Assembly: GCF_001905665.1 (NCBI RefSeq) | Contig: NZ_LIVX01000002.1 | Span: 321,420 to 385,419 of the forward strand | Length of the DNA stretch: 64,000 nucleotides | From: Streptomyces sp. CB02261 | Lineage (GTDB): Bacteria > Actinomycetota > Actinomycetes > Streptomycetales > Streptomycetaceae | Direction: 5' to 3' | Part shown: piece after piece, positions 1 to 64,000 of the stretch | How positions within the stretch are numbered: the first letter of the stretch is position 1 | How the letters are laid out: each line of letters opens with the position of its first letter | Position numbers and translations under genes: made by a program | Notes under the pieces: model-generated | What the model saw: only the letters and a program-made list of their open reading frames with translations | The model's database searches: none | Told to the model about the DNA's origin: nothing

Positions 1-546
1 GAGGCAGGGCTGCCCTCGGTGTCGCCGGGCACCGGCGGTGCGCTGCGCCTGCTCGCCGCGACGGCGGACGCCAAGGCGGTGGCGGAGATCGGCACCGGCA
101 CGGGCGTGTCGGGCATCTATCTGCTGCTCGGGATGCGGCCCGACGGGGTCCTCACGACCGTGGACCTCCAGCCGGAGCGCCAGCAGCACGCCAAGACGGC
201 GTTCCGTGCGGCCGGCTTCGCGGGCAACCGGGCCCGGTTCATCCCCGGCCGCGCCCTGGACGTCCTGCCGCGCCTCGCGGACGGCGGATACGACCTCGTG
301 TTCTGCGACGGCGACCGGCTCGAGTACCTCGACTACCTCGCTGAATCGTTGCGCCTGCTGCGACCGGGCGGTCTCGTCTGCTTCGAGGGAGTCTTCGCGG
401 ACGGCCGCACGGTCGACTCGGGGGCCCAGCCGGCGGAGGTCCAGCGGATCCGTGAGCTGCTGCGCGCCGTGCGGGAGAGCCAGGAGCTCGTCCCGTCCCT
501 GCTGCCGGTGGGCGACGGCCTGCTCTGCGCGGTACGCCGGGGCTGA
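1..546 (+). CDS. O-methyltransferase, SAM-dependent (5' end outside window)
   Basis: The frame is open from base 1, so the true start lies upstream; 181 codons are visible. The protein is a class I SAM-dependent O-methyltransferase of the CCoAOMT/tRNA-5-hydroxyuridine type (methyltransferase family 3). The glycine-rich SAM motif I reads EIGTGTGVSG about 29 codons in, followed by an acidic VDLQPE turn and the YDLVFCDGD motif typical of this family. The leading residues (PSVSPGTGG) match the conserved segment just before motif I. The substrate cannot be told from sequence. It is followed by a strong hairpin and a convergent DUF3117 gene, so it ends its transcription unit. Confidence 0.85.
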   Translation, partial: EAGLPSVSPGTGGALRLLAATADAKAVAEIGTGTGVSGIYLLLGMRPDGVLTTVDLQPERQQHAKTAFRAAGFAGNRARFIPGRALDVLPRLADGGYDLVFCDGDRLEYLDYLAESLRLLRPGGLVCFEGVFADGRTVDSGAQPAEVQRIRELLRAVRESQELVPSLLPVGDGLLCAVRRG

Positions 547-578
547 CCGGCCCGCCCCCGCCGTGCTGCCCCCGACAC

Positions 579-619
579 ACCGCTGCCCCGGTACGGGCGG
601 GCCGTACCGGGGCAGCGGT
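579..619. terminator. Bidirectional hairpin terminator
   Basis: Perfect 18-bp stem (579-596 with 602-619) around a 5-nt loop, between the convergent methyltransferase and DUF3117 genes. No T-tract follows on either strand, as is usual in Streptomyces. Confidence 0.75.
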
Positions 620-639
620 GGGGAATCGTGGAGAGAGGG

Positions 640-807
640 TCAGCCGACGACCTGCTTCAGAGCGTCGCCCAGTGCCTGGGCCTCGTCCGGGGTCAGCTCG
701 ACGACAAGCCGACCGCCGCCTTCGAGCGGAACGCGCATGACGATGCCCCGCCCCTCCTTGGTCACCTCGAGCGGGCCGTCACCCGTCCGCGGCTTCATGG
801 CCGCCAT
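640..807 (-). CDS. DUF3117 family protein (55 aa)
   Basis: A 55-residue protein starting MAAMKPRTGDGP and ending ALKQVVG, matching over its full length the small actinobacterial DUF3117 family, known from mycobacteria next to glycogen and tag genes. The frame is open 27 codons further upstream, but ATG 807 is chosen because AGGAAGGGGAA sits at the right distance and family members start with this methionine. Function is unknown. It reads divergently from the enoyl-CoA hydratase gene and belongs to a block conserved between Streptomyces and mycobacteria. Confidence 0.9.
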   Translation of the reverse strand: MAAMKPRTGDGPLEVTKEGRGIVMRVPLEGGGRLVVELTPDEAQALGDALKQVVG

Positions 808-1119
808 GCTTGTTCCCCTTCCTGAAACCAGCTCTTTGTCAGCCGGGCAGCTCCATGGTGTGGAGCACGCGTCACCGGCTTCGAACACATTGCTTCCAGG
901 TCATTATCCCGCATGGCAGGACCCGATGACCAACATCGAATGGCATCGCTTGCGCAACGCGCTCTCTCAAAACCCCACATTTCGGCGATCGGCCTGCGAT
1001 ACTTCGCCGCTCGGCGTCCCGGCGGCGCCTTCTTTTCTTTGATGCAGCTCACATGTGCGGTGGGGGTGATCTCCGCCATGCTGGGCTGGTCAACCACGCG
1101 AAGAGGCGAAGGGAACCCG
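808..1119. other. Divergent intergenic region
   Basis: 312 bp between the divergent DUF3117 and enoyl-CoA hydratase genes. It must carry both promoters. Open frames across it lack family resemblance and I see no further gene. Confidence 0.5.
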
Positions 1120-1923
1120 ATGGCCGACACGGTCCTGTACGAGGTGAGCGACGGACTCGCCACCATCACGCTCAACCGGCCCGAGGCCATGAACGCCATG
1201 AACGTGGCGGCGAAGGTCGCCCTCCGGGACGCGGCGGAGACGGCCGCGGCCGACCCCGCCGTACGGGCCGTGCTGCTCACCGCGGCCGGGGACCGGGCGT
1301 TCTGTGTGGGCCAGGACCTGAAGGAGCACGTGGGTCTGCTCATGGCGGACCAGGAGAACGGCACGCGCGCGACCATGAACACGGTCCGCGACCACTACAA
1401 CCCGATCACCAAGGCGCTCGCGGGGATGCGCAAGCCGGTGGTGGCGGGCGTCAACGGCGTCGCGGCGGGGGCCGGCTTCGGTTTCGCGCTCGCGGCGGAC
1501 TACCGGGTGGTCGCCGACACGGCCTCCTTCAACACCTCCTTCGCGGGCGTGGCGCTCACCGCCGACTCGGGCGTGTCCTGGACCCTGCCCCGGCTGATCG
1601 GCGCGAGCCGGGCGGCCGACCTGCTGCTCTTCCCGCGCTCGATCGGCGCCCAGGAGGCGTACGAGCTCGGCATCGTGAACCGGCTGGTCCCGGCCGCCGA
1701 CCTGGCCGCCGAGGCCGATAAGGTCGCCCGCGCGCTGGCGGAGGGCCCGACGGTGGCGTACGCGGCCCTGAAGGAGTCCCTCGCCTACGGCGCCGACCAC
1801 TCGCTGGCCGAGGCCCTGGAGAAGGAGGAGGAACTCCAGGCCCTGGCGGGCTCGTCGGAGGACCACACGATCGCGGTCCGCGCCTTCATCGCCAAGGAGA
1901 AGCCGAGGTACCTCGGCCGCTGA
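1120..1923 (+). CDS. Enoyl-CoA hydratase/isomerase family protein
   Basis: 267-residue crotonase-fold protein. The CoA-binding and oxyanion-hole segments are visible: AFCVGQDLKEH (near residue 65) and GVAAGAGFGFALAADYR (near 115-130). In the second active-site position the segment TADSGVSWTLPRLIG has aspartate where classical hydratases have glutamate, which resembles PaaG-type isomerases more than crotonase. Start ATG 1120 follows GAGGCGAAGGGA and gives the usual family length; an upstream in-frame extension of 69 codons looks non-coding. It acts in the cytoplasm on an acyl-CoA of unknown chain. It stands alone, divergent from DUF3117 and convergent with tag. Confidence 0.88.
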   Translation: MADTVLYEVSDGLATITLNRPEAMNAMNVAAKVALRDAAETAAADPAVRAVLLTAAGDRAFCVGQDLKEHVGLLMADQENGTRATMNTVRDHYNPITKALAGMRKPVVAGVNGVAAGAGFGFALAADYRVVADTASFNTSFAGVALTADSGVSWTLPRLIGASRAADLLLFPRSIGAQEAYELGIVNRLVPAADLAAEADKVARALAEGPTVAYAALKESLAYGADHSLAEALEKEEELQALAGSSEDHTIAVRAFIAKEKPRYLGR

Positions 1924-1954
1924 GCGGTCGCGGGGCGGGCGGCCGGGACACGTC

Positions 1955-2542
1955 CTACCGGCCGCCCCGGGCCACGCACCCCGTCACGTGGTCGTCGACG
2001 AGGCCGCACGCCTGCATCAGGGCGTAGGCCGTGGTGGGGCCGATGAAGCGGAGGCCGCGCTTCTTGAGCGCCTTCGAGAGTGCCGTGGACTCGTCCGTGA
2101 CGGCCGGGACCTCGGAGACCGTACGCGGGGCCGGGCGGCCCGCCGGATCAGGGGCGTACGACCAGATCAGCGTGTCGAGTTCGCCCGGGGACCAGCCGGC
2201 GAGCAGCCGGGCGTTGGCCAGGGTCGCGTCGATCTTGGCGCGGTTGCGGATGATGCCCTCGTCGACGAGGAGCCGCTCCCGGTCCTGCTCGCCGAAGGCG
2301 GCGACCGAGGCGATGTCGAAGCCGGCGAACGCCCGCCGGAAGCCCTCGCGGCGACGCAGGATCGTGATCCAGGACAGGCCCGACTGGAAGGCCTCCAGGC
2401 AGAGCCGCTCGAAGAGCGCGTCGTCGCCGTGGACCGGGCGGCCCCACTCCTCGTCGTGGTACGCCACGTAGTCCTCGGTCGACAGACCCCAGGGGCAGCG
2501 CAGCCGCCCGTCCGGCCCCGGGATCGCCCCGCCGGCCGTCAC
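1955..2542 (-). CDS. tag: DNA-3-methyladenine glycosylase I
   Basis: 195 residues, normal for TagA. It excises 3-methyladenine from alkylated DNA. The zinc-snap ligands of E. coli Tag appear to be present: Cys in LRCPWG, His in YHDEEWG, and the C-terminal His and Cys in DDHVTGC. The aromatic base-binding segment FQSGLSWITILRRREGFR is also conserved. The GTG start at 2542 overlaps the TGA of the upstream DivIVA-like gene (GTGA), indicating translational coupling. This tag/DivIVA-like pairing also occurs in mycobacteria (Rv1209-Rv1210). Confidence 0.93.
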   Translation of the reverse strand: MTAGGAIPGPDGRLRCPWGLSTEDYVAYHDEEWGRPVHGDDALFERLCLEAFQSGLSWITILRRREGFRRAFAGFDIASVAAFGEQDRERLLVDEGIIRNRAKIDATLANARLLAGWSPGELDTLIWSYAPDPAGRPAPRTVSEVPAVTDESTALSKALKKRGLRFIGPTTAYALMQACGLVDDHVTGCVARGGR

Positions 2543-2865
2543 GCCCGCTCGTCCTCGTCGTGACCGGCGGCGGCCGCTCCCGCGAGCGCGTCCTCCAGCT
2601 CGGCGATCCGGGCGTCCCGCTCGGCCAGTTCGGCGCCGAGGCGGACGAGGACGTCGTCGACGTCCGCCATCCGGTAGCCGCGGACCGCGACGGGGAGGCG
2701 GACCGCCTCGACGTCGGCGCGGTCGACCGGGCGGGAGGCCGGGAGGGGGTCGACGAGCTGCTCGGGCGCCACCTCGGGCAGCACCTCGCTGTCGCCGCCG
2801 CCGACCACGGCGAGGGTCACCGCGGCCACGACCACGACCATCGTGATGAGCAGAAACCAGAACAC
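2539..2865 (-). CDS. Small membrane-anchored DivIVA-like protein
   Basis: 108 residues starting V/MFWFLL: one N-terminal membrane helix (about 2-24), a linker, and a short C-terminal part containing GYRMADVDDVLVRLG, which matches the DivIVA N-terminal signature (GYD...VD.FL), followed by a heptad-like coiled coil. GTG 2865 is chosen because GGAGAGG lies 7 nt upstream and places the membrane helix at the N-terminus; an upstream extension has no RBS. Coupled to tag by a 4-nt overlap and divergent from the folP-like gene. A polar-growth or envelope role is an inference from the DivIVA-type motif. Confidence 0.8.
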   Translation of the reverse strand: MFWFLLITMVVVVAAVTLAVVGGGDSEVLPEVAPEQLVDPLPASRPVDRADVEAVRLPVAVRGYRMADVDDVLVRLGAELAERDARIAELEDALAGAAAAGHDEDERA

Positions 2866-2928
2866 CTGCGTGCCTCTCCCCGGAGTGGAAACCGTCCCGT
2901 GCCGATCGTGCCATGCGCCACCGACAGC

Positions 2929-2934
2929 TAGGGT
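2929..2934 (+). promoter_or_regulatory. Putative -10 element for the folP-like gene
   Basis: TAGGGT lies 34 nt upstream of ATG 2969 and before a GGGAGGA ribosome-binding site (2954-2960). No clear -35 seen. Confidence 0.45.
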
Positions 2935-2968
2935 CGCAGGCGAACGGACACGAGGGAGGACAAAAGGG

Positions 2969-3829
2969 ATGCTGCGCTTGGGACGGCGTGAATTCGGGCC
3001 GCACGAGCCGGTGATCATGGCGATCGTGAACCGGACCCCGGACTCCTTCTACGACCAGGGCGCGACCTTCCGGGACGAGCCGGCGCTCGCCCGGGTCGAG
3101 CAGGCCGTGGCCGAGGGGGCGGCGATCATCGACATCGGCGGGGTGAAGGCGGGCCCCGGCGAGGAGGTGACGGCCGAGGAGGAGGCGCGGCGCACGGTCG
3201 GTTTCGTCGCGGAGGTCCGCAGGCGCCATCCCGACGTGGTCATCAGCGTGGACACCTGGCGGGCGGACGTCGGCGCGGCGGTCTGCGAGGCCGGGGCGGA
3301 CGTCCTGAACGACGCCTGGGGCGGGGTCGACCCCGGGCTCGCGGTGGTGGCGGCCAAGTACGGTGCGGGGCTCGTGTGCACGCACGCGGGGGGCGCCGAG
3401 CCGCGGACCCGGCCGCACCGGGTCGCGTACGAGGACGTGATGGCCGACATCCTGCGGGTGACGGTGGGCCTCGCGGAGCGGGCGGCGGCGCTCGGAGTGC
3501 GGCGGGACGCGATCATGATCGACCCGGGGCACGACTTCGGGAAGAACACCCGGCACAGCCTGGAGGCGACCCGGCGGCTCGGGGAGATGGCGGAGACGGG
3601 GTGGCCGGTGCTGGTGTCCCTGTCGAACAAGGACTTCGTCGGGGAGACCCTGGACCGGCCGGTGAAGGAGCGGGTCCTGGGGACCCTGGCGACGACCGCC
3701 GTCTCCGCGTGGCTGGGCGCCCGGGTGTACCGGGTGCACGAGGTGGCCGAGACGAAGCAGGTCCTGGACATGGTGGCGTCCATCGCCGGGCACCGGCCGC
3801 CGGCGGTGGCCCGGCGCGGGCTGGCGTAG
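2969..3829 (+). CDS. Dihydropteroate synthase homologue, FolP2 type
   Basis: 286 residues, TIM-barrel DHPS family. Loop 1 (IMAIVNRTPDSFYDQG) keeps the N-TPDSF core, ISVDTWRADV, DPGHDFGKN and the C-terminal RVHEV motifs are present, and a lysine is kept in SLSNKDFVG. Loop 2, normally GGESTRPG, reads GGVKAGPGEE, so the STR segment that helps bind the pterin and pABA is missing. This fits the FolP2 paralogues of actinobacteria, which in mycobacteria lack DHPS activity and sit in the same neighbourhood. Start ATG 2969 has GGGAGGA 8 nt upstream. The folate role is therefore doubtful. Confidence 0.85.
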   Translation: MLRLGRREFGPHEPVIMAIVNRTPDSFYDQGATFRDEPALARVEQAVAEGAAIIDIGGVKAGPGEEVTAEEEARRTVGFVAEVRRRHPDVVISVDTWRADVGAAVCEAGADVLNDAWGGVDPGLAVVAAKYGAGLVCTHAGGAEPRTRPHRVAYEDVMADILRVTVGLAERAAALGVRRDAIMIDPGHDFGKNTRHSLEATRRLGEMAETGWPVLVSLSNKDFVGETLDRPVKERVLGTLATTAVSAWLGARVYRVHEVAETKQVLDMVASIAGHRPPAVARRGLA

Positions 3830-3839
3830 GGCGACGTGA

Positions 3840-3864
3840 GGGGGCGCCGCTGGACGGCGCCCCC
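3840..3864. terminator. Bidirectional hairpin terminator
   Basis: 10-bp GC stem with loop CTGGA between the convergent folP-like and LOG-family genes. Confidence 0.65.
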
Positions 3865-3870
3865 GGGGAC

Positions 3871-4620
3871 CTACTTGCCGGTCTCCTTCGTCACCAGCGT
3901 GACCGCCTCCTCCACGTCGTCCGTGACGTGGAAGAGCAGCAGGTCGCGCTCCGAGGCCTTGCCGCCCGCGACGACCGAGTCACGGAGCCAGTCGACGAGG
4001 CCCTTCCAGTACTCCGTGCCGAAGAGGACGATCGGGAAGCGGGTGACCTTGCGGGTCTGGACCAGGGTCAGCGCCTCGAAGAGCTCGTCGAGGGTGCCCA
4101 GGCCACCGGGCAGGACGACGAACCCCTGCGCGTACTTCACGAACATCGTCTTGCGGACGAAGAAGTAGCGGAAGTTCACGCCGATGTCGACGTGCGGGTT
4201 GAGCCCCTGCTCGAAGGGCAGCTCGATGCCGAGGCCGACCGAGACGCCCTTGGCCTCCCTGGCCCCCTTGTTGGCCGCCTCCATGGCGCCGGGGCCGCCG
4301 CCGGTGATGACCGCGAAACCGGCCTCGACGAGCGCCCTGCCGATCCGTACGCCCGCCTCGTACTCGGGCGAGTCCGGCTTCGTGCGGGCCGAGCCGAAGA
4401 CGCTGATGGCGCTCGGCAGTTCGGCGAGCGCGCCGAAGCCCTCGACGAACTCGGACTGGATGCGCATGACCCGCCAGGGGTCGGTGTGCACCCACTCCGA
4501 GTCGCCCTCGGTGTCGAGCAGCCGCTGGTCCGTGGTGCCCGGCTGGATCTGGTCCCGCCGCCTGAGCACCGGACCGAGTCGCTGTTCCTCGGGCTTCGCC
4601 ATTCCCTCGGGAATGCCCAT
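3871..4620 (-). CDS. LOG-family Rossmann protein (TIGR00730, cytokinin nucleotide phosphoribohydrolase-like)
   Basis: 249 residues. The LOG signature PGGLGTLDELFEALTLVQ is present, with GGGPGAMEAANKGAREAKG before it. Proteins of this family, once called lysine decarboxylases, cleave 5'-monophosphate nucleosides such as cytokinin riboside phosphates; mycobacterial Rv1205 is a characterised homologue and lies in an equivalent neighbourhood. About 60 extra N-terminal residues precede the core, and the first 25 are polar. ATG 4620 is preceded by GGAGGGAG. The gene lies downstream of dapE on the same strand with a 104-bp gap, probably with its own promoter. Confidence 0.87.
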   Translation of the reverse strand: MGIPEGMAKPEEQRLGPVLRRRDQIQPGTTDQRLLDTEGDSEWVHTDPWRVMRIQSEFVEGFGALAELPSAISVFGSARTKPDSPEYEAGVRIGRALVEAGFAVITGGGPGAMEAANKGAREAKGVSVGLGIELPFEQGLNPHVDIGVNFRYFFVRKTMFVKYAQGFVVLPGGLGTLDELFEALTLVQTRKVTRFPIVLFGTEYWKGLVDWLRDSVVAGGKASERDLLLFHVTDDVEEAVTLVTKETGK

Positions 4621-4724
4621 GGCCTGCTCCCTCCGCCGATCGGCGGCCCCTTTCGACCGCCGACTGATCTTCTGGTCCGGTCAGCGTAGGACCACAGAGG
4701 TGACGAAACGCGAAATTACGGAAG

Positions 4725-5819
4725 TCAGGCAGTCAGCCAGTCGCGGAGCCGTGCCTCGCAGTGGTGGATCCGGTCGACGGGAACGTGCTCGTCCCGCTTG
4801 TGGGCGTAGATCGGGTCGCCCGGCCCGTAGTTGACGGCGGGCACGCCGAGGGCGCTGAAGCGGGAGACGTCGGTCCAGCCGAACTTGGGCTGGGCGCTGC
4901 CGCCGACGGCCTTCATGAACGCCTCGGCGGCCGGGTGGGAGAGGCCGGGCAGGGCGCCGGGGCTCTCGTCGTCGACGACGAGGTCGGCGATGTCGCAGTC
5001 CGCGAAGACCTCGCGGACGTGGGCCAGGGCCTCGGCGGGCGAGCGGTCGGGCGCGTACCGGTAGTTCACGGTGACCGTGCAGGCGTCGGGGATGACGTTG
5101 GTGGCGACGCCGCCCTGGATCGCCACGGCGTTGAGGCCCTCGTGGTACTCCAGGCCGTCGATGACCGGCTTGCGCGGCTCGTACGAGGCGAGGCGGGCGA
5201 GGATCGGAGCGGCGGTGTGGATGGCGTTGGAGCCCATCCAGGAGCGCGCGGAGTGGGCGCGCTCGCCGGCGGTGTGCAGGATGACGCGCAGGGTGCCCTG
5301 GCAGCCGCCCTCGACCTGGGCGTCGGAGGGCTCCAGGAGGACGGCGAAGTCGCCCTCCAGCCAGTCGGGGTGCGCGGCGGCGATCTTCCCGAGGCCGTTG
5401 AGGTCGGCGGCGACCTCCTCGTTGTCGTAGAAGACGAAGGTGAGGTCGCGGTTGGGCTCGGGGACGGTGGCGGCGATCCGCAGCTGGACGGCGACCCCGG
5501 ACTTCATGTCGGAGGTGCCGCAGCCCCACAGGACGCCGTTCTCGTCGAGCCGGGAGGGCACGTTGTCGGCGATCGGCACGGTGTCGATGTGACCGGCGAG
5601 GACGACGCGCTCGCCGCGGCCGAGGCGGGTGCGGGCGACGACGTTGTTCCCGTACCGGTCGACGGTGAGGTGCGGCAGGCGGCGCAGTGCCTGCTCGATG
5701 GCGTCCGCGAGCGGCTTCTCGGTCCCGCTGACGGACGGGAAGTCGACGAGGGCGGCGGTGAGCGCGGCCCCGTCCTGGGACAGGTCGAGGGGCGTGTCGA
5801 GCGGGGTGATGTCAGCCAT
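4725..5819 (-). CDS. dapE: Succinyl-diaminopimelate desuccinylase
   Basis: 364 residues, M20 metallopeptidase fold. It hydrolyses N-succinyl-LL-diaminopimelate to LL-diaminopimelate and succinate in the lysine/peptidoglycan pathway. Metal-binding residues are recognisable: H77 and D79 in AGHIDT, D104 in GCGTSDMKSG, the paired glutamates of YDNEEVA, and a C-terminal histidine in HKRDEHVP. No RBS precedes ATG 5819; TAGGGT ends 6 nt before it, suggesting a leaderless mRNA. dapC, the preceding step in the pathway, lies 1.9 kb away on the same strand but as a separate unit. Confidence 0.93.
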   Translation of the reverse strand: MADITPLDTPLDLSQDGAALTAALVDFPSVSGTEKPLADAIEQALRRLPHLTVDRYGNNVVARTRLGRGERVVLAGHIDTVPIADNVPSRLDENGVLWGCGTSDMKSGVAVQLRIAATVPEPNRDLTFVFYDNEEVAADLNGLGKIAAAHPDWLEGDFAVLLEPSDAQVEGGCQGTLRVILHTAGERAHSARSWMGSNAIHTAAPILARLASYEPRKPVIDGLEYHEGLNAVAIQGGVATNVIPDACTVTVNYRYAPDRSPAEALAHVREVFADCDIADLVVDDESPGALPGLSHPAAEAFMKAVGGSAQPKFGWTDVSRFSALGVPAVNYGPGDPIYAHKRDEHVPVDRIHHCEARLRDWLTA

Positions 5820-5825
5820 GTGCCG

Positions 5826-5831
5826 ACCCTA
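5826..5831 (-). promoter_or_regulatory. Putative -10 of a leaderless promoter for dapE
   Basis: TAGGGT on the minus strand, 6 nt (CGGCAC) before the dapE ATG, with no RBS. Its -35 region would overlap the promoter of the divergent gene. Confidence 0.5.
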
Positions 5832-5844
5832 ACGCGGCCTCCAG

Positions 5845-5850
5845 TACGGT
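5845..5850 (+). promoter_or_regulatory. Putative -10 of a leaderless promoter for the lysozyme-like gene
   Basis: TACGGT followed by 6 nt and then GTG 5857, with no RBS. Only 13 bp separate it from the divergent dapE -10. Confidence 0.45.
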
Positions 5851-5856
5851 GGGCGC

Positions 5857-6783
5857 GTGTCCGAGTCCACCCGCCCCGCCCGTCGCGGCCGCCTCGCCCG
5901 CTCCGCGGCCGCCTTCGCCGTGCTCATCGGTCTCGCCTCCTACGTGGCCGTGCACCAGATGACAGGAAGCAAAGGCACGCCCCGGTGCAGTGTGGGCAGT
6001 GGCGAGAACCGGTACGAGTTCACCCCGGAGCAGGCGTCGAACGCGGCGACGATCTCGGCGGTCGGCACCACCCGGGGGCTGCCGGAGCGGGCGGTGACCA
6101 TCGCGCTCGCGACGGCCCTCCAGGAGTCGGCGCTGCGGAACATCGGGCACGGCGACCGGGACTCGCTGGGTCTGTTCCAGCAGCGGCCGTCGATGGGATG
6201 GGGGACGCCGGCGCAGATCATGGACCCGGTGTACTCGGCCGGGAAGTTCTACGCGGGCCTGGAGAAGGTCCCGGGATACTCGCGGCTGCCGCTGACGGTG
6301 GCGGCGCAGAAGGTGCAGAAGAGCGGCTTCCCGCAGGCGTACGCGAAGCACGAGCCGGACGCCACGCTGCTGGCGGCGGCGCTGACGGGCCGGGCGCCCG
6401 CGGCGCTGACCTGTACGGCGAACGAGACGGAGGGCCGGCCGGGCGATCCGGAGTTCGTGCGTACGGAGCTGGTGCGGGCCTTCGGCGAGCGGGCGGCGCC
6501 GGAGGCGGTCGCGGGCGGCCCGAGCGCGGGCCGGTCGGCGGCGGAGCCGCCGGTGCTCGTGGTGCCGGTGCGGCCGGCGGCGGGAACGGCGCGCGTGGCC
6601 GGCGAGGACGAGCGGCGCGGCTGGGAGCTGGCGCAGTGGGCGGTGGCGCGCGCGGACGAGATGCGCGTCACCGAGGTCTCGTACGGGGGCAGGGTCTGGC
6701 GCGCGAGCGACTCGTCGGGTGGCTGGGCGACGTCCGGCGGCGCCTCCGGCACGAAGACCGTCCGCATCCGGCTCGCGCAGTAG
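5857..6783 (+). CDS. Exported lysozyme/transglycosylase-like protein
   Basis: 308 residues. A basic N-terminus is followed by one membrane helix (about 16-33), then an extracellular part. Residues 55-165 contain AISAVGTTRGLPERAV..ALATALQES and DSLGLFQQRPSMGWG, which resemble the catalytic helix and the following loop of lysozyme-like transglycosylases; E90 in LQES would be the acid. The region after about 185 is low in complexity and ends in a short basic module. Related Streptomyces proteins are often named heavy metal transporter, for which I see no support. A peptidoglycan role is inferred from the fold-like motif and the dapE neighbour. Confidence 0.7.
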   Translation: MSESTRPARRGRLARSAAAFAVLIGLASYVAVHQMTGSKGTPRCSVGSGENRYEFTPEQASNAATISAVGTTRGLPERAVTIALATALQESALRNIGHGDRDSLGLFQQRPSMGWGTPAQIMDPVYSAGKFYAGLEKVPGYSRLPLTVAAQKVQKSGFPQAYAKHEPDATLLAAALTGRAPAALTCTANETEGRPGDPEFVRTELVRAFGERAAPEAVAGGPSAGRSAAEPPVLVVPVRPAAGTARVAGEDERRGWELAQWAVARADEMRVTEVSYGGRVWRASDSSGGWATSGGASGTKTVRIRLAQ

Positions 6784-7194
6784 GCGCTGGTACGCCGACC
6801 CGACGTGTCACCTGGGCCGGCCCGCCGCCCTCAGCTGGGGGACGAGCGCGTTCCACCGCGACGCGCAGAGCCCCTCAGTCGCTCGAACCGAGTGGGGCAG
6901 AGGTTCGGTCGTTCACTCGGTGGGGGCACGGACCCGGCCCGGGTCCCGAGGGTTTCCGCCGCGCTCCGGACGTACGTGCCCACCCCCTCCCGGGGCACGG
7001 CAGACCCCTTGCGGGACAAGGGAAGTGACGGTTCGGCAGACGCTCGCGCAATGACGTCTTCGTCCGCTTTCCTCCCCACCTGACAATACGACGCATTACC
7101 AATTCTTTACCTTCGGTCTCCGCAACCTCTCCCGCCCCAGGGCCGGTTGTCACTGCGTCCGAACGAACCCCACGCACCTCGTCGAAGGAGCACC
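6784..7194. other. Intergenic region without a recognisable gene
   Basis: 411 bp. It holds a GGACCC..GGGTCC inverted repeat at 6930-6946 and an unusually AT-rich stretch (about 7085-7115) that probably carries the promoter of the small secreted gene. Open frames across it show no family features. Confidence 0.5.
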
Positions 7195-7629
7195 ATGTCC
7201 CTCCCCCTGACCCGTCGGATCGCCCGCGCCGCCCTCCTCATCGCGGCCGGAGCGGCACCCGTGGTCGGTGCGGCCGGTTCCGCGAGCGCCCTCGACCACG
7301 GCCTCGCGCCGACCGGCACCCTCGGCAGCGTCACCGCCCTGGACGCCGCCGGTGCGAGCACCGCCGTCGACGGCGCCTCGCAGACCGCCACCGGCGTCGT
7401 CGGCGAGACCGGCAGCAAGGCCGTCGGCTCGGCCGTCCCCACCGCCGGCAAGACCGTCGGCACCGCGAGCAAGGCCGCCACCCCGGTCGCCCAGGAGGTC
7501 GCCGGCGACACCGCCGACAGCGCCGGCAAGGTCGTCGGCGAGGCGACCGAGAGCACCGAGGCCCCGACCGGCGGCGCCCTCGGCAGCCTGCCCACCGGCA
7601 AGGCCCTGGGCGGCCTGCCGGTCGGCTGA
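7195..7629 (+). CDS. Small secreted alanine/glycine-rich protein
   Basis: 144 residues with a clear signal peptide (RRIARAALLIAAGAAP..GSASA) and probable cleavage near residue 32. The mature part is built of A, G, T, S and V with repeated short segments such as GETGSKAVGSAVPTAGKTVGTASKAA and no cysteine or recognisable domain. ATG 7195 has AAGGAG 5 nt upstream. It resembles the small ATP-binding-annotated or hypothetical secreted proteins common in Streptomyces. No function can be assigned. It faces dapC across a palindromic terminator. Confidence 0.75.
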   Translation: MSLPLTRRIARAALLIAAGAAPVVGAAGSASALDHGLAPTGTLGSVTALDAAGASTAVDGASQTATGVVGETGSKAVGSAVPTAGKTVGTASKAATPVAQEVAGDTADSAGKVVGEATESTEAPTGGALGSLPTGKALGGLPVG

Positions 7630-7656
7630 CCCGCCCGCACCGCACCGCGCACGACG

Positions 7657-7690
7657 GAGGGCCCGGGGAGCAGCTGCTCCCCGGGCCCTC
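7657..7690. terminator. Perfect 34-nt palindrome, bidirectional terminator
   Basis: Two 17-nt arms (7657-7673, 7674-7690) are exact reverse complements with no spacer. It lies between the convergent small secreted gene and dapC. Confidence 0.75.
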
Positions 7691-7712
7691 GCCCGTGCCT
7701 GAGGCGGCGCGG

Positions 7713-8807
7713 TCAGCCGAGCCGCTTGACCGCCGCCTCGACGCGCTCGTCGGTGGCCGTGAACGCCACCCGCACGAACCGCTCCCCCGCCTCGCCGTAG
7801 AAGTCTCCGGGCGCCACCAGGACGCCCTTCTCCGCCAGATAGGCCACGGTCTCCCAGCACGGCTCGTCACGGGTCGCCCACAGGTACAGGCTCGCCTCGC
7901 TGTGCTCGATCCGGAAGCCGTGCGCCTCCAGGGCCGCCCGCAGCGCCGCCCGCCGGGCCGCGTACCGCTCCCGCTGCTCGGCCACGTGCGCGTCGTCGCC
8001 GAGCGCCGCCACCGTCGCCGCCTGGACCGGCGCCGCCGTCATCATGCCGCCGTGCTTGCGGATCTGGAGCAGCTCACCGAGCACCGCCGCGTCACCGGCG
8101 ACGAAGGCGGCCCGGTAGCCGGCCAGGTTGGAGCGCTTCGACAGCGAGTGGACGGCGACGATCCCCTCGTACGAACCGCCGCAGACGTCCGGGTGCAGCA
8201 CGGAGACGGGGTCGGCCTCCCAGCCCAGTTCCAGGTAGCACTCGTCGGAGAAGACGAGGACGCCGTGCTCGCGCGCCCAGGCCACGATCCGGGTCAGCTC
8301 GTCCTTGCCGAGGACCTTGCCGGTCGGGTTCGACGGGGAGTTGAGCCACAGCAGCTTCAGACCGGTCGGGTCGAGGCTCGTCGGGTCGTCGTAGACGACG
8401 GGGGTCGCGCCGCAGAGCCGCGCCCCGACCTCGTACGTCGGGTACGCGAGCCGCGGGTAGGCCACCACGTCACCCGCGCCGAGCCCCAGCTGCGTCGGCA
8501 GCCAGGCCACCAGCTCCTTGGAACCCACCACCGGCAGCACGTTCTCGTGCGCGAAGCCCACCGCGCCCAGACGCCGCTCGCACCAGCCGGTGAGCGCGTC
8601 CCGCAGCTCCTTCGTCCCCCACACCGTGGGATAGCCCGGCGAGTCCGCCGCCGCCACCAGGGCCTCCTGGATCAGCGCGGGAACCGGGTCGACGGGCGTG
8701 CCGACCGAGAGGTCCACGATTCCGTCCGGGTGCGCCAGGGCCGTCTTCTTGTACGGCTCCAGCTTGTCCCAGGGGAAGACGGGCAGGCGCGAAGAGACTG
8801 CGCTCAC
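7713..8807 (-). CDS. dapC: Succinyldiaminopimelate transaminase
   Basis: 364-residue fold type I PLP aminotransferase. It should convert N-succinyl-2-amino-6-ketopimelate to N-succinyl-LL-diaminopimelate, the substrate of DapE. Landmarks: N160 in SPSNPTG, D188 in VFSDECY, the Schiff-base lysine K224 in SLSKRSNLAGYR and the phosphate-binding arginine after it. The actinobacterial DapC form with the N-terminal LPVFPWDKLEPYK matches. GTG 8807 is the start. It follows the ferredoxin gene on the same strand with a hairpin-bearing 99-bp gap, an association conserved in actinobacteria. Confidence 0.92.
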   Translation of the reverse strand: MSAVSSRLPVFPWDKLEPYKKTALAHPDGIVDLSVGTPVDPVPALIQEALVAAADSPGYPTVWGTKELRDALTGWCERRLGAVGFAHENVLPVVGSKELVAWLPTQLGLGAGDVVAYPRLAYPTYEVGARLCGATPVVYDDPTSLDPTGLKLLWLNSPSNPTGKVLGKDELTRIVAWAREHGVLVFSDECYLELGWEADPVSVLHPDVCGGSYEGIVAVHSLSKRSNLAGYRAAFVAGDAAVLGELLQIRKHGGMMTAAPVQAATVAALGDDAHVAEQRERYAARRAALRAALEAHGFRIEHSEASLYLWATRDEPCWETVAYLAEKGVLVAPGDFYGEAGERFVRVAFTATDERVEAAVKRLG

Positions 8808-8830
8808 GGGTGGCTCTCACTTCCTCGTAC

Positions 8831-8888
8831 GTACGCGGGGCGAGGCGTCGGGAAACGCCTCGGCCCCGTACGGCGGCCGACGCCGTAC
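8831..8888 (-). terminator. Two hairpins between ferredoxin gene and dapC
   Basis: A long imperfect stem (about 8831-8871, core GAGGCGT/ACGCCTC) and an 8-bp perfect stem (8868-8888, GTACGGCG/CGCCGTAC) that share bases, so they are alternatives. They may terminate or attenuate transcription from the ferredoxin gene into dapC. Confidence 0.5.
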
Positions 8889-8906
8889 GGGACCGGATGC
8901 GGTCGA

Positions 8907-9227
8907 TCAGCCGTTCTGCGGCGGCAGGGCGGCGATGAAGGGGTGGTCACGCTCGATCTCGCCGAGCTTGGAGGCACCACCGGGCGAACCGAGCTCGTCG
9001 AAGAACTCGACGTTCGCCTTGTAGTAGTCCTTCCACTCCTCCGGGGTGTCGTCCTCGTAGAAGATCGCCTCGACCGGGCAGACCGGCTCACAGGCCCCGC
9101 AGTCGACGCATTCGTCCGGGTGGATGTACAAGGACCGCTTGCCCTCGTAGATGCAGTCGACGGGGCACTCCTCGATGCACGCCTTGTCCTTGACGTCGAC
9201 ACAAGGCTGCGCGATGACGTAGGTCAC
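8907..9227 (-). CDS. fdxA: Seven-iron ferredoxin
   Basis: 106 residues. The N-terminal cluster ligands occur in CVDVKDKACIEECPVDCIYEG and the second set in CVDCGACEPVCPVEAIFYEDD, the arrangement of 3Fe-4S/4Fe-4S ferredoxins such as mycobacterial FdxA/FdxC. It carries electrons in the cytoplasm; the partner is unknown. The GTG at 9227 is chosen because GAGGAGG lies at the right distance and the protein then begins TYVIAQPCVD as in the family; the frame continues far upstream without sense. It is the first gene of a fdxA-dapC arrangement. Confidence 0.95.
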   Translation of the reverse strand: MTYVIAQPCVDVKDKACIEECPVDCIYEGKRSLYIHPDECVDCGACEPVCPVEAIFYEDDTPEEWKDYYKANVEFFDELGSPGGASKLGEIERDHPFIAALPPQNG

Positions 9228-9290
9228 GCTGTCGTTCCTCCTCGATAGGGCTGGTCTGCGCGGGAGCGCGGCGTCGTCGATGCCCGCACC

Positions 9291-9296
9291 TAGTAT
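9291..9296 (+). promoter_or_regulatory. Putative -10 element for the GNAT gene
   Basis: TAGTAT, 43 nt before GTG 9340. Confidence 0.45.
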
Positions 9297-9339
9297 CTCC
9301 GTTCTTGGGGGCGATCCGAACAGGAGGGGCGGAGAACCT

Positions 9340-10383
9340 GTGGAATTCATCGGCGGAGGACGGCTTGAGGTCCGCATCACCAGCGCTGACGTGGGAAAAC
9401 GTGTCTCCGTTCGGTACGTGACGGACGGGGAGGCACCGGGTGCGAGATTCACCGACACGGTCGGAGTTCTCACATCATGGGATGACGCTGTGCTGCTGAT
9501 CACACGAAAGAGCGGCGAGAGCGTCCGGATCGCGGAATCCGCCCTGGTCGCCGGCAAGACCGTCCCGGCCGCTCCCGCCCGCCGTCGCGGCCCCTCGGCC
9601 ACCTTCCCCGAGCTGGCCCGGGCCACCGCGCGCGCGTGGCAGCCGGTCGAGAGCGAGGCCCTCGGCGAGTGGACCCTGCGCGCCGCGTTCCACGAGACGC
9701 CGTCCGAAGGCGCGCGGGCCGGGCGTCGGGTGGGCTTCACCCGGCGCGCCAACTCCGCCCTCCCGCTCGGCGATCCGGGCGTGCCGGTCGCCGACGCCCT
9801 GGCCCACGTGCGCGCGTGGTACGCGGCGCGGGGGCTCCCCGCGTACGTGCAGACCGCCACCGGCGCCGAAGGCACCCAGGAGCTGCTCTGCGCCGAACTC
9901 GACCGGCACGGCTGGCGGCGCGAGGTCTCCGCCGAGGTCCGGATCGCGGCGCTCGCCCCCCTCGGCGACCTGGACGCCGACGTCTCCGCCGTACGCCTCT
10001 CCCGCACCGCCGACGAGGCGTGGCTGCGCCGCTACCAGCGCGTCGGCGCGCCGGGCCCGGACGTCCGGCAGGTCCTCGCCTCGGGACCGAGTGTGTGGTT
10101 CGCGACCGTCGCGGGCACGGAAGAGGTACCCGCGGCGATCGGACGGTGCGTCGTCGACGGACGCTGGGCCGGCTTCATGGCCGTCGAGGTCGACCCGGCG
10201 CGACGGCGCCTCGGCCTGGCGACGTCCGTCATGACGGCGCTCGCCCGACAGGCCCTCGACGAGGGCGCGTCGGCCGCCTGGCTCCAGGTGGAGGCCGACA
10301 ACGACGGCGCGCGGGCGCTGTACGACGGCATGGGCTTCGCGCCCCACCACCACTACCACCACTACCGATGGGCGGAGGCGTGA
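9340..10383 (+). CDS. GNAT family N-acetyltransferase
   Basis: 347 residues. An N-terminal domain of about 80 residues (EFIGGGRLEVRITSADVGKR..) precedes a linker and a C-terminal acetyltransferase domain. The acetyl-CoA-binding motif A is seen as VDPARRRLGLATSVMTALA, and the motif B region AWLQVEADNDGARALYDGMGF matches the LQV..N..A..LY..GF pattern. The end is histidine and tyrosine rich (HHHYHHYRW). GTG 9340 is used because GGAG lies 5 nt before it. The TGA overlaps the next start (GTGA), so both genes are translationally coupled. The acceptor substrate is unknown. Confidence 0.87.
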   Translation: MEFIGGGRLEVRITSADVGKRVSVRYVTDGEAPGARFTDTVGVLTSWDDAVLLITRKSGESVRIAESALVAGKTVPAAPARRRGPSATFPELARATARAWQPVESEALGEWTLRAAFHETPSEGARAGRRVGFTRRANSALPLGDPGVPVADALAHVRAWYAARGLPAYVQTATGAEGTQELLCAELDRHGWRREVSAEVRIAALAPLGDLDADVSAVRLSRTADEAWLRRYQRVGAPGPDVRQVLASGPSVWFATVAGTEEVPAAIGRCVVDGRWAGFMAVEVDPARRRLGLATSVMTALARQALDEGASAAWLQVEADNDGARALYDGMGFAPHHHYHHYRWAEA

Positions 10384-11216
10384 CGGACGAGGAACCACCG
10401 GTCGACTGGCGGCGGGAGTTCGCGGAGGAGGCGAGGTCGGAACGGCCCGACCTCGCCCGCCTGTGCCTGCTCATCGGGGCCGTGGCCGACCCCGCCGTCA
10501 CCCGGCACGACCTCGACGAGGCCGAGATCGAACTCGACCGCCTCGCCGGACTCGTCCCGTACGCGACCCGGATCACCGGCGACTGGGCCGGCGAACTCGC
10601 CGCGCTCCTCGGCCACCGCGAGGGCTTCGAGGGCGTCCCCGCCGACTACCAGCGCCTGGAGTCCTCGCTCCTGCACGAGGTGCTCCGGCGCCGCCGGGGC
10701 CTGCCCATCCTGCTCTCCGTCGTCTGGATGGAGGTCGCGCGCCGCGCCGGCGCCCCCGTGTACGGCCTCGGGCTGCCCGGCCACTTCGTCGTCGGCTTCG
10801 GGGACCCCGCCGACCTGAACCTCGCCGACCCCTTCGCGGGCGGGCGGGCCATGACCGGCGCGGACGCCGAACTCCTGGTGACGAGCGCGACGGGCGAGGC
10901 CCTCGACCGCTCGATGCTCCGCCCCGCCGAGCCCGGCGCGATCGTGCTGCGCGTCCTCAACAACATCCGCGCCTGGGCGGCCCCCCGCCCCGAGCGCTCC
11001 GACGTCGCCCTGTGGGCCGTGGAGCTGTCCCTGCTGCTCCCGTCCCACCCGGCCAGGCTCCGCTACGAGCGCGCCGAGCTGCTGGTCCAGCGCGGTGAGT
11101 TCCTCACCGGAGCGGCCGAGATGGAGTCGTACGCGCGGGTGATGGAGGCGGTGGACCCGGAGTCGGCGACGACGATCCGCCGCCGCGCGCTCGCGGCCCG
11201 GGCGCGGCTGAACTGA
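10380..11216 (+). CDS. SirB1/transglutaminase-like protein
   Basis: 278 residues; GTG start overlaps the preceding stop by 4 nt. The central part (LLHEVLRRRRGLPILLSVVWMEVARRAGAPVYGLGLPGHFVVG) is the conserved core of the SirB1 family, a transglutaminase-like fold; the usual catalytic cysteine position is not evident, while the histidine of GLPGHFVVG is present. The C-terminal third (RPERSDVALWAVELSLLLPSHPARLRYERAELLVQRGEF) looks like TPR helices, which is also usual for SirB1 proteins. Molecular function is unknown. Likely expressed with the GNAT gene. Confidence 0.82.
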   Translation: MTDEEPPVDWRREFAEEARSERPDLARLCLLIGAVADPAVTRHDLDEAEIELDRLAGLVPYATRITGDWAGELAALLGHREGFEGVPADYQRLESSLLHEVLRRRRGLPILLSVVWMEVARRAGAPVYGLGLPGHFVVGFGDPADLNLADPFAGGRAMTGADAELLVTSATGEALDRSMLRPAEPGAIVLRVLNNIRAWAAPRPERSDVALWAVELSLLLPSHPARLRYERAELLVQRGEFLTGAAEMESYARVMEAVDPESATTIRRRALAARARLN

Positions 11217-11248
11217 CGGCGCCCGAGCGCCTCGGAACGAGGGAGGGG

Positions 11249-11321
11249 GCGGGGCGACCGGATTCGAACCGGCGTCCTCCGAGATGCCATCGCGGCGCAT
11301 TACCTCTGTGCTACGACCCCG
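11249..11321 (-). tRNA. Atypical tRNA, anticodon GGC (alanine codon GCC), bulged acceptor stem
   Basis: Minus-strand sequence from 11321 to 11249 folds as a cloverleaf. Conserved positions are intact: U8, A14, G15 with C48, G18G19, A21, G26, U33, A37, the TTCGAAT T-loop, G53 and C61. Anticodon loop is ATGGCAT, anticodon GGC. Oddities: the acceptor 5' strand is CGGGG-T-CG against CGCCCCG, so one T is bulged; position 3:70 is G:C instead of the alanine identity pair G:U; the discriminator is C; the anticodon stem has a C:U mismatch; the D-stem has 3 bp; CCA is not encoded. G residues upstream could extend the stem to G-1:C73. It may be a divergent functional tRNA or a decaying one. Confidence 0.65.
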
Positions 11322-11333
11322 CCCTTGCGGGGG

Positions 11334-11339
11334 ACTCTA
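11334..11339 (-). promoter_or_regulatory. Putative -10 element for the tRNA
   Basis: TAGAGT on the minus strand, 12 nt before the first base of the cloverleaf. No good -35 is seen. Confidence 0.4.
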
Positions 11340-11472
11340 CGTGACCGTCTCCGAGGGCGGCGACCCCTTTTCCGCCCTCCCCGGGCCCCGCAGACCGCCG
11401 TCGGCGGTGGAGTCGCCCTCCGCGCCCACGCGTCGCGCCACTTCCGGTACCGTCCGGCGGCAGAATGCGCTC

Positions 11473-11835
11473 ATGCCGCTGACCGCCGACATCCTCGTCG
11501 CCCTCGTCGCCCTGCTGCACCTCTACACGATGGTGATGGAGATGTTCCTGTGGCAGAAGCCGATCGGTCGTCGTTTCTCCGGCTTCGACGCCCGGCTGGC
11601 CCGAGACACCGCCGTCATGGCCGCCAACCAGGGCCTCTACAACGGCTTCCTCGCCGCCGGCCTGGTCTGGGGCCTCGTCGCCGACGACCCCACCGGCTTC
11701 CGCGTCCGCGTCTTCTTCCTGTCCTGCGTCGTCATCGCCGGGATCTACGGCGCCGCCACCGCCAACCGCCGCATCCTCTTCGCCCAGGCCCTGCCCGGCG
11801 CGCTCGCCCTCTCGGCCGTCCTCGTCTCGCACTGA
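11473..11835 (+). CDS. DUF1304 family membrane protein
   Basis: 120 residues with four membrane helices: LTADILVALVALLHLYTMVMEMFLW, the NQGLYNGFLAAGLVWGL segment, VFFLSCVVIAGIYGAA and ALPGALALSAVLVS. The segments HLYTMVMEMFLW and ANQGLYNGFLAAGL are the hallmark of DUF1304. ATG 11473 gives the normal family length; the frame is open upstream through the tRNA and cannot be coding there. The family is widespread in bacteria, and its function is unknown. Confidence 0.9.
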   Translation: MPLTADILVALVALLHLYTMVMEMFLWQKPIGRRFSGFDARLARDTAVMAANQGLYNGFLAAGLVWGLVADDPTGFRVRVFFLSCVVIAGIYGAATANRRILFAQALPGALALSAVLVSH

Positions 11836-11867
11836 GACCCGACGGCCCACCGGGCGGCGGGCGCGCG

Positions 11868-11901
11868 CGAGCCCCCGTCCCGCAGGGGGGACAGGGGCTC
11901 G
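11868..11901. terminator. Bidirectional hairpin terminator
   Basis: GAGCCCC/GGGGCTC outer stem plus GTCCC/GGGAC inner stem, between convergent DUF1304 and the repeat-rich protein gene. Confidence 0.65.
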
Positions 11902-11920
11902 GAGGCCGGGGCGGGTGCCG

Positions 11921-14206
11921 TCAGCCCTCGCCGCTGAGGTCGATGGTCTTCGTGCGCTCCGCCTGGGTCTTGCCGCGCAGCGCGTCGCGCATCACGAAGG
12001 CGACATCGTCGGCGGAGACCTCGTGCTTGGTGCCGTCCCCCTTGGTGATCATGACCCCGTCGAAGGCGCCGTCGAGGAGACGGTCGATCGCCTTCTTGTC
12101 GTAGACCTCGACCAGACGGCCGTCGACGGCCTTCATGGACAGGATCTGCGGCAGGGACCGCGCCGGGCCGAAGTCGATGTACTTGCCACCCGCGTAGATC
12201 CTGATCAGGCCGGACATGGCCGGGGTGGCGAAGTCCTTCATCGCCCGGTCCAGCTCGGCCTTCGTGATGCTGGGCTGCCGGGTGGTGACGGGCAGTTCCA
12301 CGAGCCGCGTCTGGCCCGTCTCCACCTGGGCACGGAAGGCGTCCCGGACGGAGATCATGGACCGCTGGAGGTCGAGGCCCTTGCCCGGCTTGCCCTCGAC
12401 GGGCGTCACCTTGTTCGGGGCGAACAGGATCGTGCCCTCGGTCGCCGAGGCGGAGGTGCCGGCCAGGTCGCGCAGGGCGACGGCGAGCTTCTCCTCGTCG
12501 ACCGGGAAGACCGGCTTGGCCACCCGCTCGCCGCCGAAGAGGGAGCCGATGACCGAGACGGGGTTGTAGTCGCTGCCGGCGGCGGCGCGGACGGTCTCCT
12601 GGCTGTCGAGCGTCAGGCCCGCCTTCTCCGGCGGCAGCTGGACCTTCTTGCCGCCCAGGGCGAGCTGGAGCGGGGTCGTGGTGCGCTTGCCGAGGGCCGC
12701 GTCCAGCTTGTTGACGGCCTCCTCCTTCGTACCGCCGCCGATGTCCACACCGAGCACCGTGGTGCCCTTGGGGACGTCGGAGTGGTTGAGGAGCAGTCCG
12801 GCGCCGTAGGCGACACCGGCGAGGCCGATGACCCCGGCGGCGACGAGGGCCAGCTTGGAGCGGCCCTTCTTCGCCGGGGCGCGGCCCGCCGGCGCCGGGC
12901 GCGGTGCGGGCGCGGGAGCCGGGGCCGGGGCCGTCCGCTCCTCGACGCGGGGGGTGAGGTCCGGGCGCACCGCCTTCGGCGGGACGACCGGGATGCCGCT
13001 GGTGAGCGTGTCCCCGGAGATGTGCCCGCCGCCGTCCGGACCGGGGGCCGGCGCCGGGGGCTGCGGAGTGAGGACCGCGGTGTCGTCGGACATGCGCGGG
13101 CCGCCGGGGAACGGCGAGCCCGGCTGCTGACCGGGGCCCTGGCCGGGCCGCCGGCCCTGCGCCGCACCGCCGAGCGAGGCGGTGCCGGTGACCGGGCCGG
13201 TGGTGGGGCCGGTCGGCGCGGCCGCGCCGGGGCCCCGGTACGCGGGCGTACCGGCGGCCGGCGTCCCGGTGTGCAGCGGGGTGCCGCCGGCGGGAGTGCC
13301 GTCGTAGCCCTGGGTCCCGTCGAAGGGCTGGTTCCCGGCGCCCGGGGTGCCGCCGTAACCAGGCGCCCCGGCGCCCGGTGCGCCGCCGCCGTAGCCCGGG
13401 GTCCCGGCACCCGGGGTCCCGTCGTAGCCGGGCGTCCCCCCGGCGGGCGTCCCGTCGTACAGAGGGGTCCCGCCCGCGGGCGTACCCGGGTACGTCGGTG
13501 TCCCGCCGGCAGGGGTGCCGTCGTACCTCGGGGTGCCCCCGGCGGGGGTCCCGTCGTACCTCGGGGTGCCGCCCGCCGGGGTGCCGCTGTCGTACAGCGG
13601 GTTGCCCGGGGTCGGCTGGGACGCCGTGACCGGGCGGCTCGACGGGGTGTTGCCGACCGTCGGGACACCGGAGGTCGCGGAGCCCGCGAAGCCCGTGCCC
13701 TGGGTGTCCGGCCCGGCGGCGGCCGGGCCGGGCTTCGCGGCCGGGGCGGGCGCCGGCGGCAGCGCGGGCGCGGGGGCCGGGCTCTGGGGCGCCGCCTTGC
13801 GGGGGGCGAACCAGTCGCTCGTCTCCTTCGCCTTCGGCGCCTGCTCGGCGGCCTGCGGCTCGGCGGGCGCCACCGGCTCGGGCGCCGGCCGCTCCACCAC
13901 GGGGGTGGGCTCGGGCGCCGGGTCGGGCGTGGGCGTCTCGTTGACCGTCTGACGGACGACGACCGGCGGGATCGGCCGCGAACCCGGGATGTTGATCCGG
14001 ATCCGGGTCGTCAGCGTCGTCTCCGTCTTGGGCTCCTCCGGCGGAACGGACGCGGCGGCGGTCTCCTCCGGCGCGTCCTGCGAGGGGTGGAGCGACGGAT
14101 ACTGACGGGATCCGTACGGCGGTGTACCCGAGGGGTACGCGGCTCCACCGCGCCCCTGGGCGCCGGAGGACGAACTGTCAGTCTCTCGACCAGTTTCACG
14201 ACTCAA
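11921..14206 (-). CDS. Repeat-rich, membrane-anchored cell-wall protein with YoaR-like extracellular part
   Basis: 761 residues. Residues 1-450 form a cytoplasmic, disordered proline/alanine-rich arm, including an 11-residue tandem repeat (GTPAGGTPxYD) at about 207-323. A single membrane helix (451-473) follows a KKGRSK basic anchor. The extracellular part begins with VPKGTTVLGVDIGGGTKEEAVNKLDAAL and continues with segments typical of the peptidoglycan-binding domain 4 region of YoaR/VanW-like proteins. The start is TTG at 14206, supported by GGGAGA 8 nt upstream; no other start precedes the disordered arm. Role: probably cell-wall binding, with the repeats as a flexible cytoplasmic interaction arm. 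This is inference. Confidence 0.8.
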   Translation of the reverse strand: MSRETGRETDSSSSGAQGRGGAAYPSGTPPYGSRQYPSLHPSQDAPEETAAASVPPEEPKTETTLTTRIRINIPGSRPIPPVVVRQTVNETPTPDPAPEPTPVVERPAPEPVAPAEPQAAEQAPKAKETSDWFAPRKAAPQSPAPAPALPPAPAPAAKPGPAAAGPDTQGTGFAGSATSGVPTVGNTPSSRPVTASQPTPGNPLYDSGTPAGGTPRYDGTPAGGTPRYDGTPAGGTPTYPGTPAGGTPLYDGTPAGGTPGYDGTPGAGTPGYGGGAPGAGAPGYGGTPGAGNQPFDGTQGYDGTPAGGTPLHTGTPAAGTPAYRGPGAAAPTGPTTGPVTGTASLGGAAQGRRPGQGPGQQPGSPFPGGPRMSDDTAVLTPQPPAPAPGPDGGGHISGDTLTSGIPVVPPKAVRPDLTPRVEERTAPAPAPAPAPRPAPAGRAPAKKGRSKLALVAAGVIGLAGVAYGAGLLLNHSDVPKGTTVLGVDIGGGTKEEAVNKLDAALGKRTTTPLQLALGGKKVQLPPEKAGLTLDSQETVRAAAGSDYNPVSVIGSLFGGERVAKPVFPVDEEKLAVALRDLAGTSASATEGTILFAPNKVTPVEGKPGKGLDLQRSMISVRDAFRAQVETGQTRLVELPVTTRQPSITKAELDRAMKDFATPAMSGLIRIYAGGKYIDFGPARSLPQILSMKAVDGRLVEVYDKKAIDRLLDGAFDGVMITKGDGTKHEVSADDVAFVMRDALRGKTQAERTKTIDLSGEG
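13238..13588 (-). repeat. Coding 33-nt tandem repeat (GTPAGGTPxYD)
   Basis: In-frame repeats of 11 codons inside the preceding wall protein, about 10 copies. The first five (residues 207-260) are nearly identical, the later ones degenerate (GAGTPGYGG, PGAGAPGYGG). Confidence 0.85.
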
Positions 14207-14381
14207 AGCAGGATCTCCCGGTTGGCTCCACCGCCCGCTCTTGCAGATGCTCGTATTACCCGGGCGGTTCGGCGGCGCGCACCACCATACTGGCCGCCGC
14301 CGTCATATACCCGACCCTCGGGTGGCGTACGACGGGCAATCCGGCCGAAGTCAGGGCGTCCGCGGTCTCAAGTGGTCCTGT

Positions 14382-14771
14382 TCACGGGGCCGGTCGCGGC
14401 AGCCGGGACAGGGTGGTGCACATCACAGCGAGCGCCATCCCTCCGAAGAGGAAGAGCAGCTCACCGACGCCTCCGGCGAACACCCCGTCGCCCTCGGGGC
14501 GTCCGAGGCTGAGCAGGATGACGGCGAGGAGCCAGCCGCCTCCGCCGACGACGACGCCGGTCTGGGTGCCGGTCGCGCGCAGTCCTCCGTAGAAGAGGGC
14601 GGCGGTCGCGAGGAGCGCGAGGAACAAGCCGCCGGGCAGCCAGGCGGCTTGGACCAGGGAGCCGGCGACGCCGATCAGGGCGCCGAGGATGAACAGTCCG
14701 GCGTACCAGGCGTACCAGGCGAACCGGGCGTTACGGGACAGTGCGACCGTGCCGGCCGGGGAGCCGCTCAC
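14382..14771 (-). CDS. Four-helix membrane protein next to mshB (DUF6113-like)
   Basis: 129 residues with four hydrophobic segments: [59 protein letters not shown] and [18 protein letters not shown]. The GTG start (14771) overlaps the mshB stop by 4 nt (GTGA), so it is translated with mshB. The neighbour arrangement is conserved in Streptomyces as far as I recall. No catalytic residues stand out; function is unknown. Confidence 0.82.
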
Positions 14772-15658
14772 GCGGTCACCCCCGCGAAGAGGTCCGTCTC
14801 GCGCACGCCCGCGGGGGCGCCGGGGAAGCCCTGTACCAGCTCGTAGTACTCGGTGGTGAGGATCGGCTGCCCCAGGTCGTTGGAGAGGGCGAAGAAGGGG
14901 CCGTCGACGGCGACTTGGGTGGCGTGCGCGGCCATCGCGGCGCTCTTGCGGGCGGCGTGCTCCGGCCCCGCGTCGATCTCGGCGGTGATCCGGTCCTCGT
15001 CGACGACGCCGGGGACGTCGTCGACCGCGGCGACGGCGGGGAAGGCGGAGCCCTCGGCGCGCAGCCGGGCGAAGCCGGCCTCGACGACGGGGCGGGGGAC
15101 GCGGTTCCAGTAGATCTTGGCGATCGTGTGGGCGGGTCCGAGGTCGGGGCGGTACGCCGGGTCGGCGGCCAGTCCGGCGGCGCGCATGGCGACCCGGTGG
15201 GCCTGGATGTGGTCGGGGTGGCCGTAGCCGCCGTCGGGGTCGTAGGTGATCAGGACCTGCGGGCGGGTCTCCCGGATCACCTCGACGAGGTACGGGGCGG
15301 CGGTGTCGACGTCGGTGTTCCAGAACGCGTTCTCACGCTTGTTCTGCTCGACGCCCATCATCCCGGAGTCGCGGAACCGCCCGGGCCCGCCGAGGAAGCG
15401 GTGGTCGGTGACGCCCAGCTCGGCCATGGCGGCGGCGAGTTCGCCGACGCGGTGGGGGCCGAGCCGGTCCTCCCGGTCGGGGGCCAGGTGGGCGAGCTCG
15501 GGCGGGATGACCTCGCCCTCCTCGCCGAGCGTGCAGGTGACGAGGGTGACGAGGGCGCCCTCGGCCGCGTACCTGGCCATGGTGGCGCCGTTGTTGATCG
15601 ACTCGTCGTCCGGGTGCGCGTGCACGAGCAGCAGACGGCGGGCGGGGAGATCGGACAT
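14768..15658 (-). CDS. mshB: N-acetyl-1-D-myo-inositol-2-amino-2-deoxy-alpha-D-glucopyranoside deacetylase
   Basis: 296 residues, LmbE-like zinc deacetylase. MshB removes the acetyl group from GlcNAc-inositol, the second step of mycothiol synthesis. Motifs: HAHPDDES at residues 13-20 (zinc ligands and catalytic aspartate) and YGHPDH at 145-150 (third zinc ligand). Length and the RDSGMMG and NTDVDTAA segments match actinobacterial MshB. No RBS; TAGGGT ends 6 nt before ATG 15658, so the transcript is probably leaderless. It forms an operon with the overlapping membrane-protein gene downstream. Confidence 0.95.
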
Positions 15659-15664
15659 GCCCCC

Positions 15665-15670
15665 ACCCTA
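15665..15670 (-). promoter_or_regulatory. Putative -10 of a leaderless promoter for mshB
   Basis: TAGGGT on the minus strand followed by GGGGGC and ATG; same TAGGGT-N6-ATG layout as dapE. Confidence 0.5.
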
Positions 15671-15737
15671 CGAGGTCCGGCCCGGAGGGATGCCGTGACC
15701 CGGGACCGCCCGGAGACCGGCGCGCGGAAGCCGGCGC

Positions 15738-15932
15738 TCAGAACTTGATGCCGCCGACCATGTTCGCCACGTTCGTGGTGAGGGTGCTGATGGACGGAGC
15801 GATGGACGAGCTCGCCAGGTAGAAGCCCAGGAGCGCGCAGATCGCCGCATGTCCCGCCTTCAGCCCGGATTTCCGGATCAAAAGGAAGACGACGATCGCC
15901 AGCAGCACCACCACGGAGATCGAGAGTGCCAC
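15738..15932 (-). CDS. Small membrane protein (64 aa)
   Basis: 64 residues: an N-terminal helix (MALSISVVVLLAIVVFLLI), a short basic loop RKSGLKAGH, a second hydrophobic part and a C-terminal amphipathic tail ending NMVGGIKF. GTG 15932 has an excellent GGAGGTGA RBS, which argues for a real gene despite its size. Such small two-segment proteins are conserved in Streptomyces next to mshB, to my recollection. Function unknown. Divergent from the S9 peptidase gene. Confidence 0.8.
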   Translation of the reverse strand: MALSISVVVLLAIVVFLLIRKSGLKAGHAAICALLGFYLASSSIAPSISTLTTNVANMVGGIKF

Positions 15933-16098
15933 GGCGGTTCACCTCCACACTTCGGTCGGATATTCGAGCGGTTCGGGCAGCGAGCATGTGCCGGACGGGT
16001 ACGTACGCGAGGTACATACCCACCTAGCGCTACGGATCATAACTATCCGTGCCATCGCATCGATCGGCGGACGGAGGCACGAGGGGGGCGCACGGCGC

Positions 16099-16104
16099 TA
16101 GTTT
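16099..16104 (+). promoter_or_regulatory. Putative -10 of a leaderless promoter for the S9 peptidase
   Basis: TAGTTT, then 7 nt and ATG 16112; no RBS. Confidence 0.45.
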
Positions 16105-16111
16105 CAGCCGC

Positions 16112-18280
16112 ATGACCTTGTCTCGACAGCAGTCGGCCACACCCTCGGCCGGGCTCTCCTTCCCCCGCCGGTACGCCCGGACCCAGCGGTTCACCCTGGG
16201 GGTCCCGCGCGGCTTCTCGGTCTCCCCGGACGGGGAACGCGTCGTGTTCGTCAGATCCGCCTCGGGCACGGATCGTTCGCACCGGCTCTGGGTCCTGGAC
16301 GTCCCCCGGGACGGCGGGGCGCCCGCGGAGCGGGTGGCGGCCGACCCGGAGGTGCTGCTCGCGGGGGCGGAGGAGGAGCTGTCGCCGCAGGAGCGGGCGC
16401 GCCGGGAGCGGAGCCGTGAGGGCTCGGCGGGGGTGGTGGCCTACGCGGTGGACGGGGCGGTGGAGTTGGCGGCGTTCGCCCTGTCGGGGCGGCTGTTCAC
16501 GGCGGAGTTGCGGGCGGGGACGGCGCGGGAGCTGCCCGTGCCGGGACCGGTGATCGACCCGCGACCCTCCCCGGACGGGCGGCTCGTGGCGTACGTGGCG
16601 GAAGGCGCGCTGCGGGTGGTGGGCGCGGACGGCGCGGGCGACCGGGAACTGGCCGTTCCCGAGGACGCGCACGTCACCTACGGAATGGCCGAATTCATCG
16701 CCTCGGAGGAGATGTCCCGGGAGCGGGGTTTCTGGTGGGCGCCCGGCTCGGACCGGCTGCTCGTCGCGCGGGTGGACGACCGGGCGGTACGGCGCTGGTG
16801 GATCGCCGACCCCGCGCACCCGGACCGGGAGCCGCAGCCGGTGGCGTACCCGGCGGCGGGCACGGCCAACGCGGAGGTCCGGCTGTTCGTCATGGGCCTC
16901 GACGGGGCGCGTACGGAGGTCCGGTGGGACCGCGAGCGGTACCCGTACCTGGCGCGGGTGCACTGGTCGGCCGCCGGGGCTCCGCTGCTCCTCGTCCAGG
17001 CCCGGGACCAGCGCGCGCAGCTGTTCCTCGCGGTGGACCCGGAGTCCGGGGAGACGACGACGGTGCGTGAGGAGCGGGACCCGGTGTGGCTGGAGCTGCT
17101 GCCGGGGGTGCCGGCGTGGACCCCGGACGGGCGTCTGGTGCGCGTCACGGACGAGAGCGGGGCCCGCGCCCTGGCCGTCGGGGACGAGACGCTCACCGAC
17201 GGGGGGCTGCACGTCCGCGCGGTGCTCGACATCGGGGCCGACGACGTCCTGGTGTCGGCGTCGGCGGGTGCGGGGGCGGCCGCCCCGGAGACCGGTGAGG
17301 TGCATGTGTACCGGGTGTCCGGCGCGGGCGCCGAGCGGCTGTCCGAGGGGGTCGGGACGCACGGGGCGGTGCGCTGCGGGGCGGTGACCGTGCTCGTGTC
17401 GGCGCGGCCCGACGCGCCGGGGAGCGTGGCGCGGGTGCTGCGGGACGGCGAGCGGGTCGCGGTGGTGGCCTCGTACGCGCAGGAGCCGGGGATCGGCGTC
17501 CGGGTGCGGCTGACGGAGGCGGGGGCCCGGCGGATCCCCTGCGCGGTGCTGCTGCCCGCCGGGTACGAGGAGGGCGACGGGCCGCTGCCGGTCCTGATGG
17601 ATCCGTACGGCGGTCCGCACGGCCCCCGGGTGGTCGCCGCCCACAACCCGCATCTGACCTCCCAGTGGTTCGCCGACCAGGGTTTCGCGGTGGTCGTGGC
17701 GGACGGGCGGGGCACCCCGGGCCGCTCCCCCGCCTGGGAGAAGGCGATCGCGCGGGACTTCTCGCCGACCCTTGACGACCAGGTGGACGCGCTCCAGGGG
17801 CTCGCCGGGCGCTTCCCGCTCGATCTGGGGCGGGTGGCGGTCCGGGGCTGGTCGTTCGGCGGGTATCTGGCGGCGCGGGCGGTGCTCCGGCGGCCGGACG
17901 TGTTCCACGCGGCGGTCGTCGGCGCGCCGGTGACGGACTGGCGGCTGTACGACACCCACTACACGGAGCGGTACCTGGGCACCCCGCAGGACGATCCTGA
18001 GGTGTACGCGGCGCAGTCGCTGCTGACCGACGACGGTCTGTCGGCCCCGGAGGTCCCGGTGCGGCCGATGATGATCGTCCATGGTCTGGCGGACGACAAC
18101 GTGGTGGTCGCGCACGCGCTGCGGCTCTCCTCGGCGCTGCTCGCGGCGGGCCGGCCGCACGAGGTGCTGCCGCTGTCCGGGGTCACCCACATGACGCCGC
18201 AGGAGCAGGTGGCGGAGAACCTGCTCCTGCTTCAGGTGGACTTCCTGCGGCGCTCCCTGGGGCTGTCGGAGGGGAGCTGA
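16112..18280 (+). CDS. S9 family prolyl oligopeptidase / dipeptidyl peptidase IV-like
   Basis: 722 residues: an N-terminal beta-propeller (about 30-480) with WD-like SPDGRLV repeats, then an alpha/beta-hydrolase domain. The nucleophile lies in GWSFGGYLA (serine near 581), the acid in GLADDNV (near 660) and the histidine in SGVTHM (near 692). The EFIASEEMSRERGFWWAPGSDRL segment resembles the DPP-IV EE-helix that binds the substrate N-terminus. No signal peptide, so probably cytoplasmic. Start ATG 16112 is chosen over an upstream in-frame ATG because a -10-like TAGTTT ends 7 nt before it. Confidence 0.93.
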   Translation: MTLSRQQSATPSAGLSFPRRYARTQRFTLGVPRGFSVSPDGERVVFVRSASGTDRSHRLWVLDVPRDGGAPAERVAADPEVLLAGAEEELSPQERARRERSREGSAGVVAYAVDGAVELAAFALSGRLFTAELRAGTARELPVPGPVIDPRPSPDGRLVAYVAEGALRVVGADGAGDRELAVPEDAHVTYGMAEFIASEEMSRERGFWWAPGSDRLLVARVDDRAVRRWWIADPAHPDREPQPVAYPAAGTANAEVRLFVMGLDGARTEVRWDRERYPYLARVHWSAAGAPLLLVQARDQRAQLFLAVDPESGETTTVREERDPVWLELLPGVPAWTPDGRLVRVTDESGARALAVGDETLTDGGLHVRAVLDIGADDVLVSASAGAGAAAPETGEVHVYRVSGAGAERLSEGVGTHGAVRCGAVTVLVSARPDAPGSVARVLRDGERVAVVASYAQEPGIGVRVRLTEAGARRIPCAVLLPAGYEEGDGPLPVLMDPYGGPHGPRVVAAHNPHLTSQWFADQGFAVVVADGRGTPGRSPAWEKAIARDFSPTLDDQVDALQGLAGRFPLDLGRVAVRGWSFGGYLAARAVLRRPDVFHAAVVGAPVTDWRLYDTHYTERYLGTPQDDPEVYAAQSLLTDDGLSAPEVPVRPMMIVHGLADDNVVVAHALRLSSALLAAGRPHEVLPLSGVTHMTPQEQVAENLLLLQVDFLRRSLGLSEGS

Positions 18281-18281
18281 G

Positions 18282-19244
18282 TCACCAGCCGGGCGGCGGC
18301 GGGTAGGGCGGGGCCGGGGGCGGCATCCTCGCCGGCGGGTAGGGGCCGGGTGCGGTGGCGGGGGCGCCGCGCCCGGCCAGGAGGGCGAGGACGGCGACTC
18401 CGGCGAGCAGCCCGGTGTAGGCGCTGAGGATGTCCAGCCGGGCGGCGGCCGGGATGTCCCCGAAGTCGCCGACGAGTTCGTAGCGGGCGGTCCGGGCGAC
18501 CTCGGCGAGGCCGCCGGCCGCGAGGAACACTCCGGCGAGCAGCCCGAAGGCCCGACTGTGGCGGGCCCGTGCGAAGGCGGAGACGGCGGCCGTCCCGTAC
18601 AGGGTGACGAGGACGAGGGAGAGCCAGCCGGGCGGGGGCGCGAGGGCCGCCTTGATGACGGACCGGCCGCCGGTGAACCGGTCGATGGTGATCTCCAGGG
18701 GCAGTTCGGTGGCCCAGTACGCCTCCCACAGGACCGCGACGAGCGCGGAGACGGCGAGGAGGACCCCGGCGGCGACGGCGGGGCCGGTGCGGGGGCGGGT
18801 GGGCGGCTGCTCGTGCGGGGCGGTCACGCGGCGGCGGCCCGCTGCGGCGGTCACGACGAGTCCGGCGGCGAGGGCCAGTTCGAGGAGTGCGGTGACGAGG
18901 GCGCCGCTTCCGGGTGCCCAGAGGCCGGGCAGCCGCAGCGCGAGGGTGGCGGCGCCGGTCGCGGCGAGCGCGGAGGCCGCGTGGCGGGAGCGGAGGGCGG
19001 CGACGGCGGTGGCGGCGGACGCGGCGAGGAGCACCGGGTCGACGAGGGAGGTGGCGGACCGCCCCCGGATGAGGAAGTGGTGGTCCCCCGCCCAGTACCA
19101 GGCGAGGTCGGCGGGCGAGCCGAGCGCGGCCAGGTCCTTGAGGATCCACACGGCGGCGATGAGGGCGAGCGCGGCGCAGAGCGCGGCGCCCGTGAGACGT
19201 GCCGGTCGTGTCACAGTCACGGTCCCGATACTCTCGGTCGCCAT
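18282..19244 (-). CDS. Multi-pass membrane protein
   Basis: 320 residues from ATG 19244 (a TTG four codons upstream is possible; neither has an RBS). Seven or more hydrophobic helices are visible, e.g. LTGAALCAALALIAAVWIL, ALVTALLELALAAGLVV, VAAGVLLAVSALVAVLW, SLVLVTLYGTAAVSAFA, AFGLLAGVFLAAGGLAEV and AYTGLLAGVAVLALLA. The tail is proline-rich (YPPARMPPPAPPYPPPPGW). No recognised domain. It ends 1 bp from the convergent S9 peptidase gene (18280/18282), so the transcripts must overlap. Confidence 0.75.
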   Translation of the reverse strand: MATESIGTVTVTRPARLTGAALCAALALIAAVWILKDLAALGSPADLAWYWAGDHHFLIRGRSATSLVDPVLLAASAATAVAALRSRHAASALAATGAATLALRLPGLWAPGSGALVTALLELALAAGLVVTAAAGRRRVTAPHEQPPTRPRTGPAVAAGVLLAVSALVAVLWEAYWATELPLEITIDRFTGGRSVIKAALAPPPGWLSLVLVTLYGTAAVSAFARARHSRAFGLLAGVFLAAGGLAEVARTARYELVGDFGDIPAAARLDILSAYTGLLAGVAVLALLAGRGAPATAPGPYPPARMPPPAPPYPPPPGW

Positions 19245-19390
19245 CCGCCGGGACAAGTGGTTCGGGGGAACCCGCGGGTGGGGCCAGGGACGCTTCCGCG
19301 CCCCTGGCCGTCACGGCACCCGCACGGCCGTACGCTGTCGAGTCTGCCGTGTCCGTATATCGGTGCCGCTACCGTCGAGTTGCCTGGGCG

Positions 19391-20479
19391 TTAAGGCGCT
19401 TCGGGTTTCCGCAGGGGGTCCTGCGGAGGGGCGTCGGGCCCGTGCGTGCCGTGCTCCGGAGGGACCACCTGCTTCTCCTCGGCGAAGTGGCAGGCCGAGT
19501 CGTGCTTCGCCGGGCTGTCCGTGAGGCGGAAGACCGCGGGGACCGCCAGTTCCGGGACCTCGAGGGCGCAGCGTTCCTGGGCCTTCCAGCAGCGGGTGCG
19601 GAAGCGGCAGCCGGAGGGGATGTTCGCCGGGGAGGGGACGTCGCCGGTGAGGATGATGCGCTCGCGGTGGGCGCGCGCCTCGGGGTCGGGGACGGGGACC
19701 GCGGAGAGCAGCGCCTGGGTGTAGGGGTGGGTGGGGTGGTCGTAGATCTGGGCGTCGGTGCCGATCTCGACGATCCGGCCGAGGTACATGACGCCGACGC
19801 GGTCGGAGATGTGCCGGACGATCGACAGGTCGTGGGCGATGAAGACGTACGCCAGGGAGAACTCGGTCTGGAGGTTCTCCAGCAGGTTGACGACCTGGGC
19901 CTGGACGGAGACGTCGAGGGCGGAGACCGGTTCGTCGGCGACGATGATCTCGGGCTGGAGGGCGAGGCCGCGGGCGATGCCGATGCGCTGGCGCTGGCCG
20001 CCGGAGAACTGGTGCGGGTACCGGTTGATGTACTCGGGGTTGAGGCCGACGACGTCGAGGAGGTCCTGGACCTTCTGCCGCCGGTTGCCCTTGGGGGCGA
20101 CCTCGGGGTGGATCTCGTACGGCTCGCCGATGATGTCGCCGACCGTCATGCGGGGGTTGAGCGAGGTGTAGGGGTCCTGGAACACCATCTGGATGTTGCG
20201 CCGGACGGCCTTCAGGGCGCGCGGGGAGAGGGTGGTGATGTCGTCGCCCTTGTAGCGGATCGTCCCTGCCGTCGGGCGTTCGAGGTTGACCAGCATCTTC
20301 GCGACGGTGGACTTGCCGCAGCCGGATTCGCCGACGATGCCGAGGGTCTCCCCCGCGGCGAGGTCGAAGTCGACCCCGTCGACCGCCCGGACGGCGCCGA
20401 TGTGCTTCTTGAAGAGGATGCCCCGGGTGAGCGGGTAGTGCTTGTGGAGGCCCCGGACTTCGAGAATCGCCTCAGCCAT
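19391..20479 (-). CDS. Oligopeptide/dipeptide ABC transporter ATP-binding protein (OppF/DppF type), operon 1
   Basis: 362 residues. Walker [10 protein letters not shown] (50-58), Q-loop [14 protein letters not shown], signature [17 protein letters not shown], Walker [16 protein letters not shown], and switch histidine in AHDLS. The C-terminal oligo_HPY segment ([26 protein letters not shown]) carries three cysteines ([17 protein letters not shown]), the ligands of a [4Fe-4S]-like or structural site seen in this subfamily. Last gene of a five-gene operon; the ATG overlaps the preceding ATPase gene by 8 nt. Closely related to the gene at 25323-26432. Confidence 0.93.
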
Positions 20480-21455
20480 GGAGGCACTCCTTCCAGAAGT
20501 GGCAGGCGCTGGCGCGCGGCACCGGGGACTCGGTCACCTCGTACAGCGGGGGTACGTCGGTCCGGCAGCGGTCCCTGGCGAGGGGGCAGCGGGGGTTGAA
20601 GGCGCAGCCGGGCGGGATGTTCAGCAGGTTGGGCGGCAGGCCCTTGATGGCGTACAGCTCCTGGCCCTTCTGGTCCAGGCGCGGGATCGATTCGAGGAGG
20701 CCCTTGGTGTAGGGGTGGGCGGGGGCCTTGTAGATCTCGTGGACGGGGGCGTGTTCGACGATCCGTCCTGCGTACATGACGGCGATCTTGTCCGCGACGT
20801 CGGCGACGACGCCGAGGTCGTGGGTGATGAGGATGAGGCCCATGTTGAGTTCGCGCCGGAGCTCGGCGAGGAGGTCCATGACCTGGGCCTGGACGGTGAC
20901 GTCGAGGGCGGTGGTGGGCTCGTCGGCGATGATCAGTTCGGGTTCGAGGGCGAGCGCCATGGCGATCATGATGCGCTGGCGCATGCCGCCGGAGAACTGG
21001 TGCGGGTACTGGCCGACGCGTTCCTTGGCGGCGGGGATGCGGACCCGGTCCATGAGCTCGACGGCCTTGGCCTTGGAGTCCTTGCGCGACATGCCCTGGT
21101 GGACCTGGAACATCTCGCCGAGCTGGTCGCCGACGCTGAGGACGGGGTTGAGGGAGGAGAGGGCGTCCTGGAAGACCATCGCCATCTTGGCGCCGCGGAT
21201 CTTGCGCCGCTCCTCCTCCTTGAGCTTCAGGAGGTCCTGGCCCTGGAAGAGGATCTCGCCGTGGGTGATCTTCCCCGGCGGGATGTCGAGGATGCCCATG
21301 ACGGCCTGGGCGGTGACGGACTTGCCGGAGCCGGACTCGCCGAGGACGGCGAGGGTCTCGCCGGCGTCGACGGAGTAGTCGACGCCGTTGACCGCCTTGG
21401 CGACGCCGTCGCGGGTGTGGAACTCCACGTGCAGGTCGCGCACTTCGAGCAGCAT
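20472..21455 (-). CDS. Oligopeptide/dipeptide ABC transporter ATP-binding protein (OppD/DppD type), operon 1
   Basis: 327 residues. Walker A GESGSGKSV (39-47), signature FSGGMRQRIMIAMALAL, Walker B ELIIADEPTTALDVT, switch histidine in THDLGVVADVADK, and an oligo_HPY C-terminus with the cysteines of CAFNPRCPLARDRC. It pairs with the OppF-type ATPase to drive import. It starts 6 bp after the permease stop and overlaps the next gene by 8 nt. Confidence 0.93.
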   Translation of the reverse strand: MLLEVRDLHVEFHTRDGVAKAVNGVDYSVDAGETLAVLGESGSGKSVTAQAVMGILDIPPGKITHGEILFQGQDLLKLKEEERRKIRGAKMAMVFQDALSSLNPVLSVGDQLGEMFQVHQGMSRKDSKAKAVELMDRVRIPAAKERVGQYPHQFSGGMRQRIMIAMALALEPELIIADEPTTALDVTVQAQVMDLLAELRRELNMGLILITHDLGVVADVADKIAVMYAGRIVEHAPVHEIYKAPAHPYTKGLLESIPRLDQKGQELYAIKGLPPNLLNIPPGCAFNPRCPLARDRCRTDVPPLYEVTESPVPRASACHFWKECLHG

Positions 21456-21461
21456 GGGTCC

Positions 21462-22448
21462 CTACCTCAGCTTCGGGTCGAGGGCGTCGCGGACGGCGTC
21501 GCCGAGCATGATGAAGGCGAGCACGGTGATGGCGAGCGCGCCGGAGGGCCAGAGCAGCATGTGCGGCGCGTTGCGCACGTAGGCGGCGGCCGAGGAGATG
21601 TCGATGCCCCAGGAGACGGTGGGGGGCTTGAGGCCGACGCCGAGGAAGGACAGCGTGGCTTCGAGCGAGATGTACGTGCCGAGGGCGATGGTCGCGACGA
21701 CGATGACGGGCGCGAGGGCGTTGGGCGAGATGTGGCGGAGCAGCATCCGCGAGTTGGAGGCGCCGAGCGCGCGGGCGGCCTGGACGTAGTCGTTCTGTTT
21801 GACGGTGATGACGGAGCCGCGGGCGATGCGGGAGATCTGCGGCCAGCCGAGGAGCACCATGAAGCCGATGACGGGCCAGACGCTGTTGCTGCTGACGACG
21901 GACAGCAGGACGAGGCCGCCGAGGATGACGGGGATCGCGAAGAAGACGTCGGTGATGCGGGAGAGGAAGCCGTCCCAGGCTCCGCCGTAGAAGCCGGCGA
22001 GGCCGCCGAGGACGGAGCCGAGGAGGGTGACGCCGAGGGTGGCGAAGAGGCCGACCTGGACGGAGGCCCTGGCTCCGTAGACGGTGCGGGTGTAGACGTC
22101 GCAGCCCTGGCCGTTGAAGCCGAAGGGGTGGCCGGGCTGGGAGCCTTCCTGGGCCTTGGAGAGGTCGCAGTCGAGGGGGTTGCCGCTGGCGATGAGCTGC
22201 GGCCAGATGGCGATGACCACCAGGAAGAGGATGATCAGGCCGGAGATGATGAAGACCGGGTTGCGGCGCAGGTCGTGCCAGGCGTCGGACCAGAGGGAGC
22301 GGGGCTTTTTGTCGGCGCCGGTGCCCTGGGGGCCGCCCGGTGTCTTCTCCAGCGTCTCGCCCTCGTCCATCGCGAGGTCGGTTCCGCCGCCGGCACCGGT
22401 GTGGTTGATCGCGCGGCCGTCGTCGAACGGCTGAGGCTGCTCAGGCAT
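21462..22448 (-). CDS. Oligopeptide/dipeptide ABC transporter permease (OppC/DppC type), operon 1
   Basis: 328 residues. A polar N-terminal tail of about 65 residues precedes the first helix (PVFIISGLIILFLVVIAIWP). The permease core has the EAA-type coupling loop ARALGASNSRMLLRHISPNALAPVIV and ends LGDAVRDALDPKLR as usual for DppC. ATG 22448 overlaps the stop of the upstream permease gene by 8 nt (ATGCCTGA), the same arrangement as in operon 2. A six-codon upstream extension is possible but lacks an RBS. Confidence 0.92.
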   Translation of the reverse strand: MPEQPQPFDDGRAINHTGAGGGTDLAMDEGETLEKTPGGPQGTGADKKPRSLWSDAWHDLRRNPVFIISGLIILFLVVIAIWPQLIASGNPLDCDLSKAQEGSQPGHPFGFNGQGCDVYTRTVYGARASVQVGLFATLGVTLLGSVLGGLAGFYGGAWDGFLSRITDVFFAIPVILGGLVLLSVVSSNSVWPVIGFMVLLGWPQISRIARGSVITVKQNDYVQAARALGASNSRMLLRHISPNALAPVIVVATIALGTYISLEATLSFLGVGLKPPTVSWGIDISSAAAYVRNAPHMLLWPSGALAITVLAFIMLGDAVRDALDPKLR

Positions 22449-23364
22449 AGCGGATCCTCGGGTCAAGGACGGCGTACAGGAGGTCGACGAGCAGGTTCGC
22501 CACCAGGAAGACGAGGACGAGGACGGTCACGAAACCGACCACGGTCTGCGTGTTCTGGCGCAGGATGCCCTGGTAGAGCTGGTAGCCGACGCCGTGGATG
22601 TTGAAGATCCGTTCGGTGACGATGGCGCCGCCCATGAGCGCGCCGATGTCGGTGCCGATGAAGGTCACCACGGGGATGAGGCTGTTGCGCAGCAGGTGGC
22701 GGGAGATGACACGGCGGCGGGGCAGGCCCTTGGCGACGGCGGTGCGGACGTAGTCGGCGCGCTTGTTCTCGGCGATGGAGGTCCGGGTGAGCCGGGTGAC
22801 GTAGGCGAGGGAGACCGAGGCGAGGACGAGTCCGGGCACGATGAGCTCGCCGAAGGTGGCGTCGGTGGAGACGGCTGGTTTGATCCAGCCCCACTCGACG
22901 CCGAGGAGGAGCTGGAGCAGCAGACCGGTGACGAAGGTCGGGACGGAGATGACGACCAGGGTCAGCAGCAGCACGGTGGTGTCGACGGGGCGGCCGCGCT
23001 TGAGGCCGGTGATGACGCCGAGGGTGATGCCGATGACGATCTCGAAGAGGATCGCGACGATGGTGAGGCGGATGGTGACCGGGAACGCGTTCGCCATCAG
23101 CTCGGTGACCTCCTGGCCGTTGAAGGCCGTGCCGAAGTCGCCGGTGAAGACGTTGCCCATGTAGGTCAGGTATTGCTGCCAGACGGGCTTGTCGAGGCCG
23201 AACTCCTTCTCGAGCTGGGCGGCGGTCGCCGGGTCGCACTGGCGGTCGCCGCACAGTCCGGCGATGGGATCGCCCATCACGTTCACCATCAGGAAGATCA
23301 GCAGCGTGGCGCCGAAGAAGACCGGGATCATCTGCAGCAGTCGCCGGATCACATATCGACCCAT
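22441..23364 (-). CDS. Oligopeptide/dipeptide ABC transporter permease (OppB/DppB type), operon 1
   Basis: 307 residues, six helices. Starts MGRYVIRRLLQMIPVFFGATLLIF and ends DLLYAVLDPRIRYA, both diagnostic of DppB. The coupling loop is VRTAVAKGLPRRRVISRHLLRNSLIPV. The first periplasmic loop contains two cysteines (GLCGDRQCD) absent from the paralogue in operon 2, possibly a disulfide. Separated from the binding-protein gene by 141 bp that hold a strong hairpin. Confidence 0.93.
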   Translation of the reverse strand: MGRYVIRRLLQMIPVFFGATLLIFLMVNVMGDPIAGLCGDRQCDPATAAQLEKEFGLDKPVWQQYLTYMGNVFTGDFGTAFNGQEVTELMANAFPVTIRLTIVAILFEIVIGITLGVITGLKRGRPVDTTVLLLTLVVISVPTFVTGLLLQLLLGVEWGWIKPAVSTDATFGELIVPGLVLASVSLAYVTRLTRTSIAENKRADYVRTAVAKGLPRRRVISRHLLRNSLIPVVTFIGTDIGALMGGAIVTERIFNIHGVGYQLYQGILRQNTQTVVGFVTVLVLVFLVANLLVDLLYAVLDPRIRYA

Positions 23365-23443
23365 GGGGGGCTCCGGGGGGAAGGGTTGGCTCCGGGGGCG
23401 GGCCGGCTCAGGGGGGCGGGCCCGCCCCGTCGGAGGTGCGGGA

Positions 23444-23489
23444 AGGCGTACGGCCCGGCGCGGGGCTCCGCGGGCCGGGCCGTACGCCT
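23444..23489 (-). promoter_or_regulatory. Intercistronic hairpin after the operon 1 binding-protein gene
   Basis: 16-bp perfect stem (23444-23459 with 23474-23489) around a 14-nt loop, 17 nt after the binding-protein stop. Probably protects the upstream mRNA or causes partial termination. Confidence 0.6.
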
Positions 23490-23505
23490 CCGACCTGCTA
23501 CGACG

Positions 23506-25131
23506 TCAGTTGACCTTGATCTGGTCGTAGACCGGGACGCTGAAGGGGTTCAGGGACACGTTGCTGACGCGCTCCGAGTAGCCGGCGCTGCCGTTCTGGT
23601 ACCAGAGCGGGATGGCGCCCATGTCGTCACGCAGGACGCCCTCGGCCTGCTGGAAGAGCCCGACCGCCTTCGCGGTGTCCGGTTCGGCGTTGGCCTGGTC
23701 GACCAGCTTGTCGAACTCGGGGTCGGTGTACTTGCCGTCGTTGGACGAGGCGTTGGTGTAGTACAGCGGCTGGAGGAAGTTCTGGATGAGCGGGTAGTCC
23801 ATCTGCCAGCCGGCACGGAAGGGGCCGGTGAGCTTCTGCGTGGTGACCTGGTTGCGGTAGTCGGCGAAGGTGCCGATCGGGTTGCCGACGCAGGCGCGGT
23901 CGTTGCCGAGGGCACGGTTGATGGAGTTGCAGACCGCGTCGACCCATTCCTTGTGGGAGCCGGTGTCGGCGTTGTACGAGATCCGCATGGTGCCGCCGGG
24001 GATGCCGCCGCCCTCGGCGACGAGCTTCTTCGCCTCGGCCGCGTCGTACTTGCAGAAGTCGCCGCAGACGTCCTTGAAGCCGCCGTCCTCGCCGAGGACC
24101 GGGGAGGTCCAGTCGACGGCGGGGGTCCGGGTCTTCTGGAAGATCGTCTCGGTGATCTGGTCGCGGTCGATGGCCATGGAGAGGCCCTGGCGGAGCTTCT
24201 CCTGTCCCGGCTTGTTCCATGCCGGGTCGTAGAAGGGGAAGGACAGGGTCTGGATGATGCCGGCGGGGACGTTGATGTACCGGTCGCCGAGGTCGGCCTC
24301 GACGTTCTTGAGCTGGGAGGCGGGGACGTCGTCGACGAGGTCGAGGTTGCCGGCCGTCAGGTCGGTGTAGGCGGTGTTGTTGTCGGTGTAGACCTTGAGG
24401 GTCACGCCGCCGTTCTGCGCCTTGTCGGTGCCCGGGTAGCCGTCCCAGCGCTTGAGGGCCATCTGGGAGCCCTTGGAGTACGAGTCGACGGTGTACGGGC
24501 CGTTGCCGACGGGCTTCGAGAGCCAGGCGGCGTGGTCGCTGAAGAAGGACTGGGGAAGCGGCGCGAAGGCGGGGTAGCCGAGGGTGACGGGCCAGGTGGA
24601 GAACTTCTGGGTGAGCTTCACCGTGAAGGTCTGGGGGCCGGTGACCTTGAGGCCGGACATGGTCTCGGCGGTCGGCTCGCCCTTCTCGGGGTGGACCTGG
24701 TCGTAGCCCTGGATCTGGCCGAAGAAGTAGGCGTTCTTCTGGTTGTTCTTCAGATGGGCGCCGTAGTTCCAGGCGTCGACGAAGGACTTGGCGGTGACCT
24801 TCTCGCCGTTGGAGAAGGTCCAGCCGTCCTTGACCGTGATGGTGAAGTTGGTCGAGTCGGTGGTGTCGATCTTCTCGGCGAGCATGTCCTTGGCCTCGCC
24901 GGTCTTCGGGTCGTACTGCTTGAGCCCGCGGAAGATCATGGAGAGGACCTTGCCTCCCTGGACCTCGTTGGTGTTGGCGGGCTCCAGCGGGTTCTGCGGG
25001 TCGCCCCACGAGGAACTCACGATGCCGTCGGCCCCTCCGCCGCCGCTGTCGTCGCCGCCACCGCAGGCGGTCGCCGCGAGGGCGACGGCGGTGGCCAGTG
25101 CGGCCCACTTGGCGTGCGTGGCTCCGCGCAT
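23506..25131 (-). CDS. Peptide-binding lipoprotein (SBP family 5), operon 1
   Basis: 541 residues. Lipoprotein signal MRGATHAKWAALATAVALAATAC with cysteine 23 as lipidation site, then a GGGDDSGGGG linker. Family 5 binding-protein segments are clear: KDGWTFSNGEKVTAKSFVDAWNYG, GNGPYTVDSYSKGSQMALKRWDGY, and RQGLSMAIDRDQI. Cysteines in CGDFCKYD and CNSINRALGNDRAC may form disulfides. First gene of the operon; ATG 25131 is preceded by GGGAGGCA. Two AT-rich palindromes lie just upstream. Ligand: probably a peptide; nickel or other ligands cannot be excluded. Confidence 0.93.
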   Translation of the reverse strand: MRGATHAKWAALATAVALAATACGGGDDSGGGGADGIVSSSWGDPQNPLEPANTNEVQGGKVLSMIFRGLKQYDPKTGEAKDMLAEKIDTTDSTNFTITVKDGWTFSNGEKVTAKSFVDAWNYGAHLKNNQKNAYFFGQIQGYDQVHPEKGEPTAETMSGLKVTGPQTFTVKLTQKFSTWPVTLGYPAFAPLPQSFFSDHAAWLSKPVGNGPYTVDSYSKGSQMALKRWDGYPGTDKAQNGGVTLKVYTDNNTAYTDLTAGNLDLVDDVPASQLKNVEADLGDRYINVPAGIIQTLSFPFYDPAWNKPGQEKLRQGLSMAIDRDQITETIFQKTRTPAVDWTSPVLGEDGGFKDVCGDFCKYDAAEAKKLVAEGGGIPGGTMRISYNADTGSHKEWVDAVCNSINRALGNDRACVGNPIGTFADYRNQVTTQKLTGPFRAGWQMDYPLIQNFLQPLYYTNASSNDGKYTDPEFDKLVDQANAEPDTAKAVGLFQQAEGVLRDDMGAIPLWYQNGSAGYSERVSNVSLNPFSVPVYDQIKVN

Positions 25132-25149
25132 GGAGTGCCTCCCGAATGT

Positions 25150-25187
25150 CCTAAGTATGACTTAGGCCCCAATATCACCTGATATTG
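25150..25187 (-). promoter_or_regulatory. Two adjacent palindromes upstream of operon 1
   Basis: Inverted repeat CCTAAGT-3 nt-ACTTAGG (25150-25166) and CAATATCA-2 nt-TGATATTG (25170-25187). Centres lie about 20 bp apart (two helical turns), 19-56 bp upstream of the binding-protein ATG, in an AT-rich island. Likely operators; the regulator is unknown. Confidence 0.6.
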
Positions 25188-25262
25188 ACGGGGCTGCACT
25201 TTTACTGCGGCCGGACGGACGGGCCCGCCGGCCCCCGGGGAGACGCGCTCGGGGAAGACGGA

Positions 25263-25300
25263 AGGGGCGCCCGTTCCGTAGGTACGGAACGGGCGCCCCT
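25263..25300 (-). terminator. Terminator of operon 2
   Basis: 18-bp perfect stem (25263-25280 with 25283-25300) with a minimal loop, 23 bp after the last gene of operon 2 and before operon 1. Confidence 0.75.
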
Positions 25301-25322
25301 CACGGGTCCTGCGCTCGGCGCG

Positions 25323-26432
25323 TCAGTGCACCGGTACGACCTGCTTCTCCTCGGCGAAGTGGCACGCCGAGAAGTGGGCGGCCGGGGTGTCCTCGCCCTG
25401 GAAGCGCTGCGGGACCGCGAGCAGCGGCGTCTCCTGCGCGCACTTCTCCTGCGCCTTCCAGCACCGGGTGCGGAAGCTGCAGCCCGACGGCGGGTTCGCC
25501 GGCGAGGGGACGTCACCGGTGAGGATGATCCGCTCGCGGTGCGCGCGGGCCTCCGGGTCCGGCACGGGCACCGCGGAGAGCAGCGCCTGGGTGTACGGGT
25601 GCGTCGGGTGCTCGTAGATCTGCTCGTCCGTACCGATCTCGGCCATCTTGCCGAGGTACATGACGCCGACGCGGTCCGAGATGTGCCGGACGATCGACAG
25701 GTCGTGCGCGATGAAGAGGTAGGAGAGGTTGAACTCGTCCTGGAGCTTCTCCATCAGGTTGATGACCTGCGCCTGGACGGAGACGTCCAGGGCCGAGACC
25801 GGCTCGTCGCAGATGATGATCTCCGGGTTCAGCGCGAGGCCGCGGGCGATGCCGATGCGCTGGCGCTGACCGCCGGAGAACTGGTGCGGGTACCGGTTGA
25901 TGTATTCCGGGTTCAGACCGACGACGTCGAGCAGCTCCTGCACCTTGCGGCGCCGGTCGCCCTTCGGGGCCACCTCGGGGTGGATGTCGAAGGGCTCGCC
26001 GATGATGTCGCCGACCGTCATGCGCGGGTTCAGCGAGGTGTACGGGTCCTGGAACACCATCTGGATGTTGCGGCGGACGGCCTTCAGGGCGCGCCCGGAC
26101 AGCTTGGTGATGTCCTGGCCCTTGTAGAAGACCTCGCCGGCGGTGGCCCGCTCCAGGTTCATCAGGAGCTTGGCGACCGTGGACTTGCCACAGCCGGACT
26201 CGCCCACGATGCCGAGGGTCTCGCCCTGGAAGAGGTCGAAGGAGACCCCGTCCACGGCCTTGACCGCGCCGACCTGCTTCTTGAACAGGATGCCCTGCGT
26301 CAGCGGGAAGTGCTTCTTCAGGCCACGCACCTGGAGGATCGGCTCGCCGCGGCCCACGGGGGCCTCGATGGCGGCTACGGCCGCCGCCTCGGATGCGGCC
26401 ACGGCCTCGTCGTTCTTGCTGAGGTCAGCCAT
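25323..26432 (-). CDS. Oligopeptide/dipeptide ABC transporter ATP-binding protein (OppF/DppF type), operon 2
   Basis: 369 residues, colinear with the operon 1 paralogue after an N-terminal alanine-rich extension of about 25 residues. Walker [10 protein letters not shown], signature [17 protein letters not shown], Walker [16 protein letters not shown] (cysteine in place of alanine before DEP), oligo_HPY C-terminus with [14 protein letters not shown]. Overlaps the preceding ATPase gene by 8 nt. Terminal gene of operon 2. Confidence 0.93.
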   Translation of the reverse strand: MADLSKNDEAVAASEAAAVAAIEAPVGRGEPILQVRGLKKHFPLTQGILFKKQVGAVKAVDGVSFDLFQGETLGIVGESGCGKSTVAKLLMNLERATAGEVFYKGQDITKLSGRALKAVRRNIQMVFQDPYTSLNPRMTVGDIIGEPFDIHPEVAPKGDRRRKVQELLDVVGLNPEYINRYPHQFSGGQRQRIGIARGLALNPEIIICDEPVSALDVSVQAQVINLMEKLQDEFNLSYLFIAHDLSIVRHISDRVGVMYLGKMAEIGTDEQIYEHPTHPYTQALLSAVPVPDPEARAHRERIILTGDVPSPANPPSGCSFRTRCWKAQEKCAQETPLLAVPQRFQGEDTPAAHFSACHFAEEKQVVPVH

Positions 26433-27483
26433 GGATCGTCTCCTTCCAGAAGTGGCAGGCGCTCTTACGGCCCGGGAGATCCGCGCCGTCCTGCTCGGTG
26501 ACCGGCGCCAGGGCCGGGATCTCCGTACGGCAGATGTCCTGGGCCTTCGGGCAGCGCGGGTTGAAGGCGCAGCCGGAGGGCACCTTGAGCAGGTTGGGCG
26601 GGAGGCCCTTGATCGCGTAGAGCTCCTGGCCCTTCTGGTCCAGGCGCGGGATCGAGTCGAGGAGGCCGCGGGTGTACGGGTGGGCCGGGCGGCCGTACAG
26701 CTCGTGGACCGGCGCCTGCTCGACGATCCGGCCGGCGTACATCACGGCGATCTTGTCCGCGACGTCGGCGACGACGCCGAGGTCGTGGGTGATCAGGATC
26801 AGGCCCATGTTGTATTCCCGCTGGAGCTCCGCGAGGAGGTCCATGACCTGGGCCTGGACGGTCACGTCGAGAGCCGTGGTGGGCTCGTCGGCGATGATCA
26901 GGTCCGGCTCCAGGGCGAGGGCCATGGCGATCATGATGCGCTGGCGCATACCGCCGGAGAACTGGTGGGGGTAGTCGGAGACCCGCGCCGCGGCGGCGGG
27001 GATCTTGACCTTGTCCATCAGCTCGATGGCCTTGACCTTGGCGTCCTTCTTGGACAGGCCCTGGTGCACCCGGAACATCTCGCCGAGCTGGTAGCCGACG
27101 CTGAGGACCGGGTTGAGGGAGGACAGCGCGTCCTGGAAGATCATCGCGATCTTCCGGCCGCGGATCTGCCGGCGCTCCTCCTCGGACATCTTCAGCATGT
27201 CCTGGCCGCGGAACAGGATCTCGCCCTGCGGGATCTTCCCGGGCGGCATGTCGAGGATGCCCATGATGGCCTGCGCGGTCACGGACTTGCCGGAGCCGGA
27301 CTCGCCGAGGACGGCGAGGGTCTCGCCGGCGTTCACCGAGTAGTTGACGCCGTTGACCGCCTTGGCCACACCGTCACGGGTGTGGAACTCGACGTGCAGG
27401 TCGCGGACTTCGAGCAGCGGACCGTTGTGGTCGGAGCCGTCGCGCGGCGCGGGGACGGCCGCGGTCTTGTCGATGATGCTCAT
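26425..27483 (-). CDS. Oligopeptide/dipeptide ABC transporter ATP-binding protein (OppD/DppD type), operon 2
   Basis: 352 residues. N-terminal extension MSIIDKTAAVPAPRDGSDHNG, then LLEVRDLHVEFHTRDGVAKAVNGV, nearly identical to operon 1. Walker A GESGSGKSV, signature FSGGMRQRIMIAMALAL, Walker B DLIIADEPTTALDVT, C-terminal CAFNPRCPKAQDIC. Follows the permease gene after 14 bp and overlaps the next gene by 8 nt. Confidence 0.93.
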   Translation of the reverse strand: MSIIDKTAAVPAPRDGSDHNGPLLEVRDLHVEFHTRDGVAKAVNGVNYSVNAGETLAVLGESGSGKSVTAQAIMGILDMPPGKIPQGEILFRGQDMLKMSEEERRQIRGRKIAMIFQDALSSLNPVLSVGYQLGEMFRVHQGLSKKDAKVKAIELMDKVKIPAAAARVSDYPHQFSGGMRQRIMIAMALALEPDLIIADEPTTALDVTVQAQVMDLLAELQREYNMGLILITHDLGVVADVADKIAVMYAGRIVEQAPVHELYGRPAHPYTRGLLDSIPRLDQKGQELYAIKGLPPNLLKVPSGCAFNPRCPKAQDICRTEIPALAPVTEQDGADLPGRKSACHFWKETIHG

Positions 27484-27497
27484 CTTTTACGCCCTCC

Positions 27498-28451
27498 TCA
27501 GCGCAGCTTGGGGTCGAGGGCGTTGCGGACGGCTTCGCCGAGCATGATGAACGCCAGAACGGTGAGGCTCAGCATGATCGACGGGTACAGCAGGATGTGC
27601 TGCGACGTACGGATCGCCTGAACACCCGCGGAGATGTCGACACCCCACGAGACGGTCGGGGAGGCAAGGCCCAGTCCCAGGTAGGACAGGGTGGCCTCGG
27701 CCGAGATGTAGCCGCCGAGCGCGATGGTCGCGACGACGATCACGGGGGCCATGGCGTTCGGCAGGATGTGCCGGAAGAGGATCCGGGAGGTGCCGGCGCC
27801 GAGGGCCTTCGCCGCGTGGACGTAGTCGGCGTGCTTGACCGTGATCACGGCACCGCGCATGACGCGGGCCATCTGCGTCCAGCCGAGGAAGGCCAGGGCG
27901 AAGACGACGACCCAGACGGTGCGGTCGACGAACGCCTGCAGGACGACCATGGCGCCGAGGAGGAACGGGATACCGAAGAAGATGTCGGTGATCCGGGACA
28001 TGAGCGCGTCGATCCAGCCGCCGAAGTAGCCGGCGATCATGCCCGTGATGCCGCCGACGACGGTGACGATCGCGGTGACGCAGATGCCGACGATGATCGA
28101 GGCACGGGTGCCGTAGATCAGTCGGGCGTAGACGGAACGGCCCTGGATGTCGTAGCCGAGCCAGCCCTCGGAGCCGATGTTGCCGAGCTCCGGCTTGCCC
28201 ACGTAGTGACGGACGAGGTCACCGGTCGTGGGAGAGGCGCTGGTGAACAGGCTCGGGAAGGCGGCGATCAGCAGCAGGAAGAAGATCAGCACCGACGACA
28301 CGAGGAAGTACGGGTTGCGGCGCAGGTCGCTCCAGGCGTCGCCCCAGAGGCTGCGCGCCTTCTCGGCCTTGACGTCGGACACGTCCACCGAGGGGGTGGC
28401 GACGGCGTCCTCGGTGGCGGCCGCGGTCGCGGTCTTGGTCACGTCAGGCAT
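27498..28451 (-). CDS. Oligopeptide/dipeptide ABC transporter permease (OppC/DppC type), operon 2
   Basis: 317 residues. Polar N-terminus of about 45 residues, first helix YFLVSSVLIFFLLLIAAFPSLF, coupling loop AKALGAGTSRILFRHILPNAMAPVIVV, C-terminus LGEAVRNALDPKLR. The ATG overlaps the stop of the upstream permease gene by 8 nt exactly as in operon 1. Confidence 0.92.
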   Translation of the reverse strand: MPDVTKTATAAATEDAVATPSVDVSDVKAEKARSLWGDAWSDLRRNPYFLVSSVLIFFLLLIAAFPSLFTSASPTTGDLVRHYVGKPELGNIGSEGWLGYDIQGRSVYARLIYGTRASIIVGICVTAIVTVVGGITGMIAGYFGGWIDALMSRITDIFFGIPFLLGAMVVLQAFVDRTVWVVVFALAFLGWTQMARVMRGAVITVKHADYVHAAKALGAGTSRILFRHILPNAMAPVIVVATIALGGYISAEATLSYLGLGLASPTVSWGVDISAGVQAIRTSQHILLYPSIMLSLTVLAFIMLGEAVRNALDPKLR

Positions 28452-29379
28452 ACCGGATCCTCGGGTCCAGGACCGCGTACAGCAGGTCGATGAGCAGGCT
28501 GGTGATGAGGTAGACGACCACCAGGATGGTGACGAGGCCGACCAGGGTCGTGCCCTCGCGCCGGGTGATCGACTCGTAGATCAGACCGCCGACGCCCTTG
28601 ACGTTGAAGATGCCTTCGGTGACGACCGCGCCGCCCATCAGGGCGCCGATGTCGGTGCCGAGGAAGGTGACGACCGGGATCAGCGAGTTGCGCATCAGGT
28701 GGACGCCGATGACACGGCGCTTCGGCAGGCCCTTGGCGACCGCCGTGCGCATGTAGTCCGCGCGGAGGTTCTCCGCCATGGAGGTGCGGGTGAGCCGCGC
28801 CACATAGGCAAGGGAGAGACCGCCGAGGACGATGGCCGGAGCGATCATCTCGGACAGCAACTGGTCGTTGCTGACGTTCGGCGCGATCCAGTCGAGCTGG
28901 AAGGCGAACACCATCTTGATGATGAAGCCGAGCACGAAGACCGGGATCGAGATGATCAGCAGCGTGAAGATCAGGATCGCGTTGTCGGCCAGACGGCCGG
29001 CGCGGAGACCGGCGATGACGCCGAGGCCGATGCCGAAGATCAGCTCGACGGCGAAGGCGAGCGCTGCGAGCTGCAGCGTGACGGGGAACGCGTCCCCCAG
29101 CACCTCGGTGACGGGACGGTCGTTGCGGATCTGCGTCCCGAAGTCGAAGTGGAAGAGGATCCCGGTGATGTAGTCCCAGTACTGCTTCAGGATGTGCTGG
29201 TCGAGACCGAGCTTGTGTCTGATCTCCGCGATGGTGGCGGGCGACGCGCCCTTGTCACCGAACAGTCCGGCCACGGGGTCGCCGGGCAGGCTGTAGACCA
29301 TGAGGAAGATCAGCAGGGTTGTCCCGAAAAAGACCGGGATCATCTGGAGCAGTCGTCGTGCGACATAGCGCCCCATCAT
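28444..29379 (-). CDS. Oligopeptide/dipeptide ABC transporter permease (OppB/DppB type), operon 2
   Basis: 311 residues starting MMGRYVARRLLQMIPVFFGTTLLIF and ending DLLYAVLDPRIRYA. Coupling loop MRTAVAKGLPKRRVIGVHLMRNSLIPV. Two ATG codons are adjacent (29379, 29376); either may serve. A 168-bp hairpin-rich gap separates it from the binding-protein gene. Confidence 0.93.
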   Translation of the reverse strand: MMGRYVARRLLQMIPVFFGTTLLIFLMVYSLPGDPVAGLFGDKGASPATIAEIRHKLGLDQHILKQYWDYITGILFHFDFGTQIRNDRPVTEVLGDAFPVTLQLAALAFAVELIFGIGLGVIAGLRAGRLADNAILIFTLLIISIPVFVLGFIIKMVFAFQLDWIAPNVSNDQLLSEMIAPAIVLGGLSLAYVARLTRTSMAENLRADYMRTAVAKGLPKRRVIGVHLMRNSLIPVVTFLGTDIGALMGGAVVTEGIFNVKGVGGLIYESITRREGTTLVGLVTILVVVYLITSLLIDLLYAVLDPRIRYA

Positions 29380-29410
29380 GCCTCCGTTGAGATGTGACGG
29401 CCGCAGCCGA

Positions 29411-29520
29411 GGGCCCTCCCACGACAGCCCGGCCCGTTTCCGGGCACGGCGATGTCGTGGAAGGGCCCCCCAGCCACTGCGTAAGGCACCGAGACGGGAC
29501 TGACGTTCCGTCAGTCCCGT
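29411..29520 (-). promoter_or_regulatory. Two intercistronic hairpins after the operon 2 binding-protein gene
   Basis: A 16-bp stem with one mismatch (29411-29426 with 29453-29468), whose loop holds a further CCCGG/CCGGG stem, and a perfect 12-bp stem (29494-29505 with 29509-29520) with loop TTC. They lie between the binding-protein and permease genes. Confidence 0.6.
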
Positions 29521-29547
29521 GACGGCGTGCGGACTACGCTTGGGTGA

Positions 29548-31188
29548 TTACTTCTTGACCTCGACGCCGGTCAGGATCGGGTCGCCGTCCTGACCGTAAG
29601 CCACGCCCGAAACCTTCTCGGAGTAGCCCGCGTTGACCTTGTAGTACCAGAGCGGGATGGACGGCATGTAGTTGACCAGGTCCTTCTCGATGGCCTGGAA
29701 CTGCTTGACCGAGTCGTCCAGCGTCGCCGCGGAGTCAGCCTTGGCGATCTTGGCGTCCAGCGCCTTGTTGGAGAAGTCGCCCTGGTTGCCCGCCGCACCC
29801 GTGCGGAACAGGTCCGAGATGAAGTTGGCGTTCACCGGGTAGTCGAGCACCCAGCCGGAGCGGTAGAGCGACTTGACCTGCTTCGTCTTACGAGCGGTCA
29901 GGTCGGCCTGGAAGTCCGGCTTGCCGTCGCCGACACACTTGACGCCGGTGGCCTGGGTGATGGAGTTGCAGACAGCGTCCACCCACTCCTTGTGGCCACC
30001 GTCGGCGTTGAACTGGATGGAGATGGCGTTGTTCGGGACACCGCCGCCGGCCTTGATGAGCTCCTTGGCCTTGGCCGGGTCGAACTTGGTGACGCCGGCG
30101 CCACCGTCCTCCTGGTAGCCCAGGACACCCTTGGCGACCCAGCCGGTCGCGGGCTCACGCGTACCCTGCAGCACCGTCTTGGTGATGGTGGCGCGGTCGA
30201 TCGCCATCGAAAGACCCTGGATGACGCGCGGGTCGATCTGCTTCGGCTTCTTCCACTGGTCGGCGTAGAAGGCGACGGCCATGGTCTGGATCGCGGAGTA
30301 CGGCTGGTCCACGGCGCGGTCGCCGAGGTCCTGGCGGTAGACCGGGAGGTCCTTCGGCGCGATCTGACGCAGGACGTCGACGTTGCCGGACTTCAGGTCC
30401 TCGTACGCGGCCTCGAGGGTGGTGTAGTTCTTGAAGACCACACCGCCGTTCTTCGCCTTGTTCGGGCCCTTGTAGCCGTCGAATCGAGTGATCTCGATCT
30501 TCTTCTTGTGGTCCCAGCTCTTGAACTTGTAGGGACCGTTGCCGACCGGCTTCTGGCCGCCCGCGGCCGGGTCCTTGTAGAAGGACTCGGGGAGCGGGGC
30601 GAAGACGATGTAGGCGAGCTTGTGGCCGAAGTACGGGACGGCCTTCGCGAGCTCGATCTTGAAGGTGGTCTCGTCGACGACGGTCAGACCCTCGAGCTTG
30701 TCGGCGGTGGGCTTGGCGCCCTCAGCCTCGGGGTGGACCTTCTCGAAGCCCTTGATGTCCGCGAACCAGGACGAGAGGCCCTGGGCGTTCTTGATGTTGG
30801 CGTTCCAGTTCCACGCGTCCACGTAGGACTTGGACGTCACCGGGGTGCCGTCGTGGAAGGTCCAGCCCGGCTTGAGCTTGACGGTCCAGGTCTTCGAGTC
30901 CGTCGTGGTGACCGACTCGGCGTTGATCATCTCCAGCGAGCCGTCAGCCTTGTAGTCGACCAGGGTCGAGAACAGGCCGGCCATCACGGCGGAGCCGTTG
31001 GACTCCATCGTGTCACCGGTGAGCAGGGGCTTCTCAGGCTCTCCCAGCTCGACGGAGAAGATTCCGTTCGGGTCAACAGCGCCCTTGGCGTCGTCGCCGG
31101 TCCCGCTCTTACCCCCGCCACAGGCGGTCGCAGCAAGGGCAACGATGATCGCGCCCGTTACCCACTTGGCGCTCTTGGCACCGCGCAT
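29548..31188 (-). CDS. Peptide-binding lipoprotein (SBP family 5), operon 2
   Basis: 546 residues from ATG 31188, which has a GAGGAGG RBS; a 52-codon upstream extension in frame has no RBS and no signal peptide and is rejected. Signal MRGAKSAKWVTGAIIVALAATAC with lipidation cysteine 23, closely matching the operon 1 paralogue. Family segments KPGWTFHDGTPVTSKSYVDAWNWN, GNGPYKFKSWDHKKKIEITRFDGY and QGLSMAIDRATITKTVLQGTREPATGW. Likely peptide ligand. First gene of operon 2, 615 bp downstream of typA. Confidence 0.93.
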   Translation of the reverse strand: MRGAKSAKWVTGAIIVALAATACGGGKSGTGDDAKGAVDPNGIFSVELGEPEKPLLTGDTMESNGSAVMAGLFSTLVDYKADGSLEMINAESVTTTDSKTWTVKLKPGWTFHDGTPVTSKSYVDAWNWNANIKNAQGLSSWFADIKGFEKVHPEAEGAKPTADKLEGLTVVDETTFKIELAKAVPYFGHKLAYIVFAPLPESFYKDPAAGGQKPVGNGPYKFKSWDHKKKIEITRFDGYKGPNKAKNGGVVFKNYTTLEAAYEDLKSGNVDVLRQIAPKDLPVYRQDLGDRAVDQPYSAIQTMAVAFYADQWKKPKQIDPRVIQGLSMAIDRATITKTVLQGTREPATGWVAKGVLGYQEDGGAGVTKFDPAKAKELIKAGGGVPNNAISIQFNADGGHKEWVDAVCNSITQATGVKCVGDGKPDFQADLTARKTKQVKSLYRSGWVLDYPVNANFISDLFRTGAAGNQGDFSNKALDAKIAKADSAATLDDSVKQFQAIEKDLVNYMPSIPLWYYKVNAGYSEKVSGVAYGQDGDPILTGVEVKK

Positions 31189-31372
31189 GGGTTCCTCCTC
31201 ATGAGTCCACTTTGTCACTACAAGAGGGGCACTCCGAGTTTCGCCGACACCCCTGACGGCTTTGGACTCAAGTGCCCCGAGTGTGCTCGTGAGTCGGCAC
31301 TCCCCACAGTGCGTGACCCATTGACCCGAGCTCAATGGAGCCAACTATTAAGTACGTCCGGGCCGTAAACCA

Positions 31373-31382
31373 CACTTAAGTG
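31373..31382. promoter_or_regulatory. Palindrome CACTTAAGTG upstream of operon 2
   Basis: Perfect 10-bp palindrome about 185 bp upstream of the binding-protein start. It shares the ACTTA half-site with the palindrome upstream of operon 1, suggesting a common regulator. Confidence 0.35.
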
Positions 31383-31544
31383 GTCTCGTTTTGACAACAT
31401 CACCTTGCCCTCAGATACCGAAATCCGGACAAAGTGAGCACAGACAGACACCCCCGAAACGGACCGTTAACACACGTACCGGAGAGCGATGGCCGATATG
31501 CGGACACCTGGCCCTCGAAATGAAGTTGACTGAACTTGACGAAA

Positions 31545-31582
31545 AGCCCGGATCCCCACAGCTGTCCGTGGGGGTCCGGGCT
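31545..31582 (-). terminator. Rho-independent terminator of typA
   Basis: 15-bp stem with one G:T pair (31545-31559 with 31568-31582), loop of 8 nt, followed on the minus strand by TTTTC. It lies about 220 nt after the typA stop, so the tandem array sits in the typA 3' UTR. Confidence 0.75.
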
Positions 31583-31691
31583 CGATGCTGACGTCATGTC
31601 AGCAGAGAGCGGCGAAGATCACAGGCCCGTGACCTACCCCGCCGCTCTCGACCGTATGCGTGCCTGTTCAGCCGTTCTCGTGGCTCAGGCG

Positions 31692-31810
31692 TTGTGGGTA
31701 CTCAGACGTGCTCAGCACCAGGCGTTCCCGGCGCTGAGCCGCGCTTCCTGACACTGGGCGTGCCCGAAGCTCAGGCGTTCCTGACGCTCGGCGTGCTCGA
31801 CGCTCAGGCG
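31692..31810 (-). repeat. 33-nt tandem array at the typA 3' end
   Basis: Units 31692-31724, 31725-31744 (truncated, 20 nt), 31745-31777 and 31778-31810; the last two match at about 29 of 33 positions. On the minus strand three of the units carry a close copy of AACGCCTG(A), which in the last unit is the final codons and stop of typA (31804-31806). Confidence 0.75.
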
Positions 31811-33705
31811 TTCTTGGCGCGGGAGGTCGCACGGCCACGCGCGTTCTGGTCCAGGATGACCTTGCGGATACGCACGGCCTCCGGGGTGACCTCGACGCAC
31901 TCGTCGTCGCGGCAGAACTCCAGCGACTGCTCGAGCGACAGCTTCCGCGGCGGGACGATCGCCTCGAAGGAGTCGGCGGAGGCGGAGCGCATGTTGGTGA
32001 GCTTCTTCTCCTTGGTGATGTTCACGTCCATGTCGTCGGAGCGCGAGTTCTCGCCGACGATCATGCCCTCGTACACCTCGGTGCCGGGGTCGGTGAACAG
32101 GACGCCGCGCTCCTGGAGGTTGGTCATCGCGAAGGCGGTGACGGCACCGGCGCGGTCGGCGACCAGCGAACCGTTGTTACGGGTCGTCAGCGTGCCGAAC
32201 CACGGCTCGTGGCCCTCGTGGATCGAGTGGGCGATGCCCGTACCGCGGGTGTTGGTGAGGAACTCCGTACGGAAGCCGATGAGGCCACGGGACGGAACGA
32301 CGAACTCCATGCGGACCCAGCCGGAGCCGTGGTTCGACATGTTGTCCATGCGACCCTTGCGGACACCCATGAGCTGCGTGACGGCGCCCATGTGCTCCTC
32401 GGGCACGTCGACCGTGAGGCGCTCGACCGGCTCGTGCACCTTGCCGTCGACCATCTTCGTGACGACCTGCGGCTTGCCGATGGTGAGCTCGAAGCCCTCG
32501 CGGCGCATCTGCTCGACCAGGATGGCGAGCGCGAGCTCACCACGGCCCTGGACCTCCCAGGCGTCCGGGCGCTCGGTGTCGAGGACGCGGAGCGAGACGT
32601 TACCGATGAGCTCGCGGTCCAGGCGGTCCTTCACCTGGCGGGCGGTGACCTTGCGGTTCTTGACCGCGGACTTGGCGTCCGCGCCCTTGCCGGTGCCACC
32701 GCGGCCGACGAGCGGCGAGGTGTTCGTACCGATGGTCATGGAGATGGCCGGCTGGTCGACCGTGATCAGCGGCAGCGCGATCGGGTTCTCCGGGTCGGCC
32801 AGGGTCTCGCCGATCATGATGTCGGGGATACCGGCGACGGCGCAGATGTCACCGGGGCCGGCGACCTCGGCGGGCTTGCGGGTGAGCGCCTCGGTCATCA
32901 TCAGCTCGGTGATGCGGACGTTGGAGATCGTGCCGTCCCGCTTGATCCACGCGACCGTCTGGCCCTTGCGCAGCTCGCCCTGCTCGACGCGGAGCAGCGC
33001 GATGCGGCCGAGGAAGTTGTCGGCGTCCAGGTTGGTGACGTGGGCCTGGAGGGGCGCGTCCTCGTCGTACGAGGGGGCCGGGACGTGCTCCAGGATGGTG
33101 GAGAAGAACGGCTCCAGGCTGTCGCTGTCGGCGGGGACCGTGCCGTTCTCCGGCTTGGTCAGCGAGGCGATGCCGTCACGGCCGCAGGCGTAGACGATCG
33201 GGAACTCGATCTGGTCCTCGTCGGCGTCCAGGTCGAGGAAGAGGTCGTAGGTCTCGTTGACGACCTCGTCGATCCGGGAGTCCGGGCGGTCCGTCTTGTT
33301 GATGCAGAGGATGACGGGCAGGCGCTGCTGGAGAGCCTTGCGCAGCACGAAGCGGGTCTGCGGGAGCGGACCCTCGGAGGCGTCCACGAGCAGGACGACC
33401 GCGTCCACCATCGAGAGACCGCGCTCGACCTCGCCACCGAAGTCGGCGTGGCCCGGGGTGTCGATGATGTTGATCGTGATCGGGGCCCCGCCGTCCTTGG
33501 GGTGATACTTCACCGCCGTGTTCTTGGCGAGGATCGTGATGCCCTTCTCACGCTCCAGGTCGTTCGAGTCCATCATGCGGTCGTCGAGCTGCTGGTGGGC
33601 GGCGAAGGCACCGGCCTGCTTGAGCATGGCGTCGACGATGGTCGTCTTGCCGTGGTCGACGTGGGCGACGATGGCGACGTTACGGATGTCGTGGCGCGTG
33701 GGCAT
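31804..33705 (-). CDS. typA: Translational GTPase TypA/BipA
   Basis: 633 residues. Ribosome-associated GTPase of the EF-G/LepA class, involved in 50S biogenesis under stress. G1 is AHVDHGKTT (14-22), G3 [15 protein letters not shown]4 NKTD. The EF-G-like domains and the TypA-specific C-terminal region ([21 protein letters not shown], then [37 protein letters not shown]) are complete. ATG 33705 is the normal family start. Monocistronic with a clear terminator downstream. Confidence 0.96.
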
Positions 33706-34043
33706 GGGTGCTTGCGCTTCTCTCGGATCGTGGGATGCGGCGTCAGTTCCTCGTACGCCCGCCGGGCGGACGCGCCACGGCTATGTCCCATGGTACGGGG
33801 CTGCCACGCAAGGGGCTTCCCCGCCCGGATTTGAGAGGGTCTACTGGGGGGTTTCCCGTCGCGCCCGGGGTGCGGCGCGACGGAGGTACGACAGAGGTAC
33901 GACGGCGGTGCACGTGCGGGGCGACTGCGGAGTGACAGTGGACGGGCCGGGTCAAGCGGCCGACGCGATCCTGCCCGCCGGGATCACCGGCGGGCAAGGA
34001 ACTTGAGCTGCTTCTGAGGTTGTGACCTGCGGTTTCAGAGCTT
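33706..34043. other. typA upstream region
   Basis: 338 bp. Holds the typA promoter region and, at 33972-33996, a 10-bp stem with loop GATCA that should terminate the orphan binding-protein gene. No coding sequence is supported. Confidence 0.55.
33972..33996 (-). terminator. Hairpin terminator of the orphan binding-protein gene
   Basis: TGCCCGCCGG / CCGGCGGGCA stem with loop GATCA, 48 nt past the stop. Confidence 0.6.
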
Positions 34044-36440
34044 TCAGCGGTTTCGTTCCGCACCGTTGGAGGTCTCGGCCTTCTTGTAGCCGATGTCCTG
34101 GTAGCGGGGAACGGCGAACCCCCAGGCTCCGGCGTTCACCAGATCGGCCTTCGCGGCGACGAGCTGCGGCCGCTGGTAGAGGGGGATGGAGCCGGCCGCG
34201 GCCCAGATCCGGGCGTCCGCCTGGCGGACGAGCTCGCGGGCCTCCTCCTCGTCGAGCGTCGCCGCCGCCTGATCGAACAGCTGGTCGATCCGGTCGGTGC
34301 CGACCCGTGAGTAGTTCTGCTCGACCAGCAGGGAACCGTCCGAGGCCGGCTCCGGCTTGGCGAAGATCGGCCGGGCGTCGGTGGCGGGGAAGGCGGAGGC
34401 CGGCCAGGAGTACAGGGCCAGGTCGTAGTCGCCCGAGGCCACGTGGTCCTTGAAGAAGCTGTCGTCGGAGACCTTGGTGACCTCCGTACGGATGCCGACC
34501 GCGTCGAGCATCCGGACGATCCGGTCACCGACCGCGCGCAGCGACTCCGAGCCGGGGCCGGACGGCAGGACGAAGCGGAGGCTGAGCGCCTTGCCGTCCT
34601 TGCCGAGGGCCTTGCTGCCCTCGGGCACGGCCGCGGGGGCCGCGGTGCCGCGAGGGGCGTAGGCCCCGGCGACGCCCTTGTCGCCCGGGTGGGCGGCGCG
34701 CGCGGCGGCGGGGGCCGGGGCGAGCACCTGGGTGCCGTTCTCGGGCCCGGCGGGGGCGGGGGCGGCGGGGGCGGGGGCGGCGGGGGCCTCGCCCGGCTTG
34801 TCGTCACCGACGATGTAGAGGCCTTCGTTCGAGGCGGTGTCGGCGGCGGTGCGGGAGGCGGTGCCGCCTGCCTTCTGGTCCGCTGCCTCCTTCGGGGTGG
34901 CCTTCTCGTCGGCCTTCTCCCCTTCCTTCTTCTCGCCTTCCTTCTTCTCCCCGTCCTTCTTCCCTCCGGCCTTCTGCTCCGCTGCCTTCTGCTCCGCCTC
35001 GCTGCCGGCCTTGGTGCCCGCCTCCGCCGGCTTCCGTGCCGCCCCGCCCGGCACCCAGCCCGCGTCGGCGAGGAGTGCCCGGGCCTCCGCGGTGTCCTGG
35101 TCGCCGAGCGCGTCGCTGCTGTCCGCGTAGGCCGCCTGCCCGGCGAGGGCGAGGTGGCTGCCGGGAGGGTGCGCCGGGAGGCCGAGCGGCTTGAGTACGG
35201 AGTCGGCCAGTTCCTGGCGGTTGATGGCCCGGGCCACCGCACGCCGTACCCGCTCGTCGGCGAGCGGTCCGGACTCGCCGTTCAGGGAGAGCTGGGTGTA
35301 GGCGGGCTCCAGGGACTTGCGGACCACGTACCGCGCCAGGGCGTCCTGCGCGCTCGCGTACCGGTCGATGGCCTGCTGGTTCTGCTCGCGGGCGGTCCGG
35401 ACCTCCTTCGCCTTGTCGTCGTCGGAGCCGTTCGCGAGCGCCCAGGACTTCAGGGCCTTGGCGGGCGTGATCGAGGAGCCGGGGCCGTGGACGAGGGCCG
35501 CCTGGGCGCCGTTGCGGCCGGCGCGGGCGTCCCGGAGGGCGAGGGCGATCCGCTCGGCGGTGGACCGATCGATCTCGGCCAGGTCGAGGGTGCCGGCGGC
35601 GAGGGCCTTCGCCCGGTCCGCGCGGGGGACGGCCTTGAGGACGATGGTGTCGAGCTTGGCGGGCTGGCCCCACCAGCGGGGGTTGCGGGCGAGGGTCACG
35701 TCACCGCTCTTGCGGTCGATCGCCTTCAGCAGGAACGGTCCTGCGGTGGCCTTGAGAGTGGTGCGGGCTCCGTCGTTGAAGGCGTTCGGGGAGCCCATCA
35801 CCTGCTTCGGGTAGAGCGGGGTGAAGAGGGACTGCCAGTCGGCGTAGGGCTTGGCGTAGGTGACCCGCACCTCCAGGTCGTTCTTGCCCCGCTCGATCTT
35901 CTCGATCCGCTCGTATCCCGCGTTGCGCGCGGTCCAGTACGCGGTGTCGCGGCCGCTCAGCGCCCGCCACTGCGCCACGAAGTCGGGCGCCCCGATCTCG
36001 CGGCCGTCGCTCCACACCGCCTGCTGGTTGAGTTTGTAGAGGACGACCTGCTTGGGCTCGGTCTCGACGACCTGCGCGGACTCCAGGAAGTCGGCGTTCC
36101 GCTGCGGTCTGCCCCGCTCGTCGAGCGTGTAGAGGGAGGGGAGCACGGCCCCGGCGATCCGGGAGGTGGTGCCGTCGGCGTCGGCCTGGAAGCTGTTGAA
36201 GGTGGTGGGCAGCGCGTCGACGGCCCAGCGCAGGGTCCCTCCGTCGGCGACCTTGTCGCGCGCCGCGGGCGCGTTGTCCTGGGCCGCGGCGGGGGCCGAG
36301 TCGGTCTCGTCGTCGGAGCTGCATCCGGCGAGGACCGTGACGGCGAGGACGGCGCTGGTCAGGGTGGCGACGGAGCGGAGCGTGCGGGAGCGGGGGCTCC
36401 TGGAGCATGTCCTCCCGCGAGGGGCGCCGATCTGGGACAT
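34044..36440 (-). CDS. Orphan peptide-binding lipoprotein with a Lys/Glu-rich insertion
   Basis: 798 residues, much longer than normal SBP family 5 proteins (about 540). Signal with lipobox (VLAVTVLAGC). The first part (GGTLRWAVDALPTTFNSFQAD, KLNQQAVWSDGREIGAPDFVAQWRAL) and the last part (GSIPLYQRPQLVAAKADLVN) are typical. Between them an insertion of about 180 residues, first KDGEKKEGEKKEGEKADEK-type, then alanine/proline-rich, interrupts the fold. ATG 36440 is preferred because GAAGGGG lies 8 nt upstream; an ATG 9 codons earlier has a poor RBS. No permease or ATPase gene is adjacent. It may serve one of the nearby transporters. Confidence 0.87.
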   Translation of the reverse strand: MSQIGAPRGRTCSRSPRSRTLRSVATLTSAVLAVTVLAGCSSDDETDSAPAAAQDNAPAARDKVADGGTLRWAVDALPTTFNSFQADADGTTSRIAGAVLPSLYTLDERGRPQRNADFLESAQVVETEPKQVVLYKLNQQAVWSDGREIGAPDFVAQWRALSGRDTAYWTARNAGYERIEKIERGKNDLEVRVTYAKPYADWQSLFTPLYPKQVMGSPNAFNDGARTTLKATAGPFLLKAIDRKSGDVTLARNPRWWGQPAKLDTIVLKAVPRADRAKALAAGTLDLAEIDRSTAERIALALRDARAGRNGAQAALVHGPGSSITPAKALKSWALANGSDDDKAKEVRTAREQNQQAIDRYASAQDALARYVVRKSLEPAYTQLSLNGESGPLADERVRRAVARAINRQELADSVLKPLGLPAHPPGSHLALAGQAAYADSSDALGDQDTAEARALLADAGWVPGGAARKPAEAGTKAGSEAEQKAAEQKAGGKKDGEKKEGEKKEGEKADEKATPKEAADQKAGGTASRTAADTASNEGLYIVGDDKPGEAPAAPAPAAPAPAGPENGTQVLAPAPAAARAAHPGDKGVAGAYAPRGTAAPAAVPEGSKALGKDGKALSLRFVLPSGPGSESLRAVGDRIVRMLDAVGIRTEVTKVSDDSFFKDHVASGDYDLALYSWPASAFPATDARPIFAKPEPASDGSLLVEQNYSRVGTDRIDQLFDQAAATLDEEEARELVRQADARIWAAAGSIPLYQRPQLVAAKADLVNAGAWGFAVPRYQDIGYKKAETSNGAERNR

Positions 36441-36588
36441 GACTTGTACCCCTTCGTCCAGATTCATTCCATTTGGAGATGATCACACCTATTGCTCATC
36501 TACTGAACGGGATGGAATGGATCCGGCCATGGCGACACGGCGGCACGTCCGGAAAACGCCACTCGTGCGGCGCAACCCGCCGTGCCTG

Positions 36589-37476
36589 TCAGGAGGCGGG
36601 CCTGCTCCTGACCCGTGCCGCGCCCGCGCCCCAGCGGCCGGGGACCGGCTCGGCCAGGGTGCGCGCGGGGAGGCAGAGGGTCCGGCCGTGCCGGGCGAAC
36701 AGCTCGTCGCGCGAGCCGAAACGGCCGAGGTCCGTCCGGAGGTGGGCGGACAGGTCGCAGGGGGCGGACCCGGCGCAGGCCGCCGGGGCGTCCCAGTCGA
36801 CGGTGGTCCGCGCCACGGCCTCGAAGAGGGTCTCCGGACCGGCGTTGGTGAAGCCGCCCGCTGTCGGGGCGGTGCCGGTGACGGCGGAGGCGTCCGCAGA
36901 GGCGGTGTCGGTGGTGACGGTGTCCGTCGGGGCGGTGCCGGTGACGGCGGAGGCGTCCGCAGCGGCGGCGTCAGTCAGGGCGGTGTCACCCGCGAAGAGG
37001 TCCGCGACCGGTACCCAGACGTCGTCGAGCAGGAACTCCGGCCAGGCGAGCAGCACCTCCACGGGGACGAAGGGGCGCAGCTTCGGGAAGCGCGGGTACC
37101 AGAAGGCGCCGTCGACCAGCAGGCCCCGCACCCGGGTCGACACGCCCAGCGAGCGGGCCACCGCCTCCAGGACCGCCATGCGCTGGCTGCACGAGCCGCG
37201 GCCGAGCCCGAGCGTCTTCGACACCCGGCGCAGGTCCTCCACGGAGTACACGGGCCGCACGGTGGTGGCCACGATGCCGTGGGCGGTCCGGAGCAGGGCC
37301 CGGTCCGTCACCGCGCCGCGTTCCTCCGCCGCGCGCCGCACCCGTGTCACGAGCGCGGTGACCCGGGGGTGCGCCAGGTCCAGGATCGGCGTGGGCCCGG
37401 TCGACCCGGCGGGTTCGGCCGAGGGGGCGTGCCCCCGCCGGGCGGTCCGGTACGGCATCAAGAGACGGCTGGTCAC
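36589..37476 (-). CDS. Transglutaminase-like protein, active-site histidine not evident
   Basis: 295 residues from GTG 37476 (GGAGGGGGAG upstream). The segment TLGLGRGSCSQRMAVLEAVARSLGVSTRVRGLLVDG matches the cysteine helix of transglutaminase-like domains. The histidine-containing strand that should follow is replaced by FWYPRFPKLRPFVPVEVLLAW. A threonine/alanine-rich insertion with a duplicated ADASAVTGTAPT segment separates this from the C-terminal part, which has two cysteines (AACAGSAPCD). It lies between the GH18-like and orphan SBP genes on the same strand and could be cotranscribed. Function unknown. Confidence 0.7.
   Translation of the reverse strand: MTSRLLMPYRTARRGHAPSAEPAGSTGPTPILDLAHPRVTALVTRVRRAAEERGAVTDRALLRTAHGIVATTVRPVYSVEDLRRVSKTLGLGRGSCSQRMAVLEAVARSLGVSTRVRGLLVDGAFWYPRFPKLRPFVPVEVLLAWPEFLLDDVWVPVADLFAGDTALTDAAAADASAVTGTAPTDTVTTDTASADASAVTGTAPTAGGFTNAGPETLFEAVARTTVDWDAPAACAGSAPCDLSAHLRTDLGRFGSRDELFARHGRTLCLPARTLAEPVPGRWGAGAARVRSRPAS
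36863..36962 (-). repeat. Exact 37-nt direct repeat inside the transglutaminase-like gene
   Basis: Copies at 36863-36899 and 36926-36962, 63 nt apart (21 codons, in frame), encoding the ADASAVTGTAPT duplication. Confidence 0.85.
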
Positions 37477-37575
37477 GGGCGCACTCCCCCTCCGCGCGGC
37501 GAGGGGATCACGCCGGCGGCGTCATCCTCCCCCGCACGGCCTCCGCGGTCCGCGCGGGGTCCGGCCGCTCGCCCG

Positions 37576-38595
37576 TCAGTGCCAGCCGTCGCGGTAGGCC
37601 GCCCAGTCGCCCTCCTCGGCCGCGAAGTCGACGTACAGCGCGACGCCGAACCGTTCGCGGTCGGGGTCGGTGCGCCCGAGGCCGAGTCTGGTGCCGCGAA
37701 CGGCCGCCTCCACGGTCTCCGCGTTCTCGTGGTGGCCGAGGTCGTCCTCGTGGAAGAAGGGGAGTCCCATGAGCAGGTCGGTCGACTCGGGGGTCACTTC
37801 GAGGGCGAGGCTGGTCTGCTGGGCGACGTACCCGCCGTAGAGGCTCTCCAGCGGCATCCACGTGTCGTACGACATCACGGCGATCTGGTCGACCCGCTTG
37901 GCGACCTCTCCGAAGAACTCCTGGGACCACCACTTCTCCCGGCCGGTGACCGCGCCGTTCACCGAGTGCAGGCCGGGCAGCGGGTCGATCTGGTGGGCGG
38001 CGATGGACAGCGGGGCCTTCCGCGCCCGGGTCAGCTCCCCCAGGTCGTCGAGAAGGGAGAGGTAGTGGGCGTCGTCGGAGAGCAGCGGCTCCAGGTCGAA
38101 GTGGACGCCGTCGAAGCCGGTGTCCAGGATCTGCCGGGCCGAGGTGACCACGGCCGCCCGGGACTCGGCCTTCTCCAGGTGCAGTCCGTTCGGCCCGTGG
38201 GTGGCCAGGACGTCGCCGAGCCAGGCCTGCACCCGTATCCCGGGCATGGTGCGGTGCACGGCGTCGATGAGCCACTTCGCGCGGGGGTACCGGGCGGCGG
38301 GCAGGGTGCCGTCGTGCTCCAGGGGCCCGGCGTGGACGTACAGGTCGCGTATGCCCGTGCCCTTGATCCGCTCGGCGAAGGCGGCGAGGTCCGCGTCCTT
38401 CCTCCGCCCGTCCACCCAGGCGTGGCCCAGCCAGATGGCGTCCTTGCCCCGGGTCCGCGCGTCTTCCCTCAGATCCCCCGCGTAGCTGACGCGCAGGGCG
38501 AGCGCACCGAACAGCGGGGGCACCACGAGCACGAGGACCAGGCCGAACACGAACCAGCGCCCCCGTCGCCACAGACTCCTCAGCCGTCCACTCAC
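37576..38595 (-). CDS. GH18-like glycoside hydrolase fold protein, membrane-anchored
   Basis: 339 residues. One N-terminal membrane helix (WFVFGLVLVLVVPPLFGALAL) with no clear cleavage site, then a TIM-barrel-like part. FDGVHFDLEPL is a variant of the GH18 motif DGxDxDxE with His in the second acidic position but the catalytic glutamate kept. MSYDTWMPLESLYGG resembles the MxYD strand of the family. GTG 38595 follows a GGGGGG stretch; a 15-codon extension upstream is unlikely. It is divergent from the TPM-domain gene. Substrate unknown; it may bind or cut an exopolysaccharide or peptidoglycan. Confidence 0.75.
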   Translation of the reverse strand: MSGRLRSLWRRGRWFVFGLVLVLVVPPLFGALALRVSYAGDLREDARTRGKDAIWLGHAWVDGRRKDADLAAFAERIKGTGIRDLYVHAGPLEHDGTLPAARYPRAKWLIDAVHRTMPGIRVQAWLGDVLATHGPNGLHLEKAESRAAVVTSARQILDTGFDGVHFDLEPLLSDDAHYLSLLDDLGELTRARKAPLSIAAHQIDPLPGLHSVNGAVTGREKWWSQEFFGEVAKRVDQIAVMSYDTWMPLESLYGGYVAQQTSLALEVTPESTDLLMGLPFFHEDDLGHHENAETVEAAVRGTRLGLGRTDPDRERFGVALYVDFAAEEGDWAAYRDGWH

Positions 38596-38731
38596 TTGAG
38601 CCCCCCCTAGAACCGTCGTGCAGTCCGTACACCGCTTCACACCGTAGCGGTGACTACCGACAGTGACGCAGGCCTGTGCAGAATGGTTTCCGTACGGCCC
38701 CGGCCCGCTCGCGGAGCGACATACGCGGACA

Positions 38732-38737
38732 TAGCCT
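38732..38737 (+). promoter_or_regulatory. Putative -10 of a leaderless promoter for the TPM gene
   Basis: TAGCCT, then 7 nt and GTG 38745, no RBS. Confidence 0.4.
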
Positions 38738-38744
38738 CCCTTTT

Positions 38745-40853
38745 GTGACGCGAATAGCCACCCGAGCCCTTCTCGCGGTGCTGGTGGCGGCGTGGTGGCT
38801 CCTCGTGCCCGCCGTACACGGCGCCCACGCCGACGACCCCGTCGTCCTCTCCCGGGACGGGCAGATCACCGATCGGGTGGACGCCCTCGGCGACCGGCGC
38901 ACCGCCGTGAACCAGGCGCTCGACCGCCTCTACGACCAGCGGCGGATCCAGCTCTTCGTCGTCTACGTCAGGGACTTCTCCGGCCGCACGGGCCAGGCCT
39001 GGGCCGACGCCACGGCGGAACGCAACGGCCTCGGGGTCGACGACGTCCTGCTCGCCGTCGCCACCCACGACCGCCGGTACGGCTACTCGGCCTACCCCGG
39101 TTCCCGTTTCACCCAGGCCCAGCTCGACGAGGTGGCCCGGACGGCGATCGAACCGGCGCTGCGGCAGAACGACTGGGCGGGCGCCGCCATCGGCGCCGCC
39201 GACGGATACACGGCCGTCCTCGCCGGGCAGCCCGTCCCGGTGCCGACGCTCACCCCCGGGCCCGCCGACCCGGGCGGTGCCGTCGACGACGGCGTCTCGG
39301 GCAGCGATCTGCTGCTGCCGGTGGTCCTCGTCGGCGGTGCCGGAGCGGTGGGGGCGTACGCCTACCTCAAGCGGCGCCGGCGGACCGAGACCCGCACCAC
39401 GCCGCAGGGCGGCCAGGGCTGGGGACCCCCGAAGGAGCCCGCGCAGCCGTCGCTCGCCGCGCTCGACAGGCAGGCCCGCCGGACGCTCGTCGACACGGAC
39501 GACGCCGTCCGCACCAGCCAGGAGGAACTCGGTTTCGCGACCGCCCAGTTCGGCGACGAGGCCGCCCGGCCCTTCACCGAGGCCCTCGCCTTCGCCAAGG
39601 AGCAGCTGACGGCCTCGTTCCGGCTGCGGCAGAAGCTCGACGACGCGTTCCCGGAGGACGACTCGACCCGCCGGACCATGCTGGACGAGATCCTGCGGCG
39701 CTGCGCCGAGGCGAACACACGCCTCGACGCCGAGAGCGAGGACTTCGACCGGCTCCGGGCCCTGGAACGGACCGCGCCCCAGGCGCTGGACTCGGTCGAG
39801 GCCGCCGTCCGGGAGCAGACCGGACGGATGGGCACGGCCGAGGCCGCCCTGACGGCGATGCGCGAGCGGTACGCGGAGGCGGCCGCCGCGCCCGTCGCGG
39901 GCGACGTCGAGCAGGCCAGGGACCGGCTGGCTTTCGCGACGACCCATGTCGACGAGGCCCGCCGGCAGATCGACGCCGGGGACAACGGCGGGGCCGCCGT
40001 GCACATCCGGGCCGCCGAGGGCGCGGTGGACCAGGCGGCCCGGCTGATCGAGGCCGTGGACCGGCGGGCGCAGGAGCTGGCCGAGGCCGTCGGCAGGCTG
40101 CCGGGCGTGCTGTCGGAGACGGACGCGGACCTGGCGGACGCCCGTGGCCTGCTGCAAGGGACCGCCGAAGGGGTGTCCACGGCCGATCTCCAGGGCCGGA
40201 TCGCCCGCGCCGCATCGGTGGTCGCGGAGGTGCGGCGCGTCATGGAGGCCGGGCGGTACGACCCGATCGGCGCCCTGCGCCGGATCGAGGAGGCCGACGC
40301 GGCGCTCGACGAGGCACTGGAGGGCGCACGGGAGCGCGAATCGGGCAGCCGACGCGCCCGCGCGCTCCTCGATCAGGCGATGCTGACGGCCCGTTCGGCG
40401 ATCGGAGCGGCCTCGGACTACGTCGCCACCCATCGGGGCGCGGTGGGCAGCGAGGCCCGCACGCGGCTGGCCGAGGCCCAGCGCCGCTGGGAGAAGGCGC
40501 AGGCCCTCGCCGAGGCCGACGACCCGCAGACGGCCCTCGCGGAGGCGCAACAGGCGGACGCCCTGGCCCGGCGGGCCCAGGACCTCGCCGAGCAGGACGT
40601 GCGGACCTATGGGAACCCGAACGGCTTGGGCGGTGTAACAGGAGTGGGAGGAAACGCCGGCGGCGGGCTCGGCGGCGCGGTGCTCGGCGGCATCATCCTC
40701 GGCGGACTGTTCGGCGGGGGAAGGGGAGGCGGACATGGGGGGTTCGGTGAAGGTTCGGGCGGGGGGTTCGGGGGCGGAGGCTTCGGCGGCGGGCCGGGCA
40801 GCTTCGGCGGCAGCGGCACACGTGGCCGGCTGGGCGGCGGTGGCCGTTTCTGA
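38745..40853 (+). CDS. TPM-domain (Psb32/MOLO-1-like) membrane protein with coiled coil and Gly-rich tail
   Basis: 702 residues from GTG 38745. Signal peptide (ALLAVLVAAWWLLVPAVHGAHA), TPM domain (about 25-165; ITDRVDALGDRRTAVNQALDRLYDQRRIQLFVVYV, NGLGVDDVLLAVATHDRRYGYS), one membrane helix (LLLPVVLVGGAGAVGAYAYL), then about 430 cytoplasmic residues of charged, alanine-rich coiled coil and a final tail of GFGGGGFGGG type. Upstream in-frame codons have no start with RBS. It directly precedes pspA (53-bp gap), an arrangement suggesting joint envelope-stress function. Confidence 0.87.
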   Translation: MTRIATRALLAVLVAAWWLLVPAVHGAHADDPVVLSRDGQITDRVDALGDRRTAVNQALDRLYDQRRIQLFVVYVRDFSGRTGQAWADATAERNGLGVDDVLLAVATHDRRYGYSAYPGSRFTQAQLDEVARTAIEPALRQNDWAGAAIGAADGYTAVLAGQPVPVPTLTPGPADPGGAVDDGVSGSDLLLPVVLVGGAGAVGAYAYLKRRRRTETRTTPQGGQGWGPPKEPAQPSLAALDRQARRTLVDTDDAVRTSQEELGFATAQFGDEAARPFTEALAFAKEQLTASFRLRQKLDDAFPEDDSTRRTMLDEILRRCAEANTRLDAESEDFDRLRALERTAPQALDSVEAAVREQTGRMGTAEAALTAMRERYAEAAAAPVAGDVEQARDRLAFATTHVDEARRQIDAGDNGGAAVHIRAAEGAVDQAARLIEAVDRRAQELAEAVGRLPGVLSETDADLADARGLLQGTAEGVSTADLQGRIARAASVVAEVRRVMEAGRYDPIGALRRIEEADAALDEALEGARERESGSRRARALLDQAMLTARSAIGAASDYVATHRGAVGSEARTRLAEAQRRWEKAQALAEADDPQTALAEAQQADALARRAQDLAEQDVRTYGNPNGLGGVTGVGGNAGGGLGGAVLGGIILGGLFGGGRGGGHGGFGEGSGGGFGGGGFGGGPGSFGGSGTRGRLGGGGRF

Positions 40854-40906
40854 GGGCGGCGCGAGCCGTCTCCTCTTCCTTCACGTCACTCTCAAGGAGC
40901 ACCGCG

Positions 40907-41614
40907 ATGAGCAAGCAGACCGTTCTCGGCCGGGTCACCCAGCTGGCGAAGGCCAACATCAACGCCCTGCTGGACCAGGCGGAGGATCCGCAGAAGATGC
41001 TCGACCAGCTGATCCGCGACTACTCGGCCAACATCACGGAGGCGGAGGAGGCGGTGGCCGCGACCATCGGCAACCTCCGGCTGATGGAGCAGGACCATCA
41101 GGAGGACGTGGCGGCGGCGAAGGAGTGGGGCGGGAAGGCGCTGGCCGCCAGCCGGAAGGCCGACGAGCTGCGGAGCGGCGGGCAGACGGCGGAGGCGGAC
41201 CGCTTCGACAACCTGGCGAAGGTGGCGCTCGGCCGCCAGCTGCAGTCGGAGAAGGAGGCGACGACGGCGGAGCCGACGATCGCCGCGCAGACCGAGGTCG
41301 TGTCCCGGCTCAGGACGGGCCTGGACCAGATGAAGGGCAAGCTCGGCGAGTTGCAGGCGAAGCGGGACGAGCTGGTGGCGCGTGCCACGTCGGCCCGCGC
41401 GCAGAACCGGATGATGGATGCGGTGAAGAGCATCGACGTGCTCGACCCGACCAGCGAGCTGAGCCGCTTCGAGGACAAGGTGCGCCGGGAGGAGGCGCGG
41501 GCGATGGGCAAGCAGGAGCTCGCCGCCTCCTCCCTGGACGCCCAGTTCGAGCAGTTGGACGCGCTGGGCGACAGCGCCGAGGTCGAGGCCCGGCTGGCCG
41601 CGCTCAAGGGCTGA
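40907..41614 (+). CDS. pspA: PspA/IM30 family membrane-stress protein
   Basis: 235 residues, almost entirely helical with heptads. Starts MSKQTVLGRVTQLAKANINALLDQAEDPQKMLDQLIRDY, matching the PspA/Vipp1 N-terminal amphipathic helix and helix 1. The DALGDSAEVEARLAALKG end is typical for the actinobacterial form. It polymerises on stressed membranes. RBS AAGGAG 8 nt upstream. Follows the TPM-domain gene closely on the same strand; only 5 bp separate its stop from the convergent SpoIIE gene. Confidence 0.93.
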   Translation: MSKQTVLGRVTQLAKANINALLDQAEDPQKMLDQLIRDYSANITEAEEAVAATIGNLRLMEQDHQEDVAAAKEWGGKALAASRKADELRSGGQTAEADRFDNLAKVALGRQLQSEKEATTAEPTIAAQTEVVSRLRTGLDQMKGKLGELQAKRDELVARATSARAQNRMMDAVKSIDVLDPTSELSRFEDKVRREEARAMGKQELAASSLDAQFEQLDALGDSAEVEARLAALKG

Positions 41615-41619
41615 TCGGC

Positions 41620-44187
41620 TCAGAACATGCTGAGGAGCTGTTCCACCGTCGGTTCCGCCGACCCCTCGCCGTCCGGCAGGGCCAGTTCGAACCAGACGGT
41701 CTTGCCGCGCGGAGTGCGTCGCGAGCCCCAGGAGGAGCTGAGCAGTCCGACCAGCTGGAGGCCGCGGCCGCCTTCGTCGGTGTCCTTGGCCCGGCGGCGC
41801 CGCGGCTGCACCAGACCGGCGTCCCAGACCTCGCAGACGAGGGTGCGGTCGCGGAGCAGCCGCAGCCGGATCTCCCCCTCGCCGTAGCGCAGGGCGTTGG
41901 TGACGAGTTCGCTGACGAGGAGTTCGACGGTGTCGACGAGCGGTTCGAGGCCCCAGGCCGCCAGCTGGGTGCGGGCGAGTTCCCGGGCCCGGCCGACCGA
42001 GCGGGGTTCCCTGGGCAGCCGCCAGTCGCCGACCGCCTCGGCGGGCAGCCCTTGGATCCTGGCCATGAGCAGGGCGATGTCGTCCTCGCCGTGTCCGGTC
42101 TCCAGGCTGGTCAGGACCCGGTCGCAGACGTCCTCAAGGGGGCGGGCCGGGTCGGTGAGGGCGCGCCGGAAGGCGCTCAGTCCCTCGTCGAGGGGATGGT
42201 CGCGGGACTCGACGAGCCCGTCGGTGTAGAGGGCGAGGAGGGCGCCCTCCGGGAGTTCGACCTCGACCTCCTCGAAGGGTTCGCCGCCGACTCCGAGCGG
42301 CATCCCGGGGGGTACGTCGAGCAGGAGTGCCTCTTCGCCCGGTTCGACGAGCACCGGCGGGAGGTGCCCGGCGTTGGCGAAGGTGCAGCGGCGGGTGACC
42401 GGGTCGTAGACGGCGTAGACGCAGGTGGCGAGGTAGACCTCGGACAGCTCGGGCCCGCGGGACTTGTGGCCGCGGGACTGCTGCGCGCCGATGGGGGCGC
42501 CGAGGCCGCGGGCGATCTCGTCGAGGTGGGAGAGGACCTCGGCCGGTTCGAGGTCGAGCTGGGCGAGGGTGCGCACGGCGGTGCGCAGTTCGCCCATGGC
42601 GACGGCGGCACGCAGGCCCCGGCCCATGACGTCCCCGATGACGAGTGCGGTGCGGTGGCCGGGCAGTTCGATGACGTCGAACCAGTCGCCGCCTACCTCG
42701 GTGGCGGCGGTGCCGGGGAGGTAGCGGCAGGCGATGTCGAGCCCCGCCGCCTCCGGGTCGCCGGGCGGGAGCAGGCTGCGCTGGAGGATCAGGGCCCGTT
42801 CGTGCTCGCGGCGGTAGAGGCGCGCGTTGTCGATGCAGACGGCGGCGCGGGCGGCGAGTTCGACGGCGAGGGCCCGGTCGCGTTCCCCGAAGGACTCGCT
42901 GCCCTTGGCGCGGGAGAACTGGACGAGGCCGACGACGGTGTCGTGGGCGACCATCGGGACGACCAGAGTGGACTGGACGAGGTCGCCGTCGACGCCCGGC
43001 ACGGTCCGGAGCCGGCCGGTGCGCAGGGCTCCCGCGCAGGGCGAGTTGAAGGGGTAGCGGTGGACGGCGCCGAGCTCGATCGGTTCGGAGCCGTGACAGC
43101 CGCCGCCGGACCCGTCTCCCTCTCCGGTTCTGAGGGGGGTGTCGGAGACGGCGCTGGCGACGGCGACCCTGCGGAGTTCGGCGCTGCCGCCGTAGCCGAC
43201 GTCGTGGGAGCTGCCCCAGCGGCCGGGCGGCGCCTCGTCGCCGCTCAGGAGTCCCTGGTAGAGGTCGACGGAGGCCAGGTCGCAGAAGCCGGGGACGGCG
43301 ACGTCGAGCAGTTCGCGTGCGGTGGCCTCCAGATCGAGGGAGTTGCCTATGCGGGCGCCGGCCTCGTTGAGGAGTGCCAGGTTGCGGCGGGCGCTGGCCG
43401 CTTCCCTGGCCGCGTTGTGACGGCGTGTGACGTCGATGCCGAGGCCCGCGACGCCGATGGGGCGGCCGGATCCGCTGTGCACCCGGTAGAGGTTGATGGA
43501 CCAGTGACGGCGGTCCCTCGCACCGGGTGCGGCGCCGACGATCTCGAAGTCGGTGACGGACTCGCCGGTCTCCAGGACGCCGCGGAGGGCGGTGGTCATC
43601 CGGTCGGCCTCGGGCCGGTTGAGGTAGTCGTGGACGGTCCGGCCGCGGTGGTCGTCGGCGGAGCCGCCGAAGACGGTGGCGAAACGCCGGTTGGCCCGCT
43701 TCACGGTGAGGTCCGTGCCGAAGAGGAGAAAGCCGAAGGGGGACTGGCCGAATATCGCCTGGGACGCGGCGAGGTCGGTCTCTATGCGGCGCAGGGCGCG
43801 GACGTCGACGACGATGCACAGCGCGGCCCGCTCACCGGACTGGGTCTCGCTCGGCATGACGTACATCTCGGCGATGCCGTGGGGCCGGTCGTCGCCCGGG
43901 ATCCGGAAGGGGACGAGTCCTGTCCACTCCTTGCCGTCGAGGATCTCCCTGACCCTCCGGTGGCCGCGCTCGCGCAGGTCGGCGGGCATGAAGGCCTCGA
44001 CGGGGTCCTTGCCCATGGCCTCTTCCGCGGTGACCCCGAAGAGGTCCACGGCCCGTCGGCTCCACTGCTCGACGAGGCCGTCGGGCCCGATGGAGAAGGA
44101 GGCCACCCGGATGTAGTCATAGATGGAGCCGGGCGGGCTGCTCTGCCACACGACGCCGCCGCTCGCCTGCTCAGGTATCTCGCTCAC
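41620..44187 (-). CDS. PAS-PAS-GAF-SpoIIE phosphatase with fused RsbW-like ATPase domain
   Basis: 855 residues from GTG 44187. Order: PAS (about 25-130), PAS (about 140-255), GAF (about 265-460), PP2C-type SpoIIE phosphatase (about 475-695; GGDWFDVIEL, VIGDVMGRGLRAA, FANAGHLPPVLV, LALYTDGLVESR), and a C-terminal HATPase_c_2 domain (about 710-845; LLVSELVTNALRYGEGEIRLRLL). This is the layout of RsbU/RsbW fusion regulators of anti-anti-sigma factors. The PAS and GAF domains should sense redox, ligand or light. A lone homologue of its last domain is encoded just upstream. Confidence 0.94.
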   Translation of the reverse strand: MSEIPEQASGGVVWQSSPPGSIYDYIRVASFSIGPDGLVEQWSRRAVDLFGVTAEEAMGKDPVEAFMPADLRERGHRRVREILDGKEWTGLVPFRIPGDDRPHGIAEMYVMPSETQSGERAALCIVVDVRALRRIETDLAASQAIFGQSPFGFLLFGTDLTVKRANRRFATVFGGSADDHRGRTVHDYLNRPEADRMTTALRGVLETGESVTDFEIVGAAPGARDRRHWSINLYRVHSGSGRPIGVAGLGIDVTRRHNAAREAASARRNLALLNEAGARIGNSLDLEATARELLDVAVPGFCDLASVDLYQGLLSGDEAPPGRWGSSHDVGYGGSAELRRVAVASAVSDTPLRTGEGDGSGGGCHGSEPIELGAVHRYPFNSPCAGALRTGRLRTVPGVDGDLVQSTLVVPMVAHDTVVGLVQFSRAKGSESFGERDRALAVELAARAAVCIDNARLYRREHERALILQRSLLPPGDPEAAGLDIACRYLPGTAATEVGGDWFDVIELPGHRTALVIGDVMGRGLRAAVAMGELRTAVRTLAQLDLEPAEVLSHLDEIARGLGAPIGAQQSRGHKSRGPELSEVYLATCVYAVYDPVTRRCTFANAGHLPPVLVEPGEEALLLDVPPGMPLGVGGEPFEEVEVELPEGALLALYTDGLVESRDHPLDEGLSAFRRALTDPARPLEDVCDRVLTSLETGHGEDDIALLMARIQGLPAEAVGDWRLPREPRSVGRARELARTQLAAWGLEPLVDTVELLVSELVTNALRYGEGEIRLRLLRDRTLVCEVWDAGLVQPRRRRAKDTDEGGRGLQLVGLLSSSWGSRRTPRGKTVWFELALPDGEGSAEPTVEQLLSMF

Positions 44188-44331
44188 GCGACCGTCCCCT
44201 CCAGCTCACCGCACCGGACCGGCCATGCCCGCAGTATTCAATACGGCAGGCCCCGACGGCACGACGTTCACGATCACAGGGTGGTCTCGTTCGCCTCGCG
44301 CCGAGTACCGGTGATCGTTGTCCCACCCTGT

Positions 44332-44754
44332 TTACTCACCAGGGAGAGCCAGCTCGAACCATACGGTTTTGCCGGCCCTTCCTTTACGGGTGCCCCAGCG
44401 GCGGGCGGAGCAGGCCACCAGATTGAGGCCGCGGCCCCCTTCGTCCTCGGGTCCGGGGGCCCGCTCGGTCGGCGGATCCGGAAGCGGATCGGAAACTTCC
44501 ACCAGCAGCGCGGGCGGGTGGGCGGGGTCGGCGCCCTCCGGGCGGGTGCGGACCAGACGGACCCCGATGGGGCCGGAGGCGTAGCGCAGGGAGTTGGTCA
44601 CCAGCTCGCTGACCAGCAGGACGGTCACATCCCCGAGGGCCGTGTCGAGCTCCCAGGCCCGCAGGGTCTCGCGCACGGCATGGCGGGCCGTGCGTACGGC
44701 GTCGGCCTCCGCCGGGAAGTTCCACTCGGCGCGGTCGCCGTCGGTGTCGATCAC
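44332..44754 (-). CDS. RsbW-like ATP-binding protein (HATPase_c_2)
   Basis: 140 residues. N box VTVLLVSELVTNSLRYASGP, G1-like VEVSDPLPDPP and G2-like DEGGRGLNLVACSARRWGTRKGRAGKTVWFEL are present, the pattern of anti-sigma-factor kinases. The C-terminus is nearly superposable on that of the SpoIIE protein downstream. GTG 44754 is the likely start, with little RBS. No anti-anti-sigma (STAS) gene is adjacent, so its partner must be encoded elsewhere. Same strand as the SpoIIE gene, 144 bp apart. Confidence 0.9.
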   Translation of the reverse strand: MIDTDGDRAEWNFPAEADAVRTARHAVRETLRAWELDTALGDVTVLLVSELVTNSLRYASGPIGVRLVRTRPEGADPAHPPALLVEVSDPLPDPPTERAPGPEDEGGRGLNLVACSARRWGTRKGRAGKTVWFELALPGE

Positions 44755-44897
44755 ACCCGATCACTTCCCCAGCCGTGCGTCAGCAGGAAGGCCCACGTCC
44801 TCTTTCAAGGAGTCAATCAGGACATACCCGAAATATGGGGCGGGCTATCGCGCTGGGCGCAGCAGCGGGCGCACGGTGGCACGAACGGCGTAGGGAC

Positions 44898-45344
44898 TCA
44901 GTCGCGCGCTCCCACGCCGGGTGCGTCCGGGAGGCGGAGTGCGGCCTCGGCGACGGCGGGGCGGTCCTGGTCGAGCCAGTCGACGGAGTCCAGCTCCGGC
45001 CGGGAGAGCCAGCGCAGTGCGTCGTGGTCCTCCAGCGGGCGCGGTTCGCCGGCGAGCAGTCGGGCGGTCCACACCTGGAGGACGTAGCCGGGTTTGAGCG
45101 GCCACTCGCCGGGGAGGCGCTCGCCCGGTTCGACCTCGACGCCGAGTTCCTCACGGAGTTCGCGGATCAGGGCCTCTTCGGGGCTCTCGCCCGGTTCGAG
45201 CTTGCCGCCGGGGAGTTCCCAGCGGCCGGCGAGTTCGGCGGGGGCGCTGCGGCGCGCCGCGAGCAGCCGCCCTTGGTCGTACAGGGCGCCGGCGACGACG
45301 ACCACGGGGGGCCGCGCGGCGGGGTCGGTGGTGCGTTCCGTCAT
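44898..45344 (-). CDS. Nudix hydrolase (MutT-like)
   Basis: 148 residues. Complete Nudix box GKLEPGESPEEALIRELREELGV (G-5x-E-7x-REx2EEx-G), preceded by RWELPGG as in MutT-type dGTP/8-oxo-dGTP pyrophosphatases. Substrate not certain. No RBS; TACGCT ends 7 nt before ATG 45344, suggesting a leaderless mRNA. Confidence 0.92.
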   Translation of the reverse strand: MTERTTDPAARPPVVVVAGALYDQGRLLAARRSAPAELAGRWELPGGKLEPGESPEEALIRELREELGVEVEPGERLPGEWPLKPGYVLQVWTARLLAGEPRPLEDHDALRWLSRPELDSVDWLDQDRPAVAEAALRLPDAPGVGARD

Positions 45345-45351
45345 GGGCGTG

Positions 45352-45357
45352 AGCGTA
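45352..45357 (-). promoter_or_regulatory. Putative -10 of a leaderless promoter for the Nudix gene
   Basis: TACGCT on the minus strand, 7 nt before the start codon. Confidence 0.4.
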
Positions 45358-45384
45358 GCCGGGCGAGGTCGGAGCCCGTCGGGG

Positions 45385-45564
45385 TCAGAGGGCGGGGCTG
45401 CCGATGTGCTCGATCCAGTAGAGCTGCTTGTGGCCTCGGTCTTCGAGGCTGTCCGCGATCTTCTGCGCTTCGTCCTTGGTCGCGTACCGCCCCACGCGGT
45501 AGCGGTTGCCGTTGTCGTCCTGCCGAATGACGAGCCAGGCGAGGACGGGGCCGCTGTCGGTCAT
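45385..45564 (-). CDS. Very small SPOR-like protein (59 aa)
   Basis: 59 residues: begins MTDSGPVLAWLVIRQDDNGNRYRVG and ends YWIEHIGSPAL. The pattern of a strand, then NGNRYRVGRYATKDEAQKIADSLEDRGHKQ and a final strand resembles a single SPOR-type fold without signal peptide. GGGAGAAGC lies upstream of the ATG. Such proteins are conserved among Streptomyces as far as I recall. Function unknown. Codon third positions are strongly G/C as expected for a coding frame. Confidence 0.8.
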   Translation of the reverse strand: MTDSGPVLAWLVIRQDDNGNRYRVGRYATKDEAQKIADSLEDRGHKQLYWIEHIGSPAL

Positions 45565-46120
45565 CAGGCTTCTCCCTCCACCGGTCCGGACGTCGCGATC
45601 GATCTCCGGGAAACCGCAATCCGCATATGCCCGAGCTTACGCCTGACCTTCACACAGCGGATACGGAATTGCACAAAGAGATACGGATCGGCCGGGAACC
45701 GACGGCCAGAGGCCGAAGGTGACGCCCCGACAGCCCCCGGGCGCCACCGGCACCTACGCCGGAGCCGCGCCGGGACGGGCCATGACGGGAGGGGAGGGAG
45801 GAGGAGGAGGTCTCTGGCCTGCGCGTGGGGCGCCGGGGACCCAGGAGTGTTCGAGGGCGCGGTGACACCGCGTCAACTCGCGGCACGGGGCTCCCTGACG
45901 GCGGCGGAGCCCGTGAGCGGCCGGGCGCCGCGTCGGCGGACGCGGGCCGGGCCGCCCCGGGCCGGGAGAGGAAGGGAAGGAGGGATGCCGACCCCGCGGC
46001 CAGGGCCGAGCCGGTCACGGCTCGGCGGACAGGGCCGGCCTGCGCACGACCCGACGGACATGGGTCCCGCCAGTGACGGCGCAGCCGGCACGGCCCGCCC
46101 GTCAAGGCCCGGCGGGCGGG
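45565..46120. other. 556-bp region without a supported gene
   Basis: Contains purine-rich GGGAGGGGAGGGAGGAGG runs near 45788-45812 and a GCCCGCC/GGCGGGC hairpin near 46097-46122 that should terminate the GntR gene. Overlapping open frames exist on both strands but are compositionally arginine/proline-rich shadows. Confidence 0.5.
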
Positions 46121-46873
46121 TCAGCGGACGGGGAGGTGGTACGAGAGGCGGTAGCGGTCGGCGGGGACGACGACGTCCGCCGTCTCGACGGCTCGGCCCG
46201 AGGCGTAGTAGGTCCGCTCGACGACCATGACCACATGGCCCGGCACCCCGCCGAGCGCCAGGAGTTCTTCGGCGAGGCCCGGCCGGGCACCGACCTCCTC
46301 CACCACGTTGTCCACGACCACGTCGATGGCCGCCATCCGCTCGACGACACCGCAGCCGCCCAACGGGCCCTCCTCGGGCAGCATGACCGGGGTCCGGCCG
46401 GTGACGGCGAGCGGCTCCCAGGAGGTGGCGACCATCATGGGCTCGCCCCCGTCGCGGTACACGTACCGCGTGCGCATCACGCGCTCCCCCGGCTCGATCC
46501 CGAGCCGCTCGGCCACCTCGGCGCTCGCCGGTTCCTGCTCGCTCCCCGACTCCCAGGTGCCCCGGGCGCCCTCGGCCGCCTGCTCCTGGCGGAAGGGGCT
46601 GGCCCCGGCCGCCGGACGGTAGCCGGAGCGGGCGATCCGGCGCGGCACCGGGCGCTCCCGCACATAGGTGCCCGAGCCCGAGCGTCCCTCGACGAGCCCC
46701 TCGGCCATGAGCACCTTGCGGGCTTCCAGCGCGACGGTGTCCGACACCCCGTACTCCTCGCGGATGCGTGCCTGCGAGGGGAGGCGGGTATGCGGCGGAA
46801 GCGAGCCGTTGGCGATCTTCTCCCGCAGATCGCTCGCCACGCGCAGGTAGGCGGGCTGCTCACCGAACGTCAC
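46121..46873 (-). CDS. GntR family regulator (HutC/DasR type, UTRA domain)
   Basis: 250 residues. N-terminal winged helix (PAYLRVASDLREKIANGSLPPHTRLPSQARIREEYGVSDTVALEARKVLMAEGLVEGRSGSGTYV), then a UTRA ligand-binding domain ending RTYYASGRAVETADVVVPADRYRLSYHLPVR. GTG 46873 is the start. This subfamily responds to sugars phosphates or other small metabolites. Divergent from a chitinase gene over 244 bp, but the operator upstream of the chitinase is of the DasR type and need not belong to this regulator. Confidence 0.9.
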   Translation of the reverse strand: MTFGEQPAYLRVASDLREKIANGSLPPHTRLPSQARIREEYGVSDTVALEARKVLMAEGLVEGRSGSGTYVRERPVPRRIARSGYRPAAGASPFRQEQAAEGARGTWESGSEQEPASAEVAERLGIEPGERVMRTRYVYRDGGEPMMVATSWEPLAVTGRTPVMLPEEGPLGGCGVVERMAAIDVVVDNVVEEVGARPGLAEELLALGGVPGHVVMVVERTYYASGRAVETADVVVPADRYRLSYHLPVR

Positions 46874-46896
46874 TGGACACTCCCCTCAGGTTGACT

Positions 46897-46913
46897 GTCA
46901 GCTACAGCCTGAC
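46897..46913. promoter_or_regulatory. Inverted repeat upstream of the GntR gene
   Basis: GTCAG-7 nt-CTGAC, 23 bp before the GntR start. Candidate autoregulatory operator. Confidence 0.3.
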
Positions 46914-47022
46914 GACCGACCGTGGCCATCCGCAAGCGTGGGCCAAAGTTTCACTCGAAGTGATGACAGAACGTCGGCGCTCTTGCTACCCACGGTCACC
47001 CCAAGTACACACGTCGAACCTC

Positions 47023-47052
47023 TTGACCCGCATTGGTCCAGACCAATACGTT
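47023..47052 (+). promoter_or_regulatory. Putative chitinase promoter
   Basis: TTGACC -35 and TACGTT -10 with 18-bp spacing, enclosing the operator; transcript leader of about 60 nt before ATG 47118. Confidence 0.55.
47032..47047. promoter_or_regulatory. DasR-type (dre) operator in the chitinase promoter
   Basis: ATTGGTCCAGACCAAT, a near-perfect palindrome. It contains TGGTCCAGACC, the core of the 12-bp repeats known from Streptomyces chitinase promoters, and matches the DasR consensus (ACTGGTCTAGACCACT). It lies between a TTGACC (47023-47028) and a TACGTT (47047-47052), i.e. in the promoter spacer. Confidence 0.8.
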
Positions 47053-47117
47053 CCTGCCTGAACGCCCCGCACGCTCCCCCTCGCACGCGCCATCCCGCCT
47101 CGCACAGGAACGAGCCC

Positions 47118-48464
47118 ATGCGTCCCAGAGCCATGACCAAGCTGACCTTCGGTGCGGCCGCCGCGGCCACCCTCGGCCTCCTCGCCACCCTGGCCCCCAC
47201 CGCCGACGCCCACCAGCCCTCCGGCCACCGGCCGTCCGGCCACACGTCCGACCTGAAGCGCGTCGGCTACTTCACCCAATGGGGCATCTACGGAAGGAAC
47301 TTCCAGGTCAAGGACCTGGAGACGAGCGGTACCGCCGCCAAGCTGAGCCACATCAACTACGCGTTCGGCGTGATCGGTCCGGACGGCAAGTGCCTGATGG
47401 GCAACGCCCCCGGCTCCGACCCCTGGGCCGACTACGTGCGCCCCGTCGACGCCGCGACCTCCGTCGACGGGGTCGGCGACACCGCCGACCAGCGACTGGC
47501 CGGCAACTTCAACGAACTGCGCGAGCTCAAGGCGAAGCACCCCGGTCTCAAGGTCATGATCTCGCTGGGCGGCTGGAGCGGCTCCGCGCACTTCTCCGAC
47601 GCGGTGCGCACCGACGCGGGGCGCAAGGCGCTCGTCGCCTCCTGCGTCGACACGTACATCAAGGGCGACCTGCCCGTGGACGGCGCCCGCGGCGGTGCCG
47701 GAGCCGCCGCCGGAGTCTTCGACGGCGTCGACCTGGACTGGGAGTGGCCGGGTTCGGAGGGCGCCCCCGGGAACGTCATCCGCCCCGAGGACAAGCCCAA
47801 CTTCACCAAGCTGGTCCGGGAGTTCCGCACCCAGCTCGACGCCTACGGCCGCTCCCTGCCGCAGCGCAAGCACTACGAGCTCAGCGCGTACGTACCCACC
47901 GCGCCCGCCAAGATCGACGCGGGCTTCGAAGTCGCCAAGATCATGCGGGACTTCGACTTCGTGAACCTCCAGGGCTACGACTTCCACGTGTCCGGCGAGT
48001 CGACGACCGCGCAGCAGTCCGCGCTCTTCGCCAAGGACGACTTCAGCGTCGACCAGACCGTCAAGGCCTGGCTGCGACGGGGGGCGTCCGCGCACAAGCT
48101 CGTGGTGGGCATGCCGTTCTACGGCCAGGGCTGGACCGGCGTCACCGGCGGCGGCGACGGCCTCGGGCAGCCGGCGACCGGCCCCGCACCCGCGACCTGG
48201 GCGGCCGGCTCCGAGGACTACAAGCATCTGAAGAAGCTGGCGGAATCGGGGACGTACAAGCTGTACCGGGGCCACCGGAACGGCCACGCCTGGCTCTTCG
48301 ACGGCACCACCCTCTGGACCTACGACGACCCGACCGTCCTGCGCACCAAGGCGTCCTACGTCCGGCAGCGCGGACTCGGCGGCGCGATGGTCTGGTCGCT
48401 CGACGGGGACACCCCGAACGGTGAGCTGATCACCGCGATCGACCGGGGCCTGACCCGGCGCTGA
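47118..48464 (+). CDS. Secreted GH18 chitinase
   Basis: 448 residues. Signal peptide (KLTFGAAAAATLGLLATLAPTADA), then a single GH18 catalytic domain with no chitin-binding module. Motifs: SXGG as MISLGGWSGSAHF (147-159) and FDGVDLDWEWPG with catalytic E209; MPFYGQGW and a final GGAMVWSLDGD. It hydrolyses chitin to oligomers outside the cell. Start ATG 47118 follows AGGAACGAG; a second ATG 5 codons in would also give a signal peptide. Expression should be controlled by N-acetylglucosamine through the dre site. Confidence 0.95.
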   Translation: MRPRAMTKLTFGAAAAATLGLLATLAPTADAHQPSGHRPSGHTSDLKRVGYFTQWGIYGRNFQVKDLETSGTAAKLSHINYAFGVIGPDGKCLMGNAPGSDPWADYVRPVDAATSVDGVGDTADQRLAGNFNELRELKAKHPGLKVMISLGGWSGSAHFSDAVRTDAGRKALVASCVDTYIKGDLPVDGARGGAGAAAGVFDGVDLDWEWPGSEGAPGNVIRPEDKPNFTKLVREFRTQLDAYGRSLPQRKHYELSAYVPTAPAKIDAGFEVAKIMRDFDFVNLQGYDFHVSGESTTAQQSALFAKDDFSVDQTVKAWLRRGASAHKLVVGMPFYGQGWTGVTGGGDGLGQPATGPAPATWAAGSEDYKHLKKLAESGTYKLYRGHRNGHAWLFDGTTLWTYDDPTVLRTKASYVRQRGLGGAMVWSLDGDTPNGELITAIDRGLTRR

Positions 48465-48602
48465 CGCATCACCCCGGCCGCCCGCTCGGCGGCCGGGGCC
48501 CCCGAACCGCGGACCGGTCACGCCGCTCGCGGTGCGTCGCCGGGAGCGGCGGTCGGTCACGGGCCGCCGCTCCCCCGGCCCACCGCTCCCGGTCCGCACA
48601 CG

Positions 48603-48638
48603 ACGGGGCCGGAGCCCCCGAGGGAGCTCCGGCCCCGT
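48603..48638. terminator. Bidirectional hairpin terminator
   Basis: 13-bp perfect stem (48603-48615 with 48626-48638), 10-nt loop. A second 11-bp stem (48542-48552 with 48564-48574) lies nearer the chitinase stop. Confidence 0.7.
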
Positions 48639-48666
48639 TCCCGTACCCGCGCCCGCGTGGCCGACC

Positions 48667-48750
48667 CGACAGACACCCGCCCGCGCGCGTGGGGAACGCG
48701 ACAGACACCCACCCGCGCGCGTGGCCGACGCGAGCCACGCACGCGCGCGT
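48667..48750. repeat. 32-nt tandem array
   Basis: Units 48667-48698 and 48699-48730 (28 or more matches of 32), a 20-nt partial unit after them and a degenerate partial before. Located 38 bp beyond the stop of the DUF4190 gene. Confidence 0.65.
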
Positions 48751-48787
48751 ACTCCCGCTCCCGCACCCGCCACGCAGTGCCCGGAGT

Positions 48788-49993
48788 TCAGGCCGAGGTG
48801 CCCTCGCCCTCCGGCGGTGTGCCGGTCAGGCCGAGGGCGGTGCGGGCGTCCGCGCTGTCGGGCAGGGCGTCCCAGGCCGCGTCGTAGGCGTCCCAGTAGG
48901 CGTCCGCGTCGCTCGCGGTCGCCAGCTCGCGCCACTTCTTCGAGGCCGCGCCGAGTTCCTGGCGGAGTTCCGCGACCGGGGTGGTGGAGGCGCCGGGCCA
49001 GTAGTGCTGCCCGAGGTCGGCGCGTGCCTTGTCGATCGCCGCGAGCATCTCCCCCGACCACGCCTTGTTGCCGGTGAAGTCCTCGTCGGGGTCGCCCTCC
49101 GGCTCCCGGTAGGTGACCGTCTCGATGGGGTTGACGGCCTTGAGGAAGTGCTCCTGGTCGGCGGTGAGGGTGGTCGCGTCGGAGCGCACCGAGCCGCTGA
49201 AGGGCTTCTTCTCGGTGGCGAACGCGCAGGTCACCGTCCGGTCGCCGAGGCGCCAGCTCTGGCTGCTCGGCAGGTAGTAGTAGAGCCAGACGTCCCGCGG
49301 CACGGCCCAGGTGTCCAGGGCGTACGCGGCGTTGACCGTCTCGCAGCGCTCGTCCGCGATCGTCTCGATGGCGTCCTCGCCGGGCCACTTTTCGTGACCG
49401 GTGACCTTGAACCCGCCGGTGACCTCGCCGTCGTGCGGGCGGTCGCAGTCGACGATCGTGACGTCCGTCGTGTACTCCTCCAGCTTGCCGTCGTCGATGA
49501 AGCACTGTCCGGTCCGCAGCGAGAACGGCGACTTCGAGCGGGAGGCCTCCTCCACGCCCTCCTTGAAGTCGCTCCAGGCCGAGCTGAAGCCCCCGGTGGC
49601 CAGGCCGATCACCAGCAGCAGGCAGCTGACGGCGGAGAGCACGATGCCGGTGACCGCGAGACCCTTGCCCGCCTGGTCCCGCTTCCTGATCTGCGGGAGG
49701 GCGACGAGGCCGAGGACCAGACCGAGGGGCGGCAGGCAGCAGACGATGCCGGCGACGAGGGAGGCGACGGCGAGTCCGTTGGTCGTACGCCGGGGCAGAC
49801 CGTACGGAGCGGATCCGGGCGCACCCGCGTAGGGCGCACCGGCCGGGCCCGCACCCCCGAGGCGCGTACCGGCGTAAGGACCGGCCGTGTACGGCATTCC
49901 CGGCGAGGTGTAGGGCCCCGGGGCGGGCCATCCGCCCTGCTGCGGGCCCTCCTGAGGGGACGGGGGCGGTGGGGTCGGCGGGGTCGGCTCCAC
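48788..49993 (-). CDS. DUF4190 / septum-formation domain membrane protein
   Basis: 401 residues. Proline/glycine-rich cytoplasmic N-terminus (about 1-75), two membrane helices (GLAVASLVAGIVCCLPPLGLVLGLVAL and LAVTGIVLSAVSCLLLVIGLATGG) forming DUF4190, then a large extracellular domain with cysteines at CFIDDG, VDCDRPHDGE, ERCETV and VTCAF, as in the septum-formation domain. GTG 49993 is chosen because AGGAG lies 9 nt upstream and because the longer frame lacks an RBS. Role unknown; homologues are linked to cell division only by name. Confidence 0.85.
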   Translation of the reverse strand: MEPTPPTPPPPSPQEGPQQGGWPAPGPYTSPGMPYTAGPYAGTRLGGAGPAGAPYAGAPGSAPYGLPRRTTNGLAVASLVAGIVCCLPPLGLVLGLVALPQIRKRDQAGKGLAVTGIVLSAVSCLLLVIGLATGGFSSAWSDFKEGVEEASRSKSPFSLRTGQCFIDDGKLEEYTTDVTIVDCDRPHDGEVTGGFKVTGHEKWPGEDAIETIADERCETVNAAYALDTWAVPRDVWLYYYLPSSQSWRLGDRTVTCAFATEKKPFSGSVRSDATTLTADQEHFLKAVNPIETVTYREPEGDPDEDFTGNKAWSGEMLAAIDKARADLGQHYWPGASTTPVAELRQELGAASKKWRELATASDADAYWDAYDAAWDALPDSADARTALGLTGTPPEGEGTSA

Positions 49994-50180
49994 GGGTACG
50001 GGCTCCTGTTGAGGCGGGCGACACGAACAAACGATCGGGCGCGCATCGTACGTGGAGAAGGAGACGGGGAGGACACACGGGGGTCGACGGACGGAAGGGG
50101 CGGCCGCCCGCAGGCGACCGCCCCTCACCCGCGTTCAGCGGGGTTCAGCCGGTTTCGGAGTTCCGTGTGGGTCAGAACCG
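49994..50180. other. Short intergenic region between two minus-strand genes
   Basis: 187 bp. Probably holds the promoter of the DUF4190 gene and the terminator of the S8 protease gene; no clear hairpin stood out. Confidence 0.4.
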
Positions 50181-51755
50181 TCAGAACTGCAGGGCCCAGC
50201 TGTCGATCTTGCCGATGTCGGCGGACGCGTTGTCCGTGACGCGGAGCTTCCACGTGCCGTTGGCGACCTCGGAGGAGGCGTTCACCGTGTACGTGGTGTT
50301 GATGTTGTCCGCGCTGCCGCCGGTGCCGAAGGCCTTCAGGGTGTACGCCGAGCCGTCGGGGGCGATCAGCTGGACCTGGAGGTCACCGATGTAGGTGTGG
50401 ACGATGTTCACCGGCACCTGGAGGGCGGCGGGGGCGTTGCCGGTGACGCCGGTGACGGTGACCGGGGACTCGACGGTCGCGTTGTCGGCGATGGCGTAGT
50501 CGGCGGTGTTCTCGAACTTCTTGCCGGGCGGCGGGGTGGTGCCGCCGTCACCGACGTAGAGCAGGCGGTTCGGGGAGCCGGTGCCGGGGTTGGTCACCAC
50601 GTTCGGCGTGGCGGCGTTCACCAGCGCGGTGCCCACCTGGGCCGGGGTGGCCGTCGGGTTGTTCCCCAGGTACAGCGCGGCGGCGCCGGCGACGTGCGGG
50701 GCCGCCATCGACGTGCCGGAGATCGTGTTGGTGGCGGTGTCGCCGGTGTTCCACGCCGAGGTGATGGACGAACCCGGGGCGAAGATGTCGAGGACGCTGC
50801 CGTAGTTGGAGAAGCTGGAGCGGGCGTCGGTGTTGGTCGTGGAGCCGACCGTGATCGCCTCGGTCACGCGGGCCGGGGAGTAGTTCGACGCGTTGGCGTT
50901 GCTGTTGCCGGCGGCGACGGCGTACGTGACGCCGGACGCGATCGAGTTGCGGACGGCCGTGTCGAGGGTGGAGTCGACGCCTCCGCCGAGGCTCATGTTG
51001 GCGACGGCCGGCTTGACGGCGTTCCGGGTCACCCAGTCGATGCCGGCGACGACACCGGCGGTGGTGCCGGAGCCGTTGTTGTCGAGCACGCGGACGCCGA
51101 CGATCTTGGCCTTCTTGGCGACGCCGTGGGCGGTGCCCGCGACCGTGCCGGCGACGTGGGTGCCGTGGCCGTTGCCGTCCTGCGCGACGTTGTCGTTGTC
51201 GACGGCGTCGAAGCCGTTGAAGGCGCGGCCGCCGAAGTCGCTGTGGGAGATCCGTACGCCGGTGTCGATGATGTACGCGGTGACGCCCTGACCGGCGGTG
51301 TCCGGGTACGTGTAGCTCTGGTTCAGCGGGAGGGCCCGCTGGTCGATCCGGTCCAGGCCCCAGGACGGCGGCGAGGGCTGGGTGCCGTTGACCTTGAAGA
51401 CACGGTTCTGCACGACGGACTTCACCGCGGGGTCGGCGGCGAGCTTCTTCGCCTGCGCCTCGGAGAGCTCGACGTGGTAGCCGTTGAGCGCCGAGGTGTA
51501 CGTCCGCTCGATCTTCGCGCCGAACTTGGCCGCCACGGCGCGGCCCTTGGCGGTCTCGGCCTGCGCCGACTCGTGGAGGGTGACGATGTAGCTGCCCGCG
51601 ATGGTGCCTTCGGCCCCGGCGTTCTCGATGACGCCCTCGGCGGCGGCCGGAGTGGCGACGGCCGGGAGGGTGGAGAGGGAGCCGAGGGCGAGGGCGGCGA
51701 CGGCTATGGCCGCTGCGGTGGCGACGCGGCGACGTGAGTCACGCATGGCTGACAT
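50181..51755 (-). CDS. Secreted subtilisin-like serine protease (S8) with C-terminal P-domain
   Basis: 524 residues. Signal peptide (RRRVATAAAIAVAALALGSLSTLPAVA), I9 propeptide (about 50-120; GSYIVTLHESA..), S8A catalytic domain with D164 (IIDTG), H200 (GHGTHVAG) and S349 (GTSMAAPH), and a C-terminal P/homoB beta-sandwich (about 410-524; NTADYAIADNATVESPVTV..). Mature start probably near 124-130. ATG 51755 has AGGAGG upstream; a 44-codon extension is rejected. It is an aqualysin-type extracellular protease typical of Streptomyces. Confidence 0.95.
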   Translation of the reverse strand: MSAMRDSRRRVATAAAIAVAALALGSLSTLPAVATPAAAEGVIENAGAEGTIAGSYIVTLHESAQAETAKGRAVAAKFGAKIERTYTSALNGYHVELSEAQAKKLAADPAVKSVVQNRVFKVNGTQPSPPSWGLDRIDQRALPLNQSYTYPDTAGQGVTAYIIDTGVRISHSDFGGRAFNGFDAVDNDNVAQDGNGHGTHVAGTVAGTAHGVAKKAKIVGVRVLDNNGSGTTAGVVAGIDWVTRNAVKPAVANMSLGGGVDSTLDTAVRNSIASGVTYAVAAGNSNANASNYSPARVTEAITVGSTTNTDARSSFSNYGSVLDIFAPGSSITSAWNTGDTATNTISGTSMAAPHVAGAAALYLGNNPTATPAQVGTALVNAATPNVVTNPGTGSPNRLLYVGDGGTTPPPGKKFENTADYAIADNATVESPVTVTGVTGNAPAALQVPVNIVHTYIGDLQVQLIAPDGSAYTLKAFGTGGSADNINTTYTVNASSEVANGTWKLRVTDNASADIGKIDSWALQF

Positions 51756-51940
51756 GTGGGGGGTCCTCCTCGTTGGCGGAGCACTGCGTGGGGAACGGCA
51801 GGTGCATGACAAGACAACGCGGCTCTGCGTCGCCTCGAACATCCGGCTGCCGAGCGAAAGATTGGCGGATCCATAGGAATCCCACAAGAGTCACGCAGCC
51901 GTCGCAACAACCAGGCCACACGGCTGACATATTGATCGTC

Positions 51941-53074
51941 ATGACCGCCTACGTGTGCCCACGATGCCTGGTCAACTCGCCCACGGACGCTCTCACCTGG
52001 CGTTGTCCGAAGTGCCGTGGCCCCTGGGACCTGGAATTCGCGAGTGAGCCGGTTTCCCTTCCGTCACTCGCGTCACGGCGAAATTCATTGTGGCGTTACG
52101 AGGAGGTGTTGCCGCCGATGCCGTACGCGGCGGAGGTGAGCCTCGGGGAGGGGCGCACCCCGCTCGTCCCGCTGACGGCCTCCGACACGGGAGCGCCCTC
52201 GTCGGTCTCGGCCAAGCTCGACTTCCTCATGCCGACGCTGTCCTTCAAGGACCGGGGCGCGGTGATGCTCGCCGCGCACGCCCTCCGCCTCGCGCGCGCC
52301 GGCGGCGTCGACCGGGTCGTCGCCGACAGCAGCGGGAACGCGGGGACGGCCGTCGCCGCGTACGGCGCGCGGGCCGGCCTCGACTGTCTCGTCTTCGTAC
52401 CCGAGGGCACGTCCCCTACGAAGCTGGAGCAGATCCGGGCGCACGGGGCCCGGGTCGTCGAGGTGCCCGGCGACCGCGAGGCGACGGCCCGCGCGGCGCG
52501 GGAGGCCACCGACCGACCCGGCACCTTCTACGCCTCGCACGTGTACAACCCCTACTTCCTGCACGGCACCAAGACCTACGTGTACGAGCTCTGGGAGGAT
52601 CTCGGCGGCCGGCTTCCCGACACCGTCGTCGTCCCCGTCGGCAACGGCACCCTGCTCCTCGGCGCCGCCCTCGCCCTGGACGAGCTGCACCGCCATGGAC
52701 TCGTCGACACCCGTCCCGCGCTGGTCGCGGTCCAGGCGGAGGCCGTGTCCCCGCTGGCCGCGGCCTTCCACGCGGGTGCGGAGGAACTCGGCGCGCCGAC
52801 CCCCGTCCGCCCCACCCTCGCCGAGGGCATCGCGATCCCGGCGCCGCCGCGCGCCCGCCAGATCCTCCGGGCGGTACGGGCGACCGGCGGCACGTTCCTG
52901 ACGGTGACCGAGGACCAGATCCGGACCGCCCAGCGCGACCTGGCCCGCCGCGGCCTCTTCGTCGAGTCCACCGGCGTGGCCTGCTGGGCGGCGGTCCAGG
53001 CGGCCCCGCCCCTCCCCGGCCACACGGTGGTGCCGCTGTGCGGGGCGGGGGCGAAGACCGGGATGGCGGCCTGA
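51941..53074 (+). CDS. Threonine synthase-like PLP enzyme with N-terminal zinc ribbon
   Basis: 377 residues. An N-terminal CPRC..CPKC zinc ribbon precedes the fold type II PLP domain. The Schiff-base lysine lies in LSFKDRGAVML, the phosphate-binding loop in SSGNAGTAVAAYGARAG, and a late glycine loop in VPVGNGTLLLG. It is closer to ThrC-like proteins than to cysteine synthases, but a second role such as diaminopropionate or unknown amino acid metabolism cannot be excluded. Not next to other threonine genes. No RBS before ATG 51941. Confidence 0.88.
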   Translation: MTAYVCPRCLVNSPTDALTWRCPKCRGPWDLEFASEPVSLPSLASRRNSLWRYEEVLPPMPYAAEVSLGEGRTPLVPLTASDTGAPSSVSAKLDFLMPTLSFKDRGAVMLAAHALRLARAGGVDRVVADSSGNAGTAVAAYGARAGLDCLVFVPEGTSPTKLEQIRAHGARVVEVPGDREATARAAREATDRPGTFYASHVYNPYFLHGTKTYVYELWEDLGGRLPDTVVVPVGNGTLLLGAALALDELHRHGLVDTRPALVAVQAEAVSPLAAAFHAGAEELGAPTPVRPTLAEGIAIPAPPRARQILRAVRATGGTFLTVTEDQIRTAQRDLARRGLFVESTGVACWAAVQAAPPLPGHTVVPLCGAGAKTGMAA

Positions 53075-53079
53075 AGGCC

Positions 53080-53239
53080 CGTCGGTGTCGAAACTCGCCG
53101 GTGTCGCGACTCGTCGGCGTCAGAACTGGCCGGTGCCAGAACTCGTCGGCGTCCGAGGCCGTCGGCGTCAGAACTGGCCGGCGTCAGAACTGGCCGGTGC
53201 CAGAACTCGTCGGCGTCAGAGCCGACAGATCTCAGAACT
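53080..53239 (-). repeat. 16-nt tandem array, ten units
   Basis: Ten consecutive 16-nt units with consensus CGTCGGCGTCAGAACT, starting 5 bp after the stop of the PLP gene. The tenth unit contains the stop codon (53232-53234) of the convergent DUF4232 gene; units alternate between CGTCGG and GGCCGG starts. Confidence 0.85.
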
Positions 53240-53972
53240 CGTCGGCCCCGTTACGGAGCTCGTGCGTCCAGTAGCCCGTCTTCGCCGCGGCCTCGTTGAC
53301 CGCCAGGCCGCCGGCCGGGGCCTTCACGACGATGCTGCCCTCGGCGGGGCCGTCGGCGGCGAAGAGGTTCACGTTGAACTCCTTGACGACCTTGTTGTCC
53401 TCGTCGACGCCGCCGAGCGCGACACGCACGTTCGCGTACGCGGGCGCGCCGGGCTTCAGGACGACCGGGGCGGCGGGCTTGCTCTTCGCGACGGCCGGGA
53501 TGTCCTTGGCGGTCTGGACCGGGCCGAAGGCGAGGAGCGGGTACTCCAGGAGGGTGCAGGAGCGGCCGGAGACGTTGGTGGCGGTGAGGACGATGTGCTC
53601 GGTCGGGACCTCGTCCGCCTTCGCCGCGGTGACCTTGATGTCGCCGCGGGAGCAGGCGAGCGCCTCGGCGGAGGTCTTGCCCGAGTCGCCGCCGGTCGCC
53701 TTCCCGGAGGTGGACGCGGACGTGCCGGTGCCGCCGGTGGTGGAGCCCGTGGAGCCCGCGGTGGTCGCGCCGGTGGAGCCCGAGCCGCCCTTCGCCGCGG
53801 TCTGGTCCGCGGTGCCGTTACCGGCGTTACCGGCGGTGCCGGCGGACTGCGAGGAGGTCTGGCCGCCCGTCTCCTTGGCTCCGGTGTCGCTGTCACCCCC
53901 GCAGGCGGTCAGACCCAGCGAGAGGGCGGCGACGGCGGTGGCGGCCAGGACGGCGGACGTGTTGATGCGCAT
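53232..53972 (-). CDS. DUF4232 lipoprotein
   Basis: 246 residues. Lipoprotein signal (MRINTSAVLAATAVAALSLGLTAC), a serine/threonine/glycine-rich linker of about 90 residues (GSTGATTAGSTGSTTGGTGTSAST), and a C-terminal DUF4232 domain with two cysteines (ALACSRGDIKV, RSCTLLEYPLL). ATG 53972 has GGGGAGAA upstream. DUF4232 proteins are surface lipoproteins of unknown function. It directly follows the SARP regulator gene on the same strand (94-bp gap upstream). Confidence 0.88.
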   Translation of the reverse strand: MRINTSAVLAATAVAALSLGLTACGGDSDTGAKETGGQTSSQSAGTAGNAGNGTADQTAAKGGSGSTGATTAGSTGSTTGGTGTSASTSGKATGGDSGKTSAEALACSRGDIKVTAAKADEVPTEHIVLTATNVSGRSCTLLEYPLLAFGPVQTAKDIPAVAKSKPAAPVVLKPGAPAYANVRVALGGVDEDNKVVKEFNVNLFAADGPAEGSIVVKAPAGGLAVNEAAAKTGYWTHELRNGADEF

Positions 53973-54066
53973 GGTGGTTCTCCCCGTTGAAGTGCGGTCG
54001 GTCGCAGCACGTTCTCCGTGCTGCAACCAGACTCCCGCCCCGCGCTGTCGTCCCGCTTGCGTACCG

Positions 54067-56712
54067 CTAACGACCCGCTGACAGACGCGAGAGCCCCGCG
54101 GCCGCGCGGGCCGAGCCCTCGGGGAAGCCGGCCGCGTCGGCGGCGGCGATGGCGCGTTCCAGCTGGTCGGCGGCCTCCTCGAGGCGCCCGATGCCGGCCA
54201 GTGCCTCGCCCCGGACGATCTGCAACTGCGCCTGGACGACGACCGCGTCGGGTGCGACGAGTTCCCCGGCGCGAAGGGTGTGGGCGAGCGCCGCCTCGTA
54301 GTCCTCCGCGTTCAGACAGTGCCCCGCCAGGTGCTGGAGCGTCAGCGCCTGGGTGGAGGGATGGCCGGTGAGATCGGCGAGCGAGACCGCGTGGACCATG
54401 AGCAGTCCGGCGCGGTCGTGCTCGCCGGTGGAGTCCAGGACGGAGGCGTAGTTGACGTAGGCGATGGCCTCGCTGATCAGGTCGCCGGCGCGGGCGGCGA
54501 GACCGGGAGCCTTCTCCAGGTGGACGAGCGCCTCCGCGTCCCGGCCCTCCTCGTGGAGGATCCAGCCGAGGAGCGCCCGCGTCCGCGACTGGGCGTCGAG
54601 ATCGTCCACGTACTCCGCCGAGGCGAGCCCGGCCTCCAGGAGTGGCGTCCAGCCGTCCCCGATCCGCATGAGCATCAGCGGCCACTGCACCAGGGCGAGC
54701 CGCCACGCCCGGTCGTGCAGGCCGAGGGCGGCCGCGGCGGCGACCGCGCCCTCCAGGGCGGGGCGTTCCGCCACGTACCAGTCGAGGGCCGCCGTACGGT
54801 CCTCGAACTCACGGGTCGCGGCGGGGCGCCGTGCGTCGGCGGGCAGGGAGTAGCAGGGCTGGGAGCCCGGCTCGGCGGCCGCGTCGGCGGCGAGGCCCGT
54901 GAACAGGTAGTGGTCGAGGAGGCGGGGCAGGCCCTCGGGGTCGGCCTGCGGCGCGAGATGACGGGCGTAGAGGCGCACCAGGTCGTGCGGGGTCCAGCGG
55001 CCGGGGACGGACTCGTTGAGCAGATGGGCGGCGGCGAGGCGGTCCAGGTCGGCGGAGGCATGGGCGGGAGTCGTCCCGGCGAGCGCGGCCGCCGCGAACC
55101 GGTCGACGTCGGAGCCGGTGTGCAGCCCGATCGCGCGGAACAGCCGGGTGGCGGACTCGGGCAGCTGCTGCACGGTGAGGCGCAGCGCGGCGGAGACGCC
55201 CCGGTCCTCCACGTCGAGCAGCATCAGCCGGCCCTGCTCGTCGGCGAGTTCGCCGACCATCGCGTCGAGCGTCCACTGCGGACGCTCGGCCAGCCGGGCC
55301 GCTGTGACGCGCAGCGCGAGCGGCAGGCCGTCGCAGAGTCCCGCGAGCCGTGCGGCGGCGGCCGGTTCGGCGGCGACCCGCGTCTCGCCGAGGACGGTGG
55401 TCAGCAGGGCCGCCGCGTCGGCCGGGGGGAGGTGCCCGAGCGGCACGGGCAGGGCCGCGTCGGAGGCGATGAGCCCGCCGAGCCGGTCGCGGCTGGTGAC
55501 GAGCGTCGTGCAGTGGTCGCCGCCGGGCAGCAGGGGCCGGACCTGTTCGGAGGAGCGGGCGTTGTCGAGGACGACGAGCAGCCTGCGGCCCGCGGTCAGG
55601 GCGCGGAACAGCGCGCCGCGCGCCTCGACGGCCTCCGGGATCCGCTGCGGGGGGACGCCGAGCGCCAGCAGGAACTCGCGCAGGACGGCGGCGGTCTCGG
55701 GCGCCGGGGTCTCGCTGAAGCCGCGCAGGTCGGCGAAGAGCCGCCCGTCGGGGAAGTCGGCGCGCCGCTCGTACGCCCAGTGCACGGCGAAGGCCGTCTT
55801 GCCGACGCCGGCCGGGCCGGTGACGAGACAGACGGGTCCTTCGCCGCGCAGTGCCACCCGGTCGAGCGCGGCCAGTTCGTCGCCGCGCCCGGTGAACCCG
55901 CGCGGTGCCCGCGGCAGTCCCTCCGGCACCGGGGCCGCGGCCGGGACGACGGGGCGCGGAGCGGAGACGGGCCCGGCGGAGCGGAGCAGCGTCGCGTACG
56001 CCTCGCTGAGGGTCTCGCCGGGGTCGACGCCCAGTTCCTCGGCGAGGAGCCGCCGGGTGCGGTGGTACCAGTCGATCGCGTCCGACTGGCGCCCCGAACG
56101 GCCGAGGGCCAGCATCAGCGCGGCCGCCAGGGACTCCCGCAGGGGATGCGCGACGGCCTCGGTACGGAGGACGGCGGCGGCCCGGCCGTGCTCGCCGAGT
56201 TTCCCGTACGCCTCCGCCAGCGCCTCCACCGACGCGAGCCTCATCTCTTCGAGCCCGCCGGCCGCCGCTTCCAGGGGGCGGCTGTGCACGGTTCCGGTGA
56301 GCGCGGGGCCCTGCCAGTACGACAGCGCCTCGCGGAGCATCCGTACCGCGTCGGCGGGCTGCCGCTGGACCCCGGCAAGGCCCACGAGTTCCTCGAACCG
56401 GTGCGCGTCGACCAGGGACTCGGGCATCCTCAGCACGTACGCCGAGCCCTGGGTGGCCAGCTCGACCCCGTACGCCTCCGCGCCGTGCTCGGCGAGCAGC
56501 ACCCGCAGCCGCGAGACGTGCCCCTGGAGCACGGTCTTGGCGTGGGTGGGGGGCTCCTCCTCCCAGAGGGCGTCGATCAGCCGGCTGACGTTCACGGCGC
56601 TGTTGGGCCGCAGCAGGAGCATGGCGAGCAGACTGGACCGCTTGGCGGGCCCCAGGGCTACGTCCCCGTCCTCCGTCACCAGCGCGACGGAGCCGAGCAG
56701 CCGGAACTCCAC
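54067..56712 (-). CDS. AfsR/SARP-type regulator: winged helix, BTAD, NB-ARC, TPR
   Basis: 881 residues from GTG 56712 (GGAGGT 7 nt upstream). DNA-binding trans_reg_C domain (about 1-95; FRLLGSVALVTEDGDVALGPAKRSSLLAMLLLRPN), BTAD (about 100-245), NB-ARC-like ATPase (P-loop GPAGVGKTAFAVHWA near 300, then LLVVLDNARSSEQVRPLLPG), winged helix and a C-terminal TPR array. This is the architecture of AfsR, a global activator of antibiotic production. No biosynthetic cluster or afsS-like gene is adjacent, and no afsK-like kinase is near. DUF4232 is the only close neighbour on its strand. Confidence 0.93.
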   Translation of the reverse strand: MEFRLLGSVALVTEDGDVALGPAKRSSLLAMLLLRPNSAVNVSRLIDALWEEEPPTHAKTVLQGHVSRLRVLLAEHGAEAYGVELATQGSAYVLRMPESLVDAHRFEELVGLAGVQRQPADAVRMLREALSYWQGPALTGTVHSRPLEAAAGGLEEMRLASVEALAEAYGKLGEHGRAAAVLRTEAVAHPLRESLAAALMLALGRSGRQSDAIDWYHRTRRLLAEELGVDPGETLSEAYATLLRSAGPVSAPRPVVPAAAPVPEGLPRAPRGFTGRGDELAALDRVALRGEGPVCLVTGPAGVGKTAFAVHWAYERRADFPDGRLFADLRGFSETPAPETAAVLREFLLALGVPPQRIPEAVEARGALFRALTAGRRLLVVLDNARSSEQVRPLLPGGDHCTTLVTSRDRLGGLIASDAALPVPLGHLPPADAAALLTTVLGETRVAAEPAAAARLAGLCDGLPLALRVTAARLAERPQWTLDAMVGELADEQGRLMLLDVEDRGVSAALRLTVQQLPESATRLFRAIGLHTGSDVDRFAAAALAGTTPAHASADLDRLAAAHLLNESVPGRWTPHDLVRLYARHLAPQADPEGLPRLLDHYLFTGLAADAAAEPGSQPCYSLPADARRPAATREFEDRTAALDWYVAERPALEGAVAAAAALGLHDRAWRLALVQWPLMLMRIGDGWTPLLEAGLASAEYVDDLDAQSRTRALLGWILHEEGRDAEALVHLEKAPGLAARAGDLISEAIAYVNYASVLDSTGEHDRAGLLMVHAVSLADLTGHPSTQALTLQHLAGHCLNAEDYEAALAHTLRAGELVAPDAVVVQAQLQIVRGEALAGIGRLEEAADQLERAIAAADAAGFPEGSARAAAGLSRLSAGR

Positions 56713-57227
56713 CTGTGTACCTCCGGTCCCTCTTCCCCCATTACCCAGCAGTAGAGGATACGCGGAGCGGAGGCGCCGCCCCGCCCACATGGCCAGAAAG
56801 ACCCGCTGACGAAAACAACCCGCGCCCGGACTACCGGCTTTTGCGAGGACGTGTTTCCGCGCTATTCGGACTTACGCGGACTCCGTTCACCCGACCGAAA
56901 GGGAGACCGGAAATCGACGGGTCCGCGACCCGACACGACTGAGCGAACACCCAAGCCCGCAAGCCGAATGATCACCCGCACTGAATCCCGACACGCCGCC
57001 CCCCTTCCCCCGAGGACGTCATTCGTCCGGCACGCGTGCATGGACCATCACCGCACCCGGAAATTCTCTGGGAACGACCGACACAGGGAGGCCACCCGAA
57101 AAGAATTCACTTTACGATTTCCACTCGCCTCGCGTCCGGTCAACGGTGAGCGGGACGGTTTCCCCCGAAGGCCGGAACAACGGCGCACCGACTCCCTCGC
57201 ACGACCCGCACTCGCTAGGGTCGGCTC
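56713..57227. other. 515-bp region upstream of the SARP gene
   Basis: Somewhat lower in GC than the surroundings. Must hold the SARP promoter. Open frames show no family features. I see no further gene. Confidence 0.45.
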
Positions 57228-57522
57228 ACGACCGCACTGCCCGACTGGATGCGCCCGCCGCGCGCGGAAGGCTGGTTCGCGGAGGACCTCGACCGCCTCC
57301 CCGAGGCACCCCGCCACACCGAGCTGATCGACGGAGCCCTCGTCTTCATGCTGTCGCCGCAGAGGTCCCGGCACGGCCGCCTGTGAAACTCCGCAAGTAC
57401 GCGGACGCCGGCATCCCGCACTACTGGGGCATAGAGGACGAGGACGGGGCACCCTCAAGCGCCCGGTGCCCTTCGAGATCAGCCTGGACCTCGACAGGCT
57501 CACGCCGCCCCGGAGCGGCTGA
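57228..57522 (+). pseudogene. Uma2-family (DUF820) endonuclease pseudogene
   Basis: Three blocks in three frames reconstruct the ends of an Uma2 protein: TALPDWMRPPRAEGWFAEDL..HTELIDGALVFMLSPQRSRHGRL (57231-57383), VKLRKYADAGIPHYWGIEDEDG (57383-57449) and TLKRPVPFEISLDLDRLTP (57451 onward, stop at 57520-57522). The middle of the protein, including most of the catalytic core, is missing, and the blocks are joined by frame changes at 57383 and about 57450. The start position reads ACG. Intact Uma2 genes of this type are common in Streptomyces. Confidence 0.85.
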
Positions 57523-57551
57523 GAAGTCAGCACCACGTCGGCGCAGGAATA

Positions 57552-57589
57552 CAGAAGGGGTCGGACTCGTCAGAGCCCGACCCCTTCTG
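57552..57589 (-). terminator. Terminator of ychF
   Basis: 13-bp perfect stem (57552-57564 with 57577-57589), 12-nt loop, followed on the minus strand by TATTCC; 42 nt past the ychF stop. Confidence 0.75.
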
Positions 57590-57630
57590 ACCTGCACATC
57601 TACTGAAACCAACATGCAGCTGTGGAGCGA

Positions 57631-58719
57631 CTACACGTTGAAGCGGAACTCCACCACGTCGCCGTCCTGCATGACGTATTCCTTGCCCTCCATGCGGGCC
57701 TTGCCGGCGGCGCGGGCGTCGGCCACCGAGCCCGTTTCGACGAGGTCGGCGAAGGAGATGACCTCGGCCTTGATGAAGCCCTTCTGGAAGTCGGTGTGGA
57801 TGACACCGGCCGCCTCGGGGGCCGTCGCGCCCTGCTTGATCGTCCAGGCGCGGGATTCCTTCGGGCCGGCCGTCAGGTAGGTCTGGAGGCCGAGGGTGGC
57901 GAAGCCCACGCGGGCGAGGGTGGCCAGGCCGGGCTCGTCGGCGCCGACGGACTGGAGGAGCTCCATGGCGTCCTCCTCGTCCAGCTCGGCGAGGTCCTGC
58001 TCCAGCTTGGCGTTGAGGAAGATCGCCTCCGCCGGGGCGACCAGGGCGCTCTGCTCGGCCTTGAACGCGTCGTCCGTCAGCTCGTCCTCGTCCACGTTGA
58101 AGACGTAGAGGAACGGCTTGGTGGTGAGGAGGTGCAGGTCGTGGAGGAGCTCCGCCTTCTCCGAGCCCTGCACGATGCCCTGCGAGAAGAGGGTGTCGCC
58201 CTTCTCCAGGATCGCCTGCGCGGCCTCGACCGCCGCGACCTTGGGCGCCGTGTCCTTCTTGATCCGCATCTCCTTCTGGAGGCGCGGGAGGACCTTCTCG
58301 ATCGTCTGGAGGTCCGCGAGGATCAGCTCCGTGTTGATCGTCTCGATGTCGTCCTTCGGCGAGACCTTGCCGTCGACGTGTACGACGTTCTCGTCCTTGA
58401 AGGCGCGGATGACCTGGCAGATGGCGTCCGACTCGCGGATGTTCGCCAGGAACTTGTTGCCGAGGCCCTCGCCCTCGCTCGCGCCGCGCACGATGCCCGC
58501 GATGTCGACGAAGTCGACCGTCGCCGGGAGGACGCGCTGGGAGTTGAAGATCTCCGCGAGCTTGGTCAGGCGGGCGTCGGGGACACCGACGACGCCGACG
58601 TTGGGCTCGATCGTGGCGAACGGGTAGTTGGCCGCCAGCACGTCGTTCTTGGTCAGGGCGTTGAACAGGGTCGACTTGCCGACATTCGGCAGACCGACGA
58701 TTCCGATCGTGAGCGACAC
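57631..58719 (-). CDS. ychF: Redox-regulated ATPase YchF (OLA1 family)
   Basis: 362 residues, full length. Obg-family P-loop (GLPNVGKSTLFNAL, residues 8-21), switch II (DIAGIVRGASEGEGLGNKF), and the NVDEDE segment in place of NKxD, the reason for ATP preference in this family. The C-terminal TGS domain ends EGKEYVMQDGDVVEFRFNV. A ribosome-associated protein linked to oxidative stress. ATG 58719 is the family start. Confidence 0.96.
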   Translation of the reverse strand: MSLTIGIVGLPNVGKSTLFNALTKNDVLAANYPFATIEPNVGVVGVPDARLTKLAEIFNSQRVLPATVDFVDIAGIVRGASEGEGLGNKFLANIRESDAICQVIRAFKDENVVHVDGKVSPKDDIETINTELILADLQTIEKVLPRLQKEMRIKKDTAPKVAAVEAAQAILEKGDTLFSQGIVQGSEKAELLHDLHLLTTKPFLYVFNVDEDELTDDAFKAEQSALVAPAEAIFLNAKLEQDLAELDEEDAMELLQSVGADEPGLATLARVGFATLGLQTYLTAGPKESRAWTIKQGATAPEAAGVIHTDFQKGFIKAEVISFADLVETGSVADARAAGKARMEGKEYVMQDGDVVEFRFNV

Positions 58720-58868
58720 GGTGGCGACTTCCTGAAGTGTGGACGGGGGGCCGATCCCCCAGTTTACGGGCGGGCCGAACCGGCCAGTGACGCCGACCTT
58801 CGGTCGTTCTCGGGGGCAAGGTCACCCAAAGGGCGTGTCCCGGACCCGCTTCCCGCCCTTACCCGACC

Positions 58869-58874
58869 TACGTT
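58869..58874 (+). promoter_or_regulatory. Putative -10 of a leaderless promoter
   Basis: TACGTT, then 6 nt and GTG 58881. Confidence 0.4.
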
Positions 58875-58880
58875 GGTGGA

Positions 58881-59600
58881 GTGGAGCAGCACAGGACAAG
58901 TCAGCCGCAAGGCCGCCGACGGCCGCAAACCCCCGTCGCGCCGCCCGTGACGCCGCCCGGCGTGCTCGTGGAGGGTGCGGCCGTGTACCGCGTGACCGGC
59001 CGGGCCCGGCGGGTTCCCGGCGGCGCCCGCGTCGAGCGCGCGGGGGCCGCGGGGCCGGCGGGGAACCCGTCCGGGCGGGCGCCCGGCGGCCGGCCCGTGC
59101 CGCCGGTGGTCCTCGCCCTCCGGCGGCTCCCCCAGCCGCGCCTCACCGGGCTCGGCGCCGGGCTCTTCGCCTCCGCCGTCATGCTGACGCTCGGCTTCCT
59201 CGACCGGCTCCTGTTCGACGGCTCCCCCGTCGTGTACGGCCTGCTGTTCCTGCCGGTCAGCGCGCTGACCGCGCTGTGGGTCCGTGCCGCCGACCTCGTC
59301 ACCGCGCCGATCGGCGTCCCCATCGCCTTCGCCGTCGGTGTCGTCCCCATCGCGGGCGGCTCGGGCGGCCTCGGCGGCCAGGCCATGGCCGTCGTGACCG
59401 CCCTCGCCGTGCACGCCGGCTGGCTGTACGGCGGCACGCTCGTCGCCGGGCTCATCGCGAGCGTACGGAAGGTGCGGGAGATGGGGCGGCGGCAGCACGC
59501 CCGGGCGATGGCCCCGGTGGCCGGTGAGGCACCGGGGGCCGGTGCCGGTGCCGGGAACGGCGGGCGGGGCAGGACCCCCCGGCGCCGTCCGGTCGCCTGA
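58881..59600 (+). CDS. DUF6542-like membrane protein
   Basis: 239 residues. A disordered proline/arginine-rich N-terminus (about 75 residues), then four membrane helices in RLTGLGAGLFASAVMLTLGFL, SPVVYGLLFLPVSALTALWV, LVTAPIGVPIAFAVGVVPI and AMAVVTALAVHAGWLYGGTLVAGLIA, followed by a basic Ala/Gly-rich tail. GTG start without RBS; a -10-like hexamer lies just upstream. The family is actinobacterial and of unknown function. Confidence 0.83.
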   Translation: MEQHRTSQPQGRRRPQTPVAPPVTPPGVLVEGAAVYRVTGRARRVPGGARVERAGAAGPAGNPSGRAPGGRPVPPVVLALRRLPQPRLTGLGAGLFASAVMLTLGFLDRLLFDGSPVVYGLLFLPVSALTALWVRAADLVTAPIGVPIAFAVGVVPIAGGSGGLGGQAMAVVTALAVHAGWLYGGTLVAGLIASVRKVREMGRRQHARAMAPVAGEAPGAGAGAGNGGRGRTPRRRPVA

Positions 59601-59652
59601 TCCGTCCGCCTCCGCCGCGCCCCCGGCCCACTGCGGTACGGGGCCTCAAGAG

Positions 59653-59710
59653 CGTCCGCACCGCTCCCGCAGCGCTCGCGCCGTCCGCACCACTCCCGCA
59701 GTCCGCCGCC
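59653..59710. repeat. 29-nt tandem duplication
   Basis: Two copies of a unit beginning CGTCCGCACC(G/A)CTCCCGCAG (59653 and 59682) in the gap between the convergent DUF6542 and ppgK genes. Confidence 0.55.
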
Positions 59711-59730
59711 CCCCGACCTTGGCCCCGGCC

Positions 59731-60480
59731 CTACGAGGCCGCCGACCTCGCCGCCATTCCCGCCCCCACGATCCCCGCGTTGTTCTGGAGTTCCGCCGGG
59801 ACGATCTCCGCGCGGATGCCCTCGATCAGGGGCAGGAACTTGTCCGCCTTGCGGCTCACGCCGCCGCCGATGATGAACAGTTCCGGCGAGAACAGCATCT
59901 CCACGTGCGCGAGGTACTTCCGTACGCGGCGGGTCGCCCAGTGCTCCCAGGTGAGGTCCTCGTCCTCCTTGGCCCTCGTCGACGCCCTGGTCTCCGCGTC
60001 GTGGCCCTTGAGCTCCAGGTGGCCCAGTTCCGTGTTGGGGACGAGGCGGCCGTCGACGAACAGGGCCGAGCCGATGCCCGTGCCGAGGGTCAGCATGATC
60101 ACGGTGCCCTTGCGGCCCCGGCCCGCGCCGTAGGTCATCTCCGCGAGCCCGGCCGCGTCGGCGTCGTTGAGGACCGTGACCGGGCGGCCGCCGAGGCGCT
60201 CGCCGAGGAGGGCGCCCGCGTCGACGTCGATCCATGACGGGTCGACGTTCGCCGCCGTACGGATCGTGGAGCCCGTGACCACGCCGGGGAAGGTCACCCC
60301 CACCGGTCCGGTCCACCCGAAGTGCTCCACGACCTCCGCGACGCAGCCCGCCACACCGTCGGGTGTGGCGGGCTGCGGGGTCAGTACCTTGTGGCGCTCC
60401 TCGGTGAGCGCTCCGCGCTCCAGGTCCACGGGGGCACCCTTGATGCCCGAGCCGCCGATGTCCACTCCGAAGACGTTCAT
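59731..60480 (-). CDS. ppgK: Polyphosphate glucokinase
   Basis: 249 residues, ROK family. It phosphorylates glucose with polyphosphate (and ATP). Motifs: [11 protein letters not shown] (phosphate 1) near the N-terminus, [11 protein letters not shown] (catalytic aspartate), [18 protein letters not shown], and ELGHLELKG in place of the ROK zinc-finger motif, as in actinobacterial PpgK. ATG 60480 is preferred over an ATG three codons upstream because TACCGT ends 7 nt before it; no RBS. Confidence 0.94.
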
Positions 60481-60487
60481 GGACCCC

Positions 60488-60493
60488 ACGGTA
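60488..60493 (-). promoter_or_regulatory. Putative -10 of a leaderless promoter for ppgK
   Basis: TACCGT on the minus strand, 7 nt before the ATG. Confidence 0.45.
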
Positions 60494-60518
60494 AGGGCTG
60501 TGGCGCCGAGTTACGCCT

Positions 60519-61553
60519 TTACTCCGTGGCGGGCGCGGCCGCCAGGAGCTTCGCCGCCTCGGCCCGCAGGTCCTTGTTGCGGAGCTCCTTGGGCAGCGAG
60601 AAGGTGAGGGACTCGTCGGCCGTCTTGACGATCTCGACGTCCGCGTAGCCGCGCTCGGCGAGCCACTCCAGGACCTCCTGCACCAGGACGTCCGGGACGG
60701 AGGCGCCGGAGGAGAGGCCGACGCTGGTCACGCCCTCCAGCCAGGCCTCGTCGATCTCGCTCGCGAAGTCGACGAGGTACGCGGCGGGGACGCCGGCCTG
60801 CTTGGCGACCTCGACCATGCGGATCGAGTTCGAGGAGTTCTTGGAGCCGACGACGATGACCAGTTCGGCCTGCCCGGCGAGCTCCTTGATGGCGATCTGA
60901 CGGTTCTGCGTGGCGTAGCAGATGTCGTCGGACGGCGGGGAGATGAGCTGCGGGAACTTCTCCTTCAGCGCGTCGACCGTCTCCATCGTCTCGTCGACGG
61001 AGAGCGTGGTCTGCGAGAGCCAGACGACCCGGGACGGGTCGCGGACCTCGATCTTCGCCACGTCGTCGGGGCCGTCGACCAGCTGGATGTGGTCGGGGGC
61101 CTCGCCGGAGGTGCCGATGACCTCCTCGTGGCCCTCGTGGCCGATGAGGAGGATGTCGAAGTCCTCGTTGGCGAAGCGGACGGCTTCCTTGTGGACCTTG
61201 GTGACCAGGGGGCAGGTCGCGTCGATGGTCTTGAGGCGGCCCTGGCGGGCCTCCTCGTGGACGGTGGGGGCGACGCCGTGCGCGGAGAACATCACGATGT
61301 TGCCCGGCGGCACCTCGGTCGCCTGGTCGACGAAGATCGCGCCCTTCCGCTCCAGGGTCTGGACGACGTACTTGTTGTGGACGATCTCGTGCCGGACGTA
61401 GATCGGCGCCCCGTACTGCTCCAGGGCCTTCTCCACGGCGATCACGGCACGGTCCACGCCCGCGCAGTAGCCGCGGGGGGCGGCGAGCAGGACACGCTTC
61501 GGACGGTTCGTCGCGGGGGCGGACTCGGGCGTCGGCGCGGGCGTTGCAGTCAT
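60519..61553 (-). CDS. ispH: 4-hydroxy-3-methylbut-2-enyl diphosphate reductase
   Basis: 344 residues. Last step of the MEP isoprenoid pathway, giving IPP and DMAPP. The three cluster cysteines are C30 (PRGYCAGV), C114 ([11 protein letters not shown]) and C212 ([10 protein letters not shown]). Also present are AHGV (H92), GHEGHEE and [12 protein letters not shown] 61553 is preferred over an ATG three codons upstream, because that one lies at the -10 hexamer TACGAT, which ends 7 nt before 61553. 38 bp separate it from ppgK on the same strand, and the latter has its own -10. Confidence 0.96.
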
Positions 61554-61560
61554 GCGTCCC

Positions 61561-61566
61561 ATCGTA
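61561..61566 (-). promoter_or_regulatory. Putative -10 of a leaderless promoter for ispH
   Basis: TACGAT on the minus strand, 7 nt before the ATG. Confidence 0.5.
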
Positions 61567-61616
61567 AGGCCGCGTCGGTGAGCGGTTTGATCGGCGGCGT
61601 GGCCGAAACTGTCGCC

Positions 61617-62978
61617 ATGGCCGAGGAATCGCAGGTGGCGGCGCGCGGGGAACATACGGAGCTTCGTAGGAACCTCGGGTTCCGCGACCTGGTCGTCTAC
61701 GGGCTGCTCTTCATCGCCCCCATGGCGCCCGTCGGCGTCTTCGGCACGCTCGACGCCAAGTCCGGCGGCGCGGTCGCACTGGTGTACGTCGTGGCCACGA
61801 TCGCCATGGCGTTCACGGCGTTCAGCTACGCGCAGATGGTACGGGTCGCCCCGCAGGCCGGCTCCGTCTTCACGTACGCCCGCAAGGGTCTCGGGGAGGG
61901 ACCGGGATTCGTCGCCGGCTGGATGGCGATGCTCGACTACCTGCTCATCCCGGCCGTCGCCTACCTCTTCGCGGGCATCGCGATGGAGGCGCTGGTCCCG
62001 GAGGTGGACCGGTGGGTGTGGACCGGGATCGCCGTGGTCGTCACCACCCTGCTCAACCTGTGGGGCGTACGGGCGGCGGCCCGGGTCGGCTTCGCGGTGC
62101 TCGCGATGGAGATCGTCGTCCTGCTGGTCTTCGTCGTCTCGGCCGTGGTGGTGCTCGTACGGGACGGGGCTCGGCGCGACTGGTGGTCGCCGCTCACCGG
62201 TGACGGAGCGTTCTCGTTGGCCGCGGTGGTGGGCGCGGTGTCGGTGGCCGTCCTCTCCTATCTGGGCTTCGACGCGATCGCCTCCTTCGCGGAGGAGGTC
62301 ACGGGCGGTTCGGCGAAGGTGGCGCGGGCGGTGCTGTTCTGCCTGGCCCTCGCGGGCGTCCTCTTCGTGGCGCAGTCCTGGCTGGTCGCGCTCCTCGAAC
62401 CGGTCTCGTCCGCCGACCTCGCGGCGGATCCGGGGAAGCAGGGTTCGGCCTTCTACGACGCCGTGGAGACCTCGGTCGGCGGCTGGCTGCACGACCTCGT
62501 GGCCCTGTCCAAGGCGATCGGGGCGGCGTTCGCGGCGCTCGCGGGGCAGGCGGCCGGCGGGCGGCTGCTGTTCGCGATGGGCCGTGACCGGCGGCTGCCG
62601 CACGTGCTCGCCCGGACGGACGGGGGCGTGCCGCGGGTGGCGCTGCTCGTGGCCGCGACGGTGACGATGATCGCGGCGGTGTGGGCGGCCCGCCGGGACG
62701 ACGGCCTCGACCACCTGGTGTCGGTCGTCGACGTCGGCGCCCTGACAGCCTTCGTCCTGCTGCACGCGAGCGTGGTGGGTTGGTTCGCGGTCCGCCGGGC
62801 GGAGGGACCGCCGCACGTGCTGAAGCACGTGGTCGCTCCGGTGCTCGGGGCGGCGATCCTGATCGCGGTCATCGTCGAGGCCTCGGCGGCCGCGCAGGTG
62901 GTGGGCGTGGTGTGGCTGGGGGTGGGCCTGGTCGTCCTCGCCGTGCAGGGCGCGTCGCGGACCCCGGCGGGGCGCTGA
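61617..62978 (+). CDS. APC family amino acid permease
   Basis: 453 residues, about 12 membrane helices. The N-terminus ([28 protein letters not shown]) is the APC signature helix 1 with its broken segment, and [14 protein letters not shown] is the conserved helix 6 motif. Likely an amino acid or polyamine transporter. ATG 61617 is chosen; a GTG six codons upstream in the same frame is possible. Divergent from ispH with 63 bp between the starts. Confidence 0.92.
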
Positions 62979-63010
62979 GGCCTTCGGGACGCCCACCCTC
63001 GGGCCCGGGA

Positions 63011-63122
63011 GGCCGGGAAGGCCAGGGAGGCCGGGGAGGCCGGGGAGGCCGGGGAGGCCCGGGAGGCCCGGGAGGCCCGGGAGGCCCGGGAGGCCCGGGA
63101 GGCCCGGGAGGCCGGCGAGGCC
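63011..63122. repeat. 9-nt tandem array, 13 units
   Basis: Thirteen GGCC landmarks at exact 9-nt spacing (63011 to 63122), unit GGCCCGGGA with a GGCCGGGGA variant in the first part. It begins 32 bp after the APC permease stop and lies upstream of xseA. Confidence 0.9.
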
Positions 63123-63177
63123 CCCGTGCCGTCGGCACGGCCGCCCGCGCGGTCCTGACGTTGTCGTACCGCGCCGT

Positions 63178-63183
63178 TACGCT
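63178..63183 (+). promoter_or_regulatory. Putative -10 of a leaderless promoter for xseA
   Basis: TACGCT, then 6 nt and ATG 63190; no RBS. Confidence 0.45.
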
Positions 63184-63189
63184 CGGTCC

Positions 63190-64000
63190 ATGGCTCTGAC
63201 TACGTCCGCCGAAGCACCGCTTCCCGTCGGTGAGGTCTCCCGGCTGATCGGGGGGTGGATCGACCGGCTCGGAGCGATCTGGGTCGAGGGGCAGATCACG
63301 CAGCTGTCGCGGCGGCCCGGCGCCGGGGTCGTCTTCCTGACGCTGCGGGATCCCTCGTACGACATCTCGATCGGCGTCACCTGCTACCGCCAGGTCTTCG
63401 ACGCCGTCGCGGACATCGTGTCGGAGGGCGCCCGGGTCGTGGTGCACGCCAAGCCCGAGTGGTACGCGCCACGGGGGCAGCTGTCGCTGCGGGCGGTGGA
63501 GATCAAGCCGGTCGGGATCGGCGAGCTGCTCGCCCGCCTGGAGCAGCTGAAGCGGAGCCTGGCGGGCGAGGGGCTGTTCGCGCTCGACCGGAAGAAGCCG
63601 CTGCCGTTCCTGCCGCACCGGATCGGGCTCGTCTGCGGCCGCGCATCGGCGGCGGAGCGGGACGTCCTGGAGAACGCGCGCCGTCGCTGGCCCGCCGTCG
63701 CCTTCGAGGTGCGGAACGTGGCGGTGCAGGGCGTGAAGGCGGTTCCTCAGGTCGTCCAGGCGGTCAAGGAGCTCGACGCGCACGAGGACGTGGACGTGAT
63801 CATCGTCGCCCGCGGCGGCGGCAGCGTCGAGGACCTGCTGCCGTTCTCGGACGAGCAGCTGGTCCGGGCGGTGGCCGAGTGCCGTACGCCGGTGGTGTCG
63901 GCGATCGGGCACGAGCCGGACTCGCCGCTCCTCGACCTGGTGGCCGACCTGCGCGCCTCGACGCCGACGGACGCGGCCAAGAAGGTCGTGCCGGACGTCG
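63190..64000 (+). CDS. xseA: Exodeoxyribonuclease VII large subunit (3' end outside window)
   Basis: 270 codons visible, open to the window end. N-terminal OB-fold (about 10-110; [45 protein letters not shown]), then the catalytic region with the segments [51 protein letters not shown] and [29 protein letters not shown], all highly conserved in XseA. With XseB it degrades single-stranded DNA. xseB should follow beyond the window. Confidence 0.96.

Follow-up and report, generated by a model that had tools for sequence, protein, structure and literature searches.

A tRNA-shaped RNA of a widespread actinobacterial family with an exchangeable anticodon loop: a possible bait for anticodon-directed proteins

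Known tRNA-like systems and the RNA of the window

Few parts of a tRNA are normally as constrained as its anticodon. In the Y RNA/Ro systems and in the RNA-repair systems with a tRNA-like RNA, which Burroughs and Aravind reportedly described in 2016, a tRNA mimic lies beside a multi-gene protein system. In Streptomyces, tRNA-ProX accompanied by ProRSx is known (PMC10365949, PMC11415595), and the accessible part of the latter text describes tRNA-ProX as having A33, A34, an A15-A48 pair and G21 and as lying beside ProRSx. According to the accessible sections of PMC7609411, the allo-tRNAs (8/4 and 9/3 types), reported from Clostridia, Proteobacteria and Acidobacteria, combine a 12-bp acceptor branch with a longer variable arm, and their anticodons range over 35 codons. 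In E. coli, some of these tRNAs are useless in translation, and Ser or Ala is inserted by allo-tRNAs bearing many anticodons. Phage tRNAs were proposed, in the available portion of PMC10264068, to be translating spares that are insensitive to anticodon nucleases. No description of a tRNA-like RNA family of the kind reported here was recognised in the literature searched.

The window, by which we mean the whole stretch of 64,000 nucleotides from Streptomyces sp. CB02261, encodes a tRNA-like RNA with the anticodon GGC on its minus strand (11249..11321, positions 1-73). The RNA was recognised from its sequence, by ARAGORN, by Rfam and by the covariance model R1, with which it scored 79.8 bits as one of the 36 sequences used to build that model. 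ARAGORN called it tRNA-Ala(GGC) at 11246-11322 (minus), the sole tRNA call within the window, and the Rfam tRNA model gave 41.1 bits vs. a cut-off of 29, which was the lowest score among the 68 Rfam tRNA matches genome-wide. Both results agreed with the cloverleaf proposed in a sequence-only reading of this DNA, and the tertiary positions listed there (U8, A14, G15/C48, G18G19, A21, U33, A37 and the T-loop) were all present. Also confirmed were the anticodon loop AUGGCAU (11284..11290, minus) with the anticodon at 11286..11288 (minus), the pairs C1:G72 and G3:C70, the base C73, and a G-1:C73 pair of the tRNA-His kind, which is possible at the DNA level. The thermodynamic fold of the RNA was indistinct from that of shuffled sequences (z -0.37; 66 of 200 shuffles folded equally well or better).

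The recognition of tRNA-Ala depends on G3:U70 and A73. The RNA of the window shares the GGC anticodon with tRNA-Ala but carries G3:C70 and C73, and its orthologues do not keep the anticodon, as five different ones were found at this one locus in eight genomes. At least two ordinary tRNA-Ala(GGC) genes (L014 and L015), together with Ala(TGC) and Ala(CGC), were counted in the same genome, where anticodons were typed for part of the 68 tRNA matches. This indicated that the RNA is dispensable for reading GCC. The earlier view that it is not an ordinary tRNA-Ala was borne out by the five anticodons and by C73, which was present in 31 of 31 records of its subtype (subtype I, defined below), and the accompanying suggestion of an RNA with another role was judged plausible.

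An extra U at position 11316 (minus) can be read in two ways: either this U is itself the bulge, between G5 and C6, or it faces G67 and C6 is bulged. Further defects in the sequence were a C13.A22 mismatch in the D-stem and, in the anticodon stem, C30.U40, and the variable region was AGGAC (5 nt). A young pseudogene, or a sequencing error behind the extra T, had been considered for this RNA. Both were ruled out, because the extra base (U in 29 records, G in one and C in one) and C73 were shared by all 31 subtype I records and the family covaries. The 31 records of the subtype and the covariation of the family confirmed that the RNA is real beyond chance.

The acceptor helix of the RNA extends past position 1 through G-1:C73, G-2:C74 and G-3:C75 and thereby spans the usual CCA site. 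Its 5' arm, GGGCGGGG (positions -3 to 5; 11317..11324, minus), was invariant in subtype I, and its 3' arm, CCCCGCCC (positions 68-75; 11247..11254, minus), had no encoded CCA; both arms were assigned from the sequence, the stem lengths and the counts per pair. When one bulge was allowed, the closing helix reached at least 9 bp in 67 of 93 distinct family members vs. one of 32 distinct canonical tRNAs of the window genome, of which 21 had 7 bp, 10 had 8 bp and one had 11 bp. By group, helices of at least 9 bp were found in 15/16 members of subtype I, 13/15 of subtype II, 20/24 of subtype III and 19/38 of the others; of these 38, which belong to none of subtypes I-III, 12 had a closing helix of 7 bp or less. 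Among 25 subtype III sequences, the pairs -1:73, -2:74, -3:75 and -4:76 were formed in 24, 25, 24 and 23, respectively, and three of these four pairs had changed in both partners, which indicated that the extension there behaves like a genuine helix. The extension of subtype I was present and invariant, so that covariation is not demonstrable in that group.

A -10-like hexamer, TAGAGT (11334..11339, minus), starts 25 nt upstream of position 7 and belongs to a conserved band of TANNNT motifs. In 30 of the 31 subtype I records a TANNNT started 22-25 nt before position 7, and among 95 upstream stretches of the family 68 of the 74 TANNNT matches fell in this 22-25 nt band. A scan with an E. coli-type consensus found no promoter at the window RNA.

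The RNA family and its anticodons

BLASTN with the window RNA gave a match in 35 of 100 genomes including its own, some of these matches being short T-arm pieces. The better matches had common D- and T-arms and many different anticodons. In an alignment of 36 members, 94.8% of 712 cells were paired, compared with at most 53.3% in slid controls, and changes on both sides were seen at 14 of 20 pairs, a result that none of 500 shuffles equalled. The T-stem of these members had 5 bp, with 100% of its cells paired. Covariance model R1, built from the 36 aligned members, scored family members at ~67-96 bits and the canonical tRNAs of the window genome at 61 bits or less, except tRNA-Val(TAC), whose 66.6 bits are left out by a threshold of E ≤ 1e-14. 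At this threshold, 117 of 295 genomes in the window's genus had a member, and the window genome itself contained one. Members were present in 19 of 296 genomes of a class-wide sample (14 in the genus and five in the actinobacterial family f19), which was a sample and not a full survey and listed no genome of f3, though f3 has members.

Based on 80 fetched contexts and smaller loci, the members were grouped into subtypes I (the window type), II, III and IV, SDR-linked members, and tandem arrays at one locus in f3. Subtype III was defined by its Trp-type CCA loop. Counts from an automatic anticodon table, which misread odd arms and sorted subtype III by that same loop, were left out of the evidence. 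The subtype I set consisted of 33 regex matches minus L072, which was spurious, and L076, which has another arm and an ambiguous anticodon (Ala or Cys according to ARAGORN). The resulting 31 records came from 30 genomes and one plasmid and comprised 22 distinct sequences, their loci having been fetched by score and length and not as a census. The tandem arrays, each of 2-4 family RNAs, were found in six f3 genomes (L061-L065 and L067); their anticodons differed between species slot by slot, and the array of L067 included TCA, which would read UGA.

At the window locus, the anticodon is the most variable part of a nearly frozen molecule. The RNA was present at this locus in eight genomes including its own, with GGC in the window genome (G000) and G015, GAC in G004 and G309, AGC in G288 and G330, GTC in G182 and GCC in G190; all four bases occurred at position 35. 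Genome G190 was more distant, with 74-76% identity over a single matching flank, and the flanks of the seven close genomes were 80-96% identical. Among these seven, five of 81 RNA columns varied: the extra base (in one genome) and positions 22, 33, 34, and 35. The RNAs of the closest pair, G288 and G309, whose flanks were 92.7 and 95.5% identical, differed solely at positions 22, 33, 34, and 35. For three or more of five variable columns to lie within 33-36, a P of 4.6e-4 was obtained, a post hoc value that ignores shared descent.

The 31 subtype I anticodons were AGC (11), ATC (8), GGC (4), GAC (3), GTC (3) and GCC (2). Around them, A32, C36 and U38 were present in 31/31 records, like C73, and A37 was present in 30/31. 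A second shared locus, found in seven genomes, was mostly constant (AGC in five, GCU in L074, ambiguous in L076), and a subtype III locus common to four genomes kept CCA in all four.

Genomic context and linked proteins

The window RNA stands alone, flanked by two open frames of the opposite strand. One of them, taken as the longest frame (9636..11216, plus), is convergent with the RNA, and its DNA is conserved in relatives; the other (11473..11835, plus) is divergent from it, with a start chosen by eye within the ORF 11284-11835.

Among the 80 contexts, the RNA was directly 5' of an SDR-LRR-ankyrin-AAA cluster in 14, although the members were not all present each time. The members were an LRR protein, an ankyrin protein, AAA_5 ATPases accompanied by a DUF2201 protein, and an SDR protein, in which inspection by eye showed a CxxC...CxxC stretch. 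In a fifteenth context (L122) the SDR gene was on the opposite side of the RNA, and none of the cluster genes was found in the remaining 65. The same partners occurred at five of seven loci in family f19, two of them in the order RNA-SDR-LRR-ankyrin-AAA. Linkage of the RNA to the cluster in more than one family suggests that it is old. Loci L236 and L239 carried an RNA-SDR-LRR-ankyrin-AAA ATPase cluster in an actinobacterial family other than that of the window.

Neither of two cluster proteins qualified as a fixed partner of the RNA. At E ≤ 1e-20, the LRR protein was found in two of 40 genomes (20 with subtype I and 20 with no family match), both of which carry further family members, and it was absent from the window genome; an obligatory partnership was therefore rejected. 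By sequence, its nearest solved structure was the ribonuclease inhibitor, as for many such LRR proteins. The SDR protein was found at E ≤ 1e-50 in 36 of the 40 genomes, mostly as a distant copy with ~45-53% identity, and was rejected as a partner because most of the SDR loci searched had no family RNA: in 20 of them, R1 found an intact RNA in L246 only, and decayed copies in L245. A distant SDR copy was present in most of the 40 genomes, including that of the window (L265; G000 C13:613017-614468), and no such RNA accompanied it at the loci that were searched. In L245 (G013), two decayed tandem copies (1277-1433; 26-27 bits with R1) lay directly upstream of the SDR gene, which suggests that the RNA can be lost while the SDR stays.

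Representatives of the cluster gave weak matches only in PADLOC. The model of the ankyrin partner had a pLDDT of 85.1 and a large N-terminal part that received no assignment; the 50 Foldseek matches listed appeared from their titles to be ankyrin-repeat or DARPin entries. In the accessible text of a paper on MoxR-vWA conflict systems, the word 'tRNA' appears once, in the references (PMC7159879).

Two other neighbourhoods were observed. In five genomes (L075, L115, L116, L121, and L151), a family RNA lay upstream of genes for a beta-lactamase-fold protein and a 267-aa protein that is presumably exonuclease III-like, and the Trp-type CCA anticodon was present in all four loops read from this set. 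At L137 (G288), a family member at 7953 (plus) lay ~31 nt upstream of a 571-aa gene, which we take to encode a methionyl-tRNA synthetase look-alike.

A link to tRNA-ProA and ProRSx had also been raised for the window RNA. It was excluded on two grounds, the sequence in the window and the lack of a second ProRS: the genome encodes one bacterial-type ProRS over the cut-off, sited on another contig than the RNA. A tRNA-ProA-like gene with a different sequence was found in G012 (L206, 2367-2441, minus), with the anticodon AGC, an encoded CCA, A73 and C1:G72. It lies directly downstream of a 550-aa ORF (2598-4250, minus), of which two separate pieces matched the ProRS model with scores below the cut-off. 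Together, the gene and the ORF resemble the known tRNA-ProX/ProRSx pair and served as a contrast from a relative.

Possible roles and comparison with known systems

A tentative explanation, which we hold to be possible and short of probable, is that this tRNA-shaped RNA of a widespread actinobacterial family is a non-decoding mimic, whose swappable anticodon loop would be a bait for anticodon-recognising or anticodon-cutting proteins. Its own -10 box would drive transcription, with a start predicted no more than a few bases from the long acceptor helix. The loop, presented on a frozen scaffold, would be the working part of the molecule, and the exchange at positions 33-35 may result from an arms race against anticodon-directed enzymes of various kinds, such as tRNase toxins and phage or host nucleases. 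In the analysed data, an anticodon nuclease tied to a family member was not found. Several further results weigh against a bait: the LRR protein is absent from the window genome, 65 of 80 contexts have no cluster gene, the second shared locus is mostly constant and the subtype III locus keeps its loop, the helix extension of subtype I is invariant, positions 22, 33 and 34 are linked, the folding energy is ordinary, and the PADLOC matches are weak. Elsewhere in the family, the RNA would work together with the SDR, LRR, ankyrin and AAA proteins encoded behind it, and the copy in the window may be an orphan acting alone. A wider proposal is more doubtful: that these RNAs form a new class of frozen-scaffold baits, whose anticodons were diversified at fixed loci by selection tracking anticodon-attacking enzymes, and which were ancestrally the RNA subunit of an actinobacterial SDR-LRR-ankyrin-AAA conflict system and have since become orphans.

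The main functional rival is a missense tRNA. RNase P and trimming would here yield a 7/5 tRNA, which one synthetase would charge through its acceptor features and which would insert that amino acid at the GNN codons its anticodon reads. The G-1:C73 pair would suit HisRS, and C1:G72 would suit ProRS; tRNA-Pro, however, carries A73, and the RNA has C73. The cloverleaf keeps the tertiary positions of a tRNA, and decoding would explain the invariant C36, since with it every subtype I anticodon reads GNN codons. Allo-tRNAs with many anticodons are a further point in its favour, as E. coli proteins receive Ser or Ala from them (PMC7609411). Against it stand the lack of a second ProRS over the cut-off and the CCA, which is not encoded and over whose site the stem runs on; positions 73-75 being helical, 3' maturation and charging would be hindered. 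In addition, C33 was present in 21 of the 31 subtype I records, and pair 30.40 was mismatched in all 31 despite base changes, and with such an anticodon stem and so frequent a C33 decoding is unlikely. We consider a missense tRNA an unlikely role for the family.

The RNA could also be a structural or mobile relic, whose tRNA body persists as a site of recombination or binding within a mobile unit of ~100 bp and the anticodon changes through gene conversion or drift. Subtype I RNAs with ATC were found in five genomes at loci with no common flanks, and also on a plasmid of Streptomyces coeruleorubidus, which indicated that the unit moves or is exchanged. The states A22-U33-G34 and G22-C33-A34 were linked in 26 of 31 subtype I records, so gene conversion could take the place of site-by-site selection, and some of the exchange could stem from conversion between copies. 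However, the -10-like box in 30/31 records and the covarying helices point to a transcribed RNA, and drift fails to explain a frozen C36 beside a free position 35. A relic of this kind is also improbable in our view.

An aminoacyl donor for non-ribosomal chemistry, in the synthesis of the cell wall, lipids or a natural product, would not need its anticodon and would account for its free change. An unusual tRNA-Gly of Staphylococcus aureus has a role in the cell wall. The accessible part of PMC8007984 presents it as an example of a non-canonical function. The donor role is nevertheless distinctly improbable, because positions 32, 36, and 38 are frozen while 33-35 vary, the AlaRS signal G3:U70 is absent, and among the 30 neighbour-gene clusters listed none was seen to recur across subtype I loci except those of shared loci. 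A role as a small regulatory RNA, base-pairing with target mRNAs through a loop that shifts as they shift, would agree with the predicted promoter and the exposed variable loop, but two or three variable bases are too few for specific pairing, and we regard this as the least credible of the roles.

A bait for anticodon-directed proteins would, in our analysis, fit the long helix, the mismatches, C33 and the change of anticodon best. As the anticodon at the window locus varies on a nearly frozen molecule, a swap of three bases makes the role of non-canonical tRNA families with mixed anticodons, such as the allo-tRNAs, directly testable. Family members annotated automatically as tRNA-Ala, -Val, -Asp or -Gly may carry a misleading label.

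The family pattern had no match in viral contigs. A phage or viral tRNA was rejected, because the three phage matches were annotated tRNA-Asp genes of Mycobacterium abscessus prophages, and the one examined sits in a large tRNA array. A prophage of this species (L175; MW584160.1) carried such an array together with a tmRNA, an RtcB-like ligase and a peptidyl-tRNA hydrolase. The likeness to phage tRNAs lies in changes of the anticodon loop, which the available portion of PMC10264068 proposes to follow anticodon nucleases; in contrast, the window RNA is chromosomal and has no encoded CCA, and it is the anticodon itself that changes.

With the Y RNA/Ro and RNA-repair systems, the family shares a tRNA-mimicking RNA next to a multi-gene protein system, but the partner genes identified here encode SDR, LRR, ankyrin and AAA proteins. 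It resembles tRNA-ProX, as far as the accessible texts describe it, in its occurrence in Streptomyces, in a body that does not match its anticodon, in alanine anticodons among others, and in C1:G72, as seen in the G012 gene. It differs from tRNA-ProX in that the window RNA, with U33, G34, A21 and G15-C48, has none of A33, A34, A15-A48 and G21 and no adjacent ProRSx. To the allo-tRNAs of PMC7609411, within the accessible sections, it is similar in the many anticodons on related scaffolds and the elongated acceptor helix, and some of those RNAs likewise have odd stems or a G-1 base. Unlike them, the family has a T-stem of 5 bp, a short variable region and actinobacterial hosts, and many anticodons are found on one scaffold that has neither the 8/4 or 9/3 branch nor the longer variable arm. 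Among the known kinds, the allo-tRNAs are nevertheless the nearest to this family in spirit.
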